A stretch of DNA of 64,000 bases from Treponema sp. (lineage in GTDB: Bacteria > Spirochaetota > Spirochaetia > Treponematales > Treponemataceae). Location of the stretch: contig JAEESZ010000001.1 of the NCBI GenBank assembly GCA_016286535.1, forward strand, positions 1-64,000. Reading direction: 5' to 3'. Position 1 is the stretch's first letter, and the number at the start of each line of letters is the position of its first letter. Of the stretch, positions 1-64,000 are shown in pieces. A program made the position numbers and the translations under genes. Under the pieces are notes generated by a model. It made no database searches, was not told where the DNA came from, and saw only the letters and a program-made list of their open reading frames with translations.

Positions 1-83
1 AAACTTGCGACATATTTGTTTGCTACATACTTTGCTGTATGTTCAATTGTTTCCTTCCCTGAACTGTCAAACAACTGTTTCAC
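1..83 (-). CDS. Possible 5' end of a gene running off the left edge
   Basis: The minus strand is open from a GTG at 83 to the window edge and gives about 27 residues (MKQLFDSSGKETIEH, then a helical-looking AKYVANKYVAS). A stop lies a little upstream in this frame, so the gene would begin here. No convincing ribosome-binding site is seen, and the GTG lies inside the left arm of a small hairpin (78-109). The family cannot be recognised from so short a piece, and it may not be a real gene. Confidence 0.3.
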   Translation of the reverse strand, partial: MKQLFDSSGKETIEHTAKYVANKYVAS

Positions 84-109
84 CGTTGCTCTGTGTTGCG
101 ACGGTGAAA
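78..109. other. Hairpin upstream of the left-edge frame
   Basis: TTTCACCGT (78-86) is the perfect reverse complement of ACGGTGAAA (101-109), with a 14-nt loop. It overlaps the possible GTG start of the leftward frame. There is no T-run directly after it in either direction, so it is not a clear terminator. The rest of 110-257 is very AT-rich. It holds a TATAAT at 219-224, a likely -10 element for the gene starting at 258, although the -35 region is weak. Confidence 0.45.
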
Positions 110-257
110 ACTAATATATACTTCCGTTGAAAAAGTGTCAACAGAAAATTATAAATTTTTTCATTTTTTTCGATTTTTTTTTATATTTTTTTCAATTTCA
201 AATCTTTCCCCTTTGCTATATAATTTTATTTAATCTTATATAAAAAATGGAGATAAA

Positions 258-845
258 ATGAAAACAATTGCAGTCTTTTTAGCAGATGGTTTTGAAGAAA
301 TTGAAGCGCTGAACCCTGTAGATTTTTGCAGAAGAGCCGGTCTTAATGTAATTATGGTTCAGGTTCCTTCAAAGACAACAAAAGAAAAATACCTTGTAGT
401 TTCTGCCCACAACGTAAAGATTATTGCAGATTTAACTCTTGAAGAATTTTTTGAAGAATACAGAGGAAGTTTCCCAGACTGCTGCGTGCTTCCAGGAGGA
501 CTTAATGGTGCTAAAAATCTTGCATCCTGTAAGGAACTTCTGAAATATCTTGAAACAGCACATCTTTCCGGTCACTTTATTGCAGCAATTTGTGCGGCCC
601 CTGCCCTTGTTCTTGGAAAAACACGCATTTTAAAAGAAAAATACTGGACCTGTTATCCAGGTATGGAAGTAGAAACTAAAATTGAATATATGCACAACTA
701 CAAAGAAATACCTTTCCTGACAGACGGAAATTTAACCACAGCCAGAGGACCGGGAGCTGCAGAACAGTTTGCCCTTGAACTTGTAAGGATTTTTGCAGGT
801 CCAGATAAGGCTGCAGATATAAAAAAAGGCAGTTTATTAAGATAA
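258..845 (+). CDS. DJ-1/PfpI family protein
   Basis: This 195-residue protein is the usual length for the DJ-1/ThiJ/PfpI superfamily, whose members are cytoplasmic glyoxalase/deglycase-like enzymes, chaperones or redox sensors. The early GFEEIE motif carries the conserved Glu near residue 13. AAICAAP near residue 110 holds the nucleophile-elbow Cys. LPGGLNGA (about 78-85) and ARGPGAA near the C-terminus are typical of the DJ-1/YajL subgroup. The ATG at 258 follows a GGAGAT ribosome-binding site. The 3' end overlaps the convergent small gene at 837-1163 by 9 nt. The family is secure, but the precise activity cannot be read from sequence. Confidence 0.9.
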   Translation: MKTIAVFLADGFEEIEALNPVDFCRRAGLNVIMVQVPSKTTKEKYLVVSAHNVKIIADLTLEEFFEEYRGSFPDCCVLPGGLNGAKNLASCKELLKYLETAHLSGHFIAAICAAPALVLGKTRILKEKYWTCYPGMEVETKIEYMHNYKEIPFLTDGNLTTARGPGAAEQFALELVRIFAGPDKAADIKKGSLLR

Positions 846-1163
846 ATCCAGATCAGCTTCTTTTTCTGATATTTTCTGAGAAAGAAGCTTTATTTCTTCA
901 AGAATGGAATTAACGACCTTTACATCTTCTTCATCAGCAGATGAAAAGCCTGCTCCATCATAAAGCATTTGACTTACCTTCATTCCAAGTTCTTCATATT
1001 TGCAGGAACGCTGAGTTTCAATCTTATTTAATTTTACCTTCTCAACAGTTTCATCTGAAAACTTCTGAACTTTTTCTCCAGTAATCTCAAATGCTGATTT
1101 TGAAGCCTTAGCGATTTTTTTTAAGCCATCTTTAATTTTATTAGAAATCTCTTCTTTATCCAT
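837..1163 (-). CDS. Small helical protein of unknown function
   Basis: This 108-residue protein is rich in Lys and Glu, has no signal peptide or membrane segment, and is probably mostly helical. An N-terminal amphipathic stretch (about 5-45) is followed by a CKYEELG segment and a C-terminal coiled-coil-like stretch (about 80-105). It starts 39 nt after the SpoIIE phosphatase gene ends on the same strand, so it is probably the last gene of that leftward operon. A role as a partner or substrate of the phosphatase is only a guess from position. Its tail overlaps the DJ-1 gene. I do not recognise the family. Confidence 0.7.
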   Translation of the reverse strand: MDKEEISNKIKDGLKKIAKASKSAFEITGEKVQKFSDETVEKVKLNKIETQRSCKYEELGMKVSQMLYDGAGFSSADEEDVKVVNSILEEIKLLSQKISEKEADLDLS

Positions 1164-1202
1164 ATCTTAATAATAATCACCAATTGTTAAAAAAACAACA
1201 AA

Positions 1203-4200
1203 TTAAATTCTCTTTATGGCAAGCATTGTAAGGTCATCTGACTGCTCATCTTCCTGAAGATATTCATAGTCCAGGTAGTTTGGAGTAGACTCGTTGGCTA
1301 CCTTGTTTGCTGCATAGTAAGAATAAAGATTAAAGTATTTTTCCAGGAAGGCATCAATAATTTTATCAACCTTGATATACTGAGTTGAGTTCAAATCATT
1401 TTTCTTATACATTCTGAATACTTTTTCGCAGGCTGCAAGAGCAAGAATAGTTTCTTCAATTGTCCCCTTACCTTCCGTAAAATCAAATTCAAGAACTTCA
1501 TCCCCCTTAGGATTTTCAACCTTTGTAAGCCGGTATTTTCTGCGGTTTAATACAGCTTCAATAATCTCGCTTACTCTTTCAGGACCAAATTCCTCTTTTT
1601 CTTCTTCAGTTTTGTATTCAACTTCTTCCTGTCCGGTCTTTGGATTTACTTTTTTAACCTGCACATCAACAAATTTTGGCTGGAACATAGGATCCCTTAC
1701 CCTTCTGGTAGATTCTTCAATACCGTCAGTATAGAGATATAAAATATCACCGTGCTTCAAAAGTCCTTTTTCAACTTTAAAGCCGCCTCTCATGGCAATT
1801 AAATCTGAACTGAAGACACCGGCTGTAGGTGCATTAGAAAGTGTAATTACCTTCATCTTCTTTTCTGCACTGTCATAAATGTGCACAAGGGTATCTCCGG
1901 CATTACACATATACAAATCACCGGTATTCTGATTAATAAGACACAGAATCATTGTTGCAAATTTTCCCCTTAAGCCAAGGGATTCAATTGCATCGTTTAC
2001 CTGTTCAATCAGTTTATTAACTGAAGTTCCATTTTTCTTGTAAGACCAGCTGTTAAAATATTCGCGGAACAAGGTTGCTACAACTGTCATAATAATGGCA
2101 GCCGGAACTCCGTGTCCCGAAGCATCACATTTAATTGCTACATACCACTGGTCATCAAGCTTACGGTAATCGAAATAGTCACCGGAAACGCCGGATTCAC
2201 CTTCATAGTAACCAAAACACTGTATTTTTGAATCTTCGTATTCGGCCGTAGAACCTTTTTCTTTTAAGGGCAGGAAGGCATTCTGGACCGCCTTACCATC
2301 GAGAGTAAGAACTTCCTCTTCTGCAACCTTAACCAGTTCATGGGTCATGTCATTTACTGCCGTACCAAGACGGCCGATTTCGTCCTTTGATTTTAAAACA
2401 ATATCTTTATTTTTAAGATCTGCCTTATTTTTTGTATGACCGATCATAAAAAGGTGACTTTCAAGTTTTTTGATTGGCTTAATTATAATTACCGCAAAGA
2501 AATAGGCGGAAACAATTCCAATTAAAATTACAATTAAAGAAACCAACAGAACTGATTTGATGATTCGCAGAGTTTCTGCCTTTACAGAATCAATAAGAGT
2601 CTGGGTTGAAAGTTCAATAAATATAACTGCGTGAACAAAATTTCCGGTATTTCCCTTTCTGTATAAAACCGGCCTGTAGAAAATGTAATCCGTATTAACC
2701 ATATCAAGATTCTGGCTGTCAAAAGGAGGATATGAACCGGCATTTTCCTTTGAAAACTCAAGAAGTAATGTATCTGATTTATTTCTTAAATCGACTACGG
2801 TTTGTGAAATATATTCAACTGATTCAAGTTCGTCCGGCTCCAGTGTTGCATAAGCCGTATTTGCCTGATTTGTTAATTCTTCTATCTGCTGTGAAAGATT
2901 AAGAATCTCCTGAGGAATATTTTTGTCTAATTCCGAGAATTTTTTCTCTATTTCAAGATAAACCGGGTCTTTTATTTTAGAAGATCCGTAGGTTAATGTG
3001 TATGAATCTGATTTTTCAAGTATTGAAGGGTCATTTGTAGCCCAGATATAGTCAAGTTCATCAGCCGAAGAAGAATTCTGTGCCTGTCCCGTGATGGTAA
3101 CAAATTTTACCTCGTCCATGGCATCTTTTTGTTCCGGCAGGGCAGAAAGTTCAAGAATATTATTTGAAGGTAAAAAGTTTTTTACACCCGAATGAATACT
3201 TTCCAGCAGTACTTCGGTACGGTTTTCCAGTCCTTCTGCCATTGTCTGCTTCTGCAGATTTACACTTCTGAATCCATTCTGGAAGGCAACAATGAATACA
3301 GAAATGATTATTATAAGGAACGTAAATACAATCAGTTTATATTTTAAGCTTGGCTGATGTTTTAGTGATTTGTTTAGTTTTTTCATAGGCATTGCTTTTC
3401 CTTCCAATAAAGATTTTACCTCGTAGTTAGAAATAAGATTTTCAAGGCTTGATTTACTTAAATAAACTGTCAGAATAACGATTGAAATAATTCCCAGAAG
3501 AATAAGCAGAATTAAAACAATGATATAGGCAGTAACTGTATATTTGTATCTTATGAATTCGCTTGTATATTCTTTAGGCATTACAAAATCAGCTTCAATT
3601 TTTACATTTCCCTGATTTTCAAGCCTTAAAATTGAGCCAGATTTATAGGTTCCCCTGTCTGTATGATGAAGTAAAATTCTGTAGCTGCCGTCTTCCAGTT
3701 CGGTATTAAGTTTAATATCACTGATTACTTTATTGCTTTGAACCTTATACTGATTTTTTGATTTTTCCAGTACCAGATCATAAGGGGCCTTTCCGTCCCG
3801 GTCAATTATGATTGAATCAATTGTTCCGTCATAGGTAAAGCCGCCTCCCCTTATGGTAAGGCTCTGTCCCCCGGCTTCGTCAGAAAGCAGCTGGGCAGAC
3901 GAAATAAAGGTGGATGGTTCATATTTATTTACAATGAACATCTGGCATTCAAAATCGCCCGTATTTCCAACTTCATCTACTGCTGCAACATAAAAAACAT
4001 AAAGTCCGTTTGCATAATTATAGTATTTAGAACTTGATAATTTTGTTGTACTTGCAGGAGAAGACAGTTTTTTCTTTTTATTTACTTTTTCGTATCTGGC
4101 TTTTAATTTTTCTACTGCAGCAGCCTTCTTTTCTTCAGAAAGCTTCATAGGATGTCGTTTTGTATCTACCAGAGCTTTTGGAATGTCAAAAAGATACTCA

Positions 4201-5861
4201 AACTTATAAATATATCCTGATGTATCTTTATCTTCTGAAGGAAGCCAGCTGATTGCAAAATTATTTGAATCTAAAATATTGTAAGAATCGCAGTTTTCAA
4301 GAGAAATTTGAGGGGCCTTAGGTGGCGTTGTATCCAGCGTGTATTTTATACTTTTTGATTCAGACCAGTTATCTGCATAATCCTGAACCCTTACACAAAG
4401 ATAATAATCCCCGTCTCCGTCCTGAGCAGAAAAAGTCATTTTTTTATTTTTATCTGTGCCCCTTATAATCTGCATCTGGCTTTTTGGAGCTTCTAAAAGA
4501 GGATCTCTGGTCCATAAATAAGAATAAGTTTTTAGGCCGGATGAATCTTCAGGGAAAATAATATCAAAATCAACTTTTTCAGACCTGGATCTTTTTCCGT
4601 TTTTATAAGACAGGGGCTTTATCTGCGGCATTTTTACAGATTTATCAGGAGGCAGCAGGGCTATGGTATTTTTATTATTTTTTCCCGTCTGCTGAAAAAT
4701 AAAATTCAAAATCGGGTAAGGACTCTGTCCGTCATTTATCAGTAAAGGACTTACAAAGAGATTTGCATTATTATTTTCTACAAGAGGACTTTCATTCCAG
4801 AAATTTCCCTCTTTTTTTGACATATAAACAGATTCCCGGCCGTTACGCGTATCGAACCAGGTAAGATAAAGGGAATTCTGATAATTAAAAAAGCGGGGTT
4901 TACTTGCATTTCCATTTAAAGTCAGCTCTTCTGCACTTCCGGATATAATTCCCTGGGGACTAAGGCCTGCTACCCATATAGAGGAGTTTACTGACTGGGT
5001 TCTTTCCCAGGCTATGTAAAGCTGGTCTTCAAAATATATTAAGGCAGGCTGCTGATTCTGATATCTGTAATATTCATAGCGGGAGTTATTGTATAAGGAA
5101 TTCTCGTTTGTTATTAAAAGGGGACTTGACCAGCTGCCTCCCGGGCTGTTTCTTAAAGTTAAATAAAGCTGATATGAAAACCTGTTTGTCTGCTCAGAAA
5201 TATACTGGGCCTGAAAAACAACAAGATCTCCGTTCTGGTAAGGAATTAAAACCGGAATAAAGGGGTTCTGCAGTTTTTCTGCAGGAGAAAAGAGTTCAAC
5301 TCTGGACCAGTTTACACCGTCTTTTGATTCACTTGTAAAAATTGTAAAGGAATTATCATCACCGGAAGAAGTAAACAGCTTAAAAGTATTGGCCCTTGTT
5401 TTATAAATACGAGGGGCAATCATTATGGAAGATGACGGCAGGATGGTTCTTTTAAAACTTGCAGCCTTATCATTTGATGAATATATAGAAATTTCTCCGG
5501 GAGCTGAAAGTACAGCAAGACAGATAAGCCCGTCATCATTAATTGCGGCAGAATAAATATCAGGAACTTCGCTGGTAGAATATGGAAAAGGTCCTGCAAA
5601 GCGTTTTATATCACTTACATTATCAAGGCTGTTGAACTTTTTACAGCTTAAATAGATTTCTTTTTTTGCTGTATCTACTTCCTGAAAAAATATATAGGAA
5701 TCTGTTGAATTATAAAGGGCAAGAGGAAAAACGGAATAAGAAGTGGTTATGGAAAGAGGATTTTCCCAGTAAAAGGTCTGTGCGAATAAAGATAATGACC
5801 TTATACACAAAAGAAAAAGCATTGAGAAAATTCTTTTTTTATTCGAATTAAAAAACTTCAC
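1203..5861 (-). CDS. Membrane SpoIIE-type protein phosphatase with a large periplasmic sensor
   Basis: The protein has 1552 residues. It begins with a basic n-region and a hydrophobic signal sequence ending near SLFAQ. A periplasmic part of about 750 residues follows, with repeated Trp/Tyr-rich strands and blocks such as SKDGVNWSR and ITWFDTRNG-like segments that suggest a beta-propeller, then Ig/FN3-like segments (RVQDYADNWSES, AAVDEVGNTG). Membrane segments lie near 775-800, 839-860 and 1099-1123. After the last one come a HAMP-like linker and a PP2C/SpoIIE domain with GDYFDYR, CDASGHGVPAA, MCNAGDT and YLYTDGIEE, which supply the metal-binding Asp residues. It probably dephosphorylates a cytoplasmic anti-sigma-antagonist-like protein in response to a periplasmic cue. 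The start is GTG, with GGTGGAAG just upstream, 8 nt after the TPR gene's stop, so translation is probably coupled. Confidence 0.88.
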   Translation of the reverse strand: MKFFNSNKKRIFSMLFLLCIRSLSLFAQTFYWENPLSITTSYSVFPLALYNSTDSYIFFQEVDTAKKEIYLSCKKFNSLDNVSDIKRFAGPFPYSTSEVPDIYSAAINDDGLICLAVLSAPGEISIYSSNDKAASFKRTILPSSSIMIAPRIYKTRANTFKLFTSSGDDNSFTIFTSESKDGVNWSRVELFSPAEKLQNPFIPVLIPYQNGDLVVFQAQYISEQTNRFSYQLYLTLRNSPGGSWSSPLLITNENSLYNNSRYEYYRYQNQQPALIYFEDQLYIAWERTQSVNSSIWVAGLSPQGIISGSAEELTLNGNASKPRFFNYQNSLYLTWFDTRNGRESVYMSKKEGNFWNESPLVENNNANLFVSPLLINDGQSPYPILNFIFQQTGKNNKNTIALLPPDKSVKMPQIKPLSYKNGKRSRSEKVDFDIIFPEDSSGLKTYSYLWTRDPLLEAPKSQMQIIRGTDKNKKMTFSAQDGDGDYYLCVRVQDYADNWSESKSIKYTLDTTPPKAPQISLENCDSYNILDSNNFAISWLPSEDKDTSGYIYKFEYLFDIPKALVDTKRHPMKLSEEKKAAAVEKLKARYEKVNKKKKLSSPASTTKLSSSKYYNYANGLYVFYVAAVDEVGNTGDFECQMFIVNKYEPSTFISSAQLLSDEAGGQSLTIRGGGFTYDGTIDSIIIDRDGKAPYDLVLEKSKNQYKVQSNKVISDIKLNTELEDGSYRILLHHTDRGTYKSGSILRLENQGNVKIEADFVMPKEYTSEFIRYKYTVTAYIIVLILLILLGIISIVILTVYLSKSSLENLISNYEVKSLLEGKAMPMKKLNKSLKHQPSLKYKLIVFTFLIIIISVFIVAFQNGFRSVNLQKQTMAEGLENRTEVLLESIHSGVKNFLPSNNILELSALPEQKDAMDEVKFVTITGQAQNSSSADELDYIWATNDPSILEKSDSYTLTYGSSKIKDPVYLEIEKKFSELDKNIPQEILNLSQQIEELTNQANTAYATLEPDELESVEYISQTVVDLRNKSDTLLLEFSKENAGSYPPFDSQNLDMVNTDYIFYRPVLYRKGNTGNFVHAVIFIELSTQTLIDSVKAETLRIIKSVLLVSLIVILIGIVSAYFFAVIIIKPIKKLESHLFMIGHTKNKADLKNKDIVLKSKDEIGRLGTAVNDMTHELVKVAEEEVLTLDGKAVQNAFLPLKEKGSTAEYEDSKIQCFGYYEGESGVSGDYFDYRKLDDQWYVAIKCDASGHGVPAAIIMTVVATLFREYFNSWSYKKNGTSVNKLIEQVNDAIESLGLRGKFATMILCLINQNTGDLYMCNAGDTLVHIYDSAEKKMKVITLSNAPTAGVFSSDLIAMRGGFKVEKGLLKHGDILYLYTDGIEESTRRVRDPMFQPKFVDVQVKKVNPKTGQEEVEYKTEEEKEEFGPERVSEIIEAVLNRRKYRLTKVENPKGDEVLEFDFTEGKGTIEETILALAACEKVFRMYKKNDLNSTQYIKVDKIIDAFLEKYFNLYSYYAANKVANESTPNYLDYEYLQEDEQSDDLTMLAIKRI

Positions 5862-5869
5862 CTTCCACC

Positions 5870-8800
5870 CTACATTCTTGCTTCTATTTTTGCCTTCAAG
5901 TCCTTAATCTTCTGAACATACTGGTTCTGAGGCTTATTTAGAAGCTGTTTTAAAATCTGATTTGCAGCAATTACGTTATTATTCTGAAGATAAACAATTG
6001 CCTGGTTATAAAGCTGTTCATCTTCCATTGAGATTTGTGTAGCCGTTCCTCCCATCTTTGTAATAATTGTATCTTTTAAGCCCTGAGCCTGAGTATTATT
6101 AGGATTCAAAACAAGTGCTCTGTTTACCTTTTCCAGGGCTGACTGCAGTTTTTCAAGATTATTACCAGCATTATTATACGTCTTTTGTGCATCATTATAA
6201 AGATTTTTTGATCTTGTTAAGGCACTATTATCAACAGGCTTCTGTCTAATTCCAATATCTATTTCTACTTTATAAATAAGGTCCTTTAAGCCCTTATAAT
6301 CAGGATTGATTTTATAATAGTCCAGAAGTGTAGAATATCCTTCCTGAACGGTAGCAGAATCCTTACACATATTCTGGGCAATCTTAATCTTCTGGGCAAA
6401 TTCTTCTTCAAACTTTGAAGGGTTCATAAGTTTATTAATCTTTAAAGTTAATAAAGAAGCTTCTGCATTTAAAGGATAAACTACCTGAACCTTACGGATA
6501 TTATCAAGAGCCTTTTGTAAAGCAAGGTTACCCTGCTCTTTATCCCCCTTCCTGTAATACTGCTGACCTTCTTCATAATACTGATTTGCAATATTAATCA
6601 GCTGTGACATTTCCGGATACTGAGGAGCAGATGGAGAAATATCACGGCCGGTCTGCATTGAAATTGCGGTGTTTATATAATTCATAAGGGAGGTAATTTC
6701 TTCATCTTCAACGGCATTTGTAATTGCCCACCTGTTTTTAGCCTGATTAAGATATTTTTCTGCCTCATCAAAGAAGCCGTTAAAGTAAGCTTCTCTGGCC
6801 TGAGTTTTAAGAAGGCGGACTTCCTTTACAATAATTTCGTTTTCTGTTCTGTTGATATTTTCGCCAAGATCAGCAAGTTTTGAATCCCACTCACGTCTAA
6901 GACTTTCGTCATCAGAAATGGTAAGGGCTTCTTCGTATTTAGAAAGCGCCTGTTCAAGTTTTCTTCTTGCAAGGCTGAAATTCTGATTTTTAAGGGCGGT
7001 CTGAGCTTCGCTGTAGCGGGTATCACCCTCGTTTCTTGCAATCTGTGATGATATAATTTTCTGTTGGCTATCATGAGCAAGTTCATCAGATTTTTTCATA
7101 AGCTCTTCAAGTCTTAAAATCTGTGAATCAAGTTCCTTTCTGCATTCTTCATAATAAGAAGAAATTTCTTCGTCTTCCTGCCAGAGGCTTTCTGCATCAT
7201 AATTATTTTTAATTCTTGCCTTATAGTCTGTAATTTCTTTTATTGCAGAATTGATTTTTTTCTGTCCGTAAAGGCTTATATTCAAGGCAATTTCAGGATA
7301 AGAGTAAAGAAGCAGGAGGTTACCGGAAGCGTCAGAATTATCTTTATAAGCAAGGGCTGCCTCAGTATCCTTTGTAAATTTATTTTTGCTTGCGCTGTCA
7401 AGTTTTGAGTTAAAGCCTTTATAAAAACTCTGACCGCTGTCATTAATCAAAACAACTTCATCAGCAAGAGCCTTTGCTTTCCTGGCAAAATATTCACTTT
7501 CTTCTTTCCAGATTAAGTCAAAAAAGTCTTCTGAAGATTTGAATAAAGAATCCCTTTCTTTTGTATATTCTTCTTCAAGTCCCTTAAAGCTTTCATTTTT
7601 ACTTTCTGTATAAGCAGCATAATGATTTATTTTTTCAAGACCTTTATCATCCTTATTTCCAAGAATAAGTATGATTTTTGAAGCGGCCTGCATAAGTTTT
7701 TCTTCAAAGTTCTTATCCTGCCCCTTATTTTTAAGTTCATCTATAGTCTGGTAGGTAAGATTTTTTGTATCATTAATTTCAATTTCGTTATTATAAAGGC
7801 CAGAGACAGCCAGAGTAAGGGCATCAAGATAATCTGTATAAACAAAATATTCAGAAAAAGGATGCACAAAGGTCTGTCCGCTTCTTACATTGAGGAAATT
7901 ATATAAATTCAGGGTATTCTGCTCTAAAAGTGAATAGTTTTTAATTCTGTTTGTATTGGCAGTATTATTGTCAATTTTTTGTTTTGCCGTATAAGAGCTG
8001 TTTGCACAATTTGTTCTGTATCTGTCGTAATATTTCAGGATATTTGCAAAAAGTGCTGTATTCATTCTGGTCATAGCAGCCTTCCACTGGCCGTCTACCG
8101 CACCAATAATTCCAGAATCCGGGATATAGGAAACTCCGTAAATAAAACGGAACATAAAAGGCAGATAAGAGGCGTCCGTACTGTCCTGGTCAAGTTTTTG
8201 TACTTCTTCAAAGAGGACTTCCAACTGATGAGCATCCTCAAAAATGGAATTTCGTAAAGCGGCATATTCCTGAAAAACCTGCAAAACCGTATTAAAATTT
8301 TTTACGGAATCATCGTACTTATCGTTATTAAGGGAGTTTACATAATCGTTTACAGCCTTATTAAAGCGGTTATTAAAGTTTTTATCATTAAAGTTTGCAA
8401 CTTCTTTTTCAAGGTGGTCTACAACTGACTGAGCCTTTGCTGTAATTTCAGGATTATTTTCCCAGCGCTCGTAAAAAGAATCTTTATAAAGCCAGAAACC
8501 ATTCTGACGGATTATTGCAATTGAATCGGAATAAAGGCCGCTTTGGGTATATTCTGCTGACTGGGTTTGAACTTCATTAAACTGGCTTCTGAAATAGTTA
8601 AATTCAGCTGATTTTTTTAAGTCTGCAATAAATTGCAAATGCTCATCAGAAGGATTTTTTTCAAACCTTTCCAGCTGGGCTGTAATTTCGTAAATTTCCT
8701 TATCGTTTCCAGGCTCGGTAAGAATAAGATTTATTAATTTTTCGGCCAGTATTGAATACTGCTTTCTGATGTTCATAATTCTTTTTATTCTTCGCTGGGC

Positions 8801-8983
8801 GTTATCAAAATTATCAGGATATTTATTAATATAAACGTTTAAAAGTCTTAAAGCCTCTTCATAATCGGTTTGACGAATAAGTTTGTCTATTTCAAAAAGA
8901 CTTAAATCATTTTCATCTTTAGCATAAAGAGAGAGTGAGAAAAAACTTAAAATACACAAAAAGAACAAATATCTTTTTTTCAT
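5870..8983 (-). CDS. Secreted TPR-rich protein
   Basis: The protein has 1037 residues, with a cleavable signal sequence (MKKRYLFFLCILSFF, then SLYAKDE). The rest is almost entirely helical. TPR-like units are visible near the N-terminus (IRQTDYEEALRLLNVYINKYPDN), around 690-800 (ALKNQNFSLARRKLEQALSKY and ARRAYFNGFFDEAEKYL-like units) and at the C-terminus (KVNRALVLNPNNTQAQGL and AIVYLQNNNVIAANQIL). It is probably a periplasmic scaffold. It is the first gene of the leftward operon with the SpoIIE sensor phosphatase and the small helical protein, and is divergent from the FadL-like gene, so it could present a ligand or partner to the phosphatase's periplasmic part. That role is inference. Confidence 0.85.
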   Translation of the reverse strand: MKKRYLFFLCILSFFSLSLYAKDENDLSLFEIDKLIRQTDYEEALRLLNVYINKYPDNFDNAQRRIKRIMNIRKQYSILAEKLINLILTEPGNDKEIYEITAQLERFEKNPSDEHLQFIADLKKSAEFNYFRSQFNEVQTQSAEYTQSGLYSDSIAIIRQNGFWLYKDSFYERWENNPEITAKAQSVVDHLEKEVANFNDKNFNNRFNKAVNDYVNSLNNDKYDDSVKNFNTVLQVFQEYAALRNSIFEDAHQLEVLFEEVQKLDQDSTDASYLPFMFRFIYGVSYIPDSGIIGAVDGQWKAAMTRMNTALFANILKYYDRYRTNCANSSYTAKQKIDNNTANTNRIKNYSLLEQNTLNLYNFLNVRSGQTFVHPFSEYFVYTDYLDALTLAVSGLYNNEIEINDTKNLTYQTIDELKNKGQDKNFEEKLMQAASKIILILGNKDDKGLEKINHYAAYTESKNESFKGLEEEYTKERDSLFKSSEDFFDLIWKEESEYFARKAKALADEVVLINDSGQSFYKGFNSKLDSASKNKFTKDTEAALAYKDNSDASGNLLLLYSYPEIALNISLYGQKKINSAIKEITDYKARIKNNYDAESLWQEDEEISSYYEECRKELDSQILRLEELMKKSDELAHDSQQKIISSQIARNEGDTRYSEAQTALKNQNFSLARRKLEQALSKYEEALTISDDESLRREWDSKLADLGENINRTENEIIVKEVRLLKTQAREAYFNGFFDEAEKYLNQAKNRWAITNAVEDEEITSLMNYINTAISMQTGRDISPSAPQYPEMSQLINIANQYYEEGQQYYRKGDKEQGNLALQKALDNIRKVQVVYPLNAEASLLTLKINKLMNPSKFEEEFAQKIKIAQNMCKDSATVQEGYSTLLDYYKINPDYKGLKDLIYKVEIDIGIRQKPVDNSALTRSKNLYNDAQKTYNNAGNNLEKLQSALEKVNRALVLNPNNTQAQGLKDTIITKMGGTATQISMEDEQLYNQAIVYLQNNNVIAANQILKQLLNKPQNQYVQKIKDLKAKIEARM

Positions 8984-9043
8984 CTTTTTAACTAATATAC
9001 ATTTATATTTTCGGTAAATTTACGTTTATTAAAGAGATATTCT

Positions 9044-9083
9044 TCCGATAATTAACTATATTTTCATTATTATATAATATAAT
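9044..9083 (+). promoter_or_regulatory. Promoter region of the FadL-like gene
   Basis: Two overlapping TATAAT hexamers (9073-9078 and 9078-9083) lie 13-18 nt before the ATG at 9097. A TCCGATAA, like a sigma-28 -10 element, lies at 9044-9051, but no TAAA-type -35 is correctly spaced from it. If either TATAAT is used, the mRNA leader is only about 7-12 nt. The AGGA directly touching the ATG is too close to act as a normal ribosome-binding site. Confidence 0.4.
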
Positions 9084-9096
9084 ACAAGAAACAGGA

Positions 9097-10398
9097 ATGA
9101 AACTAAACAGAGTTATTTACATTTTAATTCTTCTCTCTGCCTCTTCAATATTTAAGCTAAGTGCCCTGTCTTTTACAGATTTTTCTTCAACACTGGCAGA
9201 AATTTTTGAAGGAACGATTGATTATAACGAGGGAGATACCTGTTTCCGTTCTTTTATGATTCCTTTTGGCGGCAGAACCGAAAGTCTTGGAGATGCCTTT
9301 ACAGGTTTATGTGATGACATAAGTTTTCTGCGTTACAATGCGGCCGGAAGCTGTATACAGAATAAAACCCAGCTGGCTCTCTATCACAATTCCTGGATTG
9401 CCGATTCAAAAATGGATACTCTGGCCTGCACTACCCGCTACAATCACCTGGGACTGGGAGCTTATCTTTCGGCCTTTTACGTTCCTTTTACAGAATACAA
9501 TATTTATGGGGACCGGGTTGCAGGAAATTATTATTCAGAAAGCACCTTTGCCGCAAATATTTCATACAACTTTCTTGCCGGCTACACTTTTAAAGGTTTT
9601 GCCCTTGGCGCAACTGTAAAAGCAGCCTGGAGAAACATTCCAAACTTTACAGATAACGATACAAACGAAGTAATTTCCTGGTCCGGCTTCAGTCAGTCAG
9701 CTCTTGGCCTTGCTGCAGATTTTGGTCTTATGCTGCAGTTTAATATTTTTAAGTATTACGCTTCCAGAGAGCCGAATTTTAAGATTGGCCTTACCGCCCA
9801 GAATATGGGAATTGCACTTACCGGCGCCGGCTCATCTTCCGGCTTAAGCCCGGAAGCCCTTCCATCATATTTTGCCCTTGGCCTTTCCTATAAAGTAACA
9901 AAACCAATTACAATTTCTCTTGATTATAAACAGCCTGTAAATCTTCTTGACATTTCAACCTTCAGAATTCCTTATATAAGTGCAGGGCTGGAAGTTGCCT
10001 TTACAGAGTCGGCTTCTTTTATTGCTGGTTTTCAGCTGAAAGGTGCTCATCCAAGAATAAGCAGCGGTCTGGAATTTGAATTTTCTAAAATCATTTTTAA
10101 TTTTAACTATACGCTTGATTTAACTTCTTCAATAAATCCGCTCAATAAGTTCAGTCTTTCTGTAAGACTTCCTTTTGGAGATAACGGCCGGGCCGAAAAA
10201 ACTAAGCAGATTGATAAGCTTTATTCCATGGGACTTGAATATTACAGCCAGCAGAAATGGGACGAAGCAATTGCCGTATGGAAAAAAATTCTTGAATTAG
10301 ATAAAAGATATGATCCTGCAATCATCGGAATTACAAGTGCCCAGTACCAAATAGACATGCTCCGAATGATTCAGGAAAGTTTACGCTTAGACAACTAA
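9097..10398 (+). CDS. UPF0164/FadL-like outer-membrane protein with C-terminal TPR
   Basis: The protein has 433 residues. After a signal sequence (ILILLSASSIFKLSA, then LSF) come alternating amphipathic strands rich in aromatic residues and Gly, as expected for a FadL-type barrel. The early FMIPFGGRTESLGDAFTGLCDD, then RYNAAG, matches the UPF0164/PorV-like signature known from Treponema proteins. The barrel runs to about residue 365. The last 65 residues differ: LYSMGLEYYSQQKWDEAIAV and WKKILELDKRYDPA read as one tetratricopeptide unit. It may carry hydrophobic nutrients across the outer membrane, as proposed for treponemal FadL homologues. The family is fairly sure, the substrate is unknown. 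Confidence 0.85.
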   Translation: MKLNRVIYILILLSASSIFKLSALSFTDFSSTLAEIFEGTIDYNEGDTCFRSFMIPFGGRTESLGDAFTGLCDDISFLRYNAAGSCIQNKTQLALYHNSWIADSKMDTLACTTRYNHLGLGAYLSAFYVPFTEYNIYGDRVAGNYYSESTFAANISYNFLAGYTFKGFALGATVKAAWRNIPNFTDNDTNEVISWSGFSQSALGLAADFGLMLQFNIFKYYASREPNFKIGLTAQNMGIALTGAGSSSGLSPEALPSYFALGLSYKVTKPITISLDYKQPVNLLDISTFRIPYISAGLEVAFTESASFIAGFQLKGAHPRISSGLEFEFSKIIFNFNYTLDLTSSINPLNKFSLSVRLPFGDNGRAEKTKQIDKLYSMGLEYYSQQKWDEAIAVWKKILELDKRYDPAIIGITSAQYQIDMLRMIQESLRLDN

Positions 10399-10418
10399 AA
10401 TTACATAAAAGAAAGAAA

Positions 10419-11999
10419 TCAGACTTTCTTTGCAAATACCTTATAGTTCATCCAGGTAAAGATGGAATCTCTTTCTTCAAGGGTTGTAAGCCATTCTGTA
10501 CTTACGGTATTTGAACCAAGAGAATCAAATACAATTGTAAAGGCATTTATAGATTCCTTAAATCTTCTTTCTGCAAAATCTGCATTGTCGCAGTCATTAA
10601 GCATTTTTATAAGACCGGTACTCTGAGCCATTAAAAGTTCAATTGCACCTAAATTCAAAAGTCTGTTTTTAAGTCCGGTATCGCTTGGGAATCTGTCTGC
10701 AAGGTCAATAATTCTTTCACTGGCCTTTTTTACATAACGAATCATCCAGTTAGACTGACCAGTCAGGAATTCTTCGCCATAGCCGTCCCCTTTTGCAGAA
10801 TAGTAAGGTTCTGTTTTTTCAAGGGAATACTGTCTGGCAATAAGATTTTTTCCACATTCAAGGCAGATATCTTTTTTAGCAGCAAGTTCAAACACCTTTT
10901 TAAGCCAGTATAAGAATTCGCTCCATTTAGAACGGATTGTATTTGTATCTGCAGTACAGATAAGGTTTACAAAATCACATTCAGGAAGATATTCAGCAGC
11001 CTTAGAAAGCTTTTCTGAAACGTAATCTGTAAAATCTTCTGCATCAAGCTCTGCCTGCTTTTGAGCAGCAGAAATATCATAATAAGAGTTTTTATCTTCG
11101 CGTTTATTAAAATATTTAAAACCTGTTGAATATCTTACAGAATCAGGGTCTATAAAACTTGCAAGATTATCCAGAGATAATTCAAAACCAATGTCACGAT
11201 TTTCGTTTCGGTAGTCTTCGTGGCAGCAGTAACCGTCTTCGCCAAATAATTTTGGAGTAAACTCTGGATCTTCAGCAAAAAGAACAAGGGAATTATCTGT
11301 TCTTACAGGGTAGAAAATTCCGCTTGAAGGCATTTTTTTAGAAAGAAGAAGAGCGCGGGCATCTAAAACTGTGTAAGAAAAACCATAAGCCTTTATAAGC
11401 TTTTCAACGCCCGGGAAATATCCTAATTCAGGAATCCAGAAGCCTTCCGGAATTTCACCAAAAAACTCGCGGTAGGAATGAAGTCCGCATTCAATCTGAG
11501 CAGAAATAATTTCCGGAGTATCTGAATAATGAGGTACAAATAAATCTGTAGCACAGGTTGCAAGAAGCTCAATTTTATTCTGTTTTACTAAAGCAGCAAA
11601 AGCAGAAATTAAATTACAGTTATATTTATTTGTAAAATCTTCCTTACATGCATTATATTTGTCTAAATTAGCGTTAATTATTGACTGAATTACAGAATTT
11701 TCATTATTTCTTTCAAGTTCTGCATTAGCAAGAGCAATTTTTTTATCGAGCCAGGCCAGATAAAGTTCGTGAATCTGTTTATCTGAAAGGAGGCTGCATA
11801 AAACAGGAGGAAGAACCATGGAAAATTTAATGTTGCTTCCCTCTTCAAAGTTTTCGACCATATTTAATACAGGAAGATAAATATCGCTGATATCTTCAAA
11901 CAAAGTATTTAATACTGGCATATTTATTTTTACATCTACAGCTGTGTGACGTATAAATTCCTGGTTAGCTTTTATAATAAATACAAGATTTTTTTTCAT
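10419..11999 (-). CDS. GH57/DUF1957 alpha-glucan branching-type enzyme
   Basis: The protein has 526 residues, close to the short bacterial GH57 branching enzymes. The GH57 fold is indicated by IELLATCATDLFVPHY and by GFWIPELGYFPGVEKLI near residues 180-195. In that motif the Glu of PELGY is in the place of the catalytic nucleophile, and YTVLDARALL follows. The C-terminal third is helical (NWMIRYVKKASERI, LLMAQSTGLIKML), matching DUF1957. The likely role is to form or remodel alpha-1,6 branches in stored glycogen in the cytoplasm. It lies 16 nt downstream of the DUF4912 gene on the same strand, which suggests one operon. GAAGG precedes the ATG. The substrate is inferred from family only. Confidence 0.85.
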   Translation of the reverse strand: MKKNLVFIIKANQEFIRHTAVDVKINMPVLNTLFEDISDIYLPVLNMVENFEEGSNIKFSMVLPPVLCSLLSDKQIHELYLAWLDKKIALANAELERNNENSVIQSIINANLDKYNACKEDFTNKYNCNLISAFAALVKQNKIELLATCATDLFVPHYSDTPEIISAQIECGLHSYREFFGEIPEGFWIPELGYFPGVEKLIKAYGFSYTVLDARALLLSKKMPSSGIFYPVRTDNSLVLFAEDPEFTPKLFGEDGYCCHEDYRNENRDIGFELSLDNLASFIDPDSVRYSTGFKYFNKREDKNSYYDISAAQKQAELDAEDFTDYVSEKLSKAAEYLPECDFVNLICTADTNTIRSKWSEFLYWLKKVFELAAKKDICLECGKNLIARQYSLEKTEPYYSAKGDGYGEEFLTGQSNWMIRYVKKASERIIDLADRFPSDTGLKNRLLNLGAIELLMAQSTGLIKMLNDCDNADFAERRFKESINAFTIVFDSLGSNTVSTEWLTTLEERDSIFTWMNYKVFAKKV

Positions 12000-12015
12000 T
12001 TTTTAAATACCTTCA

Positions 12016-12669
12016 TCAAGAAAAAGAATGTCTGTGCATTGTATACTGGTGATTTAATACATTTTTAATTCCAGATAATTGAATAACAGGAGGAAAATCC
12101 TGATCAACTCCTTTTTTAAAATCGTAAACTAAGTCTGAACCCTGTGGAATTGTTATTACAGGAGAAATTGCAAGAACTTTTCCGCTTGTAGCTGTTGTAT
12201 AAACAAGTTCAACCTTTACGTATTTTATTCCGGCAGGCAACAAAACATTCTGTTCCTGAGGTTCTCTGCTGGCCTGAATTTCGTAGGCTTCAAAAGGAAC
12301 TGTATCATCTTCGTTTTGTAAGGAACAAACGCGAATTTTTAATTCATAATTATGAAGATTTTTTAACATAAGATGATCAGAATCATTAATGTTCCAGTAA
12401 ACAAAAATCCAGGCTGGATTTCTTAAAACGCAGGCTATCTGAGTTTCATTATAATTTTTTGGAAGTGGCTGTATGCCGTCATTGTTTTCTGATGATATTG
12501 TCATATCATCAATTTTTTCTGATTCTTCTGCAAGCTCAAGTAATTCCGCAATTAAAAATCTTCTGTCCAGATTTTCTGGAACGTCAATTCCAAAATCATC
12601 TGCAAGATTTGTCAGGTCGGAAAATGAAAGTGTTTCAAGTTGCGCTCTATTAAATATTTCCTTACTCAT
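12016..12669 (-). CDS. DUF4912 domain protein
   Basis: The protein has about 217 residues if the ATG at 12669 is used; GGAA lies just upstream, while a TTG three codons earlier is less likely. The N-terminal part is a small helical, acidic segment (LETLSFSDLTNLADDFGIDVP) resembling a SAP/Rho-N-like motif. The central part (about 75-170) is DUF4912, with IACVLRNPAWIFVYWNIND, where NPxWxFVYW is the family hallmark. The function is unknown. The gene sits directly before the GH57 enzyme in an apparent operon, so a role in glycogen metabolism or its control is plausible but unproven. Confidence 0.85.
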   Translation of the reverse strand: MSKEIFNRAQLETLSFSDLTNLADDFGIDVPENLDRRFLIAELLELAEESEKIDDMTISSENNDGIQPLPKNYNETQIACVLRNPAWIFVYWNINDSDHLMLKNLHNYELKIRVCSLQNEDDTVPFEAYEIQASREPQEQNVLLPAGIKYVKVELVYTTATSGKVLAISPVITIPQGSDLVYDFKKGVDQDFPPVIQLSGIKNVLNHQYTMHRHSFS

Positions 12670-12760
12670 AGTTTCCAATAATCGTATAAAAAAAAATCTT
12701 AGTCAATATTGAAAAGAAAAAAGAAATAACAATTTTTTTTATTTATTTTTATTTTTTTCC

Positions 12761-12787
12761 TAAAGTCGAAATCACTTTCACCGATAA
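12761..12787 (+). promoter_or_regulatory. Sigma-28 (FliA/WhiG-type) promoter
   Basis: TAAAGTCG (12761-12768), exactly 11 nt, then ACCGATAA (12780-12787). The known bacterial motility-sigma consensus, also used in Treponema, is TAAAGTTT-N11-GCCGATAA. Here 6 of 8 and 7 of 8 positions agree with exact spacing. The start point would be about 12794. CCGATAAT (12781-12788) also forms an inverted repeat with ATTATCGG (12802-12809) across the predicted start, which may be an operator or chance. Confidence 0.7.
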
Positions 12788-12793
12788 TAAAAT

Positions 12794-12892
12794 TAGTGGT
12801 AATTATCGGGTGGGAAAACATCCAGACACCTGAATCCTATGTTTACTATAAATCTGCCGGAAAGTGTGTGAGACTTTCCGGTTTTTTTTTTT
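12794..12892 (+). ncRNA. Putative sigma-28-dependent small RNA, ~95 nt
   Basis: The predicted transcript starts about 7 nt after the sigma-28 -10 element and ends in a strong intrinsic terminator. It has a 5' hairpin in which GGTGGG (12809-12814) pairs with CC (12822-12823) and CACC (12827-12830) around an AAAACAT loop. A pyrimidine-rich, apparently unpaired stretch (about 12829-12855) follows, then the terminator stem. The unpaired part contains ACCT and ATCCT, which could pair with ribosome-binding sites. The longest frame inside is only about ten codons. It resembles no RNA family I can name: the conserved cores of 6S, tmRNA, SRP, RNase P and the c-di-GMP riboswitches are absent. It could instead be a long leader of the HD-GYP gene, but the terminator argues against that. 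Confidence 0.55.
12857..12892 (+). terminator. Intrinsic terminator of the small RNA
   Basis: CCGGAAAGT (12857-12865) pairs perfectly with ACTTTCCGG (12873-12881) around a 7-nt loop and is followed by eleven T residues (12882-12892). It points rightward and lies 84 nt before the HD-GYP start codon. Confidence 0.9.
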
Positions 12893-12975
12893 AACAAAAA
12901 ATTCTCAAAAAATTGCATTAAATTATATTATTTTTTTTTCATTTAACCGATAATATATATAGGTAATTTTAAAGT

Positions 12976-14478
12976 ATGGACACGATTCAGGTAGATACTC
13001 TGCGTAAAGACACCTCTTTTACCGGAGACTTAATTATTGACAGTTCATTTCTCATTCTTCCTCAAACCGCTTTAATATCGGACGAAGTAATTAAAGCCTT
13101 AAAGCGCTGGGAATTTACAACAATTCTCTGCGAAGGTAATTACAGTCTTGGCGGCAACATTGATTCTGATACAAATGACGAAGAGAACGCTGTTAAAGAA
13201 AATTTCGGAAATACTTTAAAAAAGGCCATTGAAAGCAGTAAGGCAAACTACATTGGAAACAGCGATCAGAACCGAATGGAAATGGTTGAATCTGTTTTCT
13301 TTGAATACATGAATTATATTGAAAAAGTCTTTACACATTATACAACTCATAAAGAAATTGATAAGGAAGAGCTTTCTGAAACAATTCAGGAACTGGTAAT
13401 GTTTGTAAAAGACCACAAAAGATATATTTTACGAATTAATCCTAACCCTGAAGAAATTAAAAAGAACTTCCTGGTTGTTCACTCAATCAGAACTACAGTT
13501 CTTGCAATTGCCATTGCACACCAGCTCCATCTTCCTCTTTCAAAAATAATTGAGCTTGGCGTTACCTGTATTATTCACGAAATTGGTATGCTCAGGGTTC
13601 CTCCTCAGCTTTATATGTCTAACATAAAGCTTACCGTAGGAGAGAAGATGGCCATTTCAAAGCATACCATCTTCGGCTATACAATTGTTAAAGATTTACA
13701 GTTTCCTCTCGCAGTTCAGCTTGGAGTTTTAGAGCATCACGAAAAAGAAAACGGACTGGGCTATCCAAGAAAATTAACCGGAGAAAAGATTTCTTCAAAC
13801 GCAAAAATTATTGCCGTTGCCTGTTCTTACGAAGCCATTTCTTCTTCCAGAAGTTATAAGGCAGAACGTACAACCTTTAATGCAATGATTGAATTGATTC
13901 AGAACAAAGATCATTCTTATGATGATTCAGTTTTAAAAGCCCTGCTCTACACTGTTTCTTTGTATCCTTTAGGAAGTTACGTATATCTTTCAAACAGAAA
14001 ACTTGGTATGGTAAGCGATACAAATCCGGATAATCCAAAATATCCTATTGTACAGCTTTTAACAGAAAGAAATCCTGATGGTTCTCCAATTCTTATTCCT
14101 TCTGACCCTGATGGAATTAACATTTTAAGAAATCTCTCTATCGAAGAAATTACAGATGTTAAAAAACTTATTGCAAAACAAAACAATAAGGATTCAGAAG
14201 AAAAGACTGATAAAAGTCTTTCAGCCGAAAATTCAGCTTCTGAAAATCCAGCTCCGGCTCATAATGCTGCAGCTTCAGAAAAACCAGAAAGCGAAATTGA
14301 TTTAGTAGAAGAAATTACTGAAAATAAAATTCCATCTCCTGCAGAAAATGATATTCCATCACCTTCAGTCCAGGTGTCAAAAGCAGCTTCCGGCGAAAAG
14401 AAGCCTGAAAATGAAGACAAAAAGAGTCAGTCTTCATTAAATACAATGGAATCTGTAGATTTATCTGAATTCGAATAA
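12976..14478 (+). CDS. Degenerate HD-GYP domain protein
   Basis: The protein has 500 residues. The N-terminal 160 residues are an uncharacterised alpha/beta region. Residues 165-330 align with HD-GYP c-di-GMP phosphodiesterases, but key residues differ. The HDIGK motif is HEIGM, the Asp in HHExxDGxGYP is Asn (HHEKENGLGYP), and the VADxxDA motif is VACSYEA. The His residues HSIR, KHT and EHH remain. The C-terminal 120 residues are low-complexity (Pro, Ser, Glu, Ala). It is probably cytoplasmic and may bind rather than cut c-di-GMP. There is no good ribosome-binding site before the ATG. A weak sigma-28-like element (ACCGATAA, 12946-12953) lies upstream. The fold call is secure, loss of activity is inferred. 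Confidence 0.85.
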   Translation: MDTIQVDTLRKDTSFTGDLIIDSSFLILPQTALISDEVIKALKRWEFTTILCEGNYSLGGNIDSDTNDEENAVKENFGNTLKKAIESSKANYIGNSDQNRMEMVESVFFEYMNYIEKVFTHYTTHKEIDKEELSETIQELVMFVKDHKRYILRINPNPEEIKKNFLVVHSIRTTVLAIAIAHQLHLPLSKIIELGVTCIIHEIGMLRVPPQLYMSNIKLTVGEKMAISKHTIFGYTIVKDLQFPLAVQLGVLEHHEKENGLGYPRKLTGEKISSNAKIIAVACSYEAISSSRSYKAERTTFNAMIELIQNKDHSYDDSVLKALLYTVSLYPLGSYVYLSNRKLGMVSDTNPDNPKYPIVQLLTERNPDGSPILIPSDPDGINILRNLSIEEITDVKKLIAKQNNKDSEEKTDKSLSAENSASENPAPAHNAAASEKPESEIDLVEEITENKIPSPAENDIPSPSVQVSKAASGEKKPENEDKKSQSSLNTMESVDLSEFE

Positions 14479-14490
14479 TCAGCAAAAAAA

Positions 14491-15252
14491 TTAATTAAAG
14501 AAATTTCTGATTTTTTCAACATCCTGCTGGAAAGACTCGTCAACTAAAGGCGGATGTTCATTAAAGTATAAAATCTGATCTATTTGTTCCTGAGATTTTA
14601 CACCCCAGATAGGTATTACATTTTCAAACTGTCGTAAAAAACCAAGGGCAAGAGGAATATTATCTATAATTCCGCCCCCTAAAGGCTGCATGGCAATAAA
14701 ACCAACATCATGTTCTTCGCAAAGTTTTACCAGTTCAAAGGTAGATTCCGGACTTACTATACTAAAAGGATACTGCAGGGTTTCATACAAATCTGATTCA
14801 AGGGCTTTTCGGGCGGTTTCGTAGTTGGTGGTAATTAAACCAAAATGTTTGATTTTCCCCTCTTTTTTTGCCTCAAGCAGGAAATCATAAATACCGTCTG
14901 CCCGGCCCGGTTCCGGCAAAAACTTTTCTGTTTCAAACTGATACAAATCCACATAGTCACAGTGAAGGGTCATTAAAGAATCTTCAAGATTCTGCTTTAT
15001 TTCTTCGCAGGTTTTTGCTCTTGTAGAAGTTGATAAAAAAACATTGCGGCGGTAATCAAAAAGGGAGTCTCCCAGCAGCTTTTCGCTGACGGGAGTTTTA
15101 CTGGAAGTATCATAGAAATTTATTCCGGCTTCGTAAGCCTTCCTTACAAGCGTAAATGCGCTTTCCTCGCTTTCGGCTTCATGCAGACGCATTCCGCCAA
15201 AAGCTATTCGAGAAGTAAGTAAGTCTGTTTTACCAAGCCGAACGTATTCCAT
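14491..15252 (-). CDS. Aldo/keto reductase-family protein lacking the catalytic tetrad
   Basis: The protein has 253 residues, short for the family (usually 280-330). The fold signatures are clear: VRLGKTDLLTSRIAFGGMRL at the start, AGINFYDTS, DYVDLYQ, KIKHFGLITTNYE, and GFIAMQPLGGG. Of the usual Asp-Tyr-Lys-His tetrad only Asp48 remains. Thr53 replaces Tyr (DTSSKTPVSE), Ser76 replaces Lys (FLSTSTRA), and Glu107 replaces His (DLYQFE). It probably binds nucleotide or acts in a regulatory or divergent role rather than as a standard reductase. Its ribosome-binding site lies in the loop of a perfect hairpin (15253-15284) immediately before the ATG. It is downstream of glyS on the same strand. Confidence 0.85.
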   Translation of the reverse strand: MEYVRLGKTDLLTSRIAFGGMRLHEAESEESAFTLVRKAYEAGINFYDTSSKTPVSEKLLGDSLFDYRRNVFLSTSTRAKTCEEIKQNLEDSLMTLHCDYVDLYQFETEKFLPEPGRADGIYDFLLEAKKEGKIKHFGLITTNYETARKALESDLYETLQYPFSIVSPESTFELVKLCEEHDVGFIAMQPLGGGIIDNIPLALGFLRQFENVIPIWGVKSQEQIDQILYFNEHPPLVDESFQQDVEKIRNFFN

Positions 15253-15284
15253 ACTAAAAAATTACCTCCGTGTAATTTTTTAGT
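15253..15284 (-). promoter_or_regulatory. Perfect 13-bp hairpin presenting the Shine-Dalgarno sequence in its loop
   Basis: Arms 15253-15265 and 15272-15284 are perfectly complementary over 13 bp, with a 6-nt loop. On the minus strand the CGGAGG spans the loop and the edge of the stem (15265-15270), and the arm ends directly against the ATG of the aldo/keto reductase (15252). The linear distance from GGAGG to ATG is about 12 nt, longer than usual, so folding would change the access or spacing of the ribosome. Confidence 0.7.
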
Positions 15285-15286
15285 AG

Positions 15287-15351
15287 CGAGTTTTTACTTT
15301 GTAAAAACTCGTACATCAAATTACACTTTGTAATTGCGCCATCCATGGCGC
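15287..15351. repeat. Cluster of three further perfect short palindromes
   Basis: In order: 11-bp arms 15287-15297 and 15301-15311 (CGAGTTTTTAC / GTAAAAACTCG, loop TTT); 6-bp arms 15319-15324 and 15330-15335 (AATTAC / GTAATT); 7-bp arms 15336-15342 and 15345-15351 (GCGCCAT / ATGGCGC). Together with the hairpin at 15253-15284 they fill almost all of the gap between glyS and the reductase. The first shares the CGAGTTTT...AAAACTCG form with a hairpin at 35019-35044. Confidence 0.8.
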
Positions 15352-15355
15352 ACCG

Positions 15356-16834
15356 TTATCTGATTACAGGCTTATAATTCTTTATTGCTTTCTGAATAAA
15401 GAATACGAGGTCATCAAGAGCAACACGTTCCTGTTCCATGCTGTCGCGGAAACGTACAGTAACAGTATTAAAGAGAGGATTCTTAGAACCGTCTTCTTTT
15501 GTTTCCTGAATTGTATCGTAGTCTACAGTAACACAGAAAGGTGTACCAACTTCGTCCTGACGGCGGTAACGTTTACCTACTGTTCCAGAAGTATCATAGT
15601 CAGTTACAAAATCTTCTTTAAGAAGGTGCTGAATTTCCTTAGCTTTTTCTGCAAGACCGTCTTTTTTCATTAAAGGAAGAACTGCAACTGTAATTGGAGC
15701 TAAACGTGGGTCAAGGTGAAGTACAGTTCTGTAATCTTCATTTCCGTCTGTACCAACATTCTGCTCTTCATAAGCTTCACAAAGGAACATAAGGAAGTTT
15801 CTGTTAAGACCTGCTGAAGTTTCAATTACATATGGAACATAGCGTTTGTTTCCGTCTTCCTGGTCGATATAAGACATATCTTTTTTAGAGTATTCCATGT
15901 GCTGGCTAAGGTCAAAGTCAGTACGGCTGTGAATACCTTCAATTTCTTCAAATCCGATTGGGAAGTTGTAAGTAATATCGTAAGCATCTTTTGCGTAATG
16001 TGCTAATTTGTCGTGATGATGCCATTTAAGCTGTTTTTCCGGAATACCGTATTTGAGGTAGAAAGCCCAGCGGTCCTTTCTCCAGCGGTCAAAAGTTTCG
16101 TCTTCTGTTCCAGGTTTACAGAAATATTCCATTTCCATCTGTTCAAATTCACAGGTACGGAAAATAAAGTTTTTAAAGATGATTTCATTACGGAAAGATT
16201 TACCAACCTGAGCAACACCAAAAGGAACCTTCATACGGTTAGACTGAACAATGTTCTTGAAGTCTGTAAAAATACCCTGACAGGTTTCTGGACGAAGATA
16301 AATAAGATGACTTTCGTCTGCAATTGGTCCCTGATATGTTTTAAACATAAGGTTGAATTCGCGAACTGCTGTATATTTGCGTTCTTTACTTCCGCAGGTA
16401 GGACAGTTGATGTTTGCATCGATGTAAGCCTTCATTTCTTCGTGAGTCATTGTATCAACTGGTTTTCCAGGGTCTTTATCTGGATTTGCAGCAACAAAGT
16501 CTTCAATAAGTTTATCTGCTCTATGGCGGGCCTGACATTCAAGACAGTCAATCATAGGATCCGAAAAATGATCTACGTGCCCACTAGCCTTCCAGGTTGT
16601 ATGATGCTGGAAAATTGCAGAATCGAGTCCTACAACATCATCATGAAGCTGGGTCATATAATGCCACCATTCATTCTGAATATTTCTCTTGAATTCTACA
16701 CCTAAAGGACCGTAATCCCAAGCACCAGCCTGTCCGCCGTAAATTTCTGAAGCCTGATATACAAAACCTCTTCTTTTACAAAGACTAATAATTTTGTCTA
16801 ATGTACATGCATGTGAATCTTTTTCGTTTGCCAT
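15356..16834 (-). CDS. glyS: Glycine--tRNA ligase (dimeric type)
   Basis: The protein has 492 residues, the alpha2-type class II enzyme that charges tRNA-Gly. Motifs include YGGQAGAWDYGPLGVEFKRN near residue 35, a CxxC pair (CLECQARH, then CPTCGSKE), and motif 2 region FGVAQVGKSFRNEI. IHSRTDFDLSQH, ETSAGLNRNFL and the C-terminal anticodon-binding domain (VAVLPLMKKDG to the end) follow. The ATG is preceded by TGGAG. It is transcribed leftward, 84 nt after the PilZ gene. No T-box leader is visible in that gap, which fits a spirochaete. Confidence 0.97.
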   Translation of the reverse strand: MANEKDSHACTLDKIISLCKRRGFVYQASEIYGGQAGAWDYGPLGVEFKRNIQNEWWHYMTQLHDDVVGLDSAIFQHHTTWKASGHVDHFSDPMIDCLECQARHRADKLIEDFVAANPDKDPGKPVDTMTHEEMKAYIDANINCPTCGSKERKYTAVREFNLMFKTYQGPIADESHLIYLRPETCQGIFTDFKNIVQSNRMKVPFGVAQVGKSFRNEIIFKNFIFRTCEFEQMEMEYFCKPGTEDETFDRWRKDRWAFYLKYGIPEKQLKWHHHDKLAHYAKDAYDITYNFPIGFEEIEGIHSRTDFDLSQHMEYSKKDMSYIDQEDGNKRYVPYVIETSAGLNRNFLMFLCEAYEEQNVGTDGNEDYRTVLHLDPRLAPITVAVLPLMKKDGLAEKAKEIQHLLKEDFVTDYDTSGTVGKRYRRQDEVGTPFCVTVDYDTIQETKEDGSKNPLFNTVTVRFRDSMEQERVALDDLVFFIQKAIKNYKPVIR

Positions 16835-16918
16835 TTTTAGTTACTCCAATAATTACTTATTGAGATAAGTTACCACAAAAGAAAACACTTTGCAAATGAA
16901 TAAGACCTAATCTCTTCT

Positions 16919-17827
16919 TTATTTGTTATTTTCGGGATTAAAGATTTCAACCTGAGAATCTATTTCCTGCATATCCTTGTCATTAAGCTCATCTTTTTCT
17001 TTTTCATCTTCTTCAACATATTTTGAATAATCACTGTTATCTCTTGGAAGAGTATCCATTAACTGTTTGTTACGGTTTTCAAGGTTTTCAAAAACAAAGT
17101 TATGAATTTTAAGCTTAGTCATATCTGAAGTTTTTTCATCATATATAGCAACGATGGTACAGACATTTCCTTCAATTTTTAGATTATATATTTTTACAGT
17201 ACAGACAAAAGAATAACGGCCCATTGTAATGGAAACATTTTCAAGCCTTGTATCTTTCTTTATAAACTTTGCCATATTGACCGGCATGACTGCGGCAAAA
17301 CCTACACTCGAAATATCTACAAGACGGAATGAATGTAAAAGAGAAGAGTATGCAAAATATCCGTTTACATCCTTACAGTTTTTTAAATCCAGACGGATTA
17401 CTTTTCTTACTCCTTTTGCTTCATTTAAATCAAGGGTATCGTTTATTTGCTTTAATAATTGCTGGGGCTTCTGGTCCAGACTGACTATTCCGGCCTGAAG
17501 TTTAAGTTCTTCGTTTAATTTTTCTTTCTGCTCAGCCTTTATTTTATTTGAAAGAATGCCTATGCGGACATTTTTTACTTTTTCATCTTTCTGAAAGGAT
17601 TTTATAAAATTAACCCAGGTTTGAAGGGGTAAAAGGTCATCTATGTAAACAAAAAGGATTGAATCGGGATACATGCCTAAAAGAGGTTTTGCAATTGAAT
17701 AATCGGGAATGGAATAAACCTCATACTCATCGGACTTTAAAGAATCCATAATGAAATTTTCAATATTAAGAGGAGGATTCAGAAAAAATGTCTTGCGGCC
17801 AAAAATCGGCTTATCGTTATTTTCCAC
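16919..17827 (-). CDS. PilZ-domain protein with receiver-like N-terminus
   Basis: The protein has 302 residues. Residues 10-125 look like a receiver-type alpha/beta domain (YEVYSIPDYSIAKPLLGMYP, SILFVYIDD, VRIGILSNK) without an obvious full phosphorylation triad. Residues 138-245 form a PilZ domain: RKVIR gives the RxxxR element and VDISSVG gives DxSxxG, both used to bind cyclic di-GMP. The C-terminal 55 residues are highly acidic. It is probably a cytoplasmic c-di-GMP effector. The start is GTG, 12 nt after the dus stop. A TATACT (minus strand, 17834-17839) lies 6 nt before it, so a leaderless transcript is possible. Confidence 0.82.
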   Translation of the reverse strand: MENNDKPIFGRKTFFLNPPLNIENFIMDSLKSDEYEVYSIPDYSIAKPLLGMYPDSILFVYIDDLLPLQTWVNFIKSFQKDEKVKNVRIGILSNKIKAEQKEKLNEELKLQAGIVSLDQKPQQLLKQINDTLDLNEAKGVRKVIRLDLKNCKDVNGYFAYSSLLHSFRLVDISSVGFAAVMPVNMAKFIKKDTRLENVSITMGRYSFVCTVKIYNLKIEGNVCTIVAIYDEKTSDMTKLKIHNFVFENLENRNKQLMDTLPRDNSDYSKYVEEDEKEKDELNDKDMQEIDSQVEIFNPENNK

Positions 17828-17839
17828 ATTAAAAGTATA

Positions 17840-18829
17840 CTACAGCTTATTAAAATTCACAAATTGCTCATCACTACATTTTGCAAAAAAATCTTCAAGG
17901 CGGTTTTTAAGGTCTGCATTATCTTTTGCGTTTAAAAACTGGGTCTGGGCATAATGGCTGAACTTAAAATTATTAGAGTAATATGTAAAAAAGCGCTGCA
18001 GCCTGGTCTTCCAGAATTCCGGAGGCTGATATTTTTCTACATCATCAATAAAATCAAAGGCTATTTGTTTTAAATCCACATGATCCTCTAAACCTTTCAA
18101 CTGAGCAAAAATCCAGGGCTTCTCAATGCTGGCCCGGCTTATCATCACGCCATCCACCCGGGGAGCTTTAGAAAGGGCATAGTCATAAGAGGCCTTATCC
18201 TTAACATTTCCGTTCAGGTAAACTTTTACATTCCTTTTATGCATAAGATCTGCAAGTTTTTCGCAGTATTCGTATCTTGCAGGTCTGGTAAGTTTTTCCT
18301 TTTTAGTTCTCGGATGAAGGGTAAGCAGTTCTACCCCGCTGTCGCAAAGCATGTTACAAAAATCAAAAAAGCCCTGGTCAGTAAAATCATCATCGCCAAG
18401 GCGGAGTTTTACGCTGAACCTTTTATTCTGATTATGCTCTTTATTATAATCACTTATTACCTGTCTTATTCCCCTTACCATAGCCTGAGTTTCTTCTATC
18501 GGTTTAAGCATCCAGGCAATGCCGCTTCCAAAACGGTAAATATCTGGAGCAGAACAGCCCATATTTAAGTCAATTCCAATGCAGGGAAGCTCTACAAGGA
18601 TTTTTGAAGCTTCAATCATCTGCTCATTATTTTTACCTGTAAGCTGCCAGACAATTTTTTCGGGTACAGGAGCAGGATCTATATAAAATTTTTCAAAAGG
18701 ACCTTTTGTAAGCAGGGTTCCGGCATTTATCATTTCTGTAAAATATTCATCACAGCCGCCGAATTTTTCTATTAAGATTCTAAAAGCCGGATGAGAAATT
18801 GTTGCCATTGGACCGCATATAAGTTTCAT
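17840..18829 (-). CDS. dus: tRNA-dihydrouridine synthase
   Basis: The protein has 329 residues, typical for the flavin-dependent Dus family that reduces uridine in the tRNA D-loop. It begins LICGPMATISHPAFR, the FMN-barrel start. NMGCSAP near residue 92 carries the catalytic Cys, SVKLRLG and LLTLHPRTKKE line the active site, and VYLNGNVKDK and GVMISRASIEKPWIF bind FMN phosphate. It is upstream of the PilZ gene. A minus-strand TATAAT (18837-18842) with TTTTCA 17 nt further up lies so close that the start codon is at or next to the predicted transcription start. The exact Dus subgroup cannot be decided by eye. Confidence 0.93.
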   Translation of the reverse strand: MKLICGPMATISHPAFRILIEKFGGCDEYFTEMINAGTLLTKGPFEKFYIDPAPVPEKIVWQLTGKNNEQMIEASKILVELPCIGIDLNMGCSAPDIYRFGSGIAWMLKPIEETQAMVRGIRQVISDYNKEHNQNKRFSVKLRLGDDDFTDQGFFDFCNMLCDSGVELLTLHPRTKKEKLTRPARYEYCEKLADLMHKRNVKVYLNGNVKDKASYDYALSKAPRVDGVMISRASIEKPWIFAQLKGLEDHVDLKQIAFDFIDDVEKYQPPEFWKTRLQRFFTYYSNNFKFSHYAQTQFLNAKDNADLKNRLEDFFAKCSDEQFVNFNKL

Positions 18830-18836
18830 TGCAGCT

Positions 18837-18865
18837 ATTATATTATTTAATCATAAACTTGAAAA
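18837..18865 (-). promoter_or_regulatory. Promoter of dus
   Basis: On the minus strand TTTTCA (18860-18865) is followed by 17 nt and TATAAT (18837-18842). The expected start is near 18830, directly before the ATG at 18829, with no clear ribosome-binding site. This suggests a leaderless mRNA. Confidence 0.5.
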
Positions 18866-18910
18866 CAGCAGATAATAAGTCTATATTTATAATAACAGGA
18901 GATTTTATAA

Positions 18911-19636
18911 ATGTATTTTGAAAGAAGAAAGTATAAATTGTTTGCAAAAAAACAATTAAACGGAAGATATGGTACTGCAGTTCTTGTTACCCTTGTTTCG
19001 GGTCTGGTTTCTGCCATCTTCCTTCTGCCCCAGTTTTTCAGCCTGCTTTTAACTGAAGAAGGCCGGGTAACCTTAATGAGTTCTATTTCAAATTTTTCTT
19101 CCTTTAATTTTTCTATAAGCAATACTTCAGAATCTACTCCCTATATGACCTTAGCCCAGAATCTGGTAAGTGCAATAATTTTTATGGCAGGACTTAACTT
19201 TTATTTAAAAATGTCCCGCACACCGGAAAAGATTTCTTTTACTGCTTTTATTGAAGGCATGAATAACTGGTGGAGAGCAATTCTTACCTTCTTCTATAAG
19301 GGAATCTTTATATTTTTATGGACCTTATGTTTTATCATTCCTGGTATTATAAAAGCCTTTGCCTACTCTCAAATGGAATATCTTGTTGCAGAATTTCCAG
19401 ATATCTCAATTCCCCGGGCTATGAATATTTCTAAAAGAATTACAAAGGGCTATAAAATGGATATTTTTGTAATGTACCTTAGTTTTATAGGCTGGGAAAT
19501 TCTTGCAGCCTTAACATTCCAGATTGGACAGCTCTGGCTTAGACCATATATGAACATGACCTTTATAAATGCATATCATGCAATGTTAAAGAATGCCTTA
19601 GATAATAACATTATTAAAGCGGAGGATTTACAATAA
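18911..19636 (+). CDS. DUF975-family integral membrane protein
   Basis: The protein has 241 residues. It opens with charged YFERRKYKLFAKKQLNGRYG, the DUF975 amphipathic start, followed by about five to six membrane segments: GTAVLVTLVSGLVSAIFLLP, LVSAIIFMAGLNFYL, AILTFFYKGIFIFLWTLCFIIPGIIKAFAY and MYLSFIGWEILAALTF. The IPGIIK...Y..M.Y.VAE motif is typical of this family. The function is unknown. AGGAG precedes the ATG. The stop overlaps the sppA start by one base (TAATG), so the two are almost surely co-translated, which suggests a link to envelope protein quality control. Confidence 0.85.
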   Translation: MYFERRKYKLFAKKQLNGRYGTAVLVTLVSGLVSAIFLLPQFFSLLLTEEGRVTLMSSISNFSSFNFSISNTSESTPYMTLAQNLVSAIIFMAGLNFYLKMSRTPEKISFTAFIEGMNNWWRAILTFFYKGIFIFLWTLCFIIPGIIKAFAYSQMEYLVAEFPDISIPRAMNISKRITKGYKMDIFVMYLSFIGWEILAALTFQIGQLWLRPYMNMTFINAYHAMLKNALDNNIIKAEDLQ

Positions 19637-20655
19637 TGAAAAAAAATTTCAAAAGTGGCCTGATTGTTTTTATTGTACTCATAGTATTTATTGCCGGCTT
19701 AAGCGCAGGTAACTTTTTTATAAGAAAAACAAGAGGTAATTTTACTCCATCCTTTTCTTTTTCTACTTCTTCTGACATTAGTCCAAAAGAAGACAGAAAA
19801 GGTCCAAGAGAATATAAAAATGAATATATTGGTGCCTTGTATATAGAAGGTACTATTGAAGAAGCTAACAACACTTACAATCAAAAGTGGCTTTTAGAAA
19901 GCATAGACAGCATGGCTAATGACCCTAAAAATCTTGGCATGATTATTTACATAAACTCACCGGGAGGTGCCGTTTACCAGGCTGACCAGATTTATCTTGC
20001 CTTACAAAATTACAAAACTAAGGGAAAGAAGATTTATGTTTACCAGGGACCTATGGCCGCTTCCGGAGGCTATTACATTTCCTGTGCAGCAAATAAAATC
20101 TATGCCAACAGAAATACCCTTACAGGCAGCATTGGAGTTTTATTCGGCCAGTCTCTTGATTTAACTGGACTTTTTGAAAGACTTGGCATTAAATCTGAAA
20201 CAATTCATTCGGGTAAGAATAAAAACATGATGAATTACAACGAACCACTAACCGATGAGCAGAGACAGATTATGCAGTCTATCTGCGATGAATGTTATGA
20301 ACAGTTTGTTTCTATAGTTGTAAGCCAGAGACACATTTCCTTTGACCAGGCCTATAAACTTTGCGACGGAAGGATTTACACTGCAAATCAGGCTTTAGAG
20401 CATGGACTTATTGATAAAATTGATTCATGGGAAAATACTATTGAAGATTTTTCTGAAGAACTTGAAAAGCCGGGTATTGCAATTAAAACCTATAAGTATC
20501 AGAGAAAAAAGACAACCATGGACCTTCTTATGGGCCAGTATTCTGACATTAAAAAAACAGAAGCAGCCGCAAAACTTGGCCTTCCGGTAAAAGTCCTTAC
20601 TGATTTAGAGAACAATTCTCTTACACCAATGTATTTATATAATGGAAGTTTCTAA
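19636..20655 (+). CDS. sppA: Signal peptide peptidase SppA (S49 family, short form)
   Basis: The protein has 339 residues, the single-domain length seen outside enterobacteria. One N-terminal membrane anchor (LIVFIVLIVFIAGLSAGNFF) is followed by the S49 fold: YINSPGGAVYQADQIY, GPMAASGGYYIS with the nucleophile Ser, GSIGVLFGQ, and a general-base Lys in SGKNKNMM. It cleaves remnant signal peptides in the inner membrane. The start overlaps the DUF975 gene's stop. GGAGG lies 10 nt upstream, inside that gene. It is convergent with the methyltransferase gene. Confidence 0.93.
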   Translation: MKKNFKSGLIVFIVLIVFIAGLSAGNFFIRKTRGNFTPSFSFSTSSDISPKEDRKGPREYKNEYIGALYIEGTIEEANNTYNQKWLLESIDSMANDPKNLGMIIYINSPGGAVYQADQIYLALQNYKTKGKKIYVYQGPMAASGGYYISCAANKIYANRNTLTGSIGVLFGQSLDLTGLFERLGIKSETIHSGKNKNMMNYNEPLTDEQRQIMQSICDECYEQFVSIVVSQRHISFDQAYKLCDGRIYTANQALEHGLIDKIDSWENTIEDFSEELEKPGIAIKTYKYQRKKTTMDLLMGQYSDIKKTEAAAKLGLPVKVLTDLENNSLTPMYLYNGSF

Positions 20656-20671
20656 TTCCGGCATATAAAAA

Positions 20672-21673
20672 CTATTTTATAAACTGCAGGCTATACAAGG
20701 CGGCTTTTTTACCGTTTACAAGAGTCTGCAGTTTATTTTTTATTTCTATCTTATTCTGCTGTGCGCACTTTTCGAGTTCTTCCTTGCGGGCAGAAAGAAT
20801 AATCATTTTTCCATCATCCTTTAATACCCTTTTTAAAGAAGCAAACATTTTATTGTAAAAGGCCTGTAAATCATCAATTTCTTCGTAATAACCCCAGGGT
20901 GGATCTGTTATTACAGTGTCTATGCTTTTATTCTGCAGATAATTTAGACAGAAGGCATCTTCCCTGCAAAGATAAATATTCTGATTATTCTGCAGGGCCT
21001 TTTTTTCTTTTAGCATAGAGATTTTCTGCTCATCAATATCGCTTGCATAAAGTTTTGCAAAATTAAATTTTTTTGTCAGCTGCACAGGAATTGAACCATA
21101 ACCGCAGAAGCAGTCCAGGATATAATCCCCTTCTTTTATTTCTGCAAAAGAAGAGATTAAATAGGCAATTTCCGGCCTTAACTCCCCTTTATTAAGATTT
21201 TTTTCTGTAAATTCTCTTTTTGAAATCAGCTGGCCGCAGAAAGAAAAATTTTCCCTTCTGATTAAATACCAGAATTCAGTATCAGGATTCACCCTGTCTA
21301 TCTGAAGTTTTGAATTATTTAAAACCAGGTTCTCTGCCCTTCGGGTTACCTCTTTTTCTACCTTACAAAACTGATTTTCTTTATTAAAACGTATTCTGAA
21401 TTTTCCCCTGTTAATTAAATAAGGGCTTTTTACTTTTGCCGCAGCAGAAACCATTGCATTAAAAGTGATATTATTTGTATTAAAGGTCTTTATAACAAAA
21501 AATGTATTGTTAAAATAAATTATATTCTGTAAATCGCGGGAATTACCGCAGTAAGAATAGTGAATCAGTCCGTCAAGAAGACTCAGGATTTTTATTCCCT
21601 TTAATCTTTTGGGTAAATCATTTTTAACAACATCCTGAAAACCTGTTATAAAAGTTGAAACGAATTCTGCCAT
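20672..21673 (-). CDS. THUMP-type RNA N2-guanine methyltransferase-like protein
   Basis: The protein has 333 residues. The first 150 resemble a THUMP/ferredoxin-like RNA-binding region, as in TrmN/Trm14 and RlmL families. From about residue 155 comes a Rossmann methyltransferase: GELRPEIAYLI, ILDCFCGYGSIPVQ (SAM motif I), ASDIDEQ, and TDPPWGYYEE, the DPPW/Y catalytic motif IV of amino-methyltransferases. It probably modifies a guanine in tRNA or rRNA, but the target base is not readable from sequence. The gene is divergent from the infC operon and convergent with sppA. Confidence 0.8.
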   Translation of the reverse strand: MAEFVSTFITGFQDVVKNDLPKRLKGIKILSLLDGLIHYSYCGNSRDLQNIIYFNNTFFVIKTFNTNNITFNAMVSAAAKVKSPYLINRGKFRIRFNKENQFCKVEKEVTRRAENLVLNNSKLQIDRVNPDTEFWYLIRRENFSFCGQLISKREFTEKNLNKGELRPEIAYLISSFAEIKEGDYILDCFCGYGSIPVQLTKKFNFAKLYASDIDEQKISMLKEKKALQNNQNIYLCREDAFCLNYLQNKSIDTVITDPPWGYYEEIDDLQAFYNKMFASLKRVLKDDGKMIILSARKEELEKCAQQNKIEIKNKLQTLVNGKKAALYSLQFIK

Positions 21674-21724
21674 AAATGAGATTATAGTTTTTTATTAAAA
21701 TTCAAACAACTCCAATTCAAGATA

Positions 21725-21753
21725 TAGACACACAAAAGTAAAATTCGTATAAT
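21725..21753 (+). promoter_or_regulatory. Housekeeping promoter of infC-rpmI-rplT
   Basis: TAGACA (21725-21730), 17 nt, then TATAAT (21748-21753): five of six and six of six matches to the sigma-70 consensus with ideal spacing. The start would be near 21760, leaving a leader of about 44 nt before infC. Confidence 0.85.
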
Positions 21754-21758
21754 ATTAG

Positions 21759-21799
21759 AACACGCTATTGTAAAAAGTGTTTTATAAACACGTAGGAGG
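21759..21799 (+). promoter_or_regulatory. infC leader with two alternative hairpins
   Basis: AACAC (21759-21763) can pair with GTGTT (21777-21781). The same GTGTTT (21777-21782) can instead pair with AAACAC (21786-21791) in a perfect 6-bp hairpin next to the AGGAGG at 21794-21799. The two pairings are mutually exclusive. Ribosomal protein L20 is known to control this operon through its leader in other bacteria, so this is a candidate control site, inferred only. Confidence 0.45.
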
Positions 21800-21803
21800 A
21801 TAA

Positions 21804-22346
21804 TTGGCAAACGTGAATACTACAAACTCGAACAATAAGGGACAGAGAATAAACGAAATGATTCGTGTTCGAGAAGTCAGGCTTATTGATGATGAGGGCA
21901 ACCAGCTTGGAATCGTTCCAACAATGGAAGCACTTAACATGGCGAGAGACAAGGACTTAGATCTTGTTGAAGTTTCACCAAACGCTAATCCACCCGTTTG
22001 TAAAATACTTGACTATGGAAAGTACAAGTTCGAACAGGAAAAAAAGCTCCGTGATTCCAAAAAGAACCAGAAAGTACTTAAGCTCAAGGAAATTCGAATG
22101 CAGCCAAAGATTGGCGCAGGAGATCTTGACACCAAAGCCAAACATATTCAGGAATTCTTAAACGAAGGCGACAAAGTAAAAGTAACAATCCGTTTCCGCG
22201 GACGTGAACTTGCCCACACCGACCTCGGTTTTGACGTTCTGAATGAGGTGCTAAAGCGACTTACCTCGGCGTACGTCATTGAAAAGCCAGCCGCTATGGA
22301 TGGACGTAATATGTCAATGACAATCTCAGCAAAAGCCGCGAAATAA
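21804..22346 (+). CDS. infC: Translation initiation factor IF-3
   Basis: The protein has 180 residues, normal for IF-3. The N-domain begins [23 protein letters not shown], followed by the lysine-rich linker [15 protein letters not shown] and the C-domain with [18 protein letters not shown] and [15 protein letters not shown]. It binds the 30S subunit and proofreads start-codon selection. The start is non-standard, either TTG at 21804 (4 nt after AGGAGG) or the in-frame GTG at 21813. Rare start codons in infC are known to make IF-3 limit its own synthesis. It heads the infC-rpmI-rplT operon. Confidence 0.97.
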
Positions 22347-22358
22347 GAGGTTTAGAAA

Positions 22359-22559
22359 ATGCCTAAAATGAAGACAAAGAAGTCAGCTGCAAAACGTTAT
22401 TCTTTAACTGGCACTGGCAAAGTAAAACACAAGAAACAGAACCTTCGTCATATTTTGACAAAGCGTTCACCAAAAAGAAAGAGACAGCTCCGTGCTAATG
22501 GTTATATAGCAGAAGCTGATGCAAAAAAAATCAGAAAGCAGATGCTTCCATACGGTTAA
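22359..22559 (+). CDS. rpmI: Ribosomal protein bL35
   Basis: This basic protein of 66 residues has the bL35 pattern: [20 protein letters not shown] at the start, [20 protein letters not shown] in the middle, and a C-terminal MLPYG. It is part of the large subunit. It lies 12 nt after infC and 12 nt before rplT, the classical three-gene order. Confidence 0.98.
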
Positions 22560-22571
22560 TGAGGTGAATAG

Positions 22572-22931
22572 ATGTCAAGAGCAATAGACGGAACAAAAAG
22601 AAAGAATCGCCGCAATAAGATTACAAAACTTGCAAAAGGTTTCCGTGGCGACAGAAAATCAAATTATAAACCAGCAAAAGACGCTGTAACTAAAGCTTTA
22701 AATCACGCTTACGTTGATCGCCGTGACAGAAAGTCAGAATTCCGCTCACTCTGGATTGCACGTATTAACGCTGCAGTTCGTGAAGAAGGATTAACTTATT
22801 CACAGTTCATTAACGGAGTTAACAAAGCAGGTATTAAATTGAACCGCAAGGCTCTTTCTAATATGGCTATTGAAGACCCAGCAGCTTTCAAAGCAGTTGT
22901 AGAAGCTGCAAAAAAAGCTCTTAAAGCTTAA
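22572..22931 (+). CDS. rplT: Ribosomal protein bL20
   Basis: This basic protein of 119 residues contains [42 protein letters not shown] and NRKALSNMA, all bL20 hallmarks. It is an early 50S assembly protein and, in other bacteria, the repressor of this operon through the leader. GAGGTG precedes the ATG at a short distance. A coiled-coil gene starts 9 nt after its stop, so the operon probably continues into the zapA group. Confidence 0.98.
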
Positions 22932-22940
22932 GGAAAGCTT

Positions 22941-23495
22941 ATGATTTCACTCGATCAGGTATTTCTTCTTGAGCAGAAGGTAGAAAGTGCTGTTGAAAAA
23001 ATACAACAGCTGCAGGCTGAAAACGATGCTTTACGCAGTAAATGTTTAGAGCTCACAAATGCGCTTTCAAGCAAGTCGGAGCAGCTTTCTTCTTTTGAAA
23101 ATGATCAGACACAGATCGAAGATGGAATCAAAAAGGCACTGGAACGCCTTTCTACTATCGAAAATTCGGTATTAAGAAAGGCTTCTTCAGTGCCATCTTT
23201 CCAGCAAATGGAAAGTGCACCTCAAGAGGTAAAAGCTCCTGCTCCTGCAGAAAATCCTTTAACTCAAAAAGAGGAAAATCCTCTTACTAATCAAAATACA
23301 ATTCCAGACACAGGCTCAACTTCAGCCGCAGACACATCTTCACTTACAAATACAGCAGAAGCTCCAGTAGAAAAGGAAAATGAAGAATTTGTTGTAACTT
23401 CTTATCCTGTTGAAGAAGCAGATCTTTCTAACGAAATGGACCAGTCCTTCGCCGATGACGAAAATCAGGACGGGTTAGGCTTTGATATATTCTAA
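22941..23495 (+). CDS. Coiled-coil protein upstream of zapA
   Basis: The protein has 184 residues. Residues 5-75 form a strong coiled coil (LEQKVESAVEKIQQLQAEND, then LRSKCLELTNAL), like short division-associated coiled-coil proteins. The rest is low-complexity and acidic, rich in Pro, Ala, Glu and Ser, ending GLGFDIF. There is no signal or membrane segment. AAGGAAA lies before the ATG, 9 nt after rplT. Its stop overlaps the zapA start (TAATG), so it may be a partner of ZapA at the division ring, similar in idea to ZapB. That is inferred from position and shape, not from recognised homology. Confidence 0.75.
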   Translation: MISLDQVFLLEQKVESAVEKIQQLQAENDALRSKCLELTNALSSKSEQLSSFENDQTQIEDGIKKALERLSTIENSVLRKASSVPSFQQMESAPQEVKAPAPAENPLTQKEENPLTNQNTIPDTGSTSAADTSSLTNTAEAPVEKENEEFVVTSYPVEEADLSNEMDQSFADDENQDGLGFDIF

Positions 23496-23803
23496 TGGGA
23501 AAATTAAAAGTAGACTTACTTGGAACAAGTTTTACAATCCAGGCAAACGAAGATACAGAATATTTAGATAAACTTCTCGGATATTATAAACAAATCACTC
23601 AGGACATAGAAAAAATTGACTCTGTAAAAACTCCCCTTCAAATTGCAATTCTTTCCGGCATTATGCTTTGCGATGAACTTTACAAAGAAAAGCAGAGAAA
23701 AATCACAATGCAGAATAACGGTGGACAGGTTTCCACAGAAAATGACGAAGAAATTGAATTACGAACAAAACAAATGATTGAAAAAATCAGTAAGGTACTT
23801 TAA
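23495..23803 (+). CDS. zapA: Cell division protein ZapA
   Basis: The protein has 102 residues, with the ZapA layout. A short beta-rich head (KLKVDLLGTSFTIQANEDTEYLDK) is followed by a helix with IAILSGIMLCDELYKEKQ (the family's AALxIADELL-like helix) and a C-terminal coiled coil (EIELRTKQMIEKISKVL). ZapA bundles FtsZ protofilaments at mid-cell. The start overlaps the preceding coiled-coil gene by one base, and the next gene begins directly after its stop. Confidence 0.88.
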   Translation: MGKLKVDLLGTSFTIQANEDTEYLDKLLGYYKQITQDIEKIDSVKTPLQIAILSGIMLCDELYKEKQRKITMQNNGGQVSTENDEEIELRTKQMIEKISKVL

Positions 23804-24271
23804 TTGGACGCTATACAAATCTGGATTGATGCAGACTCCTGCCCTGCCCTTGTAAGAAATCACGTTATAAAAACTGCAAACAAAAAAAATCTTGATGTAT
23901 TTCTCGTAGCAAATAAGGTTATTCCTACTCCCCCAGATTTAATACATAAAATGATTGTTACAGATAAGGAAAAAGATGCTGCAGATAACTATATTTTTAA
24001 CAATGTAAAAGAAAATGACCTTGTAATTACAAGAGACATTGTTTTTGCAGACAGACTGGTAGAAAAAGAAATCACCTGTATAAACGACAGAGGCACAATT
24101 TTTAATCAGGATAATATCAAGCAGTTATTAAGCTCCAGGGATTTTGATTTAACGCTTTACAATCTTGGTCTTGTAAAACATTTTAACGAAGGCTACGATA
24201 AAGAAAAGTTTACAAAATTTGCCAATGCCTTTGATAAAAGCCTTACAAAATTATTAAAAAGATTTATTTAG
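23804..24271 (+). CDS. YaiI/YqxD family protein (DUF188)
   Basis: The protein has 155 residues, the standard length. The family signature is the opening IWIDADSCPALVRNHVIKTA, with VIVTDKEKDAADNYI, LVITRDIVFADRL and CINDRGTIFN matching the PIN-like fold with conserved Asp residues. It may be a nuclease, but no function is proven. The start is TTG, immediately after the zapA stop, with AAGGT 7 nt upstream, and the MDAIQIWIDAD start fits the family. It is the last gene of the run beginning with infC and is convergent with the GAF-HD-GYP gene. Confidence 0.9.
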   Translation: MDAIQIWIDADSCPALVRNHVIKTANKKNLDVFLVANKVIPTPPDLIHKMIVTDKEKDAADNYIFNNVKENDLVITRDIVFADRLVEKEITCINDRGTIFNQDNIKQLLSSRDFDLTLYNLGLVKHFNEGYDKEKFTKFANAFDKSLTKLLKRFI

Positions 24272-24282
24272 TCTTCGTCCTC

Positions 24283-25524
24283 TTAGTCTTCGTCCGGAAT
24301 AGCAAGCTGGATTGAACAGATACGGTCTTTTACCTGCATAAAAGCAAGAACAACCTCTGGGTCAAACTGAGTGCCTGCATTATTCTGAATCTCTGCAAAT
24401 GATTCATCAATAGACCAGCTTTCCTTATAACAGCGTTTATGACTCAAGGCATCAAAAACATCTGCTACAGCAACAATTCTTGCCGAAAGAGGAATGTCTT
24501 TTCCACTCAAAGGTTCGCATTTAGGAACAATACCGTCTTTTATAGTAAAATCAGAAAGTTTAATTTTTCCAGGGTAACCTTTACTTATATCACCATCCCA
24601 GCGGTCATGATGATGAAGGGCAATTTCCTGTGACATTTCATCGAGGAAGCTTTCAGGAGGTTCAAAAAGCTGGGCACCAATACAGGTGTGGCCTTTCATA
24701 ATATTTCTTTCTTCCTCTGTAAAACGAGGATAAGTTTTCTTTAGAATTACATCTGAAATTCCAACTTTACCAACATCGTGGAATTTGGCGGCAATTTTCA
24801 AAGTATCTCTGTAACGGTGAAACTCTGCAGCCGGAATATTGTGATTAAAGGCATAACGGTCATAAATTTCCAGGGAATAAGAAGAAACACGTTCAACATG
24901 TGGGTAAGTTTCTTTTGGATCCCTGAATTCGGCCATCTTAAGCATGCGTTTTACCATACTTGAAGTAAGATATGCATGCTGAAGAGCCTGAACGGCACTT
25001 GCCGCAAAGTGAGATATTAAAAGTTTTGCTTCTTCTGAAAAACTAATAAAGTTTCCATGTTCATCTTTAGCATTAATAATCTGAAGAATACCTAAAAGCT
25101 TTCCATTTGCCATTTTTAATGGATAGGTATACATAGATTTTGTATGATAATCTGTAGTTATATCAGCATTTTTATTAAACTTGTAGGGTTTATCTTCAGG
25201 AATATTATAACAGTCATCAATACTGAGGGGCTGACCTGTAAGGGCAACGTAACCGCAAATTTGTTTTTCGTTAATAGGAAAAGTAAAATATGTGTAAGGA
25301 AGTTTCTGTCCAGGAGCCAGTTCTTTTAAATGTGTTTCGTTCTGGCCATATTTAATTTTAAGATTATTTCCTTCCGGAATGTAAATAGAACCAGCATCAG
25401 CATTAACAATTTTTCTGGTTTGAGTAAGAATCATTTCAAGTAAAACATCGAAATCCTGTATTTCACCTAATTCTCTTTCAATTTGAATAATCTGTTGAAG
25501 TTTATCCGGCTGTTCTTTTTTCAT
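24283..25524 (-). CDS. GAF-HD-GYP cyclic-di-GMP phosphodiesterase
   Basis: The protein has 413 residues. Residues 5-180 are a GAF sensor domain (LLEMILTQTRKIVNADAGSIY at the start, PLKMANGKLLGILQIINA later). Residues 195-400 are an intact HD-GYP domain: FHDVGKVGISDVIL, MKGHTCIGAQLF, HHHDRWDGDISKGYPG and IVAVADVFDALSHKRCYK. All metal-ligand His and Asp residues are present, unlike the protein at 12976. It hydrolyses cyclic di-GMP in the cytoplasm, controlled by a small ligand or redox state through GAF. The gene appears monocistronic and convergent with the zapA operon. Confidence 0.92.
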   Translation of the reverse strand: MKKEQPDKLQQIIQIERELGEIQDFDVLLEMILTQTRKIVNADAGSIYIPEGNNLKIKYGQNETHLKELAPGQKLPYTYFTFPINEKQICGYVALTGQPLSIDDCYNIPEDKPYKFNKNADITTDYHTKSMYTYPLKMANGKLLGILQIINAKDEHGNFISFSEEAKLLISHFAASAVQALQHAYLTSSMVKRMLKMAEFRDPKETYPHVERVSSYSLEIYDRYAFNHNIPAAEFHRYRDTLKIAAKFHDVGKVGISDVILKKTYPRFTEEERNIMKGHTCIGAQLFEPPESFLDEMSQEIALHHHDRWDGDISKGYPGKIKLSDFTIKDGIVPKCEPLSGKDIPLSARIVAVADVFDALSHKRCYKESWSIDESFAEIQNNAGTQFDPEVVLAFMQVKDRICSIQLAIPDED

Positions 25525-25564
25525 CTTTTTTTTACTTCCTTATGTTAAATAATAACAAATTTTC

Positions 25565-26416
25565 TTAAATAAGAACAGACTTTTTCTTTTTTATAAGACA
25601 AAAATAAAGGGGACCTCCTCCTTCCATCTTATCTGGAAAAATCTCCTTACCATATTTTGTATTTTCTGCTTCCAGATTTTTTAGCGGAAGGCACTTTTCC
25701 AGAGAAGAAAAATCCGGCTTTGCTTCTATAATTTCAAAAGCATCATTATTTTTGTTAAACTTCTTAAAAAGTTTTTCAATCATTAAATCATTTTCTTCCG
25801 GACTGATTGCACAGGTTGAATACAAAAGATAACCTTCCGGTTTTAAAAGCCTGTAGGCGCTTGAAAGCAGGGCCCACTGTTCCATTGAAACCGTTTTTAT
25901 TCTGGAAGGAGACCAGGAATTAAGGTATTTAGGGTCTAAAAAAACGTGTCTTTCGGAAGAACAGGGAGCATCAAGGAGGATTGAATCAAAACATTCAGTC
26001 TGTCTTTTACACCAGGTTGCAGCGTCACTGCAGGAAACAAGTATTCTTTTTTGAATTTCTTCCGGAAGGCATTCGCTTACGACAGTCTGAAGTCTGTGCT
26101 TTCTTTCTCCTGATCTTTCATTGGAAGATAAGTTTGCCTCCTCCTTCATTCGGAGGGCAAGTATTAAAGTTTTTCCACCAGGGGCCGCACATAAATCGGC
26201 AATTTTTTCTGCATTATCTAAAGGAAGACATGCAGCTGCATAGACTGAGGCAAAATCTAAAAAATAGGGTTTAAGGTTATCATTTATCTGAAATTTAACT
26301 GACTGGTTTTCTGTATAAAAAGATTTTTTTATATCTTCCCATCTGTTTCCATATATTTCTCTGTAATAGCTTTCAAACCCTTCCTGACCGGAAAGTTTTT
26401 TAGAAGTATCTTTCAT
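25565..26416 (-). CDS. NSUN/RsmB-type RNA 5-methylcytosine methyltransferase
   Basis: The protein has 283 residues, without the N-terminal NusB-like domain of RsmB, so closer to NSUN4-like forms. Motif I is IADLCAAPGGKT, motif IV LLDAPCSSERH carries one catalytic Cys, and motif VI YSTCAISPEEND carries the second. It methylates cytosine-5 in an rRNA or tRNA using SAM. The start lies 17 nt inside the end of the GH3 lipoprotein gene, so the two are in one leftward operon with likely translational coupling. Confidence 0.9.
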   Translation of the reverse strand: MKDTSKKLSGQEGFESYYREIYGNRWEDIKKSFYTENQSVKFQINDNLKPYFLDFASVYAAACLPLDNAEKIADLCAAPGGKTLILALRMKEEANLSSNERSGERKHRLQTVVSECLPEEIQKRILVSCSDAATWCKRQTECFDSILLDAPCSSERHVFLDPKYLNSWSPSRIKTVSMEQWALLSSAYRLLKPEGYLLYSTCAISPEENDLMIEKLFKKFNKNNDAFEIIEAKPDFSSLEKCLPLKNLEAENTKYGKEIFPDKMEGGGPLYFCLIKKKKSVLI

Positions 26417-27641
26417 AAGTCTCCAGTGAAAAAATATTTTTCTTTAATTTATAAACTAATATTCTTTTTACAGCTTTATTTATCTTTTCTTCAAATTCTT
26501 CATCTTCCAGAGCATGTAAATAAACAGCTCTTGCAGGTCTTCCAATTCTTTTATCCGAAACCATAATGCAGTCAATTCCGGCTTCAACTTCCATTACGGC
26601 AGTTTTTTCCGGAGTATAACCATTGTTGGCAAGAGCTCCCATATAAATATCATCAGAAAAAATAAGACCTTCGTATTTCCATTCATTTCTAAGAATATCT
26701 GTAATCCAGACTTTAGAAAGACAGGCCGGAAAATCTGGATCGACAGCTGAAGTTCTTACATGCGACATAAGAATGCCCGAAGGCTGAATGCCAGTCAGAT
26801 TATTTTGAATTACATTCTTAAAACTTTCGATTGACTTCATTAATTCATCATAATCATCTTTAATTTCGGGAAGTCCGGTATGAGGATCGGTATTTGTGTT
26901 TCCCGGAAAATGTTTAATGACGGTTCCAACATTATTAAACTCATAGGCATTTATGCAGGCAGTTCCATACTTTACGGTAGTCTGAAAATCACCAAAGCTT
27001 CTTCCGTCCAGAAAGTGTTTATTTTTTTCGGTTGAAACTTCGATTACAGGAGCAAGATTCATATTAAAGCCCATTTGTGACATTTGTAATGCCATTGAGG
27101 AATAAAGTTTTGTTGCATCCTGAAGGGAATATGTAAGGGCGACTTCTTCCTGGGAAGGGAGATTAAAAGAGATTTTTTTAAGTCTGTTAACCCAGCCGCC
27201 TTCCTGGTCAACTGCAATATAAGGTTTTATGTGAAAGTGCCTTTCGGAAAAATCATTAATGGAATCTATAAAAGCTTTTTCCTGTTGAAAAGCCGGAGCA
27301 ATATTATAAGAAAAAAAGAGATAACCGCCGGAAATCAATGGTCTGTTTATATCTCTTGGATTATGTGTAATTGAAAAATAAGTTTCTGTATTTATAAAAG
27401 ACTTATAGCCTTCAAGGTTCTGAATGAACATCTGGGCAACTTTTTCTTCAAGAGGCATATTTTCTATAAAATAATCCAGTTTTAAATCCTGATCTTTTAA
27501 AAATCTTTGTAAAGAATCATAATTTTCGCTTGCCAGATGATTACGGTTTATTTCTTTTTGTGTCTGTAATTTTTCTTCTTTTGATGTACAGGAAAATAAT
27601 AAAGGAAAAGTAAAAAGTAAAATAAGGATTTTCTTCTTCAT
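26400..27641 (-). CDS. Glycoside hydrolase family 3 lipoprotein (NagZ-like)
   Basis: The protein has 413 residues. The signal peptide ends in a lipobox (LLFSC), so it is membrane-anchored in the periplasm or on the outer membrane. GH3 motifs: LEEKVAQMF, AVDQEGGWVNRL, GRSFGD, VIKHFPGNTNTDPHTGLP (the His/Asp dyad used by NagZ) and IFSDDIYMGA with the Asp nucleophile. It probably releases beta-linked N-acetylglucosamine, for example from peptidoglycan or chitin fragments. A TATACT (minus strand, 27648-27653) ends about 7 nt before the ATG and no ribosome-binding site is visible, so the mRNA may be leaderless. Confidence 0.9.
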   Translation of the reverse strand: MKKKILILLFTFPLLFSCTSKEEKLQTQKEINRNHLASENYDSLQRFLKDQDLKLDYFIENMPLEEKVAQMFIQNLEGYKSFINTETYFSITHNPRDINRPLISGGYLFFSYNIAPAFQQEKAFIDSINDFSERHFHIKPYIAVDQEGGWVNRLKKISFNLPSQEEVALTYSLQDATKLYSSMALQMSQMGFNMNLAPVIEVSTEKNKHFLDGRSFGDFQTTVKYGTACINAYEFNNVGTVIKHFPGNTNTDPHTGLPEIKDDYDELMKSIESFKNVIQNNLTGIQPSGILMSHVRTSAVDPDFPACLSKVWITDILRNEWKYEGLIFSDDIYMGALANNGYTPEKTAVMEVEAGIDCIMVSDKRIGRPARAVYLHALEDEEFEEKINKAVKRILVYKLKKNIFSLETYERYF

Positions 27642-27647
27642 AAATAA

Positions 27648-27680
27648 AGTATAGCGATTTATCTGTTAAGAGGCTATAAT
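27648..27680. promoter_or_regulatory. Divergent -10 elements between the GH3 and SDR genes
   Basis: The 46-bp gap holds a leftward TATACT (27648-27653) and a rightward TATAAT (27675-27680). Each lies about 7 nt from its start codon, and both have poor -35 regions. The two polymerase footprints would overlap, so the genes may be expressed in competition. Confidence 0.45.
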
Positions 27681-27687
27681 TAAGGAT

Positions 27688-28497
27688 ATGAAAAATATTG
27701 TTATAATTACAGGGGCCAGTTCCGGAATGGGAAGAGAATTTGCCCTTCAGGTAGCAGATAATTACAAATACGATGAATTGTGGCTGATTGCAAGACGAAA
27801 AGATAAACTGGACCAATTATGCCTTCAGATTAATAACAAAGTCCAAAAGACCCTTGCAAAAAACTTTTCCATAGATTTAAGCAGTAAAGAAGAAATCTTT
27901 GCTTTTGAAAAATTTCTTGAAGAAGAAAACCGAAAGGAAGAAATTACAATTGGTCTTTTGATTAATAATGCAGGTTTTGGAACTTATGGACCTTTTGAAG
28001 AAACTTCTGTTCAAAAAGAAATGCAGATGATTGATTTAAACTGTACTTCCCTTACAGGTTTTTGCGGAATATGCCTTCCCTACCTTAAAAAGAATTCTGT
28101 AATTATTAATACAGCTTCCCTTGCCTCTTTTATGCCTCTTGGCAATTTTGCAGTTTACGCAGCTTCAAAAGCTTATGTTTTAAGTTTTTCTATTGCCCTC
28201 AGGGCCGAGCTTAAAGAAAAAGGTATTAAAGTCTGTGCCCTCTGCCCTGGCAGCGTAAGTACAGAATTTGCAAACGTTGCTTCCAGTGGAGTTCGTAAAG
28301 AAGTTAAAGGAGGTCACGATCCAGTAAAGGTTGTAAGACACTGCTTAAAAAAAGCATTTAAAGGAAAATCCATGGCATTATGGTATCCAAAATGGAAGAT
28401 AACAGCCTTTTTAAGCAGATTCATTGGAAGAAATCTTGTAGCTTCTTACACATATAAATATAACAAGCGTCCCCATATAAACGAAAAGAAAGTTTAA
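27688..28497 (+). CDS. Short-chain dehydrogenase/reductase
   Basis: The protein has 269 residues. The nucleotide-binding motif is ITGASSGMGREFA (TGxxxGxG), followed by LLINNAGFGTYG (NNAG), the catalytic Ser in INTASLASFMPL, and YAASKAY (YxxxK). ALCPGSVSTEF follows, as in classical SDRs. The C-terminal basic extension is like that of acyl/steroid-type SDRs. The substrate is unknown. AAGGA lies only 2 nt before the ATG, and TATAAT is so near that little leader exists. It is convergent with the TtcA-like gene, overlapping it by 4 nt. Confidence 0.9.
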   Translation: MKNIVIITGASSGMGREFALQVADNYKYDELWLIARRKDKLDQLCLQINNKVQKTLAKNFSIDLSSKEEIFAFEKFLEEENRKEEITIGLLINNAGFGTYGPFEETSVQKEMQMIDLNCTSLTGFCGICLPYLKKNSVIINTASLASFMPLGNFAVYAASKAYVLSFSIALRAELKEKGIKVCALCPGSVSTEFANVASSGVRKEVKGGHDPVKVVRHCLKKAFKGKSMALWYPKWKITAFLSRFIGRNLVASYTYKYNKRPHINEKKV

Positions 28498-29207
28498 GGT
28501 AAATAGAGGGAATTTATATTCTTTAGAGAATCAAAGAGCTTTTGTTTTTTAAGGGGATTAGAATCTGTTAATTCTTCAAGTTTTTTTCTTGCACCTTTTC
28601 TGTTGGAATTTTCCTGGTAGTCACAGGTGCAGGTAAAAGAATCAAGTTTTAATTCGCTTATATACTTTTTTATCTGCTCTTCCTGAACATAATAAAGAGG
28701 TCTTATAATGGTAAGGGGATATTTTTCATATTTAAGCTTTGGAATCATTGTTGACATTTCTGCTTTACTGAAAATATTCATTAAAAGAGTTTCAAGAACA
28801 TCATCCATATGATGGCCTAAAGCAATTTTATTATAACCGTTTTTAAGGGCATAATTTATAAGCTCGGTTCTTCTCTGGGTTGAACACCAGTAACAGTTCA
28901 TTTTTTTTCCATCTTTAAGTCTTTCAAGTACATTAACCTTTATGGACTCGAATGGCACCTGCCATTCTTCAAATTTTTCTTTTATATACTCCGGAAAAGC
29001 TGGAGAAAAATCAGTCTGTATATTAAGGGCCTTATATTCAAAATTAGAAACAGGTCTTTTAGCTCTTTGAGCAAAATATTCTATTAAAACTGTTGAATCT
29101 TTTCCGCCGCTGGCCCCAATTAAAATACGGTCATTATCTTCTATAAGGTTATAATCAAATACGGCTTTATCTATAAGACTTGAAATTTTTACTTCTTTTG
29201 AACTCAT
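28494..29207 (-). CDS. TtcA/TilS-family PP-loop protein (tRNA thiolation-like)
   Basis: The protein has 237 residues. The PP-loop ATP-binding motif is IGASGGKDSTVLIEY near residue 35. A CYWC pair (NCYWCSTQRR) replaces the CxxC of TtcA, and ALGHHMDDVLETLLMNIF follows, as in TtcA, with a later TCTC segment that may hold further cluster ligands. TtcA makes 2-thiocytidine in tRNA using an iron-sulfur cluster. The gene starts 2 nt after the GH43 stop, an unusual partner. Confidence 0.85.
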   Translation of the reverse strand: MSSKEVKISSLIDKAVFDYNLIEDNDRILIGASGGKDSTVLIEYFAQRAKRPVSNFEYKALNIQTDFSPAFPEYIKEKFEEWQVPFESIKVNVLERLKDGKKMNCYWCSTQRRTELINYALKNGYNKIALGHHMDDVLETLLMNIFSKAEMSTMIPKLKYEKYPLTIIRPLYYVQEEQIKKYISELKLDSFTCTCDYQENSNRKGARKKLEELTDSNPLKKQKLFDSLKNINSLYLP

Positions 29208-29209
29208 TC

Positions 29210-30754
29210 TCAGTCCTGCCAGAAACCAAAATTAAAATCAGAAAAATCTGCCTGCCCTCCAGTTTCTTTTGTAGAAAAGATAAAAAGGGCAAAGCGGACT
29301 CCCACAAAGTGGTCTAAAGTATAACGAAGTTTTGATTTTTCCCTGCCTAACATTTCAAAGGATTTTGTAATTTCATTAAAATACTGAAGCTCAACATTCT
29401 GACCTTCTTTTGTAAGGTCAAATTTTAAGGCAAGTTTTACAAGAGCTTTTGATATTTCAACTTCTGTAAGAAGCTCCGCTTTATGAGAATAATCAGGCTC
29501 CTGTCCGTCAATTACTTTGTGTTCAGCAGAACATAAATAATAGCTGCCATTTTTCTTTGTTATGGCAATAAAGGCATACTGACCTTCAAGGGCACAAAAA
29601 CCCGCATAATCTCCCTCATTAATTTTTGAGGCATCCAGTAAAACTGAAGCGAAGCACTTTTCGCCAAAGGTTCTCTGGGTCAGGGTATTTTTTGCCTGTA
29701 CAACATTTGAAGTAAGGCGGTCAGTTTTAATGGTAAGGTGATTATCTTTAAGGCTGATTAAATTAAAATCGGGAATATGATTCCACTGCCAGGCAGAATC
29801 CAGCTGATTTTCTTCGTTCAAAAAGCCGGATTTATAAAGCTTTTTATATTTATAATCAGGTCTGTTATCTAAAACAGTAATAGTCTCGAAGGCTTTTCCT
29901 TCTATTCCAAAATAAGGATTATCTTTATCCAGATTAAAAGGCAGCAGAACAGGAATTCGTCCTAAAGCTCCATGATCCTGAAATAAGATTCCATACCATT
30001 TTCCGTCATTAGCCTGAACAATTCCACCCTGGGCAAGCCCGCTATTCCAGCCGTCTAAATCTGATGTAAAGACAGTGCGGCAAATGTAAGGTCCTTCAAG
30101 TTTTTCAGAAACAAAAACTGTTTCTGTTCTCATATTTCCTTTTGGAAAATTTATTACAAAAAGATAATAAAGGCCATCAATTTTATAAAAATGACTTCCT
30201 TCAAAACCAAGCCAGACTTCTTCCTTATTATCCTTGACAATAATTTTGTTAAGACCGCCATCTTTGGGACCGGTCAAATCATCCTTTAATTGAGTTATTC
30301 TAATTTCGGTATTTCCGTAAATTACATATGGTTTTCCGTCATCTTCAAAAAAAAGAGACATATCGTGATAAAAACCTTGAATCTGAGATTTTTTCCAGGG
30401 CCCTGTAATTTTACTTGATGTATATAGATAGGTTTTATGAGTATCATTTGCTACAAAGGCAACATAAAAAGTTCCCTTATGATAACGAAGACTTGCAGCC
30501 CACATACCTTTTCCGTAAATACCCTTTCCGTCTTCAAGCTTCTGACCCGGAGTATCGTCCAGACTGGAATAAACATAAGAAGCAAATTCCCAGTCCAGAA
30601 GATTATAGGAACGAAGTATTACGGCCCCCGGCATAAAGTGCATTGTAGTAGAAATCATATAATATGTATCTTCTACACGAATTACATCTAAATCCGGGTA
30701 ATCGCTCTTTATGATATAGGAGCTGCCGCTTTTATAAACAGGATTATTGAGCAT
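29210..30754 (-). CDS. Glycoside hydrolase family 43 protein (xylosidase/arabinofuranosidase type)
   Basis: The protein has 514 residues. Residues 5-300 are the five-bladed propeller. SDYPDLDVIRVEDTYYMIST holds the base Asp, DMSLFFEDDGKPYVIYG the pKa-modulating Asp, and LGFEGSHFYKIDGLYYLF the acid Glu. The C-terminal 200 residues are a jelly-roll like the beta-sandwich of GH43 xylosidases. No signal peptide is seen, so it probably works in the cytoplasm on imported oligosaccharides from xylan or arabinan. The start overlaps the end of the MFS transporter by 11 nt, which suggests coupled uptake and hydrolysis. Linkage specificity is not readable. Confidence 0.9.
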   Translation of the reverse strand: MLNNPVYKSGSSYIIKSDYPDLDVIRVEDTYYMISTTMHFMPGAVILRSYNLLDWEFASYVYSSLDDTPGQKLEDGKGIYGKGMWAASLRYHKGTFYVAFVANDTHKTYLYTSSKITGPWKKSQIQGFYHDMSLFFEDDGKPYVIYGNTEIRITQLKDDLTGPKDGGLNKIIVKDNKEEVWLGFEGSHFYKIDGLYYLFVINFPKGNMRTETVFVSEKLEGPYICRTVFTSDLDGWNSGLAQGGIVQANDGKWYGILFQDHGALGRIPVLLPFNLDKDNPYFGIEGKAFETITVLDNRPDYKYKKLYKSGFLNEENQLDSAWQWNHIPDFNLISLKDNHLTIKTDRLTSNVVQAKNTLTQRTFGEKCFASVLLDASKINEGDYAGFCALEGQYAFIAITKKNGSYYLCSAEHKVIDGQEPDYSHKAELLTEVEISKALVKLALKFDLTKEGQNVELQYFNEITKSFEMLGREKSKLRYTLDHFVGVRFALFIFSTKETGGQADFSDFNFGFWQD

Positions 30755-32063
30755 TTACCTTTTTCATAGGACGAACAAGGAACAAAGAAAGACAAAGTGC
30801 AACAATGTAAAGACAGCCTGTTACAATAAGAACATTCTGATATCCTACAGGATTTACTTTTACACCATGAAGTTCAATAAATTCTCCTGTTTTCTGAACA
30901 ATTGCATTTGCCATCTGGTTTCCGGTAAGACCTGCAAAAGCCCAGGCAGAAAGGGTAATTCCATGAATTGCAGAAATTGAACCCATACCATAATGATCTG
31001 AAAGTAAAGTTGGAATGTTAGAGAAGCCTCCGCCATATCCGGCATTTACAATAAAGATTAAAGCAAGTACAAAGATGATGAGAAGTACGTTTCCGTCTCC
31101 GTTCTGAATACCCTTTGTAAATACAACAATTGCAGTAAATACAATTGAAAGAATAAAAATCATCTTGTAAATAGTATTGCGGTCTTTCATTTTATCTGCC
31201 CATGCAGAAAAACCAAGACGTCCTCCGGCATTAAAGATTGCAGATACTGTAGAAATAATACCTACAGAAGAAGCAAGGCCGATACATTTTACAATCATTT
31301 TTTCCTGAGAAATAAGGGCAAGACCACAGGTAATATTTAAGTAGAACATCAACCAGATAGCAACGTAACTGATTACAGGTTCTCTTTTAAGGGTAGCAAT
31401 AATACCTTCTTCCTTAGATTTTTTCTGAGGTTCAACCCAGCCTTCAGGTTTTGCAAGAATAAGGTGACCAATGAACATCATTACAAAATAAACGGCAGCA
31501 AGAATATAGAACATCTTGAAAATTTCGCCGTTCTGATTGTCGCCTAAAAGTTTCTGCATGATTGGAGAAGCAATTGCTTTTGCAGCACCAAAACCTGCTA
31601 CTGCAAGACCTGTTGCAAGACCTTTTTTATCTTTGAACCAGAGCATAAGAGTTTTTACAGGAGAAAGATAACCGGTTCCAAGGCCAATTCCCATAATAAA
31701 ACCATAACAGATATAAATACCTACAAGGGAAAGAACGCTGGCCTTACCTGCTCCACCCTGGAAAGCATTACCACCGTACCAGATAAAAAAGCCTGTACCA
31801 GCCATACCAAGAGCAAAAGTAATTGTGGCAATTAAAGATGACTTGTGGATGTTTTTTTCAACAAGATTACCAAGGAAGGCTGCAGACATACCTAAGAAGA
31901 AGATTGCAAAAGAGAAAGCCCACTCTACAGCACCTTTGGAAAAGCCGATATAATTTGCTATTTCCTGACTAAAAATTGACCAGCAGTAAACTGTACCAAT
32001 ACTACAGTGAAGAAGAAGAGCAGGAATAGCTCCACGGATCCATTTGTTCTGAATGTTTTTCAT
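30744..32063 (-). CDS. OFA-type MFS transporter
   Basis: The protein has 439 residues with 12 membrane segments and a long cytoplasmic loop (about 205-225). Signatures of the oxalate/formate antiporter group: GTVYCWSIFSQ near the start, GIGLGTGYLSPVKTLMLWFKDKKGLATG, and NAGGRLGFSAWADKMKDR. The family moves small anions, but many members have other substrates. The direct 11-nt overlap with GH43 suggests a sugar or sugar-acid product here, which is inference. The gene is followed by GH43 and a TtcA-like gene. The ATG is preceded by TTGGAGAA. Confidence 0.88.
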   Translation of the reverse strand: MKNIQNKWIRGAIPALLLHCSIGTVYCWSIFSQEIANYIGFSKGAVEWAFSFAIFFLGMSAAFLGNLVEKNIHKSSLIATITFALGMAGTGFFIWYGGNAFQGGAGKASVLSLVGIYICYGFIMGIGLGTGYLSPVKTLMLWFKDKKGLATGLAVAGFGAAKAIASPIMQKLLGDNQNGEIFKMFYILAAVYFVMMFIGHLILAKPEGWVEPQKKSKEEGIIATLKREPVISYVAIWLMFYLNITCGLALISQEKMIVKCIGLASSVGIISTVSAIFNAGGRLGFSAWADKMKDRNTIYKMIFILSIVFTAIVVFTKGIQNGDGNVLLIIFVLALIFIVNAGYGGGFSNIPTLLSDHYGMGSISAIHGITLSAWAFAGLTGNQMANAIVQKTGEFIELHGVKVNPVGYQNVLIVTGCLYIVALCLSLFLVRPMKKVNAQ

Positions 32064-32118
32064 AAATTCTCCAAAAAACTTTAAAGTAAAAAATTATTAT
32101 TATATTTTACTATAAAAT

Positions 32119-33714
32119 TTAAATTAAATCATCTATAACATTGAATTCTGTTTTTTCGCCATTGATTATTACATAACATTCTTCGAGAATTAAATCTTCA
32201 ATAGCTGTATTATAGGTAATACCTTTAAAGTAGAGAAAATTTACAGTTCCGGTACTTGTAAGTTCTGTATTAATTTCAAAAGGACCGCTGCCTTCAAACT
32301 TATACTGTTCTGAAAGGGTTGTTGTATTGTTATCTACCAGCCAGATTCTAAAGCCTTTTGAGCCCATATTTTTGCCCTTTACATAAACCTGAACTTTACT
32401 TCCGGAAGGAATAGAACTTTGTAAAACAAATTTAAAATCAAGTCTGTTTTGAATGCGGGCACTTGTGGTATCTGGCCAGTCTTTTTTTAAATCTTCATAA
32501 TTCTTAGAAAATAAATCTAAATCAACTGCATTTCCCATAGCGTAATATCCTTTTTCGTTTGGGTGTAGTCCGTCTGAACAATCATATTCAGCTTTCATTA
32601 ATTCCGGCGAAGATGCATCTTCCATAACAGAAGCAAAATCTATTGAAGCATCAAAGCCTCCGTCTTCTACTCCTGTATTTAAAATCCATTCATTAACGGC
32701 AAGTCTTACCTTATTTTTTTCTTCCGTATAATCATTGCAGTTTCCAAAAGGTAAAATTGTTCCACCATAAATAACTAAATTGTTTTTATGAGCCTTTTTT
32801 ATAAGACTCTTATAACCTTCTATAACTCTTTCTGCAGAAGAATTAAGATAAATAATATCATTAATTCCATACAGAACTATTACATAGTAAGAACCTTTTG
32901 TACTAAGAACATCCCTATTATAGCGGGTTAAACCATTTGTGGTAAGACAGGTTCCGCCTATTCCCTGATTAATAACTGCAATATTTTTATAAGAAGGATC
33001 TGTAAGAAGCCTTTCTGAAAGAATATCGGTCCAGCGGTTCTGTTTGTCTGTGGTTGAACCACGGCCGTCGGTAATGGAATCTCCAAAACAGGAAAGCACT
33101 CTTACCTCTTCTGATTTTTCAACTTCAATTGCACTAAGCACATACCAGCGGTCACATTTATAGCTTGTATCAAAAACTTCATCTGAACAATGATTGCCTT
33201 TCATAAAATATGAATTTGTTCTTGCTCCCATATGACCTGTAATTTCGTCTGGAACATAATCAAAGAAAATTGTTACGGTAAGGCAGTCTAAATCATTTAA
33301 AGAAAATTCAAGATAGTCTGAATAAAATTCACTTCCTGCAGCAATTACACAGGAAGACTTTCCGCCAAAAGTTATAAGGGTATCGCTTTCCTTTTTAATT
33401 TTTGAAAGATTATCTGTAAGGGCAATATGAGCTTCATTAATTTTTAAATTAGAAGTTCCGCAGAGGTTTGAAAACTTTATCCTTATATGTTCACCGCCAA
33501 CGCTTGCGTGAACAATCTGTCTTAAAGAAGTTCCTTCAAGGGCTAATACAGGCTGATTATTGGCTTCAGCCTGATACTGAGAAGAAGCCCAGCTTGTATA
33601 ATAAGTATGAGAATCTTCCTGTTGAATGGAAACTTCATCTTCTTTTTCCTTATTTGCAGTGCAGGAAAGAAATAATCCGGCCATAAATAACATTCCTATC
33701 AGTATTTTTTTCAT
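32119..33714 (-). CDS. SGNH/GDSL-hydrolase lipoprotein
   Basis: The protein has 531 residues. The lipobox LFLSC follows a short signal peptide. Residues 60-190 form a beta-rich domain typical of SGNH proteins with an N-terminal jelly-roll. Block I is CFGDSITDGRG (about 210), block III is VLYGINDI and block V DGLHPNEKGY, giving Ser, Gly, Asn and Asp-His. The C-terminal 130 residues form another beta-sandwich that could bind carbohydrate. It is probably a surface esterase removing acetyl or other acyl groups from plant polysaccharides, which suits the nearby GH43. It lies 55 nt upstream of the MFS gene on the same strand. Confidence 0.88.
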   Translation of the reverse strand: MKKILIGMLFMAGLFLSCTANKEKEDEVSIQQEDSHTYYTSWASSQYQAEANNQPVLALEGTSLRQIVHASVGGEHIRIKFSNLCGTSNLKINEAHIALTDNLSKIKKESDTLITFGGKSSCVIAAGSEFYSDYLEFSLNDLDCLTVTIFFDYVPDEITGHMGARTNSYFMKGNHCSDEVFDTSYKCDRWYVLSAIEVEKSEEVRVLSCFGDSITDGRGSTTDKQNRWTDILSERLLTDPSYKNIAVINQGIGGTCLTTNGLTRYNRDVLSTKGSYYVIVLYGINDIIYLNSSAERVIEGYKSLIKKAHKNNLVIYGGTILPFGNCNDYTEEKNKVRLAVNEWILNTGVEDGGFDASIDFASVMEDASSPELMKAEYDCSDGLHPNEKGYYAMGNAVDLDLFSKNYEDLKKDWPDTTSARIQNRLDFKFVLQSSIPSGSKVQVYVKGKNMGSKGFRIWLVDNNTTTLSEQYKFEGSGPFEINTELTSTGTVNFLYFKGITYNTAIEDLILEECYVIINGEKTEFNVIDDLI

Positions 33715-33818
33715 TCTGTAATTCTACTCATGTAATAACAGAATAAAAATAAGGTATTCTTTGTATATTAAATGTAAATGATGCCTTCCTTTGATATTAG
33801 AACTTCGCTTTTTGCATA

Positions 33819-34271
33819 TTAGCAGCAGTCTATTGAACTGATTTTATGCATTATTGCATGCAGATTCTGTAAGAGCATTGGGGCAGTTTCCAGGTCAACA
33901 AAATTCTGACAAAGCAGCTGATTTGGAATTCCCTTGCATTTTTCTTTCATGTCCCTGCCCTTTTGTGTAAGGGTAATATATACAGTTCTTTCATCTACGC
34001 TGCTTCTTTTTCTCTGTAAAAGTTCCTGGGCCTCCATTTTCTTTAATAAAGGAGTAAGAGTTCCTGAATCGAGGTAGATTTTGTTTCCCAGCTCTTTTAC
34101 AGAAACATTGTCCTTTTCCCATAAGCTCAAAAGTGTAATGTAAGAAGTATAGGTTAATCCTAAAGGAGTAAGAATTGGTGTATATTTTTTGATGATTTCT
34201 TTAGAACAAACATAAAGTGCGAAACAAAGCTGATTATCAAGCAAAAGAGGATTAAATTCCTTCTGTTCCAT
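33819..34271 (-). CDS. MarR-family regulator, OhrR-like
   Basis: The protein has 150 residues. The start LLLDNQLCFALYVCSKEIIKKY carries an N-terminal Cys in the place of the peroxide-sensing Cys of OhrR (LCFALY). Then follow a winged helix (ELGNKIYLDSGTLTPLLKKMEAQELLQRKRS) and the wing (DERTVYITLTQKG). It probably represses itself and the divergent glutathione peroxidase gene until organic peroxide oxidises the Cys. AT-rich palindromes of the right kind lie in the shared promoter region. It ends in ISSIDCC, two further Cys. Confidence 0.92.
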   Translation of the reverse strand: MEQKEFNPLLLDNQLCFALYVCSKEIIKKYTPILTPLGLTYTSYITLLSLWEKDNVSVKELGNKIYLDSGTLTPLLKKMEAQELLQRKRSSVDERTVYITLTQKGRDMKEKCKGIPNQLLCQNFVDLETAPMLLQNLHAIMHKISSIDCC

Positions 34272-34300
34272 AAATAAACTCCATAAAATTAAAATTTTTG

Positions 34301-34381
34301 TTTAATTGTACACAATTTAATTGACTAATTCAAGCCTATAAGGTATATTTAACTCAATAATTAGATTGTATCCGATTTAAT
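34301..34381. promoter_or_regulatory. Divergent MarR/glutathione peroxidase promoters with two operator-like sites
   Basis: Rightward: TTGACT (34321-34326), 17 nt, TATATT (34344-34349). Leftward: TTGAAT (minus strand, 34328-34333), 17 nt, TACAAT (34305-34310). An operator-like AATTGT-AC-ACAATT site (centre about 34311) covers the leftward -10 and abuts the rightward -35. A related copy (34361-34381, ATTGTATCCGAT core) lies just after the rightward start. The two sites are exactly 60 bp apart and resemble known OhrR boxes. Confidence 0.75.
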
Positions 34382-34411
34382 TTTAATTAATTTTATTTAT
34401 GGAGGTTTTAT

Positions 34412-34891
34412 ATGGAAATTTATGATTATTCATTCGATGCCAGAGATGGCAGCAAGGTTAGTATGCAGGATTACAAGAACAAGGTCCTTTTAATTGTAAA
34501 CACCGCAACAGGCTGTGGATTTACTCCACAGTATAAAGGTTTACAGGAACTTTATGATAAATATAAAGATCAGGGATTTGAAATTCTTGATTTTCCTTGT
34601 AATCAGTTTGCAAATCAGGCACCAGGTTCTGATGAAGAAATTCACACCTTCTGTACAGGTAGATTCGGAATTACCTTCCCTCAGTTTGCAAAAATTGATG
34701 TAAATGGAAAAGATGAAGCACCTTTATATACTTATTTGAAAAAAGAAAAGAAAGGCATTATCGGTTCTTCAATTAAATGGAATTTCACGAAATTCTTAGT
34801 TTCTAAAAATGGTAAAGTTATTAAACGCTTTGCCCCAACAGACGAACCAGCTTCAATTGATGCTTACATCAAAAAGGAACTTGAAGCATAA
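34412..34891 (+). CDS. Glutathione peroxidase-family thiol peroxidase
   Basis: The protein has 159 residues. VNTATGCGFTPQYKGL holds the peroxidatic Cys35 (Cys, not selenocysteine). FPCNQFANQAPG gives the conserved Gln, and KWNFTKFLVSKNG gives the Trp and Asn of the tetrad. It reduces organic or hydrogen peroxide in the cytoplasm, probably with thioredoxin. A good GGAGG lies 8 nt upstream. It is divergent from an OhrR-like repressor with operator sites around its promoter, and ends in a strong terminator. Confidence 0.94.
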   Translation: MEIYDYSFDARDGSKVSMQDYKNKVLLIVNTATGCGFTPQYKGLQELYDKYKDQGFEILDFPCNQFANQAPGSDEEIHTFCTGRFGITFPQFAKIDVNGKDEAPLYTYLKKEKKGIIGSSIKWNFTKFLVSKNGKVIKRFAPTDEPASIDAYIKKELEA

Positions 34892-34907
34892 GACTTCTTA
34901 AAAAAAA

Positions 34908-34940
34908 AAGAGCTCCGTTTATTCACGGAGCTCTTATTAT
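34908..34940 (+). terminator. Intrinsic terminator after the peroxidase gene
   Basis: AAGAGCTCCGT (34908-34918) pairs perfectly with ACGGAGCTCTT (34925-34935) around a 6-nt loop. It is followed by a T-rich stretch and preceded by an A-run, so it could act in both directions. Confidence 0.85.
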
Positions 34941-34953
34941 ATTCAATGAAAAA

Positions 34954-35007
34954 CTAGAATGAACCAGCTACGGCTACAGCGCACGCAACGGTACAAGTCG
35001 CAACCTT
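34954..35007 (-). pseudogene. Remnant 3' end of a second GGGtGRT gene
   Basis: Read leftward from about 35004 to the TAG at 34954, this stretch gives VATCTVACAVAVAGSF and a stop. The last 13 residues are identical to the C-terminus of the GGGtGRT protein encoded at 35090-36127. Of the 14 codons compared (13 plus stop), 12 differ at synonymous positions. It is therefore not a recent copy but the tail of a diverged, once selected gene. The upstream part is replaced by a hairpin-rich segment (35000-35081). Confidence 0.75.
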
Positions 35008-35081
35008 CGGTTGCTTCACGAGTTTCCGCTAAAGCGAAAACTCGCACGGCTGCCCAGTAGCCAATTCTACTTTCAGTAGAA
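35000..35081. repeat. Cluster of short palindromes between the remnant and the intact gene
   Basis: GCAACC (35000-35005) / GGTTGC (35009-35014); CGAGTTTCCGCT (35019-35030) / AGCGAAAACTCG (35033-35044), 12 bp with one mismatch and a 2-nt loop; TTCTAC (35065-35070) / GTAGAA (35076-35081). The order and style match the cluster at 15287-15351. Confidence 0.75.
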
Positions 35082-35089
35082 ACTAAAAA

Positions 35090-36127
35090 TTAGAAAGAGC
35101 CAGCAACTGCAACTGCACAGGCTACTGTGCAGCCTACCATAGGGTTGTTACCCATTCCCATGAAGCCCATCATTTCTACGTGTGCTGGAACTGAAGAAGA
35201 TCCTGCAAACTGAGCGTCTGAGTGCATACGACCAAGAGTATCAGTAAATCCGTAAGAAGCTGGACCTGCAGCCATATTATCTGGATGAAGTGTACGACCA
35301 GTACCACCACCAGAAGCTACAGAGAAGTATTTTTTACCTGCAAGAAGTCTTTCTTTCTTGTAAGTACCAGCTACAGGATGCTGGAAACGAGTTGGGTTTG
35401 TAGAGTTTCCTGTAATAGATACATCAACATCTTCGTGCCACATGATTGCAACACCTTCGCGAACATCGTCAGCACCGTAGCACTTTACGATAAGGCGGTC
35501 AGGGTTTGAACCATAAGGAACTTCCTTAACAATCTTAAGAGCCTTGTCTGTACCTTCGCCGTTGAAATAATCAAATTCAGTCTGAACGTATGTAAAGCCG
35601 TTGATACGTGAAATAATCTGAGCAGCGTCTTTTCCAAGACCGTTCAAAATAACGCGGAGCTTGTTCTTGCGAACTTTGTTAGCGTTAGCAGCGATTTTAA
35701 TAGCACCTTCAGCAGCAGCGAAAGATTCGTGACCTGCCAAGAATGCGAAACACTGTGTTTCTTCAGAAAGAAGACGAGCACCAAGGTTTCCATGACCAAG
35801 ACCAACTTTACGGTCATCAGCTACAGAACCTGGCAGACAGAAAGCCTGAAGTCCTTTACCAATGTTTGCTGCAGCTGTAGAACCAGATTTATCACCAGTT
35901 TTTTCAGCTTCTTTAATAGCAATTGCAGAGCCAAGTACATAAGCCCATTTTGCGTCTTCAAAACAAATCTGCTGTGTTGACTGACAGATTTCGTATGGAT
36001 CAAATCCACGAGCTTTACAAAGATCGCGGGCTTCGTTTAAACCAGCCTCGCCTTCTTTGAAACCATATTCTTTAAGAGCCTTATTCACCTGAGGAATGCG
36101 GCCTTCAAAATCTTCAAATAATGCCAT
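35090..36127 (-). CDS. GGGtGRT family protein
   Basis: The protein has 345 residues. It contains the defining SGGGTGRTLHP motif (about 270-282), with GLGHGNLGARLLSEETQCFAFLAGHE and GNSTNPTRFQHPVAGTYKKE also typical. Several conserved Cys residues lie near the N-terminus (DLCKAR, EICQSTQQIC). There is no signal sequence. The family is named but not functionally known. It is regularly found beside a NifU-like scaffold, as here, where that gene ends 21 nt upstream, which suggests a part in iron-sulfur or sulfur chemistry. The C-terminus (CTVACAVAVAGSF) is duplicated as a remnant at 34954-35007. Confidence 0.9.
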   Translation of the reverse strand: MALFEDFEGRIPQVNKALKEYGFKEGEAGLNEARDLCKARGFDPYEICQSTQQICFEDAKWAYVLGSAIAIKEAEKTGDKSGSTAAANIGKGLQAFCLPGSVADDRKVGLGHGNLGARLLSEETQCFAFLAGHESFAAAEGAIKIAANANKVRKNKLRVILNGLGKDAAQIISRINGFTYVQTEFDYFNGEGTDKALKIVKEVPYGSNPDRLIVKCYGADDVREGVAIMWHEDVDVSITGNSTNPTRFQHPVAGTYKKERLLAGKKYFSVASGGGTGRTLHPDNMAAGPASYGFTDTLGRMHSDAQFAGSSSVPAHVEMMGFMGMGNNPMVGCTVACAVAVAGSF

Positions 36128-36148
36128 AATTCAATTTCCTCCTGCGAC

Positions 36149-36850
36149 TTACTCTTTTCTAGGGTCGATCAACTTAACCATACCCTGATCAGCTGTTACA
36201 CGACCATAGTGTGTGCGTGCACCTGCAATAGCTTCTTCAGCTGGTTTTCCAGCCTTAAGAGCGTCCATAAGTTTACCAAAGTTGATACAGTTGTAACCGA
36301 TAATCTGATTGTCTTTGTCGATTGCACATGTTTCAACATAACCTTCAGTCATTTCAAGATAGCGAGGACCTGTTTTGCGTGTAGCAAACATTGTTCCAAC
36401 CTGAGAGCGGAGGTTCTTTCCGAGGTCTTCAAGAGATGCACCAACTTTAAGTCCGTCTTTTGAGTAAGCTGACTGTGTACGACCGTAAACAATCTGCATA
36501 AAGAGTTCGCGCATAGCAGTATTGATAGCATCACAAACTAAGTCTGTGTTTAATGCTTCAAGTAAAGTTTTTCCAATGAGGATTTCAGAAGCCATAGCAG
36601 CTGAGTGAGTCATACCAGAACAACCGATTGTTTCTACTAATGCTTCTTCAATAATTCCGTTCTTTACATTTAAAGAAAGTTTGCAGGCACCCTGCTGTGG
36701 TGCACACCAACCGATTCCGTGTGTAAATCCAGATACATCTTCAATTTTTTTTACCTTTACCCATTCTCCTTCTTCAGGAATTGGGGCAGGTCCATGATAT
36801 GCGCCTTTTGCCAAAGGACACATATGTTCCACTTCTGCAGTGTATGTCAT
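36149..36850 (-). CDS. NifU/IscU-like iron-sulfur scaffold protein
   Basis: The protein has about 233 residues from the ATG at 36850, which has AGGAG 6 nt upstream; an upstream in-frame start would add an unlikely Phe/Tyr-rich tail. The IscU-like features are GIGWCAPQQGACKL, VETIGCSGMTHSAAMASEI and a third Cys-bearing segment (YVETCAID, YNCINFGK). These Cys residues would hold a transient cluster. It is a longer variant than housekeeping IscU and is paired with the GGGtGRT gene. A promoter, TTGAAA-N17-TATTTT on the minus strand (36883-36911), precedes it. Confidence 0.85.
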   Translation of the reverse strand: MTYTAEVEHMCPLAKGAYHGPAPIPEEGEWVKVKKIEDVSGFTHGIGWCAPQQGACKLSLNVKNGIIEEALVETIGCSGMTHSAAMASEILIGKTLLEALNTDLVCDAINTAMRELFMQIVYGRTQSAYSKDGLKVGASLEDLGKNLRSQVGTMFATRKTGPRYLEMTEGYVETCAIDKDNQIIGYNCINFGKLMDALKAGKPAEEAIAGARTHYGRVTADQGMVKLIDPRKE

Positions 36851-36882
36851 GTTTTGCTCCTGATTAAAATATATATATTGAT

Positions 36883-36911
36883 AAAATATCACTTAGTTAT
36901 AGATTTTTCAA
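36883..36911 (-). promoter_or_regulatory. Promoter of the NifU-like/GGGtGRT operon
   Basis: Minus-strand TTGAAA (36906-36911), 17-nt spacer, TATTTT (36883-36888). The start would be near 36876, leaving a leader of about 26 nt with AGGAG. Confidence 0.6.
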
Positions 36912-37016
36912 TATTAAAGAGATTCATACAATTAAACAAGAGAAGTTCTATTTTGCCCCGGGCTTCACAAGGGTAAAATTATCATCGTAAATAAAATATT
37001 TTTAAGGAGTAATTTG

Positions 37017-38201
37017 ATGAATAATTTTAGTTTTTTTAGTCCTACAAAGTTTGTTTTCGGAAAAGACAGCGAAAATGAAGCTGGTTCTCTGGTAAAAGAA
37101 TTTGGCGGCAGTAAAGTTCTCCTTCATTTTGGAGGGAAATCTGCAGAAAAATCAGGTTTGCTTGGCCGGGTCAGAGCTTCCTTAAAAAAAGCAGGTATAG
37201 ATTTTATTGAACTGGGAGGCGTACACCCTAACCCTCTTGATGATCTTGTTTATAAAGGAATAGAGCTTTGTAAGAAAAATAACGTAGACTTTATTCTTGC
37301 CGTAGGCGGCGGTTCTGTTATTGACAGTGCAAAGGCAATTGCTTTAGGTGTCTGCTATGAGGGAGATTTCTGGGATTTTTACAGCTATGTTGCACAGCCA
37401 AAGGCAGCCCTTCCGGTTGCAACCATTCTTACAATTGCAGCTGCCGGTTCGGAAGGTTCTCCGGATTCAGTTATTACAAAAAAAGACGGAATGATTAAAC
37501 GCGGTTACGGAAACGATTTACTAAGACCAAAGTTTTCTATTTTGAACCCGGCCTTAACACAAACTCTTCCGGCCTATCAGACCGCCTGTGGTGCAACAGA
37601 TATTATGGCACATGTCTGTGAACGCTATTTTACAAACACTAAAAATGTAGAAACTACAGACCGCTTATGTGAAGCAGTTCTTCTTGCAATGATTCACGAA
37701 GCACCAAAAGTAATTGCAAATCCAGATGATTACGAAGCCCGTGCAAATATCATGTGGGCAGGAATGGTTGCTCATAATAACATCGTCGGTGTTGGCCGCG
37801 ACCAGGACTGGAACAGTCATGGAATTGAACATGAACTTTCAGGTCTTTATGACTGCGCACACGGAGCAGGTCTTGCAGTAATTATGCCGGCCTGGATGGA
37901 ATTTGTTTACAAGCACGATGTTATGCGTTTTGCACAGTGGGCCTGTCGTGTATGGGGCTGCAAGATGGATTTTGCAGATCCTGAAGCTACCGCCCGCGAG
38001 GGTATCTGCCGCTTCCGCGAGTTTTTACACAGCATCGGTATGCCAATTAACTTTGCAGAACTTGGTGCAAAGGAAGAAGATATTCCTACCCTAGTAAAGA
38101 AGTTTGGTTTACCGGAGGGCGGAAGAACCGGAGGATTTGTGAAGTTGAGTTCTGATGACATCGCGGAAATCTACAGAATCGCGGCTAAGGCTAGTCTGTA
38201 A
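37017..38201 (+). CDS. Iron-containing alcohol dehydrogenase (BDH-like)
   Basis: The protein has 394 residues from the ATG at 37017, with AAGGAG 7 nt upstream; a TTG one codon earlier is less likely. Type III ADH motifs: FVFGKDSE, VGGGSVIDSAKAI for NAD(P), then the metal ligands in GATDIMAHVCERYF and HGIEHELSGLYDCAHGAGLAVIMPAWM. It is closest in pattern to NADPH-dependent butanol/aldehyde dehydrogenases such as YqhD and BdhA, which remove reducing power during fermentation in the cytoplasm. It is followed by a palindromic repeat element and an epimerase gene. Confidence 0.94.
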   Translation: MNNFSFFSPTKFVFGKDSENEAGSLVKEFGGSKVLLHFGGKSAEKSGLLGRVRASLKKAGIDFIELGGVHPNPLDDLVYKGIELCKKNNVDFILAVGGGSVIDSAKAIALGVCYEGDFWDFYSYVAQPKAALPVATILTIAAAGSEGSPDSVITKKDGMIKRGYGNDLLRPKFSILNPALTQTLPAYQTACGATDIMAHVCERYFTNTKNVETTDRLCEAVLLAMIHEAPKVIANPDDYEARANIMWAGMVAHNNIVGVGRDQDWNSHGIEHELSGLYDCAHGAGLAVIMPAWMEFVYKHDVMRFAQWACRVWGCKMDFADPEATAREGICRFREFLHSIGMPINFAELGAKEEDIPTLVKKFGLPEGGRTGGFVKLSSDDIAEIYRIAAKASL

Positions 38202-38209
38202 AAACAAAT

Positions 38210-38313
38210 GGGCGTGCCGGCAGCAAGCTGCCGTCGGGCTATCCGGGGTTCCGCTACCGCTTCATTCGCGGACAAGCCGCGAACGGCTACGCCGCCCCTA
38301 CAATCCCTCACGC
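38210..38313. repeat. 104-bp GC-rich palindromic intergenic element
   Basis: The unit starts GGGCGTGCCGG and ends CTACAATCCCTCACGC; GCGTG (38212-38216) and CACGC (38309-38313) are inverted ends. Inside are two perfect hairpins: CGGCAGC (38218-38224) / GCTGCCG (38227-38233) and TTCGCGG (38265-38271) / CCGCGAA (38277-38283). Its base composition is far from the AT-rich surroundings. From memory it resembles intergenic elements in some Bacteroidetes and Treponema genomes with the same GGGCGTGCC and CCCTCACGC ends. Confidence 0.75.
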
Positions 38314-38337
38314 ATCAAAAAAATTATTGGAGAATCT

Positions 38338-39351
38338 ATGAAAGCTCTATTCATTGGTGGAACCGGCACCATCAGTATGGCAATTTCAAAATTGCTGCTG
38401 GAAAAAGGCTGGGAACTCTATCTTATAAACCGTGGAAACCGTAATAATGATCCCCGCTTAAAGGGTGCTCATTTTATTACAGTTGATATAAATGACGAGG
38501 CTGCAGCCAGTTCTAAACTTGCAGGCATGACTTTTGACGTGGCCTGCGACTTTATTGGCTTTGTGCCTTCCCAGCTGGAGAGGGACTACCGCCTGCTTAA
38601 GGGCAAAGTAAGACAGTTTATGTACATTTCCTCTGCATCAGCCTACCAGAAGCCCTGTTCCAACTATGTAATCAGCGAAAAAACTCCCCTGGCAAATCCT
38701 TACTGGGAGTATTCACGAAACAAAATTGCCTGCGAAGATTATCTTATGAAGCTTTACCGTGAAGAAAATTTTCCGGTAACAATAATACGACCAAGCCACA
38801 CTTATGATGAGAGATCTGTTCCGCTTGGAGTTCATGGAGATAAGGGAAGCTGGCAGGTTGTAAAAAGAATCAAAGAAGGAAAGCCTGTAATTATTCACGG
38901 GGATGGAACAAGCCTCTGGACAATCACCCACAATTCAGACTTTGCAAAAGGCTTTGTCGGATTAATGGGAAACATTCATGCAATTGGCGAAGCCGTTCAG
39001 ATTATGAGTGATGAAAGCGTAACCTGGAATCAGATTTATCAGTGCATTGCAGGCTCTCTTGGCGTGGAACTTAAACCGGTTTACGTTTCTTCATGGTATC
39101 TTGCAAATCACGCTGAATATGCCCCCTGCAAAACTTATGACTTTACAGGAAGTCTTATTGGAGACAAGGCTAACTCAGTAGTTTTTGACTGCAGTAAATT
39201 AAAAAGCCTGGTTCCGGACTTTCTTGCAACAAAACGTGCAGATCAGGGAATAAAGGAAACTGTAGAATATATACTTTCCCACACGGAATGCCAGACAGAA
39301 GATCCTGACTTTGATAAGTGGTGTGATGGAATAATTGAAAGGATGAAATAG
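38338..39351 (+). CDS. NAD-dependent epimerase/dehydratase-family protein
   Basis: The protein has 337 residues from the ATG at 38338, which has GGAGA just upstream. The frame stays open far to the left through the repeat element, but that part is not coding in style. The Rossmann motif is LFIGGTGTISMAI, followed by VDIND, YISSASAYQK with Ser, and WEYSRNK as YxxxK. IIRPSHTYDER is typical of extended SDRs. It probably acts on a nucleotide sugar or related substrate, which cannot be named. The gene is separated from the upstream alcohol dehydrogenase by the 38210-38313 element. Confidence 0.88.
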   Translation: MKALFIGGTGTISMAISKLLLEKGWELYLINRGNRNNDPRLKGAHFITVDINDEAAASSKLAGMTFDVACDFIGFVPSQLERDYRLLKGKVRQFMYISSASAYQKPCSNYVISEKTPLANPYWEYSRNKIACEDYLMKLYREENFPVTIIRPSHTYDERSVPLGVHGDKGSWQVVKRIKEGKPVIIHGDGTSLWTITHNSDFAKGFVGLMGNIHAIGEAVQIMSDESVTWNQIYQCIAGSLGVELKPVYVSSWYLANHAEYAPCKTYDFTGSLIGDKANSVVFDCSKLKSLVPDFLATKRADQGIKETVEYILSHTECQTEDPDFDKWCDGIIERMK

Positions 39352-39642
39352 AAACAAGATATAAAAGATGAAAAGGATTTTAAGGATAGGACAGATGTAA
39401 GCCGATTTTTTCGATGAAGCTAAACAGGCCCGCTGTCGCGGCCCTGTTTTTAACGCTTCTTCGATTATCGGCAGCTCGCATAGTCTCGCTGCTTGAGCGG
39501 TTCTTTCGATGAACCTAAATGTGTAAGGCCGCTGGCGGCCGGTGTTCTATAGCAGGGCGTTAAAAAAATTGCACCGCAATTTTTAGCCCTACTACTATCC
39601 CGCTGTCGCAGCTCGTTTTTTAACGGATTTTCGATGTTACGC
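39352..39642. repeat. 291-bp intergenic region with imperfect direct repeats and palindromes
   Basis: Two 37-bp copies starting CCCGCTGTCGC and ending TTCGAT (39429-39465 and 39599-39635) agree at 30 of 37 positions and lie exactly 170 bp apart. A second motif, TTYTTTCGATGAASCTAAA, occurs at 39406-39424 and 39501-39519. Palindromes include GGCCGC...GCGGCC and AAAAATTGC (39564-39572) / GCAATTTTT (39576-39584). The region separates the convergent epimerase and argG genes. No credible gene is seen in it. Confidence 0.75.
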
Positions 39643-40908
39643 TTATTCAGTAGGACGTTTTTTGAAGCTCTTGCTTTCAATAATAGCCTGACCTTCGCCA
39701 ACCTGCTGTTCCATCATAGCGCGAACTTTTAATGGAAGTCCGAACAAAGTGATGAAACCTTCTGCATCTTTATGGTTATAAAGTTCACCAGTTGTAAATG
39801 ATGCAATTGATTCATTATAGAGACTGTATTTTGAGCCAGAACCTGCACCACGGATAGCACCTTTAATAAGTTTTACTTTTGCCCATCCTGTTACAGTTTC
39901 TTCTGTCTTATTTACAAAGGCCATAAGGCTGTCGAACAAAGTTGTAAACCATTTTCCGTCATAAATAAGTTCACCAATCTTGATAGCAATCTGCTGTTTG
40001 TAGTGGTAAGTATCGCGGTCAAGACAGATATGATCCATCATTCTGTGGGCAAAGTAAAGGATTGCTCCACCTGGAGTTTCGTAAACACCACGGCTCTTCA
40101 TACCAACGCAGCGGTTTTCGCAGATATCAACAAGACCAACTCCGTTTCTTCCGCCAATTACGTTGAGTTCATTCAAAAGATCGAGAGAAGACATTTTTTT
40201 ACCATTTAGAGCAACAGGAATTCCTTTTTCAAACTCAATAGTAACATATTCACCCTCATCTGGAGCTTCTTCTGGAACTACAGTATTTTTAAGCATGTGC
40301 TTATAGTTTGGTTCATTTTCTGTTTTTTCAAGTTCAAGACCTTCGTGGCTTAAGTGCCAGATATTTTCATCACGTGAATAAGACTGGTCTTTTTTCATTG
40401 GAACTTCGAGTCCGCGGTCTTCAAGATATTTGATTTCTGCTTCGCGGCTGTCCATATTCCATTTGTCATCACGCCATGCAGCAATTACTTTTAAGTCTGG
40501 AGCAAAAGCTTTAATTGCAAGCTCAAAACGAACCTGGTCATTACCCTTTCCGGTTGCACCATGACAGATTGCAACAGCACCTTCCTGACGTGCATATTCA
40601 ACAAGGATTTTTCCAATAAGTGGACGGGCAGTAGAAGTTCCTAAAAGATATTCATCTTCGTAAACAGCATTAGCTTTAACAGCAGGCCAGATGTATTCTT
40701 CAATATATTCCTGACGGGCATCTACAACATAACATGCAGAAGCACCGGTTTTTAGGGCACGTGCTTTAATTGCAGCCCAGTCATCTCCCTGTCCAACGTC
40801 AATGCAGACAGCGATTACTTCATAATCATAATTTTCTTTTAACCATGGAATGATAACTGTTGTATCAAGTCCACCAGAATAAGCAAGAACTACTTTATCT
40901 TTTGCCAT
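39643..40908 (-). CDS. argG: Argininosuccinate synthase
   Basis: The protein has 421 residues from the ATG at 40908, preceded by AGGAGG; an upstream in-frame start would add ten unlikely residues. It opens KVVLAYSGGLDTTVIIPWL, the ATP-binding P-loop-like motif, then CIDVGQGDDW, GATGKGNDQVRFELA, VIAAWRDDKW and GRNGVGLVDICENR. It joins citrulline and aspartate in arginine synthesis. No argH is in this window. The promoter carries two ArgR-like boxes. Its 3' end touches the direct-repeat region. Confidence 0.97.
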   Translation of the reverse strand: MAKDKVVLAYSGGLDTTVIIPWLKENYDYEVIAVCIDVGQGDDWAAIKARALKTGASACYVVDARQEYIEEYIWPAVKANAVYEDEYLLGTSTARPLIGKILVEYARQEGAVAICHGATGKGNDQVRFELAIKAFAPDLKVIAAWRDDKWNMDSREAEIKYLEDRGLEVPMKKDQSYSRDENIWHLSHEGLELEKTENEPNYKHMLKNTVVPEEAPDEGEYVTIEFEKGIPVALNGKKMSSLDLLNELNVIGGRNGVGLVDICENRCVGMKSRGVYETPGGAILYFAHRMMDHICLDRDTYHYKQQIAIKIGELIYDGKWFTTLFDSLMAFVNKTEETVTGWAKVKLIKGAIRGAGSGSKYSLYNESIASFTTGELYNHKDAEGFITLFGLPLKVRAMMEQQVGEGQAIIESKSFKKRPTE

Positions 40909-40973
40909 AATAACCTCCTGTGTAAGCCCGCCCTTCAAATCTGGCGGAACTCTACAGCAATTTGACTTTAATT

Positions 40974-41022
40974 ATTGCATAAATATACAGAAAATATACA
41001 GTTTAGTGCAAAATTATGCAAT
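40974..41022 (-). promoter_or_regulatory. argG promoter with two ArgR-box-like palindromes
   Basis: On the minus strand TTGCAC (41006-41011), an 18-nt spacer, then TATATT (40982-40987). TGCATAAATATACA (40976-40989) covers the -10 and TGCAAAATTATGCA (41007-41020) covers the -35. Their centres are 31 bp apart, three helical turns. Outer ATTGCATAA and TTATGCAAT are perfect inverted copies. ARG boxes of ArgR are AT-rich 14-18-bp palindromes that occur in pairs, so repression by arginine is likely. Confidence 0.6.
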
Positions 41023-41031
41023 AGGGAGGGA

Positions 41032-41934
41032 TTAATTCCGCTTTTCTACAGCAGTGAAAACCAGAGGATAAAGATAAGTGATGGCAAAAAAGATGAGGAA
41101 GTATTTTACCAGGTGGGCGAAGTGGGCGCCGAGGAAGGCAAAAATCTTACTGCCAATTATATAAAAAGGCACAAGAATAAGCATACCTATGACTACTCTT
41201 AAAACTTTTCTTTTTACACTAACTTCATTTGTAAAGTTTAAGAATTTTCTTTCCAGAGCCCAGCCGGTCAAAAGACCGCAAATCATACCGCAGGAAGAAT
41301 AGCAGTCAGTTATTAAAGGGTAAGCGTCTTCTACGTTATAAGGTTTAAAAACCAGAAAGGCAAGAACCAGTAAGGAAATTACACAGCCTGCAAGGCAGAG
41401 AATACCTGTTTTATTCTGATTTTTTCCATACCATAAAAGACTTAAATTAAGAGAAATTGTTGTTACCGCTGCAATCAATATAGCTATAACAACATCTTTC
41501 ATTGTATGACAACCAAGCCAGTTTCTTGAAAAAGCTGTAAGAAGGATTAAGATATAACAAAGGGCAACCAGCCATTTTCTTTTTTTCTGCCATACAGAAA
41601 TTCCACAGAAAACTGAGGCTGCTGTAACCGTATGACCACTTGGGAAAGAAAAACCTGTTGCACCTGCTTCTGCAAGGGCATCTACATGAAGGCGGGAATC
41701 TAAAAGCCAGGGCCGGGGAATACAGGCTATATTTTTTACTGTCTGATTTATTGAATAAGAAAAGACATAACCCATTCCGATAATAATTCCCTGCTCCTTA
41801 TTTATGGACCAGTAAATTACGGCAATTAATGCAACTGCGCAGGGAATTATAATTTCAGATATAAATAAAAAACAATAGTTGAGCAGAGCCGGACCTGCTT
41901 CCCGGATGCTCTGAAGTGCATATAAATAATCCAT
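41032..41934 (-). CDS. PAP2-family membrane phosphatase
   Basis: The protein has 300 residues with about seven to eight membrane segments. The PAP2 motif is complete: KNIACIPRP (KxxxxxxRP), FPSGH, and SRNWLGCHTMKDV (SRxxxxxHxxxD). It removes phosphate from a membrane lipid such as phosphatidate or undecaprenyl pyrophosphate at the outer face of the inner membrane. The gene lies upstream of argG but with its own 123-nt gap and the argG promoter between. The lipid substrate is not readable from sequence. Confidence 0.93.
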   Translation of the reverse strand: MDYLYALQSIREAGPALLNYCFLFISEIIIPCAVALIAVIYWSINKEQGIIIGMGYVFSYSINQTVKNIACIPRPWLLDSRLHVDALAEAGATGFSFPSGHTVTAASVFCGISVWQKKRKWLVALCYILILLTAFSRNWLGCHTMKDVVIAILIAAVTTISLNLSLLWYGKNQNKTGILCLAGCVISLLVLAFLVFKPYNVEDAYPLITDCYSSCGMICGLLTGWALERKFLNFTNEVSVKRKVLRVVIGMLILVPFYIIGSKIFAFLGAHFAHLVKYFLIFFAITYLYPLVFTAVEKRN

Positions 41935-41963
41935 ATTTATATTCTAGCATAAAACTATTTCTT

Positions 41964-42533
41964 TTACTTTATAATTCTTATGTTATCTATATAAAAATGT
42001 GACTCTTTAGGGTAAATCTCCCAGTTATCCATATTAATGGTGATTCGCTTTACGTCATATGCATAATCCATAAAAGCAGACATATCGAATACAACAGTAT
42101 GTTCTCCAGGGGCAATACTGTAAGAAGGTCCCTGACACCATTTCCAGGAATCAGTTGCCTGAAAAACTGCAGTAATATTGTAGGTATAATTTTCAGGATT
42201 ATAGAAATCTACAACAAGATAACGGGTACCGGAAAGATCATTTGTACCATCATAGAACCATGATGCTGATTTTGATGAATCTGCTGTCATAGCTTCCATG
42301 GTAAGTTCAAGGGAATGGCGTCCCTGTGATGACCAGTCCATGGAAATATTTGCCCCAGATGAAATTTTATGACCACCGAACTGATCCCAGTCAAATCCAG
42401 CCCAGATCCAGTAGTTTCCATTTTCGAAACCATCAAATAAAACTTCTGTTCCTTTAGGAAGGGGAATATCTACCTGTGCATAAAGAAAAGTAGAAGTCAA
42501 TAAAATTAATAAAGCAAAAAATATCTTTTTCAT
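41964..42533 (-). CDS. Secreted beta-sandwich protein, possibly carbohydrate-binding
   Basis: The protein has 189 residues with a signal peptide (FFALLILLTSTFLYAQ). The mature part is rich in Trp, Tyr, Gly and Asp in a strand pattern like galactose-binding/CBM jelly-rolls: EVLFDGFENGNYWIWAGFDW, GRHSLELTM, RYLVVDFYNPENYTYNITAVF, and a final SHFYIDNIRI, which is a common last strand of such domains. It starts 15 nt after the chemoreceptor gene with a good GAGGAG site. It may capture sugar in the periplasm for the receptor. I cannot assign a CBM family. Confidence 0.75.
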   Translation of the reverse strand: MKKIFFALLILLTSTFLYAQVDIPLPKGTEVLFDGFENGNYWIWAGFDWDQFGGHKISSGANISMDWSSQGRHSLELTMEAMTADSSKSASWFYDGTNDLSGTRYLVVDFYNPENYTYNITAVFQATDSWKWCQGPSYSIAPGEHTVVFDMSAFMDYAYDVKRITINMDNWEIYPKESHFYIDNIRIIK

Positions 42534-42548
42534 AATCTTCTCCTCACA

Positions 42549-44747
42549 CTACTCTACTTTGAACTTGTTCATAGCTTCTCTTAACTTAGCTATACTTTCT
42601 ACGTTCATTTCTACACACTGCTGAGCCTTTTTAGAGAAAGAACTGATTGCATCTGTCTTTTCTGTCATGTTTCTTACATTATTGTTTACAGATGTTGTCA
42701 TACTGGCAATGGTATCCATTTCTATAGAAACCTGTTTACTTCCTTCCATCATTTCGTCAGAGTCGTTTTTAACGTTTCCGGTAATATGATTAATTGTGTG
42801 AATAAGATCAAGAACCTGTTCACTGCCTTCGTTCTGCTGCTTCATAGCCTCATCAATGATAAGTTCCTGTTCACTTACAGTTTTTGTAAGATTAAAGATG
42901 CTGCTGAACTGTTCCTGAACCTTCTTAGTTGATTCAGAAATTTCGGTAATAAGATTCTGTACTTCGCCAAGTTCGTTCTGGATTTTTGTACCCTGAGAAT
43001 TTGACTCTTCTGCAAGTTTACGGATTTCGCCTGCAACTACAGAGAAGCCCTGTCCGCTTTCACCTGCATGAGCAGCTTCGATTGCGGCATTCATAGCAAG
43101 AAGGTTTGTTTGACTTGCAATGTTTCTGATAACGGCTGATGCTTCCTGAAGATTCTTAGAACGATCCTCAATCTTAGAAGAAAGGTCTGCTGTGTTATCG
43201 ATTAATGACTGACCAAGTTCTGAAGCCTGTTCAAGTAAACTGATTGATGAACGGTTATTTTCAAGAATTCCTGTTACGCTTCTAATATTTGCAGTCATCT
43301 GTTCAATTGAAGCAGATGAGTTAGAAACGCTGGAAGCCTGAGTTTCAATATTTTCGTTTAATTTCTTAATATTTTTTACAATCTGTTCTACAACAGAGCG
43401 GGCTTCTTCTACACCGGCTGCATGATCCTGCATCTGACTCTGAATTGAGGCAATACTTGCAGTAATATCATCAACAGCTTTAGAAGTCTGGGTCATAGAA
43501 TCATCAAGCTGATTACCAATTCCGTCCATTTCTTCGCTGGAAGCCTTAACGTCTTTAATAGAAGAAGAAAGCTTATCCATAGTTTTATTAAAGCTTTCGC
43601 ACATTGCACCAATTTCGTTAGTCTGATTAGCATGAAGACGAACTGTCATATCACCATCACCTTCACTGATGTTCTGTAAAGCCTGAACTGTAATCTGAAG
43701 AGGTTTTGTAATTCTGCTTACAACAAAGAATACAATTGCAGTTACAATTACAATCTGAAGAATAAAGGCAAAAATAATATTCCAGATGGTTTTCCATGCA
43801 TTACTGTTAATTTCGTTTACGGGAGTCTTGGAAATAAAGTACCAGTAGGCCCCGGAACGATCTACAACAGTTTTTGCAACAGTTACAAACAGAAGTTCGT
43901 TATCAATTTTTGTAGTAAAACTTACTGTTGAAGCATCTTTTTTTCCGTCTTTAGAATCAATAAGCCTTGCAAAATCAGAATTCTTATATAAAGAACTTTT
44001 AATACCAACTTTACTTCCATCGCTTGCAGCTAAAACTGTACCATTTGAAGTAAGGAACTGACATTTTGTTCCCTTATAAATAGAAGTACCATCCATCATG
44101 CCGCCAAGACCGGAAAGCACGATATCAACTCCGGCAACACCGGATCTCTGTCCGATAGAGTTTATAATAGGAGAGAAAATCTGTGCTGTAAGGACACGTT
44201 CACCGTCAATAGTTTTATTTACAGGTTCACTTATAAATGTACTTGGAGCGTTTGCACTTTCAGCAATCTGCTCAGAGGTAAATTCAGTTACAATATCGTT
44301 TTTAATACGACCATTTTTGTCTCTGATGTAGTGAACTTTAAACTGTCCAAGAGGATTATCAATATAATCCATACGTTTTTCATCTTTGTGGTCAAACATG
44401 TTTGGCAACCAGTAAGCCCAGGCAGAATCGATTGTTGAAGATTTTACCATAGCTCTGACAGCCTGTTCAGCAGAAGAAGTTCGCTGTTTTTCTGGAATTG
44501 CCCAGGTTCCACCAAGCATTCCGGAGAGAGCTTCTGCGGAATAAAGCATCTGTGTAATCTTCTTTTCTACTGCGTCACCTTTTTTTTCTGTCAGGGTAAT
44601 TATACTTTTAGTAATTTGTTCTTTGTTACTATTAAGAACGGTTCTTCCAATCATAAATGTCATTAAGATTGAAATAGCAGCCATTCCTAATCCCAAGGAT
44701 AGAACCAGAGTGGTTCTAATCGACCTAAAAGAATTACTATTACTCAT
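42549..44747 (-). CDS. Methyl-accepting chemotaxis protein
   Basis: The protein has about 732 residues using the third of three consecutive ATGs, 6 nt after GGAG. A first membrane segment ([20 protein letters not shown]) and a second near residue 335 ([20 protein letters not shown]) enclose a periplasmic double-Cache-like sensor with [12 protein letters not shown] and [17 protein letters not shown] domain ([24 protein letters not shown]) is followed by the signalling coiled coil with the hairpin tip [20 protein letters not shown] and [16 protein letters not shown]. It signals to CheA/CheW. It is the first gene of a pair with a secreted sugar-binding-like protein. Confidence 0.96.
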
Positions 44748-44855
44748 CATCATCTCCAATGATTTAAATTATTTTTTCACATAATGAATGTAGTCCTTGT
44801 AGTAAATTTAATCAATCTAGTTAAACGTTTTTTTTAAGTAAATTTCCTATAATTT

Positions 44856-45644
44856 TTAGTTATGATTTAGGTGTTTTTCCCTAATTATGAGCGATCTGAG
44901 AGCCTCCACTCCAACTTTAATTGCCAGTTCCGTATCGTGAGCCTGCTTATTCTCAAGCCCCTTCTTTGCCCTTTCCTGATTAGCCACAACAAGGAAGCAG
45001 GAACCTACCCTAACCCTTAAAAACTGCCCCGCAATAAAGAGTGCCGCACTTTCCATTTCTGAAGCAAGACAGCCCATGCGTAGCCAGGCCTGCCATTTAT
45101 TTTCAAGTTCATAGCTTACAGGCATAATCTCCGGTTCATGCTGTCCAAAGAAAGAATCCTTACACTGCACAACACCTGTATGATGACGAACTTTTAAGCT
45201 CCTGGCAGCATCAACCAGGGCATTTACACAGTCCAGGTTTGCAACTGCAGGATACTCAATTGGGGCAAATTCCCGGCTGGTACCTTCCATACGTACAGCT
45301 CCGGTTGCAATAACAATATCTCCGCCCATAACATCTTCCTGCATACCGCCGCAGGTTCCTACCCTAATAAAGGTGTGGGCCCCGCACTTGGCAAGCTCAT
45401 CAATGGCAATGGCAGCAGACGGACCACCAATTCCCGTAGAGGTAACAGAAACCTTTACCCCCTCAAGATATCCGGTATAAGTTGTATACTCACGAACATC
45501 TGCTACAAGTTTTGCATTTTCAAAATGTTCTGCAATTTTTTTACATCTTTTTGGATCTCCGGGTAAAATTACATATTTACCAATATCCTCAGGACCAACT
45601 CCTGTATGATATTGTTTTCCGGAACCTTCTGTATAATCAACCAT
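44856..45644 (-). CDS. udp: Uridine phosphorylase
   Basis: The protein has 262 residues, normal for the NP-I family. [18 protein letters not shown] is the phosphate-binding start. [27 protein letters not shown] and [14 protein letters not shown] fit uridine phosphorylase, and [11 protein letters not shown] is the ribose-binding MES motif. It splits uridine to uracil and ribose-1-phosphate in the cytoplasm. It begins 9 nt after the LacI-sensor/GGDEF gene, with AGGGGG before the ATG, so both lie in one operon. Confidence 0.93.
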
Positions 45645-45653
45645 AATATCCCC

Positions 45654-47555
45654 CTATCTATCTTCCTTATCTTCGTTTTTATGAAATTCCTGTTTTTTCT
45701 TGTACATAATCTTATCAACTTCTTCTACAGCCTGTTCAAGGGTAAGATTTGAGTTGGAAGGAAGTAAATAACTTCCCACACTTGCAGAAAGAGTATATGG
45801 CAGCTTCATAATCTTTGTTTTCTGACTGATTCTTTCTGTAATTTTAACACAATAATCTTCGCCGTTGTAGTTTCTGCTGTTACCGACAACCAGAAATTCA
45901 TCACCACCATAGCGGATACAAAGCCAGTTCTTGGGAACCACCTCCATAACTGCAGCCGCAATAGTTTTTACGGCGAGGTCTCCATGCAAATGTCCGAATT
46001 TATCATTGATTGTCTTCATTTTGTTGATATCAACAAAGAAAAGCACTGTGGTAAGACCATTTTTTTTGTTTTGAGAATAATAAGGTCTTGCAAGCTTTTC
46101 AAGACCTACGCGGTTCAGCATTCCGGAAAGGGCATCCTGTGTAGAAAGCTTTAAGAACTGCTGGCTCATCTGCTTATACATATTCTTTTTTCTAAAACGT
46201 TCAATACAGGTACCAAAGTTATGGGTCCAGTTATAGCCGAAGTTATTGTCCAGCATTGAAAGATTATTTTTAGAAACAAAGTAGCCATGTACATAAGAAT
46301 GATGGAATATCGGAATAAAGAGGAAAACATTTGATTCCTCTCCGGCCTTCATTTTTGCAGGGACAAGGTCGCGAACGGGAATCATTTCCCGAAGATACTT
46401 TTTATCTCCCTGTATTGAACAGACTGCCTGAAGATTTGGACCATAGCTTAAGTTCTGAGGCAGGTTTTCGCTTGAATTAATAAGAATAGAAGACCAGTCA
46501 GAACGCATAAATACACAGAAATCTGAACCTTCAAACTTGTGGGATCTTGAAAAGAACATTTCCAGATTGGTAAGAAGGGTAAATACATCTGCTGCCTCTG
46601 AAAATATATCGTTCATCTGGTCTATCTGGGAATTAAAGGCTTCCTGTTTATTAGAAAAATCAAGCAGCTGCGTAATTATGGCGTTTTGATTTACGGTGGC
46701 AGGAACGGCACAGCCGCAGGTTGATCTGAATACAGGAAGTGATTTTATTTTAAGAAGGACTTCTCCATCAAGATTAAAAAGCCTGCTCAGGGCTTCAAAA
46801 CCCGCCTGTTCTGAATTGGCCCTTACGGTAGAAAGAGCCGGAGTAATATATCTTGAATAATTCAAATCATCATAGCCAACAACCCTTAAGTCATCCGGAA
46901 TCTTTATTTTATTCTCTGCGGCAACCTTCATAATTGCATAGGCTGTAAGGTCGTTTGCACAGACAAGGGCCTTTGGGCAGGGCTTTCCATCTTTTAAATA
47001 GTGAGAAAACCAGTCATAGGCATAATTGTATTCGCAGCCCTGCAGGGAAATAACCTTTTCGCTTTCAAAAGGAATGTTATTATCCTGTAAAGCAAGTCTA
47101 AAGGCCTTGTAACGTTCTGCAAAATCAACGGACTTTTCCTGGCCGCCAATAAACATTAAATCACTAATTCCGTGAACCTTTATAAGATGATTTATAAGCT
47201 CATAAAAGCCTGAATAATTGTCTATATGAATACAGCTGATGCCATTCAGTTTTTTATTAATTGTAATGGCTGGAATACCGGCCTTTAAAACCCGAAGTCT
47301 TTCCCTTTCGAGAACCCTCTGATTATTTATTAAGTCGGCAAGAATAATTACGCCGTTAAAATCTTCATAATGAATCAGGTTAAAAATAGAATAGCCTGTA
47401 TAATTAGGGAAGCCCGAAAATTCCACGTAATCGTAGGCATCGAAAATGTAAATATCAATATTCTGATCTTTTGCGGCTCTTTTTAATCCGTTAATAAAAT
47501 CAACAAGAAAATAAGAAGACCATCCGCAAGTTAAAACAGCTATTTTTCGCTTCAT
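45654..47555 (-). CDS. LacI-type sensor fused to a GGDEF diguanylate cyclase
   Basis: The protein has about 633 residues from the ATG at 47555, with GAGGG 5 nt upstream. Residues 1-285 are a periplasmic-binding-protein-like (LacI/GalR) sensor: KIAVLTCGWSSYFLVDFINGL, GISDLMFIGG, ALVCANDLTAYAIMKVA, DDLRVVGYDDLNYSRYITP. No helix-turn-helix precedes it and there is no signal peptide. A GAF-like middle part follows (about 300-455). The GGDEF domain has LDNRVGLEKLARP-like start and IRYGGDEFLVVG, an intact active site. It probably makes cyclic di-GMP in response to an intracellular sugar or nucleoside. A TTGCAA-N17-TATAGT promoter precedes it and udp follows. Confidence 0.9.
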   Translation of the reverse strand: MKRKIAVLTCGWSSYFLVDFINGLKRAAKDQNIDIYIFDAYDYVEFSGFPNYTGYSIFNLIHYEDFNGVIILADLINNQRVLERERLRVLKAGIPAITINKKLNGISCIHIDNYSGFYELINHLIKVHGISDLMFIGGQEKSVDFAERYKAFRLALQDNNIPFESEKVISLQGCEYNYAYDWFSHYLKDGKPCPKALVCANDLTAYAIMKVAAENKIKIPDDLRVVGYDDLNYSRYITPALSTVRANSEQAGFEALSRLFNLDGEVLLKIKSLPVFRSTCGCAVPATVNQNAIITQLLDFSNKQEAFNSQIDQMNDIFSEAADVFTLLTNLEMFFSRSHKFEGSDFCVFMRSDWSSILINSSENLPQNLSYGPNLQAVCSIQGDKKYLREMIPVRDLVPAKMKAGEESNVFLFIPIFHHSYVHGYFVSKNNLSMLDNNFGYNWTHNFGTCIERFRKKNMYKQMSQQFLKLSTQDALSGMLNRVGLEKLARPYYSQNKKNGLTTVLFFVDINKMKTINDKFGHLHGDLAVKTIAAAVMEVVPKNWLCIRYGGDEFLVVGNSRNYNGEDYCVKITERISQKTKIMKLPYTLSASVGSYLLPSNSNLTLEQAVEEVDKIMYKKKQEFHKNEDKEDR

Positions 47556-47570
47556 AAACACCCTCTATAT

Positions 47571-47599
47571 ACTATAAGAGAAAATACGTATATTTGCAA
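47571..47599 (-). promoter_or_regulatory. Promoter of the LacI-GGDEF/udp operon
   Basis: Minus-strand TTGCAA (47594-47599), 17-nt spacer, TATAGT (47571-47576). The predicted start near 47564 falls at the GAGGG ribosome-binding site, so the leader is very short. Confidence 0.5.
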
Positions 47600-47654
47600 A
47601 GAATAAATTAAGGCATTGACAATAGTCTTTAAATTGTTAAGAATTTATTCTTAT

Positions 47655-49412
47655 ATGGAAAAATTAAATTTAGCAGGCTACTTTAAGAAATATCTCTTTT
47701 TTTATCTGCTGGCCTTCCTCGCAATGGCGTCAGGTACAATGCTGGATCAGATTGCCCCATTAATTGTTCAGCATATTATTGATGATGTTCTTGTAGCAAA
47801 AAAAATCGAACTTTTAAAATATTTTCTTCTCGGCTTTCTTGCCATTGGAATTGGAAGATGTATTTTTCAATATTCAAAGGAATTTTTGTGTGACTGGAGT
47901 GGAAGTAAAATTGCTTCCGAGGTCAGAATAAATCTTTTTCAAAAAATTCAGAGTCTTTCTGCAAACTTTTTTGACGGCATAAATTCCGGCGAGCTTATGA
48001 GCCGCGTAAAGGATGATGTTGACCGCATCTGGGATATTGCTGCCTTTATGGGTATTTTAATGGCAGAAGTTATTATCAGAACAGTTTCAACCCTATTTTT
48101 TATGATAAGGATAAACTGGCAACTAGCCTTAATACCTGTTATTGGAATGATTATTTCCGGAATAATTGCCGTATTAATGGAAAAGCAGCTGGATGATTTA
48201 TACGGACAGGTTGCCCAGGAAGGTTCAGAAATGAATAACACTGCGGCAGAAAACCTTGCAGGAATAAGGACCGTAAAGGCTTTTAGCCGGGAAGGTTTTG
48301 AAATTGCAAAATTCCATAAGCATAATCAGAAATTTTATGAACTCAACATTGACTTAAGCCGGGTATTCGTAAAATTTAATCCTGTTATTCAGATTATCAC
48401 AAAGCTTTTGACCATGATTGCACTTTTACTGGGGGGCCTTATTGTAATAAAGGGAAATCCTCTGGACGGCTGGAAAAAAATGAGTGTCGGCCAGCTGATT
48501 GCCTTTATTCAGTATATTGGCGGTATGATATGGCCTATGGAAATGTTAGGCTGGCTTACCAACGGTTTTTCGAGTGCCAAGGCCAGTGTAAAACGCCTGA
48601 ATAAGATTTACCAGGAATGTCCGCAGATAACCAGTAAGGAAGATTTTCTTGATGATGAACTTTCTACAGCCCTTTATTCGCCGCTGGATATTAACGGGGA
48701 TATCAGCTTTGAACATGTAAGCTATAAAAACATTTTAAAGGATGTAAGTTTTGAAATTAAAAGCGGTCAGACTCTTGGAATTATGGGAGCAACCGGTTCA
48801 GGAAAGACTACTATCCTTAATCTGCTTAAGAGAATGTACGATGTAAGCGAAGGTTCAATAAAAATTGACGGAATGGACATAAGGGATCTTCCTCTTCCTA
48901 CCCTTAGAAAAGCTGTTTCTTGTGTTATGCAGGATATCTTCCTCTTTTCTGACACAATTGAAGGAAATATCCGGCTTGGAATGAGGGAATCCATTACAAC
49001 TGCCCAGGTAAGAGCCTCTTTAACCCAGGCCCATGCCATAGACTTTGTAGATAAAATGGAAAAGAAGGAAGAAACCGTTATTGGAGAACGTGGAGTCGGC
49101 CTTTCCGGCGGACAAAAGCAGAGAATCACCATTGCAAGAGCCCTTGCAAGAAAAACTCCTGTTCTTGTACTTGATGATTCAACTTCTGCCCTTGATACAG
49201 AAACCGAAAAAGATATTCAGGAAGTTTTGAAAAACCTGACAGGAATGACAAAAATAATCATTGCCCACAGAATTAGTGCCGTAAGAAACGCAGACATGAT
49301 TATTGTTTTAGACAAGGGCCAGATTGCAGAAAAAGGAAAGCACGAAGAACTGCTGACTTTGGGTGGACTTTATAAGGAAACTTACGATTCACAGTACGGA
49401 GAAGTTAAATGA
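47655..49412 (+). CDS. ABC exporter half, degenerate ATPase site
   Basis: The protein has about 585 residues if the ATG at 47655 (MEKLNLAGYF) is used. A TTG at 47616 is in frame, but that TTGACA looks like a -35 element. Six membrane segments are followed by an ATPase domain with GATGSGKTT (Walker A), an intact signature LSGGQKQR, and Walker B VLVLDDSTSALD, in which Asp replaces the catalytic Glu. It forms a heterodimer with the next gene, whose pattern is the mirror image. Such pairs export drugs or lipids, but the substrate is unknown. Confidence 0.92.
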   Translation: MEKLNLAGYFKKYLFFYLLAFLAMASGTMLDQIAPLIVQHIIDDVLVAKKIELLKYFLLGFLAIGIGRCIFQYSKEFLCDWSGSKIASEVRINLFQKIQSLSANFFDGINSGELMSRVKDDVDRIWDIAAFMGILMAEVIIRTVSTLFFMIRINWQLALIPVIGMIISGIIAVLMEKQLDDLYGQVAQEGSEMNNTAAENLAGIRTVKAFSREGFEIAKFHKHNQKFYELNIDLSRVFVKFNPVIQIITKLLTMIALLLGGLIVIKGNPLDGWKKMSVGQLIAFIQYIGGMIWPMEMLGWLTNGFSSAKASVKRLNKIYQECPQITSKEDFLDDELSTALYSPLDINGDISFEHVSYKNILKDVSFEIKSGQTLGIMGATGSGKTTILNLLKRMYDVSEGSIKIDGMDIRDLPLPTLRKAVSCVMQDIFLFSDTIEGNIRLGMRESITTAQVRASLTQAHAIDFVDKMEKKEETVIGERGVGLSGGQKQRITIARALARKTPVLVLDDSTSALDTETEKDIQEVLKNLTGMTKIIIAHRISAVRNADMIIVLDKGQIAEKGKHEELLTLGGLYKETYDSQYGEVK

Positions 49413-51172
49413 ACAGTTATAAGATAGATGAAAAACAGGTGCAGAAGTCTAACTTTGAGACCATGCCCCGCCTTTTTAAATATTTATTAAAATATAAGTT
49501 CCGCATCCTCACAGTACTTTTACTTATGGCTTTTGGAACCGCGGTAGAATTAATAAATCCTCTCTTAATAGAAAGAGCTATAGATTCTTACATCATCCCT
49601 GCAAAAATTCCGGGGCTGGTAAAAATCGTCATAATTGGAGCTGTATTAAATATTTTATGCGTACTGGCAATTAAACTCCGTATGCTTATTATGGCAAAAA
49701 CCAGTAACAAGGTAATTCAGGAACTGCGCCAGGAACTTTATAATCACATTCAGAGTCTGGATCTGGAATTTTTTGATAACAGACCTTCCGGAAAAATTCT
49801 TGCCCGCATTATCGGAGATACAAACTCCCTTAAAGATATTATAGAAAACTCTGTAACAACTCTTATTCCAAACATCATTACAGTTGCAGCCGTAACCATA
49901 ATCATGTTCATTAAAAACTGGAAGCTGGCCCTGGCCGCTTTATGCACCCTTCCCTTTTTAATTGGCGGAGTCTTTTTAATTTCCATAATGGCAGAAAAAC
50001 ACTGGAAGGCAAAAAGACAAAAATCTTCCAACATGAATGCCTTTATAAACGAGGATCTTTCGGGAATAAAAATTATTCAGAGCTTCAGGGCAGAAGCAGA
50101 AACCGACCAGACTTTTCAACAGCTGGTATGGGAAGACCGCAAGGAATTTATAAGGGCTGTAAGATGGTGCGATGCCTTTGGTTCCTGGATTGACTTATGC
50201 TGGTCTATTGGAACAATGGCTCTTTACATGACCGGTATTTTAATTCTTGGAATTGATAATATTTCCATTGGTACCTATATTGCTTTTGGAACTTATGTAG
50301 GTATGTTCTGGCAGCCAATTTTGAACCTTAGTAACTTTTATAATCAGTTTGTAAATGCGGCAAGTGGTGCAGAACGTATTTTTGAAATTATAGATACAAA
50401 GGCAAAAATTGCTGATGATGATAATTCTAAGGTGCTGCCGGCCATAAAGGGTAAGGTGGAGTTCAAAAATGTTTCTTTTGGTTACAAGGACGAAAACCTG
50501 GTTCTGGAAAATCTTTCTTTTGAAGTTAAGGAAGGCGAAACTATTGCCCTAGTAGGTCCTACAGGAGCCGGAAAATCTACAATTGTAAACCTGCTCAGCC
50601 GTTTTTATGATGTAAATTCTGGGCAGATTCTTATAGACGGCTACGACATTAAGTCTGCAACCCTTGAAAGCTTAAGAAGCCAGATGGGAATAATGACTCA
50701 GGATAATTACATTTTCAGCGGAACTATAAAGGAGAATATTCTTTATGGAAAACTGGATGCCAGCGATGAAGAAATAATTGAGGCAAGTAAGGCGGTTCAT
50801 GCCCATGACTTTATTGTAAATCTTCCGGACGGTTACGAAACAAAACTTACCGCCAGGGGCGGAGAACTTTCTAACGGACAGCGTCAGTTAATAGCCTTTG
50901 CAAGAACAATTCTTTCCAATCCTAAGATTCTTATTCTTGATGAGGCAACCTCAAGTATTGATACAAAAACTGAACTTTTAGTTCAAAGCGGTATCTCAAA
51001 TATGCTTAAGGGCCGTACCAGTTTTGTAATTGCCCACCGACTTTCTACAATTCAGAATGCTGATAGAATTTTTGTAATTGATAATAAAGGCATTGTAGAA
51101 AGCGGCAGTCCATCAGAACTGATGGCTAAGAAAGGGGAATATTACAAGTTACGTTCAGCACAATTTGATTAA
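49409..51172 (+). CDS. ABC exporter half, canonical ATPase site
   Basis: The protein has 587 residues and overlaps the previous gene by 4 nt (ATGA). Six membrane segments come first, then GPTGAGKST, a changed signature LSNGQRQL, and a full Walker B ILILDEATSSID with Glu. With its partner it gives one competent site (this Walker A/B with the partner's LSGGQ) and one degenerate site, as in BmrCD- and TM287/288-type exporters. It is convergent with creD, overlapping by 4 nt. Confidence 0.94.
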   Translation: MNSYKIDEKQVQKSNFETMPRLFKYLLKYKFRILTVLLLMAFGTAVELINPLLIERAIDSYIIPAKIPGLVKIVIIGAVLNILCVLAIKLRMLIMAKTSNKVIQELRQELYNHIQSLDLEFFDNRPSGKILARIIGDTNSLKDIIENSVTTLIPNIITVAAVTIIMFIKNWKLALAALCTLPFLIGGVFLISIMAEKHWKAKRQKSSNMNAFINEDLSGIKIIQSFRAEAETDQTFQQLVWEDRKEFIRAVRWCDAFGSWIDLCWSIGTMALYMTGILILGIDNISIGTYIAFGTYVGMFWQPILNLSNFYNQFVNAASGAERIFEIIDTKAKIADDDNSKVLPAIKGKVEFKNVSFGYKDENLVLENLSFEVKEGETIALVGPTGAGKSTIVNLLSRFYDVNSGQILIDGYDIKSATLESLRSQMGIMTQDNYIFSGTIKENILYGKLDASDEEIIEASKAVHAHDFIVNLPDGYETKLTARGGELSNGQRQLIAFARTILSNPKILILDEATSSIDTKTELLVQSGISNMLKGRTSFVIAHRLSTIQNADRIFVIDNKGIVESGSPSELMAKKGEYYKLRSAQFD

Positions 51173-52506
51173 TTCTTCTTTTCTACTTCATCTTCTTCTG
51201 CACGGCTTATTTCATACCAGTCAATTTTGCGGGTAATGAACATGAGCAGCAGAAGAACAACGAAGAGACCTATACTTCCAATTAATAAAGCATAGTCTTC
51301 TGCCTGTAAGGTTCCGTAAAGGAAGATGTAAGAGATGAACTGAACGGCACTAAGCATACCGCCCCATTTGAAGCTCTTGAAAATAGCAACCGCATAGAAA
51401 AGGGTTGCAAGGCAGACACAAATGCTGCAGATAAAGTAAGTAAGGTCAAAAGGAAGATGTTCAGAAATTGAAAGAAGCAGAAGATAGAAAATTACATCTG
51501 CAAAACCAATCAGACAATACTGAACAGGATGGATTCTTGTTTTAGAAAAGATTTCAGAAACTAAAAGAGCAATAAATGGAATCAAAAGGAAAAGCAAGGC
51601 ATATTTTACGCTTCTTTCGGTCTTTTTATATGAATCTACAGGAATCATAAAAGAAACACAAATTGATTCAGGATAGAATTTATTTTCGGAAAGCCAGCTC
51701 TTTGGGTAAACAGTACTTAAACCTGCAATATTCCAGGAAGCTGTAAAGCCCTTGTCTGAAAGTTCCCTTTCCTTTGGAAGCCAGCCGCCCGAAAAACTTG
51801 GAGACGGCCAGTTTGACTTCATTGTATATTTATTGTCAGCAGCAATAGGACGAAGCTTAATATTTTCTCCACCCTGGAAATCTATTAAGGCAGAAATATT
51901 AAAGCCCTGCGAAAGCTGAATTTCCGGAAGAGTATAATATACAGAAGTTGTAAAAGGAGAAATAAAATCATATTTTACAGGAGATACATTCAGATTTTCA
52001 TTATTAAGCTTAAAGACCGGCTGTTTTGTAAGGGTTTTTGAATTAGACATACCAAGAATTAAAACAGCTTCTTTTGTAAGAACATCTTTTTGAGAAATTC
52101 CAAAAAATGAAAAATCAAAAGAAGTAAAAGAAGAATCAAGATTAATCTGACCATTAAAGGCTGTTACCTTAAAGATTCCACGGGTAAGAGAATATGGTTC
52201 TACATTAATATCCAGATTAAGATTTTCCGGAGCAAAAACAACATATTTTGTTTCTACTTCTGTGTGGGCATTTCCCTTTGTGTCAAAAACTTCTTTATAG
52301 CTTTTATAAGGAATTGCAATTACAATTCCCTGAATTTCTGCAGTCTGTCCCAGAGGCTCAGTTATGGAAGCTACAGCTTCTTTCTGGTAGTTTTTTCTGT
52401 CTCTTACAAGACTTTTTATTAATCCGATTGGGATTAAAAATAATAAAACCAAAACAAAAATCAAAATAAATTTCAAAGCTGTTTTTGAAACCGGCATTTT
52501 TTTCAT
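51169..52506 (-). CDS. creD: CreD-family inner membrane protein
   Basis: The protein has 445 residues. An N-terminal membrane segment (LKFILIFVLVLLFLIPIGLI) is followed by the CreD-type GQTAEIQGIVIAIPYK, a large periplasmic beta-rich domain, then FTASWNIAGLSTVYPKSW and five to six C-terminal membrane segments with YALLFLLIPFIALLVSEI and HPVQYCLIGFADVIFYLLLLSISEHLPF, all family hallmarks. CreD is linked to envelope stress and beta-lactam response in other bacteria. GGAGG precedes the ATG. The hydratase gene ends 24 nt upstream on the same strand. Confidence 0.92.
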   Translation of the reverse strand: MKKMPVSKTALKFILIFVLVLLFLIPIGLIKSLVRDRKNYQKEAVASITEPLGQTAEIQGIVIAIPYKSYKEVFDTKGNAHTEVETKYVVFAPENLNLDINVEPYSLTRGIFKVTAFNGQINLDSSFTSFDFSFFGISQKDVLTKEAVLILGMSNSKTLTKQPVFKLNNENLNVSPVKYDFISPFTTSVYYTLPEIQLSQGFNISALIDFQGGENIKLRPIAADNKYTMKSNWPSPSFSGGWLPKERELSDKGFTASWNIAGLSTVYPKSWLSENKFYPESICVSFMIPVDSYKKTERSVKYALLFLLIPFIALLVSEIFSKTRIHPVQYCLIGFADVIFYLLLLSISEHLPFDLTYFICSICVCLATLFYAVAIFKSFKWGGMLSAVQFISYIFLYGTLQAEDYALLIGSIGLFVVLLLLMFITRKIDWYEISRAEEDEVEKKN

Positions 52507-52530
52507 AACTTTACCTCCAGTATAGAGTAA

Positions 52531-54780
52531 TTATCCTCTATAAAAGTTAATCAGACAACCTGCAAGAATAATTTTTCTTTCATCATCTGTAAGATCCCCT
52601 ACAGAAAGTTCAAATTCATTAATTTTTCCATCAGCCTTAACAGCATAAGCCTTAATTGACGGAAGTTTTTCGCTGATCATCTTCTTTACGCCAGGTACAA
52701 AAACATAGTCTCCGTTTGCAAAAGGAAGATTTTTATCGCCGTCTTTATAGATAAAAGGAATCATACCCCAGTTAATAAGATTTGAACGGTAGCGTTTTGT
52801 AGCATATTCATTTGCAATGTTTGCAGAAGCACCAAGAACTCTCTGGCAGCTTGCAGCCTGTTCACGGGCAGAACCATCCCCAGGTTTTACGGCAAAGATT
52901 GTTGAACCAAGACCTGTATTTTCAGAAGAAACTTCAGGGAACTTTGTCCAGATAGTTTTTACTGCAGTAACAACTTCGTCAGAAAGCTTATCTAAAGCAG
53001 TATTGTTCTGTCTTTTTTCTTCTTCTGCACGAACTTCTTTTGCACGTCCAACATAAGCAGGATCGCGGCGGCTAAGGGTAAATTCTGCAAGACCAAGAGG
53101 ATTTGAACGGAAAGATGAAGTTTCTCCGGAAGGAATAAGTTCATCGGTTGTAGTTACAGGGTCATGAATTTCTGAAACAACCTTAAGAAGAAGATTATCA
53201 GAAAGTGAAGTCATCTTTGGCCAGTCTTTAATATTTGGACCAAACTGAATTTCAACTTCAGGATGAGCCACTCCCTTAGAATCGTAAACACGTTTTTCGT
53301 AAATTGATTTATCAAAGAAGTATTTTTTACCACTGAACTCTGTATCAAATTCTGTAGCGGCTGTAAGGAAGCCTTTATTTGCGGCAGTTGCGGCAATAGA
53401 GCGGGCATCCATAAGGGCAACAGAAGAAAGCTGACCGTTCTGAATTTTTGAACCTTCGCGGTTAGGGAAGTTTCTTGTAGAATGACGGATAGAGAAGGCT
53501 CCGTTGGCAGGAGTATCACCTGCACCAAAACATGGACCACAGAAGGCAGTTTTTACAATTGCTCCGGCATCAATTAAAGATGCAAAAGCACCGTTCTTCA
53601 TAAGTTCCATATAAACAGGCATAGAAGCAGGATAAACATTCAAAAGGAATTTACCGTTACCGGTATCCTTACCTTTAAGAATATCTGCTGCTGCACAGAT
53701 GTTTTCAAAACCACCACCGGCACAACCTGCAATTACACCCTGGTCAACATAAAGTTTTCCATCAATAATTTTTTTGTGAAGGTCAAAATTAACCTTATCG
53801 CCAAAAGAAACCTTTGCACGTTTTTCTGTTTCAAAAAGAATATCAGAAAGATTTTTATTAACTTCATCAATTGTGTAGGCACAAGAAGGATGGAAAGGAA
53901 GGGCAATCATAGGGCGGATATCGCTTAAGTTGATTTCGATTGCTCCGTCATAGTAAGCTCCTTCAAGAGGATTTAATTCTTTGTAATCCCCTTCTCTGCC
54001 ATGAATTGCATAGAATTCGCGGATTTTTTCGTCTGTAGCCCAGATAGAAGAAAGACAGGTTGTTTCTGTAGTCATTACATCAATACCGATACGGAAATCT
54101 GCAGAAAGTTTTGCAAGGCCGGGACCAAAGAATTCCATAACCTTATTTTTAACATAACCGTTATCAAAAACAGCCTTAATAACAGCGAGGGCAACGTCCT
54201 GTGGACCAACGCCTGGAACAGGTTCTCCTGTAAGGTAAACTGCTACAACTCCAGGGTATGCAACATCATAAGTTTTGTTCAAAAGCTGTTTTGCAAGTTC
54301 TCCACCACCTTCTCCAATAGCCATTGTACCAAGAGCACCATAACGGGTATGGCTGTCTGAACCTAAAATCATATCGCCGCATTTTGCAAGCATTTCGCGG
54401 GCAAACTGATGAATTACAGCCTGATGAGGAGGAACGTAAATTCCACCATATTTCTGGGCACAGGTAAGACCAAACATATGGTCATCTTCGTTGATTGTTC
54501 CGCCAACTGCACAAAGCGAGTTATGACAGTTTGTAAGAACGTATGGAAGTGGAAATTTTTCAAGTCCTGAAGCACGTGCTGTCTGAATAATTCCAACATA
54601 GGTAATATCGTGAGAAGTGATTTTGTCAAATTTGATTTTTAATTTTGAATCATCCCCGCTTGTATTGTGCTTTTGCAAGATTGAATATGCAAGAGTCTTT
54701 TTTGCACCATCAATAGATTTTTCTGCTGCTGGAATTAATTTTCCGCCTTTTAAGATTGCACCTGTTTCCCAAAGTTTCAT
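52531..54780 (-). CDS. Aconitase-family hydratase (YbhJ-like)
   Basis: The protein has 749 residues. Aconitase motifs: [42 protein letters not shown], and the cluster Cys residues in [13 protein letters not shown] and [11 protein letters not shown] (CxxC). A swivel domain follows with [10 protein letters not shown] and NWGMIPF. It is not the usual AcnA or AcnB layout and is most like the uncharacterised E. coli YbhJ group. It may hydrate a citrate-like acid using a 4Fe-4S cluster. AAGGAAA precedes the ATG. CreD lies downstream. Confidence 0.85.
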
Positions 54781-54808
54781 TTTTAATTTCCTTACTTAAG
54801 AATTTCTT

Positions 54809-54882
54809 TTGCCTTAAAGACAAGTTACGGGACCATGCCCTTTAAAATAAATATATATGGAAGAATAGCATTTTTAAGGCAA
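54809..54882. promoter_or_regulatory. Perfect 10-bp inverted repeat in the hydratase/lipoprotein gap
   Basis: TTGCCTTAAA (54809-54818) and TTTAAGGCAA (54873-54882) are exact reverse complements, 54 bp apart, in the 167-bp divergent gap. They may be two half-operators or a looping pair. The region between is A/T-rich and contains a short GGGCAT...CCC stem. Confidence 0.4.
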
Positions 54883-54913
54883 TTTGGGAACTAATTAAAG
54901 ATTTATCCCCTAT

Positions 54914-54940
54914 TCAATTTTTAGACAAATTTGCCGATAA
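54914..54940 (+). promoter_or_regulatory. Sigma-28 promoter of the FN3-lipoprotein operon
   Basis: TCAATTTT (54914-54921), 11 nt, GCCGATAA (54933-54940). The -10 part is a perfect match to the motility-sigma consensus and 6 of 8 -35 positions agree. The ATG at 54948 is only 8 nt on and no ribosome-binding site is present, so the mRNA may be leaderless. Confidence 0.7.
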
Positions 54941-54947
54941 TGTCACT

Positions 54948-57900
54948 ATGAAAAAATATGCTTCATATCTTATAATTCTTTTTTTATTTTCAATTATATT
55001 TTCTTCATGTAAATATGATTTAATTTCTGCCCCTAAAAATGACGGAAACACATCAACAAGTCTTGGAATGGGAGACACCATCGAAGCCCCAACAGGACTT
55101 AGCGCAAGCCAGGGGCTTAAAAGAAAAATTGTTTTAAGCTGGGATAGTGTAAAAAACGCAAAACAGTATCAGATTTTTGCAGCCGAAACTCCTTTTGACA
55201 GCTTTGTACAGCAGGGAGAAACAAGCGGCACAGAAACCAGCTTCACAATAGAAGAAAGCTACGGACAGACAAGATATTTTCTGGTAAAGGCCGTAAATTA
55301 TTACGGAACCGTTTCTTCAGGAAGCACAATTGTAAGCGGAACCACACTTGATGTTCCAATCATTACAGAGATTTCTGCAAACGGAAGCGGAGAATCCATG
55401 AACATTTACTGGTGGATGGGAAACGAAGATGCCTACCAGGACAAGGTAAGTTACAGCCTTTCTGTCTACACAGAAAATGACAGTCTGGTAGAGGGTCTTT
55501 CTATAGTTATTGGTGATGATAAAGCTTCTGCCATAGTAAACGGGCTTTCTGCCTCTACAGAGTATAAGTTCACCGTAGAAGCAAAAAATTCAGATGGCGA
55601 AAGTGAAATCTCAGATAAAACTACAAAAGAAACTGCCCATAAAATTATTCCTTCTGCCGCAAAAGACCTTAAGGCAAGCCAGGGAGAAGCAAAAGACAAG
55701 GTTATTCTTAGCTGGACTCTGCCGGAGTTTATAGATTATTACGACAAAAAAACTCAGATTTATTCAGAACATCCTCTTTATTTTACAATAGAAAGAAAAC
55801 TTACTTCTGCAGCAGATTCAAGCTACCAGTATGTAAGTAAATACGTCGGTTCTTCGGATTCAAGCCTTGAAAACGCATATAATTTTGGAGAATATGTTGA
55901 AGGAAAAGAAGTTACCTTTGAAGACACAAGCGCAGTAAGGGGAAAACAATACAGCTACAGAGTAAGAAGCTATACAGACACAGTTTCCGACACAATTACT
56001 TCAGATGATGAGGCTTCTCTTTCTTACACAGAAGGCTGGAAACTTTCAGAAGCAGCTTTCTCTTTTAGCAACATTCACAATACAGAAGAAAGTGAATCAG
56101 GCACAAAAATAGTTTCTGTATCTGTTAATTTTGAGCTTTCTTTTGACAGCCTGCAGAAAGAATACATCTACGAAATAAGCGAAGTAAGAACAGATTTCTC
56201 TGCAAGCGAAAGTGACCCGGCAAAAGTTATAAAATCTTCAGACAAAATAGAAGATTTAAGTTCATATCTTCATACAATCGCAATTAATGAAGAAAACAAA
56301 GCGTCTGTTCAGGGCTTTTATTCTTATACCTTTAATATAAAGGATGCGAATGGAAATGTTTTAGAAAGTCTTGCAGCAGCAAACACAGTTACAGTAACAG
56401 ATGATGCTGATTTAATTCCGGAAATTACTACTTTTACTATTAAAGACGGCTATAAAGACAAGTTTATTTTAAGCTGGAATGCAATAGAAGATGCTGAATA
56501 TACTTTAATCTGGAATTCTTTGATTGACGGAGAACTTTCAGAAAGAGAAAGCCTTACTTTAAGCGGTGATGACTACAGTGTAAACGATGATACAGTTACT
56601 TATGAGCACCCTGCCCTTTCAGGCGAAAGCCGCTATTACACCTTGAGTGCAGTAAAGAACGGCATACCAGATTCAAAACAGTATGGAAATCTTTGCCAGA
56701 CACTGGGAACAGCAAAACCTGTTATGGATGAGCCAGATTATTCTACAATCACAATACAATGGCCGTCGGTTCAAAAGGCAGATAGTGATTATGTAATTAC
56801 AGCATATTATGCAGACGACAGCAGCAAAACTTCTATTATTGATGAGGAAAACACAAGCCTTAGCGAAGAAGAAGGAATCGTTACCTGTACGATCATAAAT
56901 CCTGAAGGCTATGATGACTGGAAAACTTCCGGAAAGGCAATTAACTTTAGTGTAGCAGCAAAAAATACAGACACCGGCGACGAAACAAGTTCAGAAAATA
57001 TAGAAGTCAGGACCCTTGGCCCTGCCCTGGTGGGAACTGAGGCAGATATTTCAAAAGCAGAAAGCAACAGGGTTTTTGTAAGCTGGAATTCTATTGAAGG
57101 AGCAAAGGGATACATAATCTACCGAATTAAGTATCATTATTTATACGATGAAGATTCATCTTCATATAAATGGACTTACAAAGCTTCAGATAAATATTTC
57201 TATGATCTTGCAGGCGAGAAAATTACCGTAAACGGAAAGAATGATGTTTCTTCAAGCAGGGCAAAAATATCTTCTTCTGAAAACGTATATACCCTTATAG
57301 ATTATGCCTGCGCTCAGGAAGACTCAACTTCTACTTATGAAGCAAATCAGGATGAACTTTATTTAGGACTTCCATTTGGTTATATAGTTTTACCGGTAAA
57401 TAAGTCCTATGCAAATTCCGGTTATGATGATTTTATATTCGGACAGGACAGTGATACAAGTTCAGAGGAATCTTACTTAAAGATTACAGAGGGAAATGCT
57501 AAACTGAAATACACTCAGGCTCTGGAAGATAAAAAGACAGCAACCTATGGTTATGGCTTAAACGTAACTGCCGCAAAAGCAGAAAACCAGACAACAATTG
57601 GTATTTCATGGCAGGCTCCATACCAGAATGACGATACAATTCCTTGTATTTACCGCCGCCAGAATGGAGACAGCAGCTGGACTTATATTGGTTCTGCACC
57701 AAAGAATGCAACAACTTATTCAGATACACTTACAGGACAGAACTTAATAAAATCTTACTATTATGCAGTTCAGTATAATACAGAGGCCTCTAACATAAAC
57801 TACAAAAGTGTTTATTCTGTAAACCAGGAAAAGATTGATACCCGTTATGATGACGGTATTACAAGCGAAGAATTGAATAAAGGTTATTTATTCTATATTG

Positions 57901-58949
57901 ATTTTTCTGCAGCCTATAACGGAACTACAGGTTCTGACGGAGAATATTTACAGGATGATTATTACTATTCTGAAAAGGTAAGCCATACAAAATGGAACTT
58001 TACAGAAAGAGCAAGGGGACCTTCTTCTTATACTGTCAGTGCAAAAAATGTAAATACAACTTTAGACTATATTAAACTTGCAGATGTTACTATTGATTCT
58101 GAAAACCAGAAGGAAAGTATAAGTCTAAATACAAGTTCAGGTAATCTTGCAGCTGACGGTACAGGAGATACAAAACTTGAATTAAATGGTGCAGATTTAG
58201 TTCTTTCTCCTATTGGAATTACAAGCGGAAGCAATACCTCTACAAACGGCTTACTAAAAGTTTTACGTTCAACAAAGACCTTCTATAAATTAAACTCAAG
58301 CCGCTCTTACTCTATTACAGATGAAGCTGGCAATAAAACAAATAAAACAGCAAGCCTCGAAAAAGAGGTTTATAGCTATAGAAAATTAACTGATGATGAA
58401 CTTGCCCGTTGTGTAGGACTGATTATTGCAGATGCACTTTATAAGGCGGGAATACCGAAATCTATTTTGCTTGATTCTGTAGATTCAACATGTAATGGAA
58501 GTATTGGAACATTTACTATTAGCCATTATGCATGGTCTGATTATTCACAATGGGGATTTTCTGGAGAAAAATACATACATAATTTTGAAAGAACATCTTC
58601 TTTATATTCTAATTCTTATGAGAGTGATTTTACAATTATTGGTGGACTATCAGAAAAGAAAAAAGGAGCCTACAATAATAAATTATACTACCTTGCGCCT
58701 CTTGAAATTACAGTTTCAGATGAATTTAATATTAATAATTCTACAATAATATTTTCTGCAGGTTCAGAAGGAACCTCTACAACATGGAATCTTTCTATCA
58801 CAAAAGACGGTTCCTCTATAGTTTCAATTTCAAATAATGAATCTGATTTCTTAAGCTACTTCCCTTACGATATTGGAGAAAAGCATGAGTCAGCCGATTC
58901 AAGCTTAAACACAAGCTTAAAAACTTATCAAAATGACTGGTGGAACTAA
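54948..58949 (+). CDS. Large FN3-repeat lipoprotein
   Basis: The protein has 1333 residues. The signal peptide ends in lipobox FSSC near residue 20. The body is a series of fibronectin type III-like modules of about 90-120 residues. A recurring head motif marks them: LSASQGLKRKIVLSW near 45, LKASQGEAKDKVILSW near 240, and FTIKDGYKDKFILSW near 500. Module ends such as EYKFTVEAKNSDG, RYFLVKAVNYYG and RYYTLSAVKNG are typical. The last 350 residues are a different, Ser/Thr-rich beta region. It is probably on the cell surface and interacts with host or polymer. A sigma-28 promoter precedes it, and a second FN3 lipoprotein gene follows 10 nt after. Confidence 0.85.
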   Translation: MKKYASYLIILFLFSIIFSSCKYDLISAPKNDGNTSTSLGMGDTIEAPTGLSASQGLKRKIVLSWDSVKNAKQYQIFAAETPFDSFVQQGETSGTETSFTIEESYGQTRYFLVKAVNYYGTVSSGSTIVSGTTLDVPIITEISANGSGESMNIYWWMGNEDAYQDKVSYSLSVYTENDSLVEGLSIVIGDDKASAIVNGLSASTEYKFTVEAKNSDGESEISDKTTKETAHKIIPSAAKDLKASQGEAKDKVILSWTLPEFIDYYDKKTQIYSEHPLYFTIERKLTSAADSSYQYVSKYVGSSDSSLENAYNFGEYVEGKEVTFEDTSAVRGKQYSYRVRSYTDTVSDTITSDDEASLSYTEGWKLSEAAFSFSNIHNTEESESGTKIVSVSVNFELSFDSLQKEYIYEISEVRTDFSASESDPAKVIKSSDKIEDLSSYLHTIAINEENKASVQGFYSYTFNIKDANGNVLESLAAANTVTVTDDADLIPEITTFTIKDGYKDKFILSWNAIEDAEYTLIWNSLIDGELSERESLTLSGDDYSVNDDTVTYEHPALSGESRYYTLSAVKNGIPDSKQYGNLCQTLGTAKPVMDEPDYSTITIQWPSVQKADSDYVITAYYADDSSKTSIIDEENTSLSEEEGIVTCTIINPEGYDDWKTSGKAINFSVAAKNTDTGDETSSENIEVRTLGPALVGTEADISKAESNRVFVSWNSIEGAKGYIIYRIKYHYLYDEDSSSYKWTYKASDKYFYDLAGEKITVNGKNDVSSSRAKISSSENVYTLIDYACAQEDSTSTYEANQDELYLGLPFGYIVLPVNKSYANSGYDDFIFGQDSDTSSEESYLKITEGNAKLKYTQALEDKKTATYGYGLNVTAAKAENQTTIGISWQAPYQNDDTIPCIYRRQNGDSSWTYIGSAPKNATTYSDTLTGQNLIKSYYYAVQYNTEASNINYKSVYSVNQEKIDTRYDDGITSEELNKGYLFYIDFSAAYNGTTGSDGEYLQDDYYYSEKVSHTKWNFTERARGPSSYTVSAKNVNTTLDYIKLADVTIDSENQKESISLNTSSGNLAADGTGDTKLELNGADLVLSPIGITSGSNTSTNGLLKVLRSTKTFYKLNSSRSYSITDEAGNKTNKTASLEKEVYSYRKLTDDELARCVGLIIADALYKAGIPKSILLDSVDSTCNGSIGTFTISHYAWSDYSQWGFSGEKYIHNFERTSSLYSNSYESDFTIIGGLSEKKKGAYNNKLYYLAPLEITVSDEFNINNSTIIFSAGSEGTSTTWNLSITKDGSSIVSISNNESDFLSYFPYDIGEKHESADSSLNTSLKTYQNDWWN

Positions 58950-58959
58950 GGAGATCAAA

Positions 58960-61227
58960 ATGAAAAAATTGCTTAAAAATATTTTTACACTTTCATGCAT
59001 GGCCTTCCCTATTCTCCTTACGGGCTGCTACACCTGGTGGCAGGGCAAGGTCGATATGGACAATGTTACTGAACAGGCAAATCTTGCAGACTTCTTTTAT
59101 GTAGCGCCTGTAATCACCTCTCTGGATTCTCCCCTTCAGGTGCTTGCATCCCAGGGCTTATACAAAGACACAATCAAAATCCGCTGGACAGAAGTAGAAA
59201 ATGCAACCTCCTACCGAATTGAGCGTGCCGTTATGAGCTCTGCAGATGCCCTTCCCGACGAAGGCGATTTTACAGTAATCAAGAAATACGTTTATAACAA
59301 CCTTTACGAAGATAAGATTCTTTCTAATGCCGGAGACTCAAACGAAGAATACAATAATTACTACTACTATAGAGTTTGCGCAGAAAATATTCAGAAAGGC
59401 TATGAATCAAGTGAATATACAGATATCACATCTTCTTCTACCTGCGCAAAGGGCTGGCTGCTTTCTCCTCCCCAGAACGTAAGCGCCTGGAAAGGAAAAT
59501 CTACAGACACAATCAGAATCAGCTGGGATTTTCTTGAAGGAGCCCGCTATTACACAATTTTACGAAGCGAAAAACAAAAGCTTGGCTACGAAGAAGTAGA
59601 AACCATTAAAGGCAACAAAAACTATTATGATGATGAACTTTCAGATTCAGAAAAAGGCTGCGAATTCTACTACAAGGTTTATGCAACACTTGAAAACGGT
59701 TCTTCTTCCGAACAATCTGCCTGGACTTTAGGCTACTCCCTTAAGGAAGGAGCTCCAGCAGCCCCAGAGAATGTTCATGTAGTTGACGGCTGCGGACAAT
59801 CCACCTCTGCAATTACAATTGCCTGGGATAATTCAATTTCAAACCAGGGCGGAGAATTAACCTTTAATGTATTCCGAACCTCTTCTGTAGATTCTTCTTA
59901 CACCCAGATTTATTCAAATCTTTCTGATACTTACAGTCAGATTGATGATAAATCCTCTTTAAAACCAGGAGTCTTCTATTACTACTATGTACAGTCTGTA
60001 ATAGAAAAAGACGGAGAAAAAAGTAAATCTTCCTTTAGTGAATCAGGTCCGGATTCAGAAAATCCTGCAGTCGGCTTCTTATTAAGCCCTCCTTCCACTT
60101 ACGAAATTACAGATGCCGACAGCGAAGACTGTGTAATTATCCGCTGGCTTCCTGCAATTGGAAGCGAAGAGCCATATAATAACAGCTATACTTATAATAT
60201 TTATTATGATGATACAGATAAGACCGTTCAGGGTACAACAAACATTTTAAGCTTCCCACCTGAACTCAGTGAGGACGGCTATTACCAGGCAGAAGTTACA
60301 AAACACAACTTCTACAAAATGTCTACTTCAACTCTTGCAGGGGGCGTATCACTTGAAAGTGCAAGAAGTTCTGCCTTTGCTCCAAATCCTCAGGCCCCAA
60401 CCAATGTTACAGCTTCAAAAACTTCGGGAGAGGAAGAGCTTATTTCTCTTTCTTACAACACAAACGAAGTTTACCCGGTAAAAATCTCATGGAATCTTCC
60501 TGCAAACGATATTCCTTATGGTTATTATGTTTACCGCTCAACAAAAAAGGACTCATCTTTTAGAAAATTAAATGATGATTTAAGCGAGGTTCAGACTGCC
60601 AGCGACGGTTCTTTCTATTTTATTGACCAGAACGAAACTGCAAGAGCCGGAACCTACTATTATTACAAGGTTGTTTCTGTAAACGAGCTTGGAAAAGGCA
60701 ATAAATCTAACGATCCTGAAAATGACAGCGAAAATGCCTGCCGGGGTTACGGTGCCATTACCCGCGAACAGTGGTTCCGCGAATACAACAAGACAATTAT
60801 GTCTTCTCAGGCAAAACTTACCCTTATGCATAAAGCAAATGATATGGATAAGCTTGGTTCTGAAACAATTAAGGGAAATATTTCCGGTACCCTTGGCTAT
60901 AATGCTGCCATTGCAGGCCTTGGTGCAAAAATCACCATGCCATACACTAACTACTGTGACTTTTACATTGGTGATGATGCAGAGTTAGGCCCATACTTTA
61001 CCCTGAACGGAAACACAGATACTTCTTCAAATATGTCGGCAAACGGAAACATGAGCGGTACTGTAAAATGTACGGGTATGTATCCGGGCTATGCAATTTA
61101 CGACAATCTTGAAATTAAGGGTGGTGCTGCCGGCGGTGGTTACTACATTGTTCAAACTTACGATTTAAATAACAATACCCTGCTTTCTGCTGCAAATGTA
61201 GACTGGAAAGTTGGAGAAGAACATTAA
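58960..61227 (+). CDS. Second FN3-repeat lipoprotein
   Basis: The protein has about 755 residues from the ATG at 58960, with AAGGAG 6 nt upstream; an earlier in-frame ATG lies inside the previous gene and is rejected. The lipobox is LLTGC, giving mature CYTWW. At least five FN3-like modules follow, with heads VLASQGLYKDTIKIRW, VSAWKGKSTDTIRISW and VDGCGQSTSAITIAW. The C-terminal part (about 640-755) is rich in Gly and Asn with LGYNAAIAGLGAKITMPYTNY, a separate beta domain. It is clearly related to the preceding protein and probably works with it on the surface. Confidence 0.85.
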   Translation: MKKLLKNIFTLSCMAFPILLTGCYTWWQGKVDMDNVTEQANLADFFYVAPVITSLDSPLQVLASQGLYKDTIKIRWTEVENATSYRIERAVMSSADALPDEGDFTVIKKYVYNNLYEDKILSNAGDSNEEYNNYYYYRVCAENIQKGYESSEYTDITSSSTCAKGWLLSPPQNVSAWKGKSTDTIRISWDFLEGARYYTILRSEKQKLGYEEVETIKGNKNYYDDELSDSEKGCEFYYKVYATLENGSSSEQSAWTLGYSLKEGAPAAPENVHVVDGCGQSTSAITIAWDNSISNQGGELTFNVFRTSSVDSSYTQIYSNLSDTYSQIDDKSSLKPGVFYYYYVQSVIEKDGEKSKSSFSESGPDSENPAVGFLLSPPSTYEITDADSEDCVIIRWLPAIGSEEPYNNSYTYNIYYDDTDKTVQGTTNILSFPPELSEDGYYQAEVTKHNFYKMSTSTLAGGVSLESARSSAFAPNPQAPTNVTASKTSGEEELISLSYNTNEVYPVKISWNLPANDIPYGYYVYRSTKKDSSFRKLNDDLSEVQTASDGSFYFIDQNETARAGTYYYYKVVSVNELGKGNKSNDPENDSENACRGYGAITREQWFREYNKTIMSSQAKLTLMHKANDMDKLGSETIKGNISGTLGYNAAIAGLGAKITMPYTNYCDFYIGDDAELGPYFTLNGNTDTSSNMSANGNMSGTVKCTGMYPGYAIYDNLEIKGGAAGGGYYIVQTYDLNNNTLLSAANVDWKVGEEH

Positions 61228-61248
61228 TTTTATTAAAGGAGCTTTATT

Positions 61249-61593
61249 ATGAAAAAAACATTTATATCTGGATTATTAATTTCGCTTTTACTTATTCTTT
61301 TTGCAGGCTGCTACACTCCTTCTCCACTTTACGGAAGCTGGTCAGACAACGCAGGAAACAAGATTTCTTTTTTTGATGACGGTTCTTTTTCTTCAAATGT
61401 ATTGAACGCAGAAGGCACCAGCATAGATTATTCAGGAAACTATATGTGTATTGATAATGTTCTTATTTTTAATACAAACACAGGCATTTCAATTAATACA
61501 GAATGGGATATTCGTGGGGCAATTCTTTATCTTACCTGGACTCCAGGAAACGAAGAGACAAAAAATCTTACCCTTTATCATACTTCCCGCTAA
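61249..61593 (+). CDS. Small lipoprotein
   Basis: The protein has 114 residues. The lipobox LFAGC gives mature CYTPSPLYGSW. The rest reads as a small beta-barrel or lipocalin-like fold (YGSWSDNAGNKISFFDDGSF, DYSGNYMCIDNVLIF, LYLTWTPGNEETKNLTLY), the pattern of many short extracytoplasmic domains that score a scaffold strand by strand. AAGGAG lies 8 nt before the ATG, 21 nt after the FN3 lipoprotein gene. The function is unknown. It sits in the same operon. Confidence 0.85.
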   Translation: MKKTFISGLLISLLLILFAGCYTPSPLYGSWSDNAGNKISFFDDGSFSSNVLNAEGTSIDYSGNYMCIDNVLIFNTNTGISINTEWDIRGAILYLTWTPGNEETKNLTLYHTSR

Positions 61594-61608
61594 TTACTGG
61601 AGCCATAA

Positions 61609-62265
61609 ATGAAAAAACTTTTTACTTTACTTTTAGCCCTGACTTCTGCCCTCTTTCTTTTTGCCCAGGAAGAAAACAGTACAGAAAAATATGTTTTTAA
61701 ATACAGAATTAACGAGGGCGCCTCTTACGGTCAGATTACAAGAATTGAAACTCAGGATAATAGATCTAATTTTGTAAGGGAAACAATGCTTGCCGGAGCC
61801 TTCTGTAATTTTCAGACAGTTGATTTATATGAAAAGATTGACCTTACTTTACAGCTTGCAGCCTATTATCCTGTTTACAATGCCTTTAACGGCATGAAGC
61901 AGTATCCAAAAAATAAACTCAATTATGCAATTGACGTTTTTTTTGGACCTACTGTTACCAACCAGAAGTTAAAATGGGTTCCAATAGATTTTTCTATGGG
62001 CCTTCATACAATGTATCAGCTGACTGATGAATACCATATGGTATATGTAGGTCTTGGATTTTTGACTACTTTGAATTTTCCTTTAACCGAAAGATGGACC
62101 ATCATCAATTCTTATTTTTTCAGCATTGATGATGCAAACCTTGGCAGTAATAAAAATGTTCAGCCCTTTAAGATTTCTTACCAGTATCACATAGATTTAG
62201 GCTTCAGATATTCAAAAAGAGCAAAAAACGATTATTACTACATTGCAAAAAAACAAAGTCTATGA
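61609..62265 (+). CDS. Probable outer-membrane beta-barrel protein
   Basis: The protein has 218 residues with a signal peptide (FTLLLALTSALFLFAQ). The mature part alternates aromatic and polar residues in about eight to ten strands (EKIDLTLQLAAYYPVYNAF, HMVYVGLGFLTTLNFPL, SYQYHIDLGFRY), ending in a lone aromatic-basic tail. This fits a small outer-membrane barrel. It follows the small lipoprotein by 15 nt and closes the four-gene operon that begins at 54948, so it may anchor or export those lipoproteins. The family is not recognised. Confidence 0.75.
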   Translation: MKKLFTLLLALTSALFLFAQEENSTEKYVFKYRINEGASYGQITRIETQDNRSNFVRETMLAGAFCNFQTVDLYEKIDLTLQLAAYYPVYNAFNGMKQYPKNKLNYAIDVFFGPTVTNQKLKWVPIDFSMGLHTMYQLTDEYHMVYVGLGFLTTLNFPLTERWTIINSYFFSIDDANLGSNKNVQPFKISYQYHIDLGFRYSKRAKNDYYYIAKKQSL

Positions 62266-62291
62266 TAAATTAATACATCATTTGAAAATTC

Positions 62292-62324
62292 AGGGAAGGT
62301 TCTTTTTGTGTGTTATCCTTCCCT
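62292..62324 (+). promoter_or_regulatory. 8-bp hairpin in the bpuR leader
   Basis: AGGGAAGG (62292-62299) pairs perfectly with CCTTCCCT (62317-62324) around a 17-nt loop, 8 nt before the GGAGGAA of the next gene. There is no T-run after it. The Borrelia BpuR protein is known to repress its own translation by binding its mRNA leader, so this is a candidate for the same control. Confidence 0.5.
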
Positions 62325-62343
62325 ATACCAATGGAGGAAGCAG

Positions 62344-62736
62344 ATGGGTGCACGTGGAGAACTTTTTACAACTCAGGTTTATTTAGATAATCGTTCATAT
62401 TTTTTTAATGTAAAAGAAAACCGCACAGGAGACGTATTTTTACAGATTGTAGAAAGTAAAAATCGTGATGGTGCAGAACAGGATCGTCTTCAGATTGCAA
62501 TTTTTGCAGAAGACATGCAGAAATTCTTACAGGGAATGGACAAATCTTTAGAGTTCATTGAAAAAGAACGCAAGGCAAGACAGAAGCAGCAGAGAGAAAA
62601 GAAGGCTGCAAAAGATGCTAAATACGGAAAGAAGATTTACAAGGTTAAAGTAGAAAAAGAAGAAAAAGCTGAACCTTCTGTAAAGAAAACCGGAAGAGTG
62701 CACGTAGTTTCTAAAAAAGCTTCAGAAGATAAATAA
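62344..62736 (+). CDS. bpuR: PUR-domain nucleic-acid-binding protein (BpuR-like, DUF3276)
   Basis: The protein has 130 residues from the ATG at 62344, with GGAGGAA 4 nt upstream. Residues 1-80 form the PUR fold: GELFTTQVYLDNRSYFFNVKENRTGDVFLQIVES, and IAIFAEDMQKFLQGMDKSLEFI. The C-terminal 50 residues are a Lys-rich, disordered tail. In spirochaetes BpuR binds DNA and RNA and regulates translation of several genes. A conserved hairpin-like leader precedes the gene. It is convergent with rnhB, 21 nt apart. Confidence 0.88.
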   Translation: MGARGELFTTQVYLDNRSYFFNVKENRTGDVFLQIVESKNRDGAEQDRLQIAIFAEDMQKFLQGMDKSLEFIEKERKARQKQQREKKAAKDAKYGKKIYKVKVEKEEKAEPSVKKTGRVHVVSKKASEDK

Positions 62737-62756
62737 ATTTTTATAAACAATTTTAT

Positions 62757-63353
62757 TTAATATTTAAAGGTTCGTCTTTGTATTGGAGACGGACCTATTT
62801 TTTTGCAGATTTCCCTGTGTTCTTTTGTAGGATAGCCCTTATGCTTTGCATATAAATATTCAGGGTAGATTTTATCCATTTCTTTCATGATGCAATCGCG
62901 GTGAACTTTTGCAAGAATACTGGCCGCCATTACACAGGGATATTTTGCATCAGCTTTAACAACTGCTTGGCAGGGAATAGCAAGGTCTGGAACTTTATTT
63001 CCGTCTGCAATTGCCCTTAATTCTATCTTATTAAAATCTATATTGTTTTTTTTGCACCAGTCAGGCAGGCTTAGAAGCATTTTTTCACAAGCCTGCTTCA
63101 TGGCAAGTAAAGAAGCCTGTAAAATATTTATTTCGTCAATTTTTGTATGAGAAAGGTCTGCAATTCCATAGCAGGCCTTTTCTTTAATTATAATTTCTGC
63201 TGCATCCCGTTTTTTTTCTGAAAGCTTTTTTGAATCGTTTAAAATTTCAAGAGGAAAATCCTGCGGCAAAAGCACACAGGCTGCAGTAACGGGACCTGCT
63301 AAAGGCCCCCGCCCTGCTTCGTCTAAGCCAACATAAAAAAGATTAGAAGCCAT
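62757..63353 (-). CDS. rnhB: Ribonuclease HII
   Basis: The protein has 198 residues, the usual length. YVGLDEAGRGPLAGPV holds the first catalytic Asp and Glu. NDSKKLSEKKR follows, then the third carboxylate in IADGNKV, and AASILAKVHRD holds the fourth. It removes RNA from RNA-DNA hybrids and single ribonucleotides in DNA. Its start lies 11 nt inside the end of the partial beta-helix gene, so it is expressed from the same leftward transcript. Confidence 0.97.
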   Translation of the reverse strand: MASNLFYVGLDEAGRGPLAGPVTAACVLLPQDFPLEILNDSKKLSEKKRDAAEIIIKEKACYGIADLSHTKIDEINILQASLLAMKQACEKMLLSLPDWCKKNNIDFNKIELRAIADGNKVPDLAIPCQAVVKADAKYPCVMAASILAKVHRDCIMKEMDKIYPEYLYAKHKGYPTKEHREICKKIGPSPIQRRTFKY

Positions 63354-64000
63354 AGTTTTCGTTTTGAAGAAGATTTAAGACAGAAATCTTATCTGCAAAA
63401 ACCGGCATTACAGAGTTTGTAGTTTTTGAAAGCTCGCCTTTAAATACGTTGTCATTAAAGTTGCCGCTTGCTCCAAAAAGTTCTGCAATTCTTCCTGTTT
63501 TGCCGTTTACCCTGAAGGAATTGGCATTGCAGTTTACTTCTCCACCAGAAGCAGAAATTAAAACCGAAGTCTCTGCAAAAGAAGAAATGTTGGAATTTTT
63601 TATGTTGATTTTTGAATTAACTCCGCTTATAAAAGAAGAATACGTAAAGGAAGTAACGGCACAAATTGAATGGTCAATGTAAACAAAAGAATCAACAGCA
63701 TCAATTATTGTTCCGTTCTTTTCAAAATTTCCGTAAACAAGACAATCATCAAAAATTAAAATAGAACGTTCACCTTTAAACAAAGGAACTATTTTTGTTG
63801 ATCTTTCATCCTTAAGATTTTTGATATTCAGCCCCCTTATTTCTAAGGTTGAATCGGTTACAATAAGCTGGGCATCTGAATCAAAGGTGATTGAACTTTC
63901 TTTATTGCCTGTAATAAGGCAGTTTGACTGCAGGATATTTTTACCGGCAGGAATGAAGAGTTCACCATTAATATTTAAGCCTACACTTCTGCTTAAATTA
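63343..64000 (-). CDS. Incomplete beta-helix protein running off the right edge
   Basis: The frame stays open from the stop at 63343 to the window edge, giving at least 218 residues; a TTG at 63783 is internal, not a start. The sequence is a regular ladder of short strands: INGELFIPAGKN, SNCLITGNK, TFDSDAQLIVTDSTLEIRG, LIFDDCLVYG, ISFFEYS-like and INIKNSNISSFAE. This rung pattern of Asn, Ser, Ile and Val fits a right-handed parallel beta-helix, as in pectate lyase-like and adhesin domains. The gene is probably longer on the left of its own reading, outside the window, and likely extracellular. rnhB follows with 11-nt overlap. Confidence 0.7.
   Translation of the reverse strand, partial: NLSRSVGLNINGELFIPAGKNILQSNCLITGNKESSITFDSDAQLIVTDSTLEIRGLNIKNLKDERSTKIVPLFKGERSILIFDDCLVYGNFEKNGTIIDAVDSFVYIDHSICAVTSFTYSSFISGVNSKINIKNSNISSFAETSVLISASGGEVNCNANSFRVNGKTGRIAELFGASGNFNDNVFKGELSKTTNSVMPVFADKISVLNLLQNENYGF

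Follow-up and report, generated by a model that had tools for sequence, protein, structure and literature searches.

A promoter, a non-coding segment and a terminator

The window, as we call the whole 64,000-nucleotide stretch of Treponema DNA that was analysed, contains a promoter, a non-coding stretch and a terminator upstream of a gene for an HD-GYP-type protein, and this arrangement is confirmed (Table 1). As a previous sequence-only reading had described, the promoter has the form TAAAGTCG-N11-ACCGATAA (12761-12768 and 12780-12787), which can also be written TAAAGTCG-N12-CCGATAA, and ~69 nt beyond it lies a stem-loop with a run of T, in which we found a stem of ten pairs. This terminator is the top terminator-like site between positions 8000 and 18000. 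Judged from the sequence, transcription likely starts at approximately 12794-12797. The comparative data presented below strongly support the small RNA of ~95 nt that had been proposed to lie under a motility-sigma promoter, with its length adjusted to ~97 nt.

No open reading frame of at least 60 aa is present between the promoter and the terminator, in agreement with the earlier view of this segment as free of coding frames. An ATG...TGA frame in the window sequence was considered as a coded peptide and discarded, as it is not retained in relatives, and no conserved reading frame was found in the RNA among the aligned relatives. No Rfam family matched at its gathering score within 12650-13000.

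Table 1. Features of the RNA locus and its surroundings, in window coordinates.
Feature	Position	Strand	Basis
-35 element TAAAGTCG of the sigma28-type promoter	12761..12768	+	read in the sequence; kept upstream of homologues
-10 element CCGATAAT	12781..12788	+	read in the sequence; spacing kept in homologues
Outer helix P0 (12796-12802 with 12843-12849)	12796..12849	+	native strands pair better than swapped ones
Hairpin P1 (UCGGGUG 12806-12812 with CACCUGA 12827-12833)	12806..12833	+	covariation
Nearly invariant ACAUCCAGA, 3′ side of the P1 loop, adjoining the stem	12818..12826	+	comparison of relatives
Linker with CCUAUGUUUACU	12834..12855	+	alignment of relatives
Intrinsic terminator (stem 12856-12865/12873-12882, loop GUGUGAG 12866-12872, T run to 12892)	12856..12892	+	terminator search; covariation
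HD-GYP-type gene (HD_5, PF13487), downstream; usual, not obligatory neighbour	12976..14478	+	domain and context comparison
TD-2 RNA (RF03162)	15248..15352	-	52 bits; gathering score 48.7

Distribution and fold of the RNA

The element occurs as one copy in its own genome, and a plain DNA search recovered homologues in relatives. When its core pattern was run against 84,980 species, each represented by one genome, only 21 stretches matched, all from assemblies of Treponema or related spirochaetes, including T. bryantii XBD1002, B25, and NK4A124 and Treponema sp. JC4 and C6A8. With 18 sequences as input, a covariance model matched 137 of 196 genomes of the same genus, nearly always in single copy. 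At E ≤ 0.01, a second model from 46 sequences had matches in 66 of the 81 near-complete genomes searched in the family; 55 of these were at E ≤ 1e-4, in 11 of 14 genera, as counted from the table of matches. In related strains conservation is therefore not confined to the terminator, and the small-RNA proposal passed the test by which it could have been refuted on this point. Outside the family the covariance model gave only weak matches, and those examined were without the core motif; neither these nor the weak matches in genus g21, which lack CAUCC(A/G)GA, were counted as members. A strict pattern combining promoter and loop had no match in g21 or in the 1.1-Mb g22 genome, and the g22 genomes (L175-L179) keep the promoter and P1 with a different terminator.

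The predicted 98-nt transcript folds at -29.9 kcal/mol compared with -19.6 kcal/mol in shuffles (z -3.3), and none of 200 shuffles was as good. Among 46 aligned sequences, two-sided compensatory changes were seen in all seven pairs of P1 and in 18 of 21 pairs overall (149 such cells versus 37 in shuffles, 0/500), with 11 of 14 pairs covarying in the terminator stem; as this alignment was fitted to the covariance model, these counts lean towards the model. Structures slid along the alignment failed the same test, and none of the 500 shuffles matched the observed measures. RNAalifold applied to a MAFFT alignment of 18 sequences recovered the P1 and terminator helices. For the outer helix P0, strands from the same species paired at a mean of -6.6 kcal/mol compared with -4.9 kcal/mol for strands combined across species, a difference reached in none of 5000 permutations.

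The 5′ hairpin proposed earlier has a conserved counterpart, but this is P0/P1 and not CCGATAAT/ATTATCGG. The latter was rejected because it takes in bases of the -10 box upstream of the likely start and because CACCUGA is the covarying partner of UCGGGUG. Of the two segments that had been read as open and able to pair with ribosome-binding sites, ACCT (12828-12831) belongs to the 3′ strand of P1, a helix that covaries, while ATCCT (12834-12838) is indeed in the linker but has no conserved ribosome-binding site among the targets searched. The proposed pairing is therefore unsupported in its details.

The terminator loop GUGUGAG is nearly fixed, and ACAUCCAGA is retained in distant genera though the P1 stem varies. 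In one subclade ACAUCCAGA is partly base-paired, with ACAUCC complementary to GGAUGU within the same RNA. In many relatives the linker carries CUCCUAUG or UCUCCAUG, and UUUAC frequently comes next. An additional conserved stretch, GUAGCUGUGAAAUGC, lies between P1 and the terminator in the L147-L156 subclade, and three loci (L010, L030, and L142) carry long repeat-like inserts in the linker, such as GTCAAGGCACGC.

Promoter class and gene neighbourhood

Taken by itself, the promoter match is weak and not significant, since TAAA-N15/16-CCGATAW has 17 matches in the 2.55-Mb genome against 10 in the reversed control. Upstream of the RNA, TAAA-N15-CCGATA was present at 49 of 73 loci compared with 1 of 2,544 random segments from the same loci. 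The distance from TAAA to CCGATA is 15 nt in 47 of the 49 matching loci, several of the loci without the full match are near misses, and the full form is retained into distant genera. We consider the RNA element to be real because its conservation with covariation, together with this conserved promoter, is decisive.

The same promoter type recurs at flagellar genes. The flgN-flgK operon of the same genome is preceded by TAAAGTTA-N12-CCGATAA, promoters like that of the RNA also stand at a flagellin gene and a fliS-like gene (these genes, flgN-flgK included, being named by sequence inspection), and flgN of relatives has a similar promoter as well. At T. denticola flaB2 the start has been mapped and the -10 sequence is CCGATAA, and expression requires FliA according to preliminary data of the authors (PMC9481697). 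The CCGATAA box alone is unspecific because other genes of this genome carry it near their start codons, 6-8 nt ahead in the case of non-flagellar genes at L199, L206, L207, and L209. On the basis of its similarity to flagellar promoters we infer that the promoter is of the sigma28 type; a sigma28 consensus is conserved and correctly placed for a small RNA dependent on sigma28 (FliA). The same similarity suggests that the RNA would be made together with the late flagellar genes.

If the box at window position 54934 is included with these four loci, CCGATAA lies 6-14 nt before non-flagellar start codons, which suggests leaderless or very-short-leader mRNAs with a CCGATAAT-like -10. In two genomes, flagellin genes (L225, ~15583, plus strand; L343, ~17824, plus strand) have a leader hairpin in common, with the sequence GGGUGGUGAGAACCC or GGGUGGUGGAAACCC, that follows a sigma28-like promoter.

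We also compared the neighbours of the RNA. Where it shares a contig with the HD-GYP gene, the RNA lies upstream on the same strand at a distance of 17-567 nt in 54 of 57 genomes and is divergent in the other three; the two are on different contigs in 18 genomes. The RNA is kept with HD-GYP divergent at L005 and L106, and with HD-GYP not the next gene at L012, L101, L107, L113, L116, L118, L123, L142, and L189. The gene downstream at L118 is CobW-type and that at L189 resembles CoaE by sequence. A DUF4912 gene and a GH57 gene are the further neighbours in the T. bryantii-like group. At seven loci DUF4912 is still next to the RNA but another gene follows downstream. The neighbour in several other genera is an MptE-like (Maf-type) gene. 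Because the RNA persists where HD-GYP is inverted or elsewhere, and is the constant element of these loci, we regard it as a gene in its own right and not as a leader. This is consistent with a trans-encoded small RNA, which has its own promoter and intrinsic terminator and is not the leader of one mRNA.

Two further observations concern these neighbours. In L118, L126, and further loci of other genera, the RNA follows the MptE-like/Maf-type gene, whose family is linked to flagellin glycosylation. The HD-GYP protein of the window has HEIG in place of HDIG, the usual form in HD-GYP proteins, and keeps HHEKENGLGYP; one of its metal sites may be altered.

Candidate modes of action

We think it likely that 12794-12892 is an autonomous small RNA gene of treponemes, driven by sigma28 and most likely acting in trans through exposed segments. 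RNA polymerase with sigma28 (FliA) would start ~97 nt ahead of the intrinsic terminator, and the product would fold into the P0/P1 hairpin that displays ACAUCCAGA, a short pyrimidine-containing linker, and the terminator hairpin with its GUGUGAG loop. The exposed segments would then base-pair with mRNAs without Hfq, and the RNA would tune the expression of genes according to how flagellar assembly stands. The analysis shows the sequence elements, their conservation and covariation, a promoter class judged by similarity, and a gene that does not depend on its neighbours, and from these we infer transcription, sigma28 dependence, and action in trans. The RNA probably serves a regulatory role linked to motility and has probably not been described before.

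For a real RNA, base pairing is a working hypothesis towards which we lean slightly. The pyrimidines of the linker, which read UCUCCAUG or CUCCUAUG in many relatives, could pair with Shine-Dalgarno sequences. A search for GGAUGU at ribosome-binding sites in ~1.27 Mb of the same genome (959 predicted genes) returned flgM, the flgN-flgK operon, a putative chemoreceptor gene, and a putative response-regulator gene, all named by sequence inspection only. Repeated on 800 kb from a second genome, the search turned up two genes, both unrelated, and did not replicate the motility link; flgN of relatives lacks GGAUGU, and flgM of relatives mostly has GGACGU. Pairing of ACAUCC with GGAUGU at ribosome-binding sites, being neither conserved nor replicated, was therefore set aside as unsupported. 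Duplex energies ranked over 182 orthologue pairs from two genomes gave best products no better than the null. The duplex of flgM with the linker ranked in the top 5-25% in nine species, a rank that the G-rich flgM Shine-Dalgarno sequence would give with any pyrimidine-rich RNA. No conserved mRNA target was found in the parts of two genomes searched or at the flgM and flgN sites of relatives. Hfq (PF17209) was detected in none of 30 genomes of relatives, while five control genomes were positive, and an RNA dependent on an encoded Hfq is not what these 30 genomes suggest.

A serious alternative, to which we give distinctly less credence, is that the sigma28-driven RNA binds a protein, such as a KH-domain protein or another RNA-binding regulator, by means of ACAUCCAGA and GUGUGAG instead of pairing with mRNAs. 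The stems beside both motifs covary whereas the motifs themselves do not change, and ACAUCCAGA is kept even in RNAs where it can partly pair internally. This self-complementarity of ACAUCC and GGAUGU fits poorly with a simple open seed, and the failure to find a conserved mRNA target also favours a protein partner. However, a seed with many targets would be expected to show a fixed loop just as well. The conserved unpaired motifs contain no GGA, whereas a CsrB-type RNA would have several conserved GGA in hairpin loops, so the RNA is not a CsrA sponge of the known kind. The more specific version of the protein-binding reading, in which an RNA found throughout the family, in treponemes where Hfq was not detected, is co-expressed with the late flagellar genes and binds a protein through these same two motifs, is doubtful, and if true it would represent a new way to couple motility state to gene expression.

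Readings that dispense with a motility-linked RNA acting in trans appear less probable still. The promoter might be a housekeeping one with a CCGATAAT-like -10, leaving the RNA unrelated to motility. The CCGATAA boxes ahead of non-flagellar start codons and the small genome-wide excess of matches over the control are consistent with this, but the full TAAA-N15-CCGATA at the RNA is kept in distant genera and resembles the flgN, flagellin, and mapped flaB2 promoters, and we judge the idea improbable. A slightly poorer prospect is that the RNA is a cis-acting leader of HD-GYP, similar to an attenuator or riboswitch, in which the hairpin would respond to a ligand or protein and so set the level of read-through at the terminator. 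Its frequent position upstream of HD-GYP on the same strand, also in several other genera, is what a cis role predicts as well. Such a leader would always be upstream and co-oriented, however, and the divergent and separate-contig genomes depart from this, as do those in which HD-GYP is not the next gene. The terminator is strong and conserved with no competing anti-terminator seen, and a separate CCGATAAT box lies 29 nt ahead of the start of the HD-GYP gene in the window. That a chance promoter-like match and a terminator lie here without any functional RNA is scarcely credible; this AT-rich genome has many promoter-like matches, but the family-wide conservation argues against chance and the covariation test already contradicts it.

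Returning to the favoured reading of a sigma28-driven RNA acting in trans, Spirochaetes depend on motility, and a structured, conserved RNA controlled by the flagellar sigma factor offers a concrete and testable entry to post-transcriptional control of motility in a lineage where Hfq was not detected. Small RNAs of the flagellar hierarchy are a known kind. In E. coli the sigma28-dependent UhpU, MotR, FliX, and FlgO tune flagellar and other genes (PMC10578931). These are derived from UTRs and were studied in a host that contains Hfq, unlike the treponeme RNA, which is encoded between genes, has a promoter and a terminator to itself, and belongs to a lineage where no Hfq was detected; we claim no kinship of sequence or structure. 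In C. jejuni CJnc170 (FlmR) depends on FliA and CJnc230 (FlmE) on RpoN, and CJnc230 directly represses flgM (PMC11187230). These RNAs belong to the flagellar hierarchy, as the treponeme RNA probably does, although the treponeme flgM pairing, seen in sequence only, is not conserved. In our reading the treponeme RNA would operate much as the flagellar small RNAs of E. coli and Campylobacter do. Our literature search, with most subscription papers outside its scope, returned no description of such an RNA in Treponema. Very few small RNAs are annotated in Spirochaetes, with six distinct ones in a published table (PMC9029176), and the main text of a structured-RNA survey of human microbiomes names Treponema only for ribosomal-protein leaders (PMC8040213).

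The window also holds a member of the structured TD-2 family, directly upstream of an aldo/keto reductase gene and separate from the small RNA. The first hairpin of this TD-2 RNA, GCGCCATGGATGGCGC, has GGA in its loop and recalls a CsrA site.
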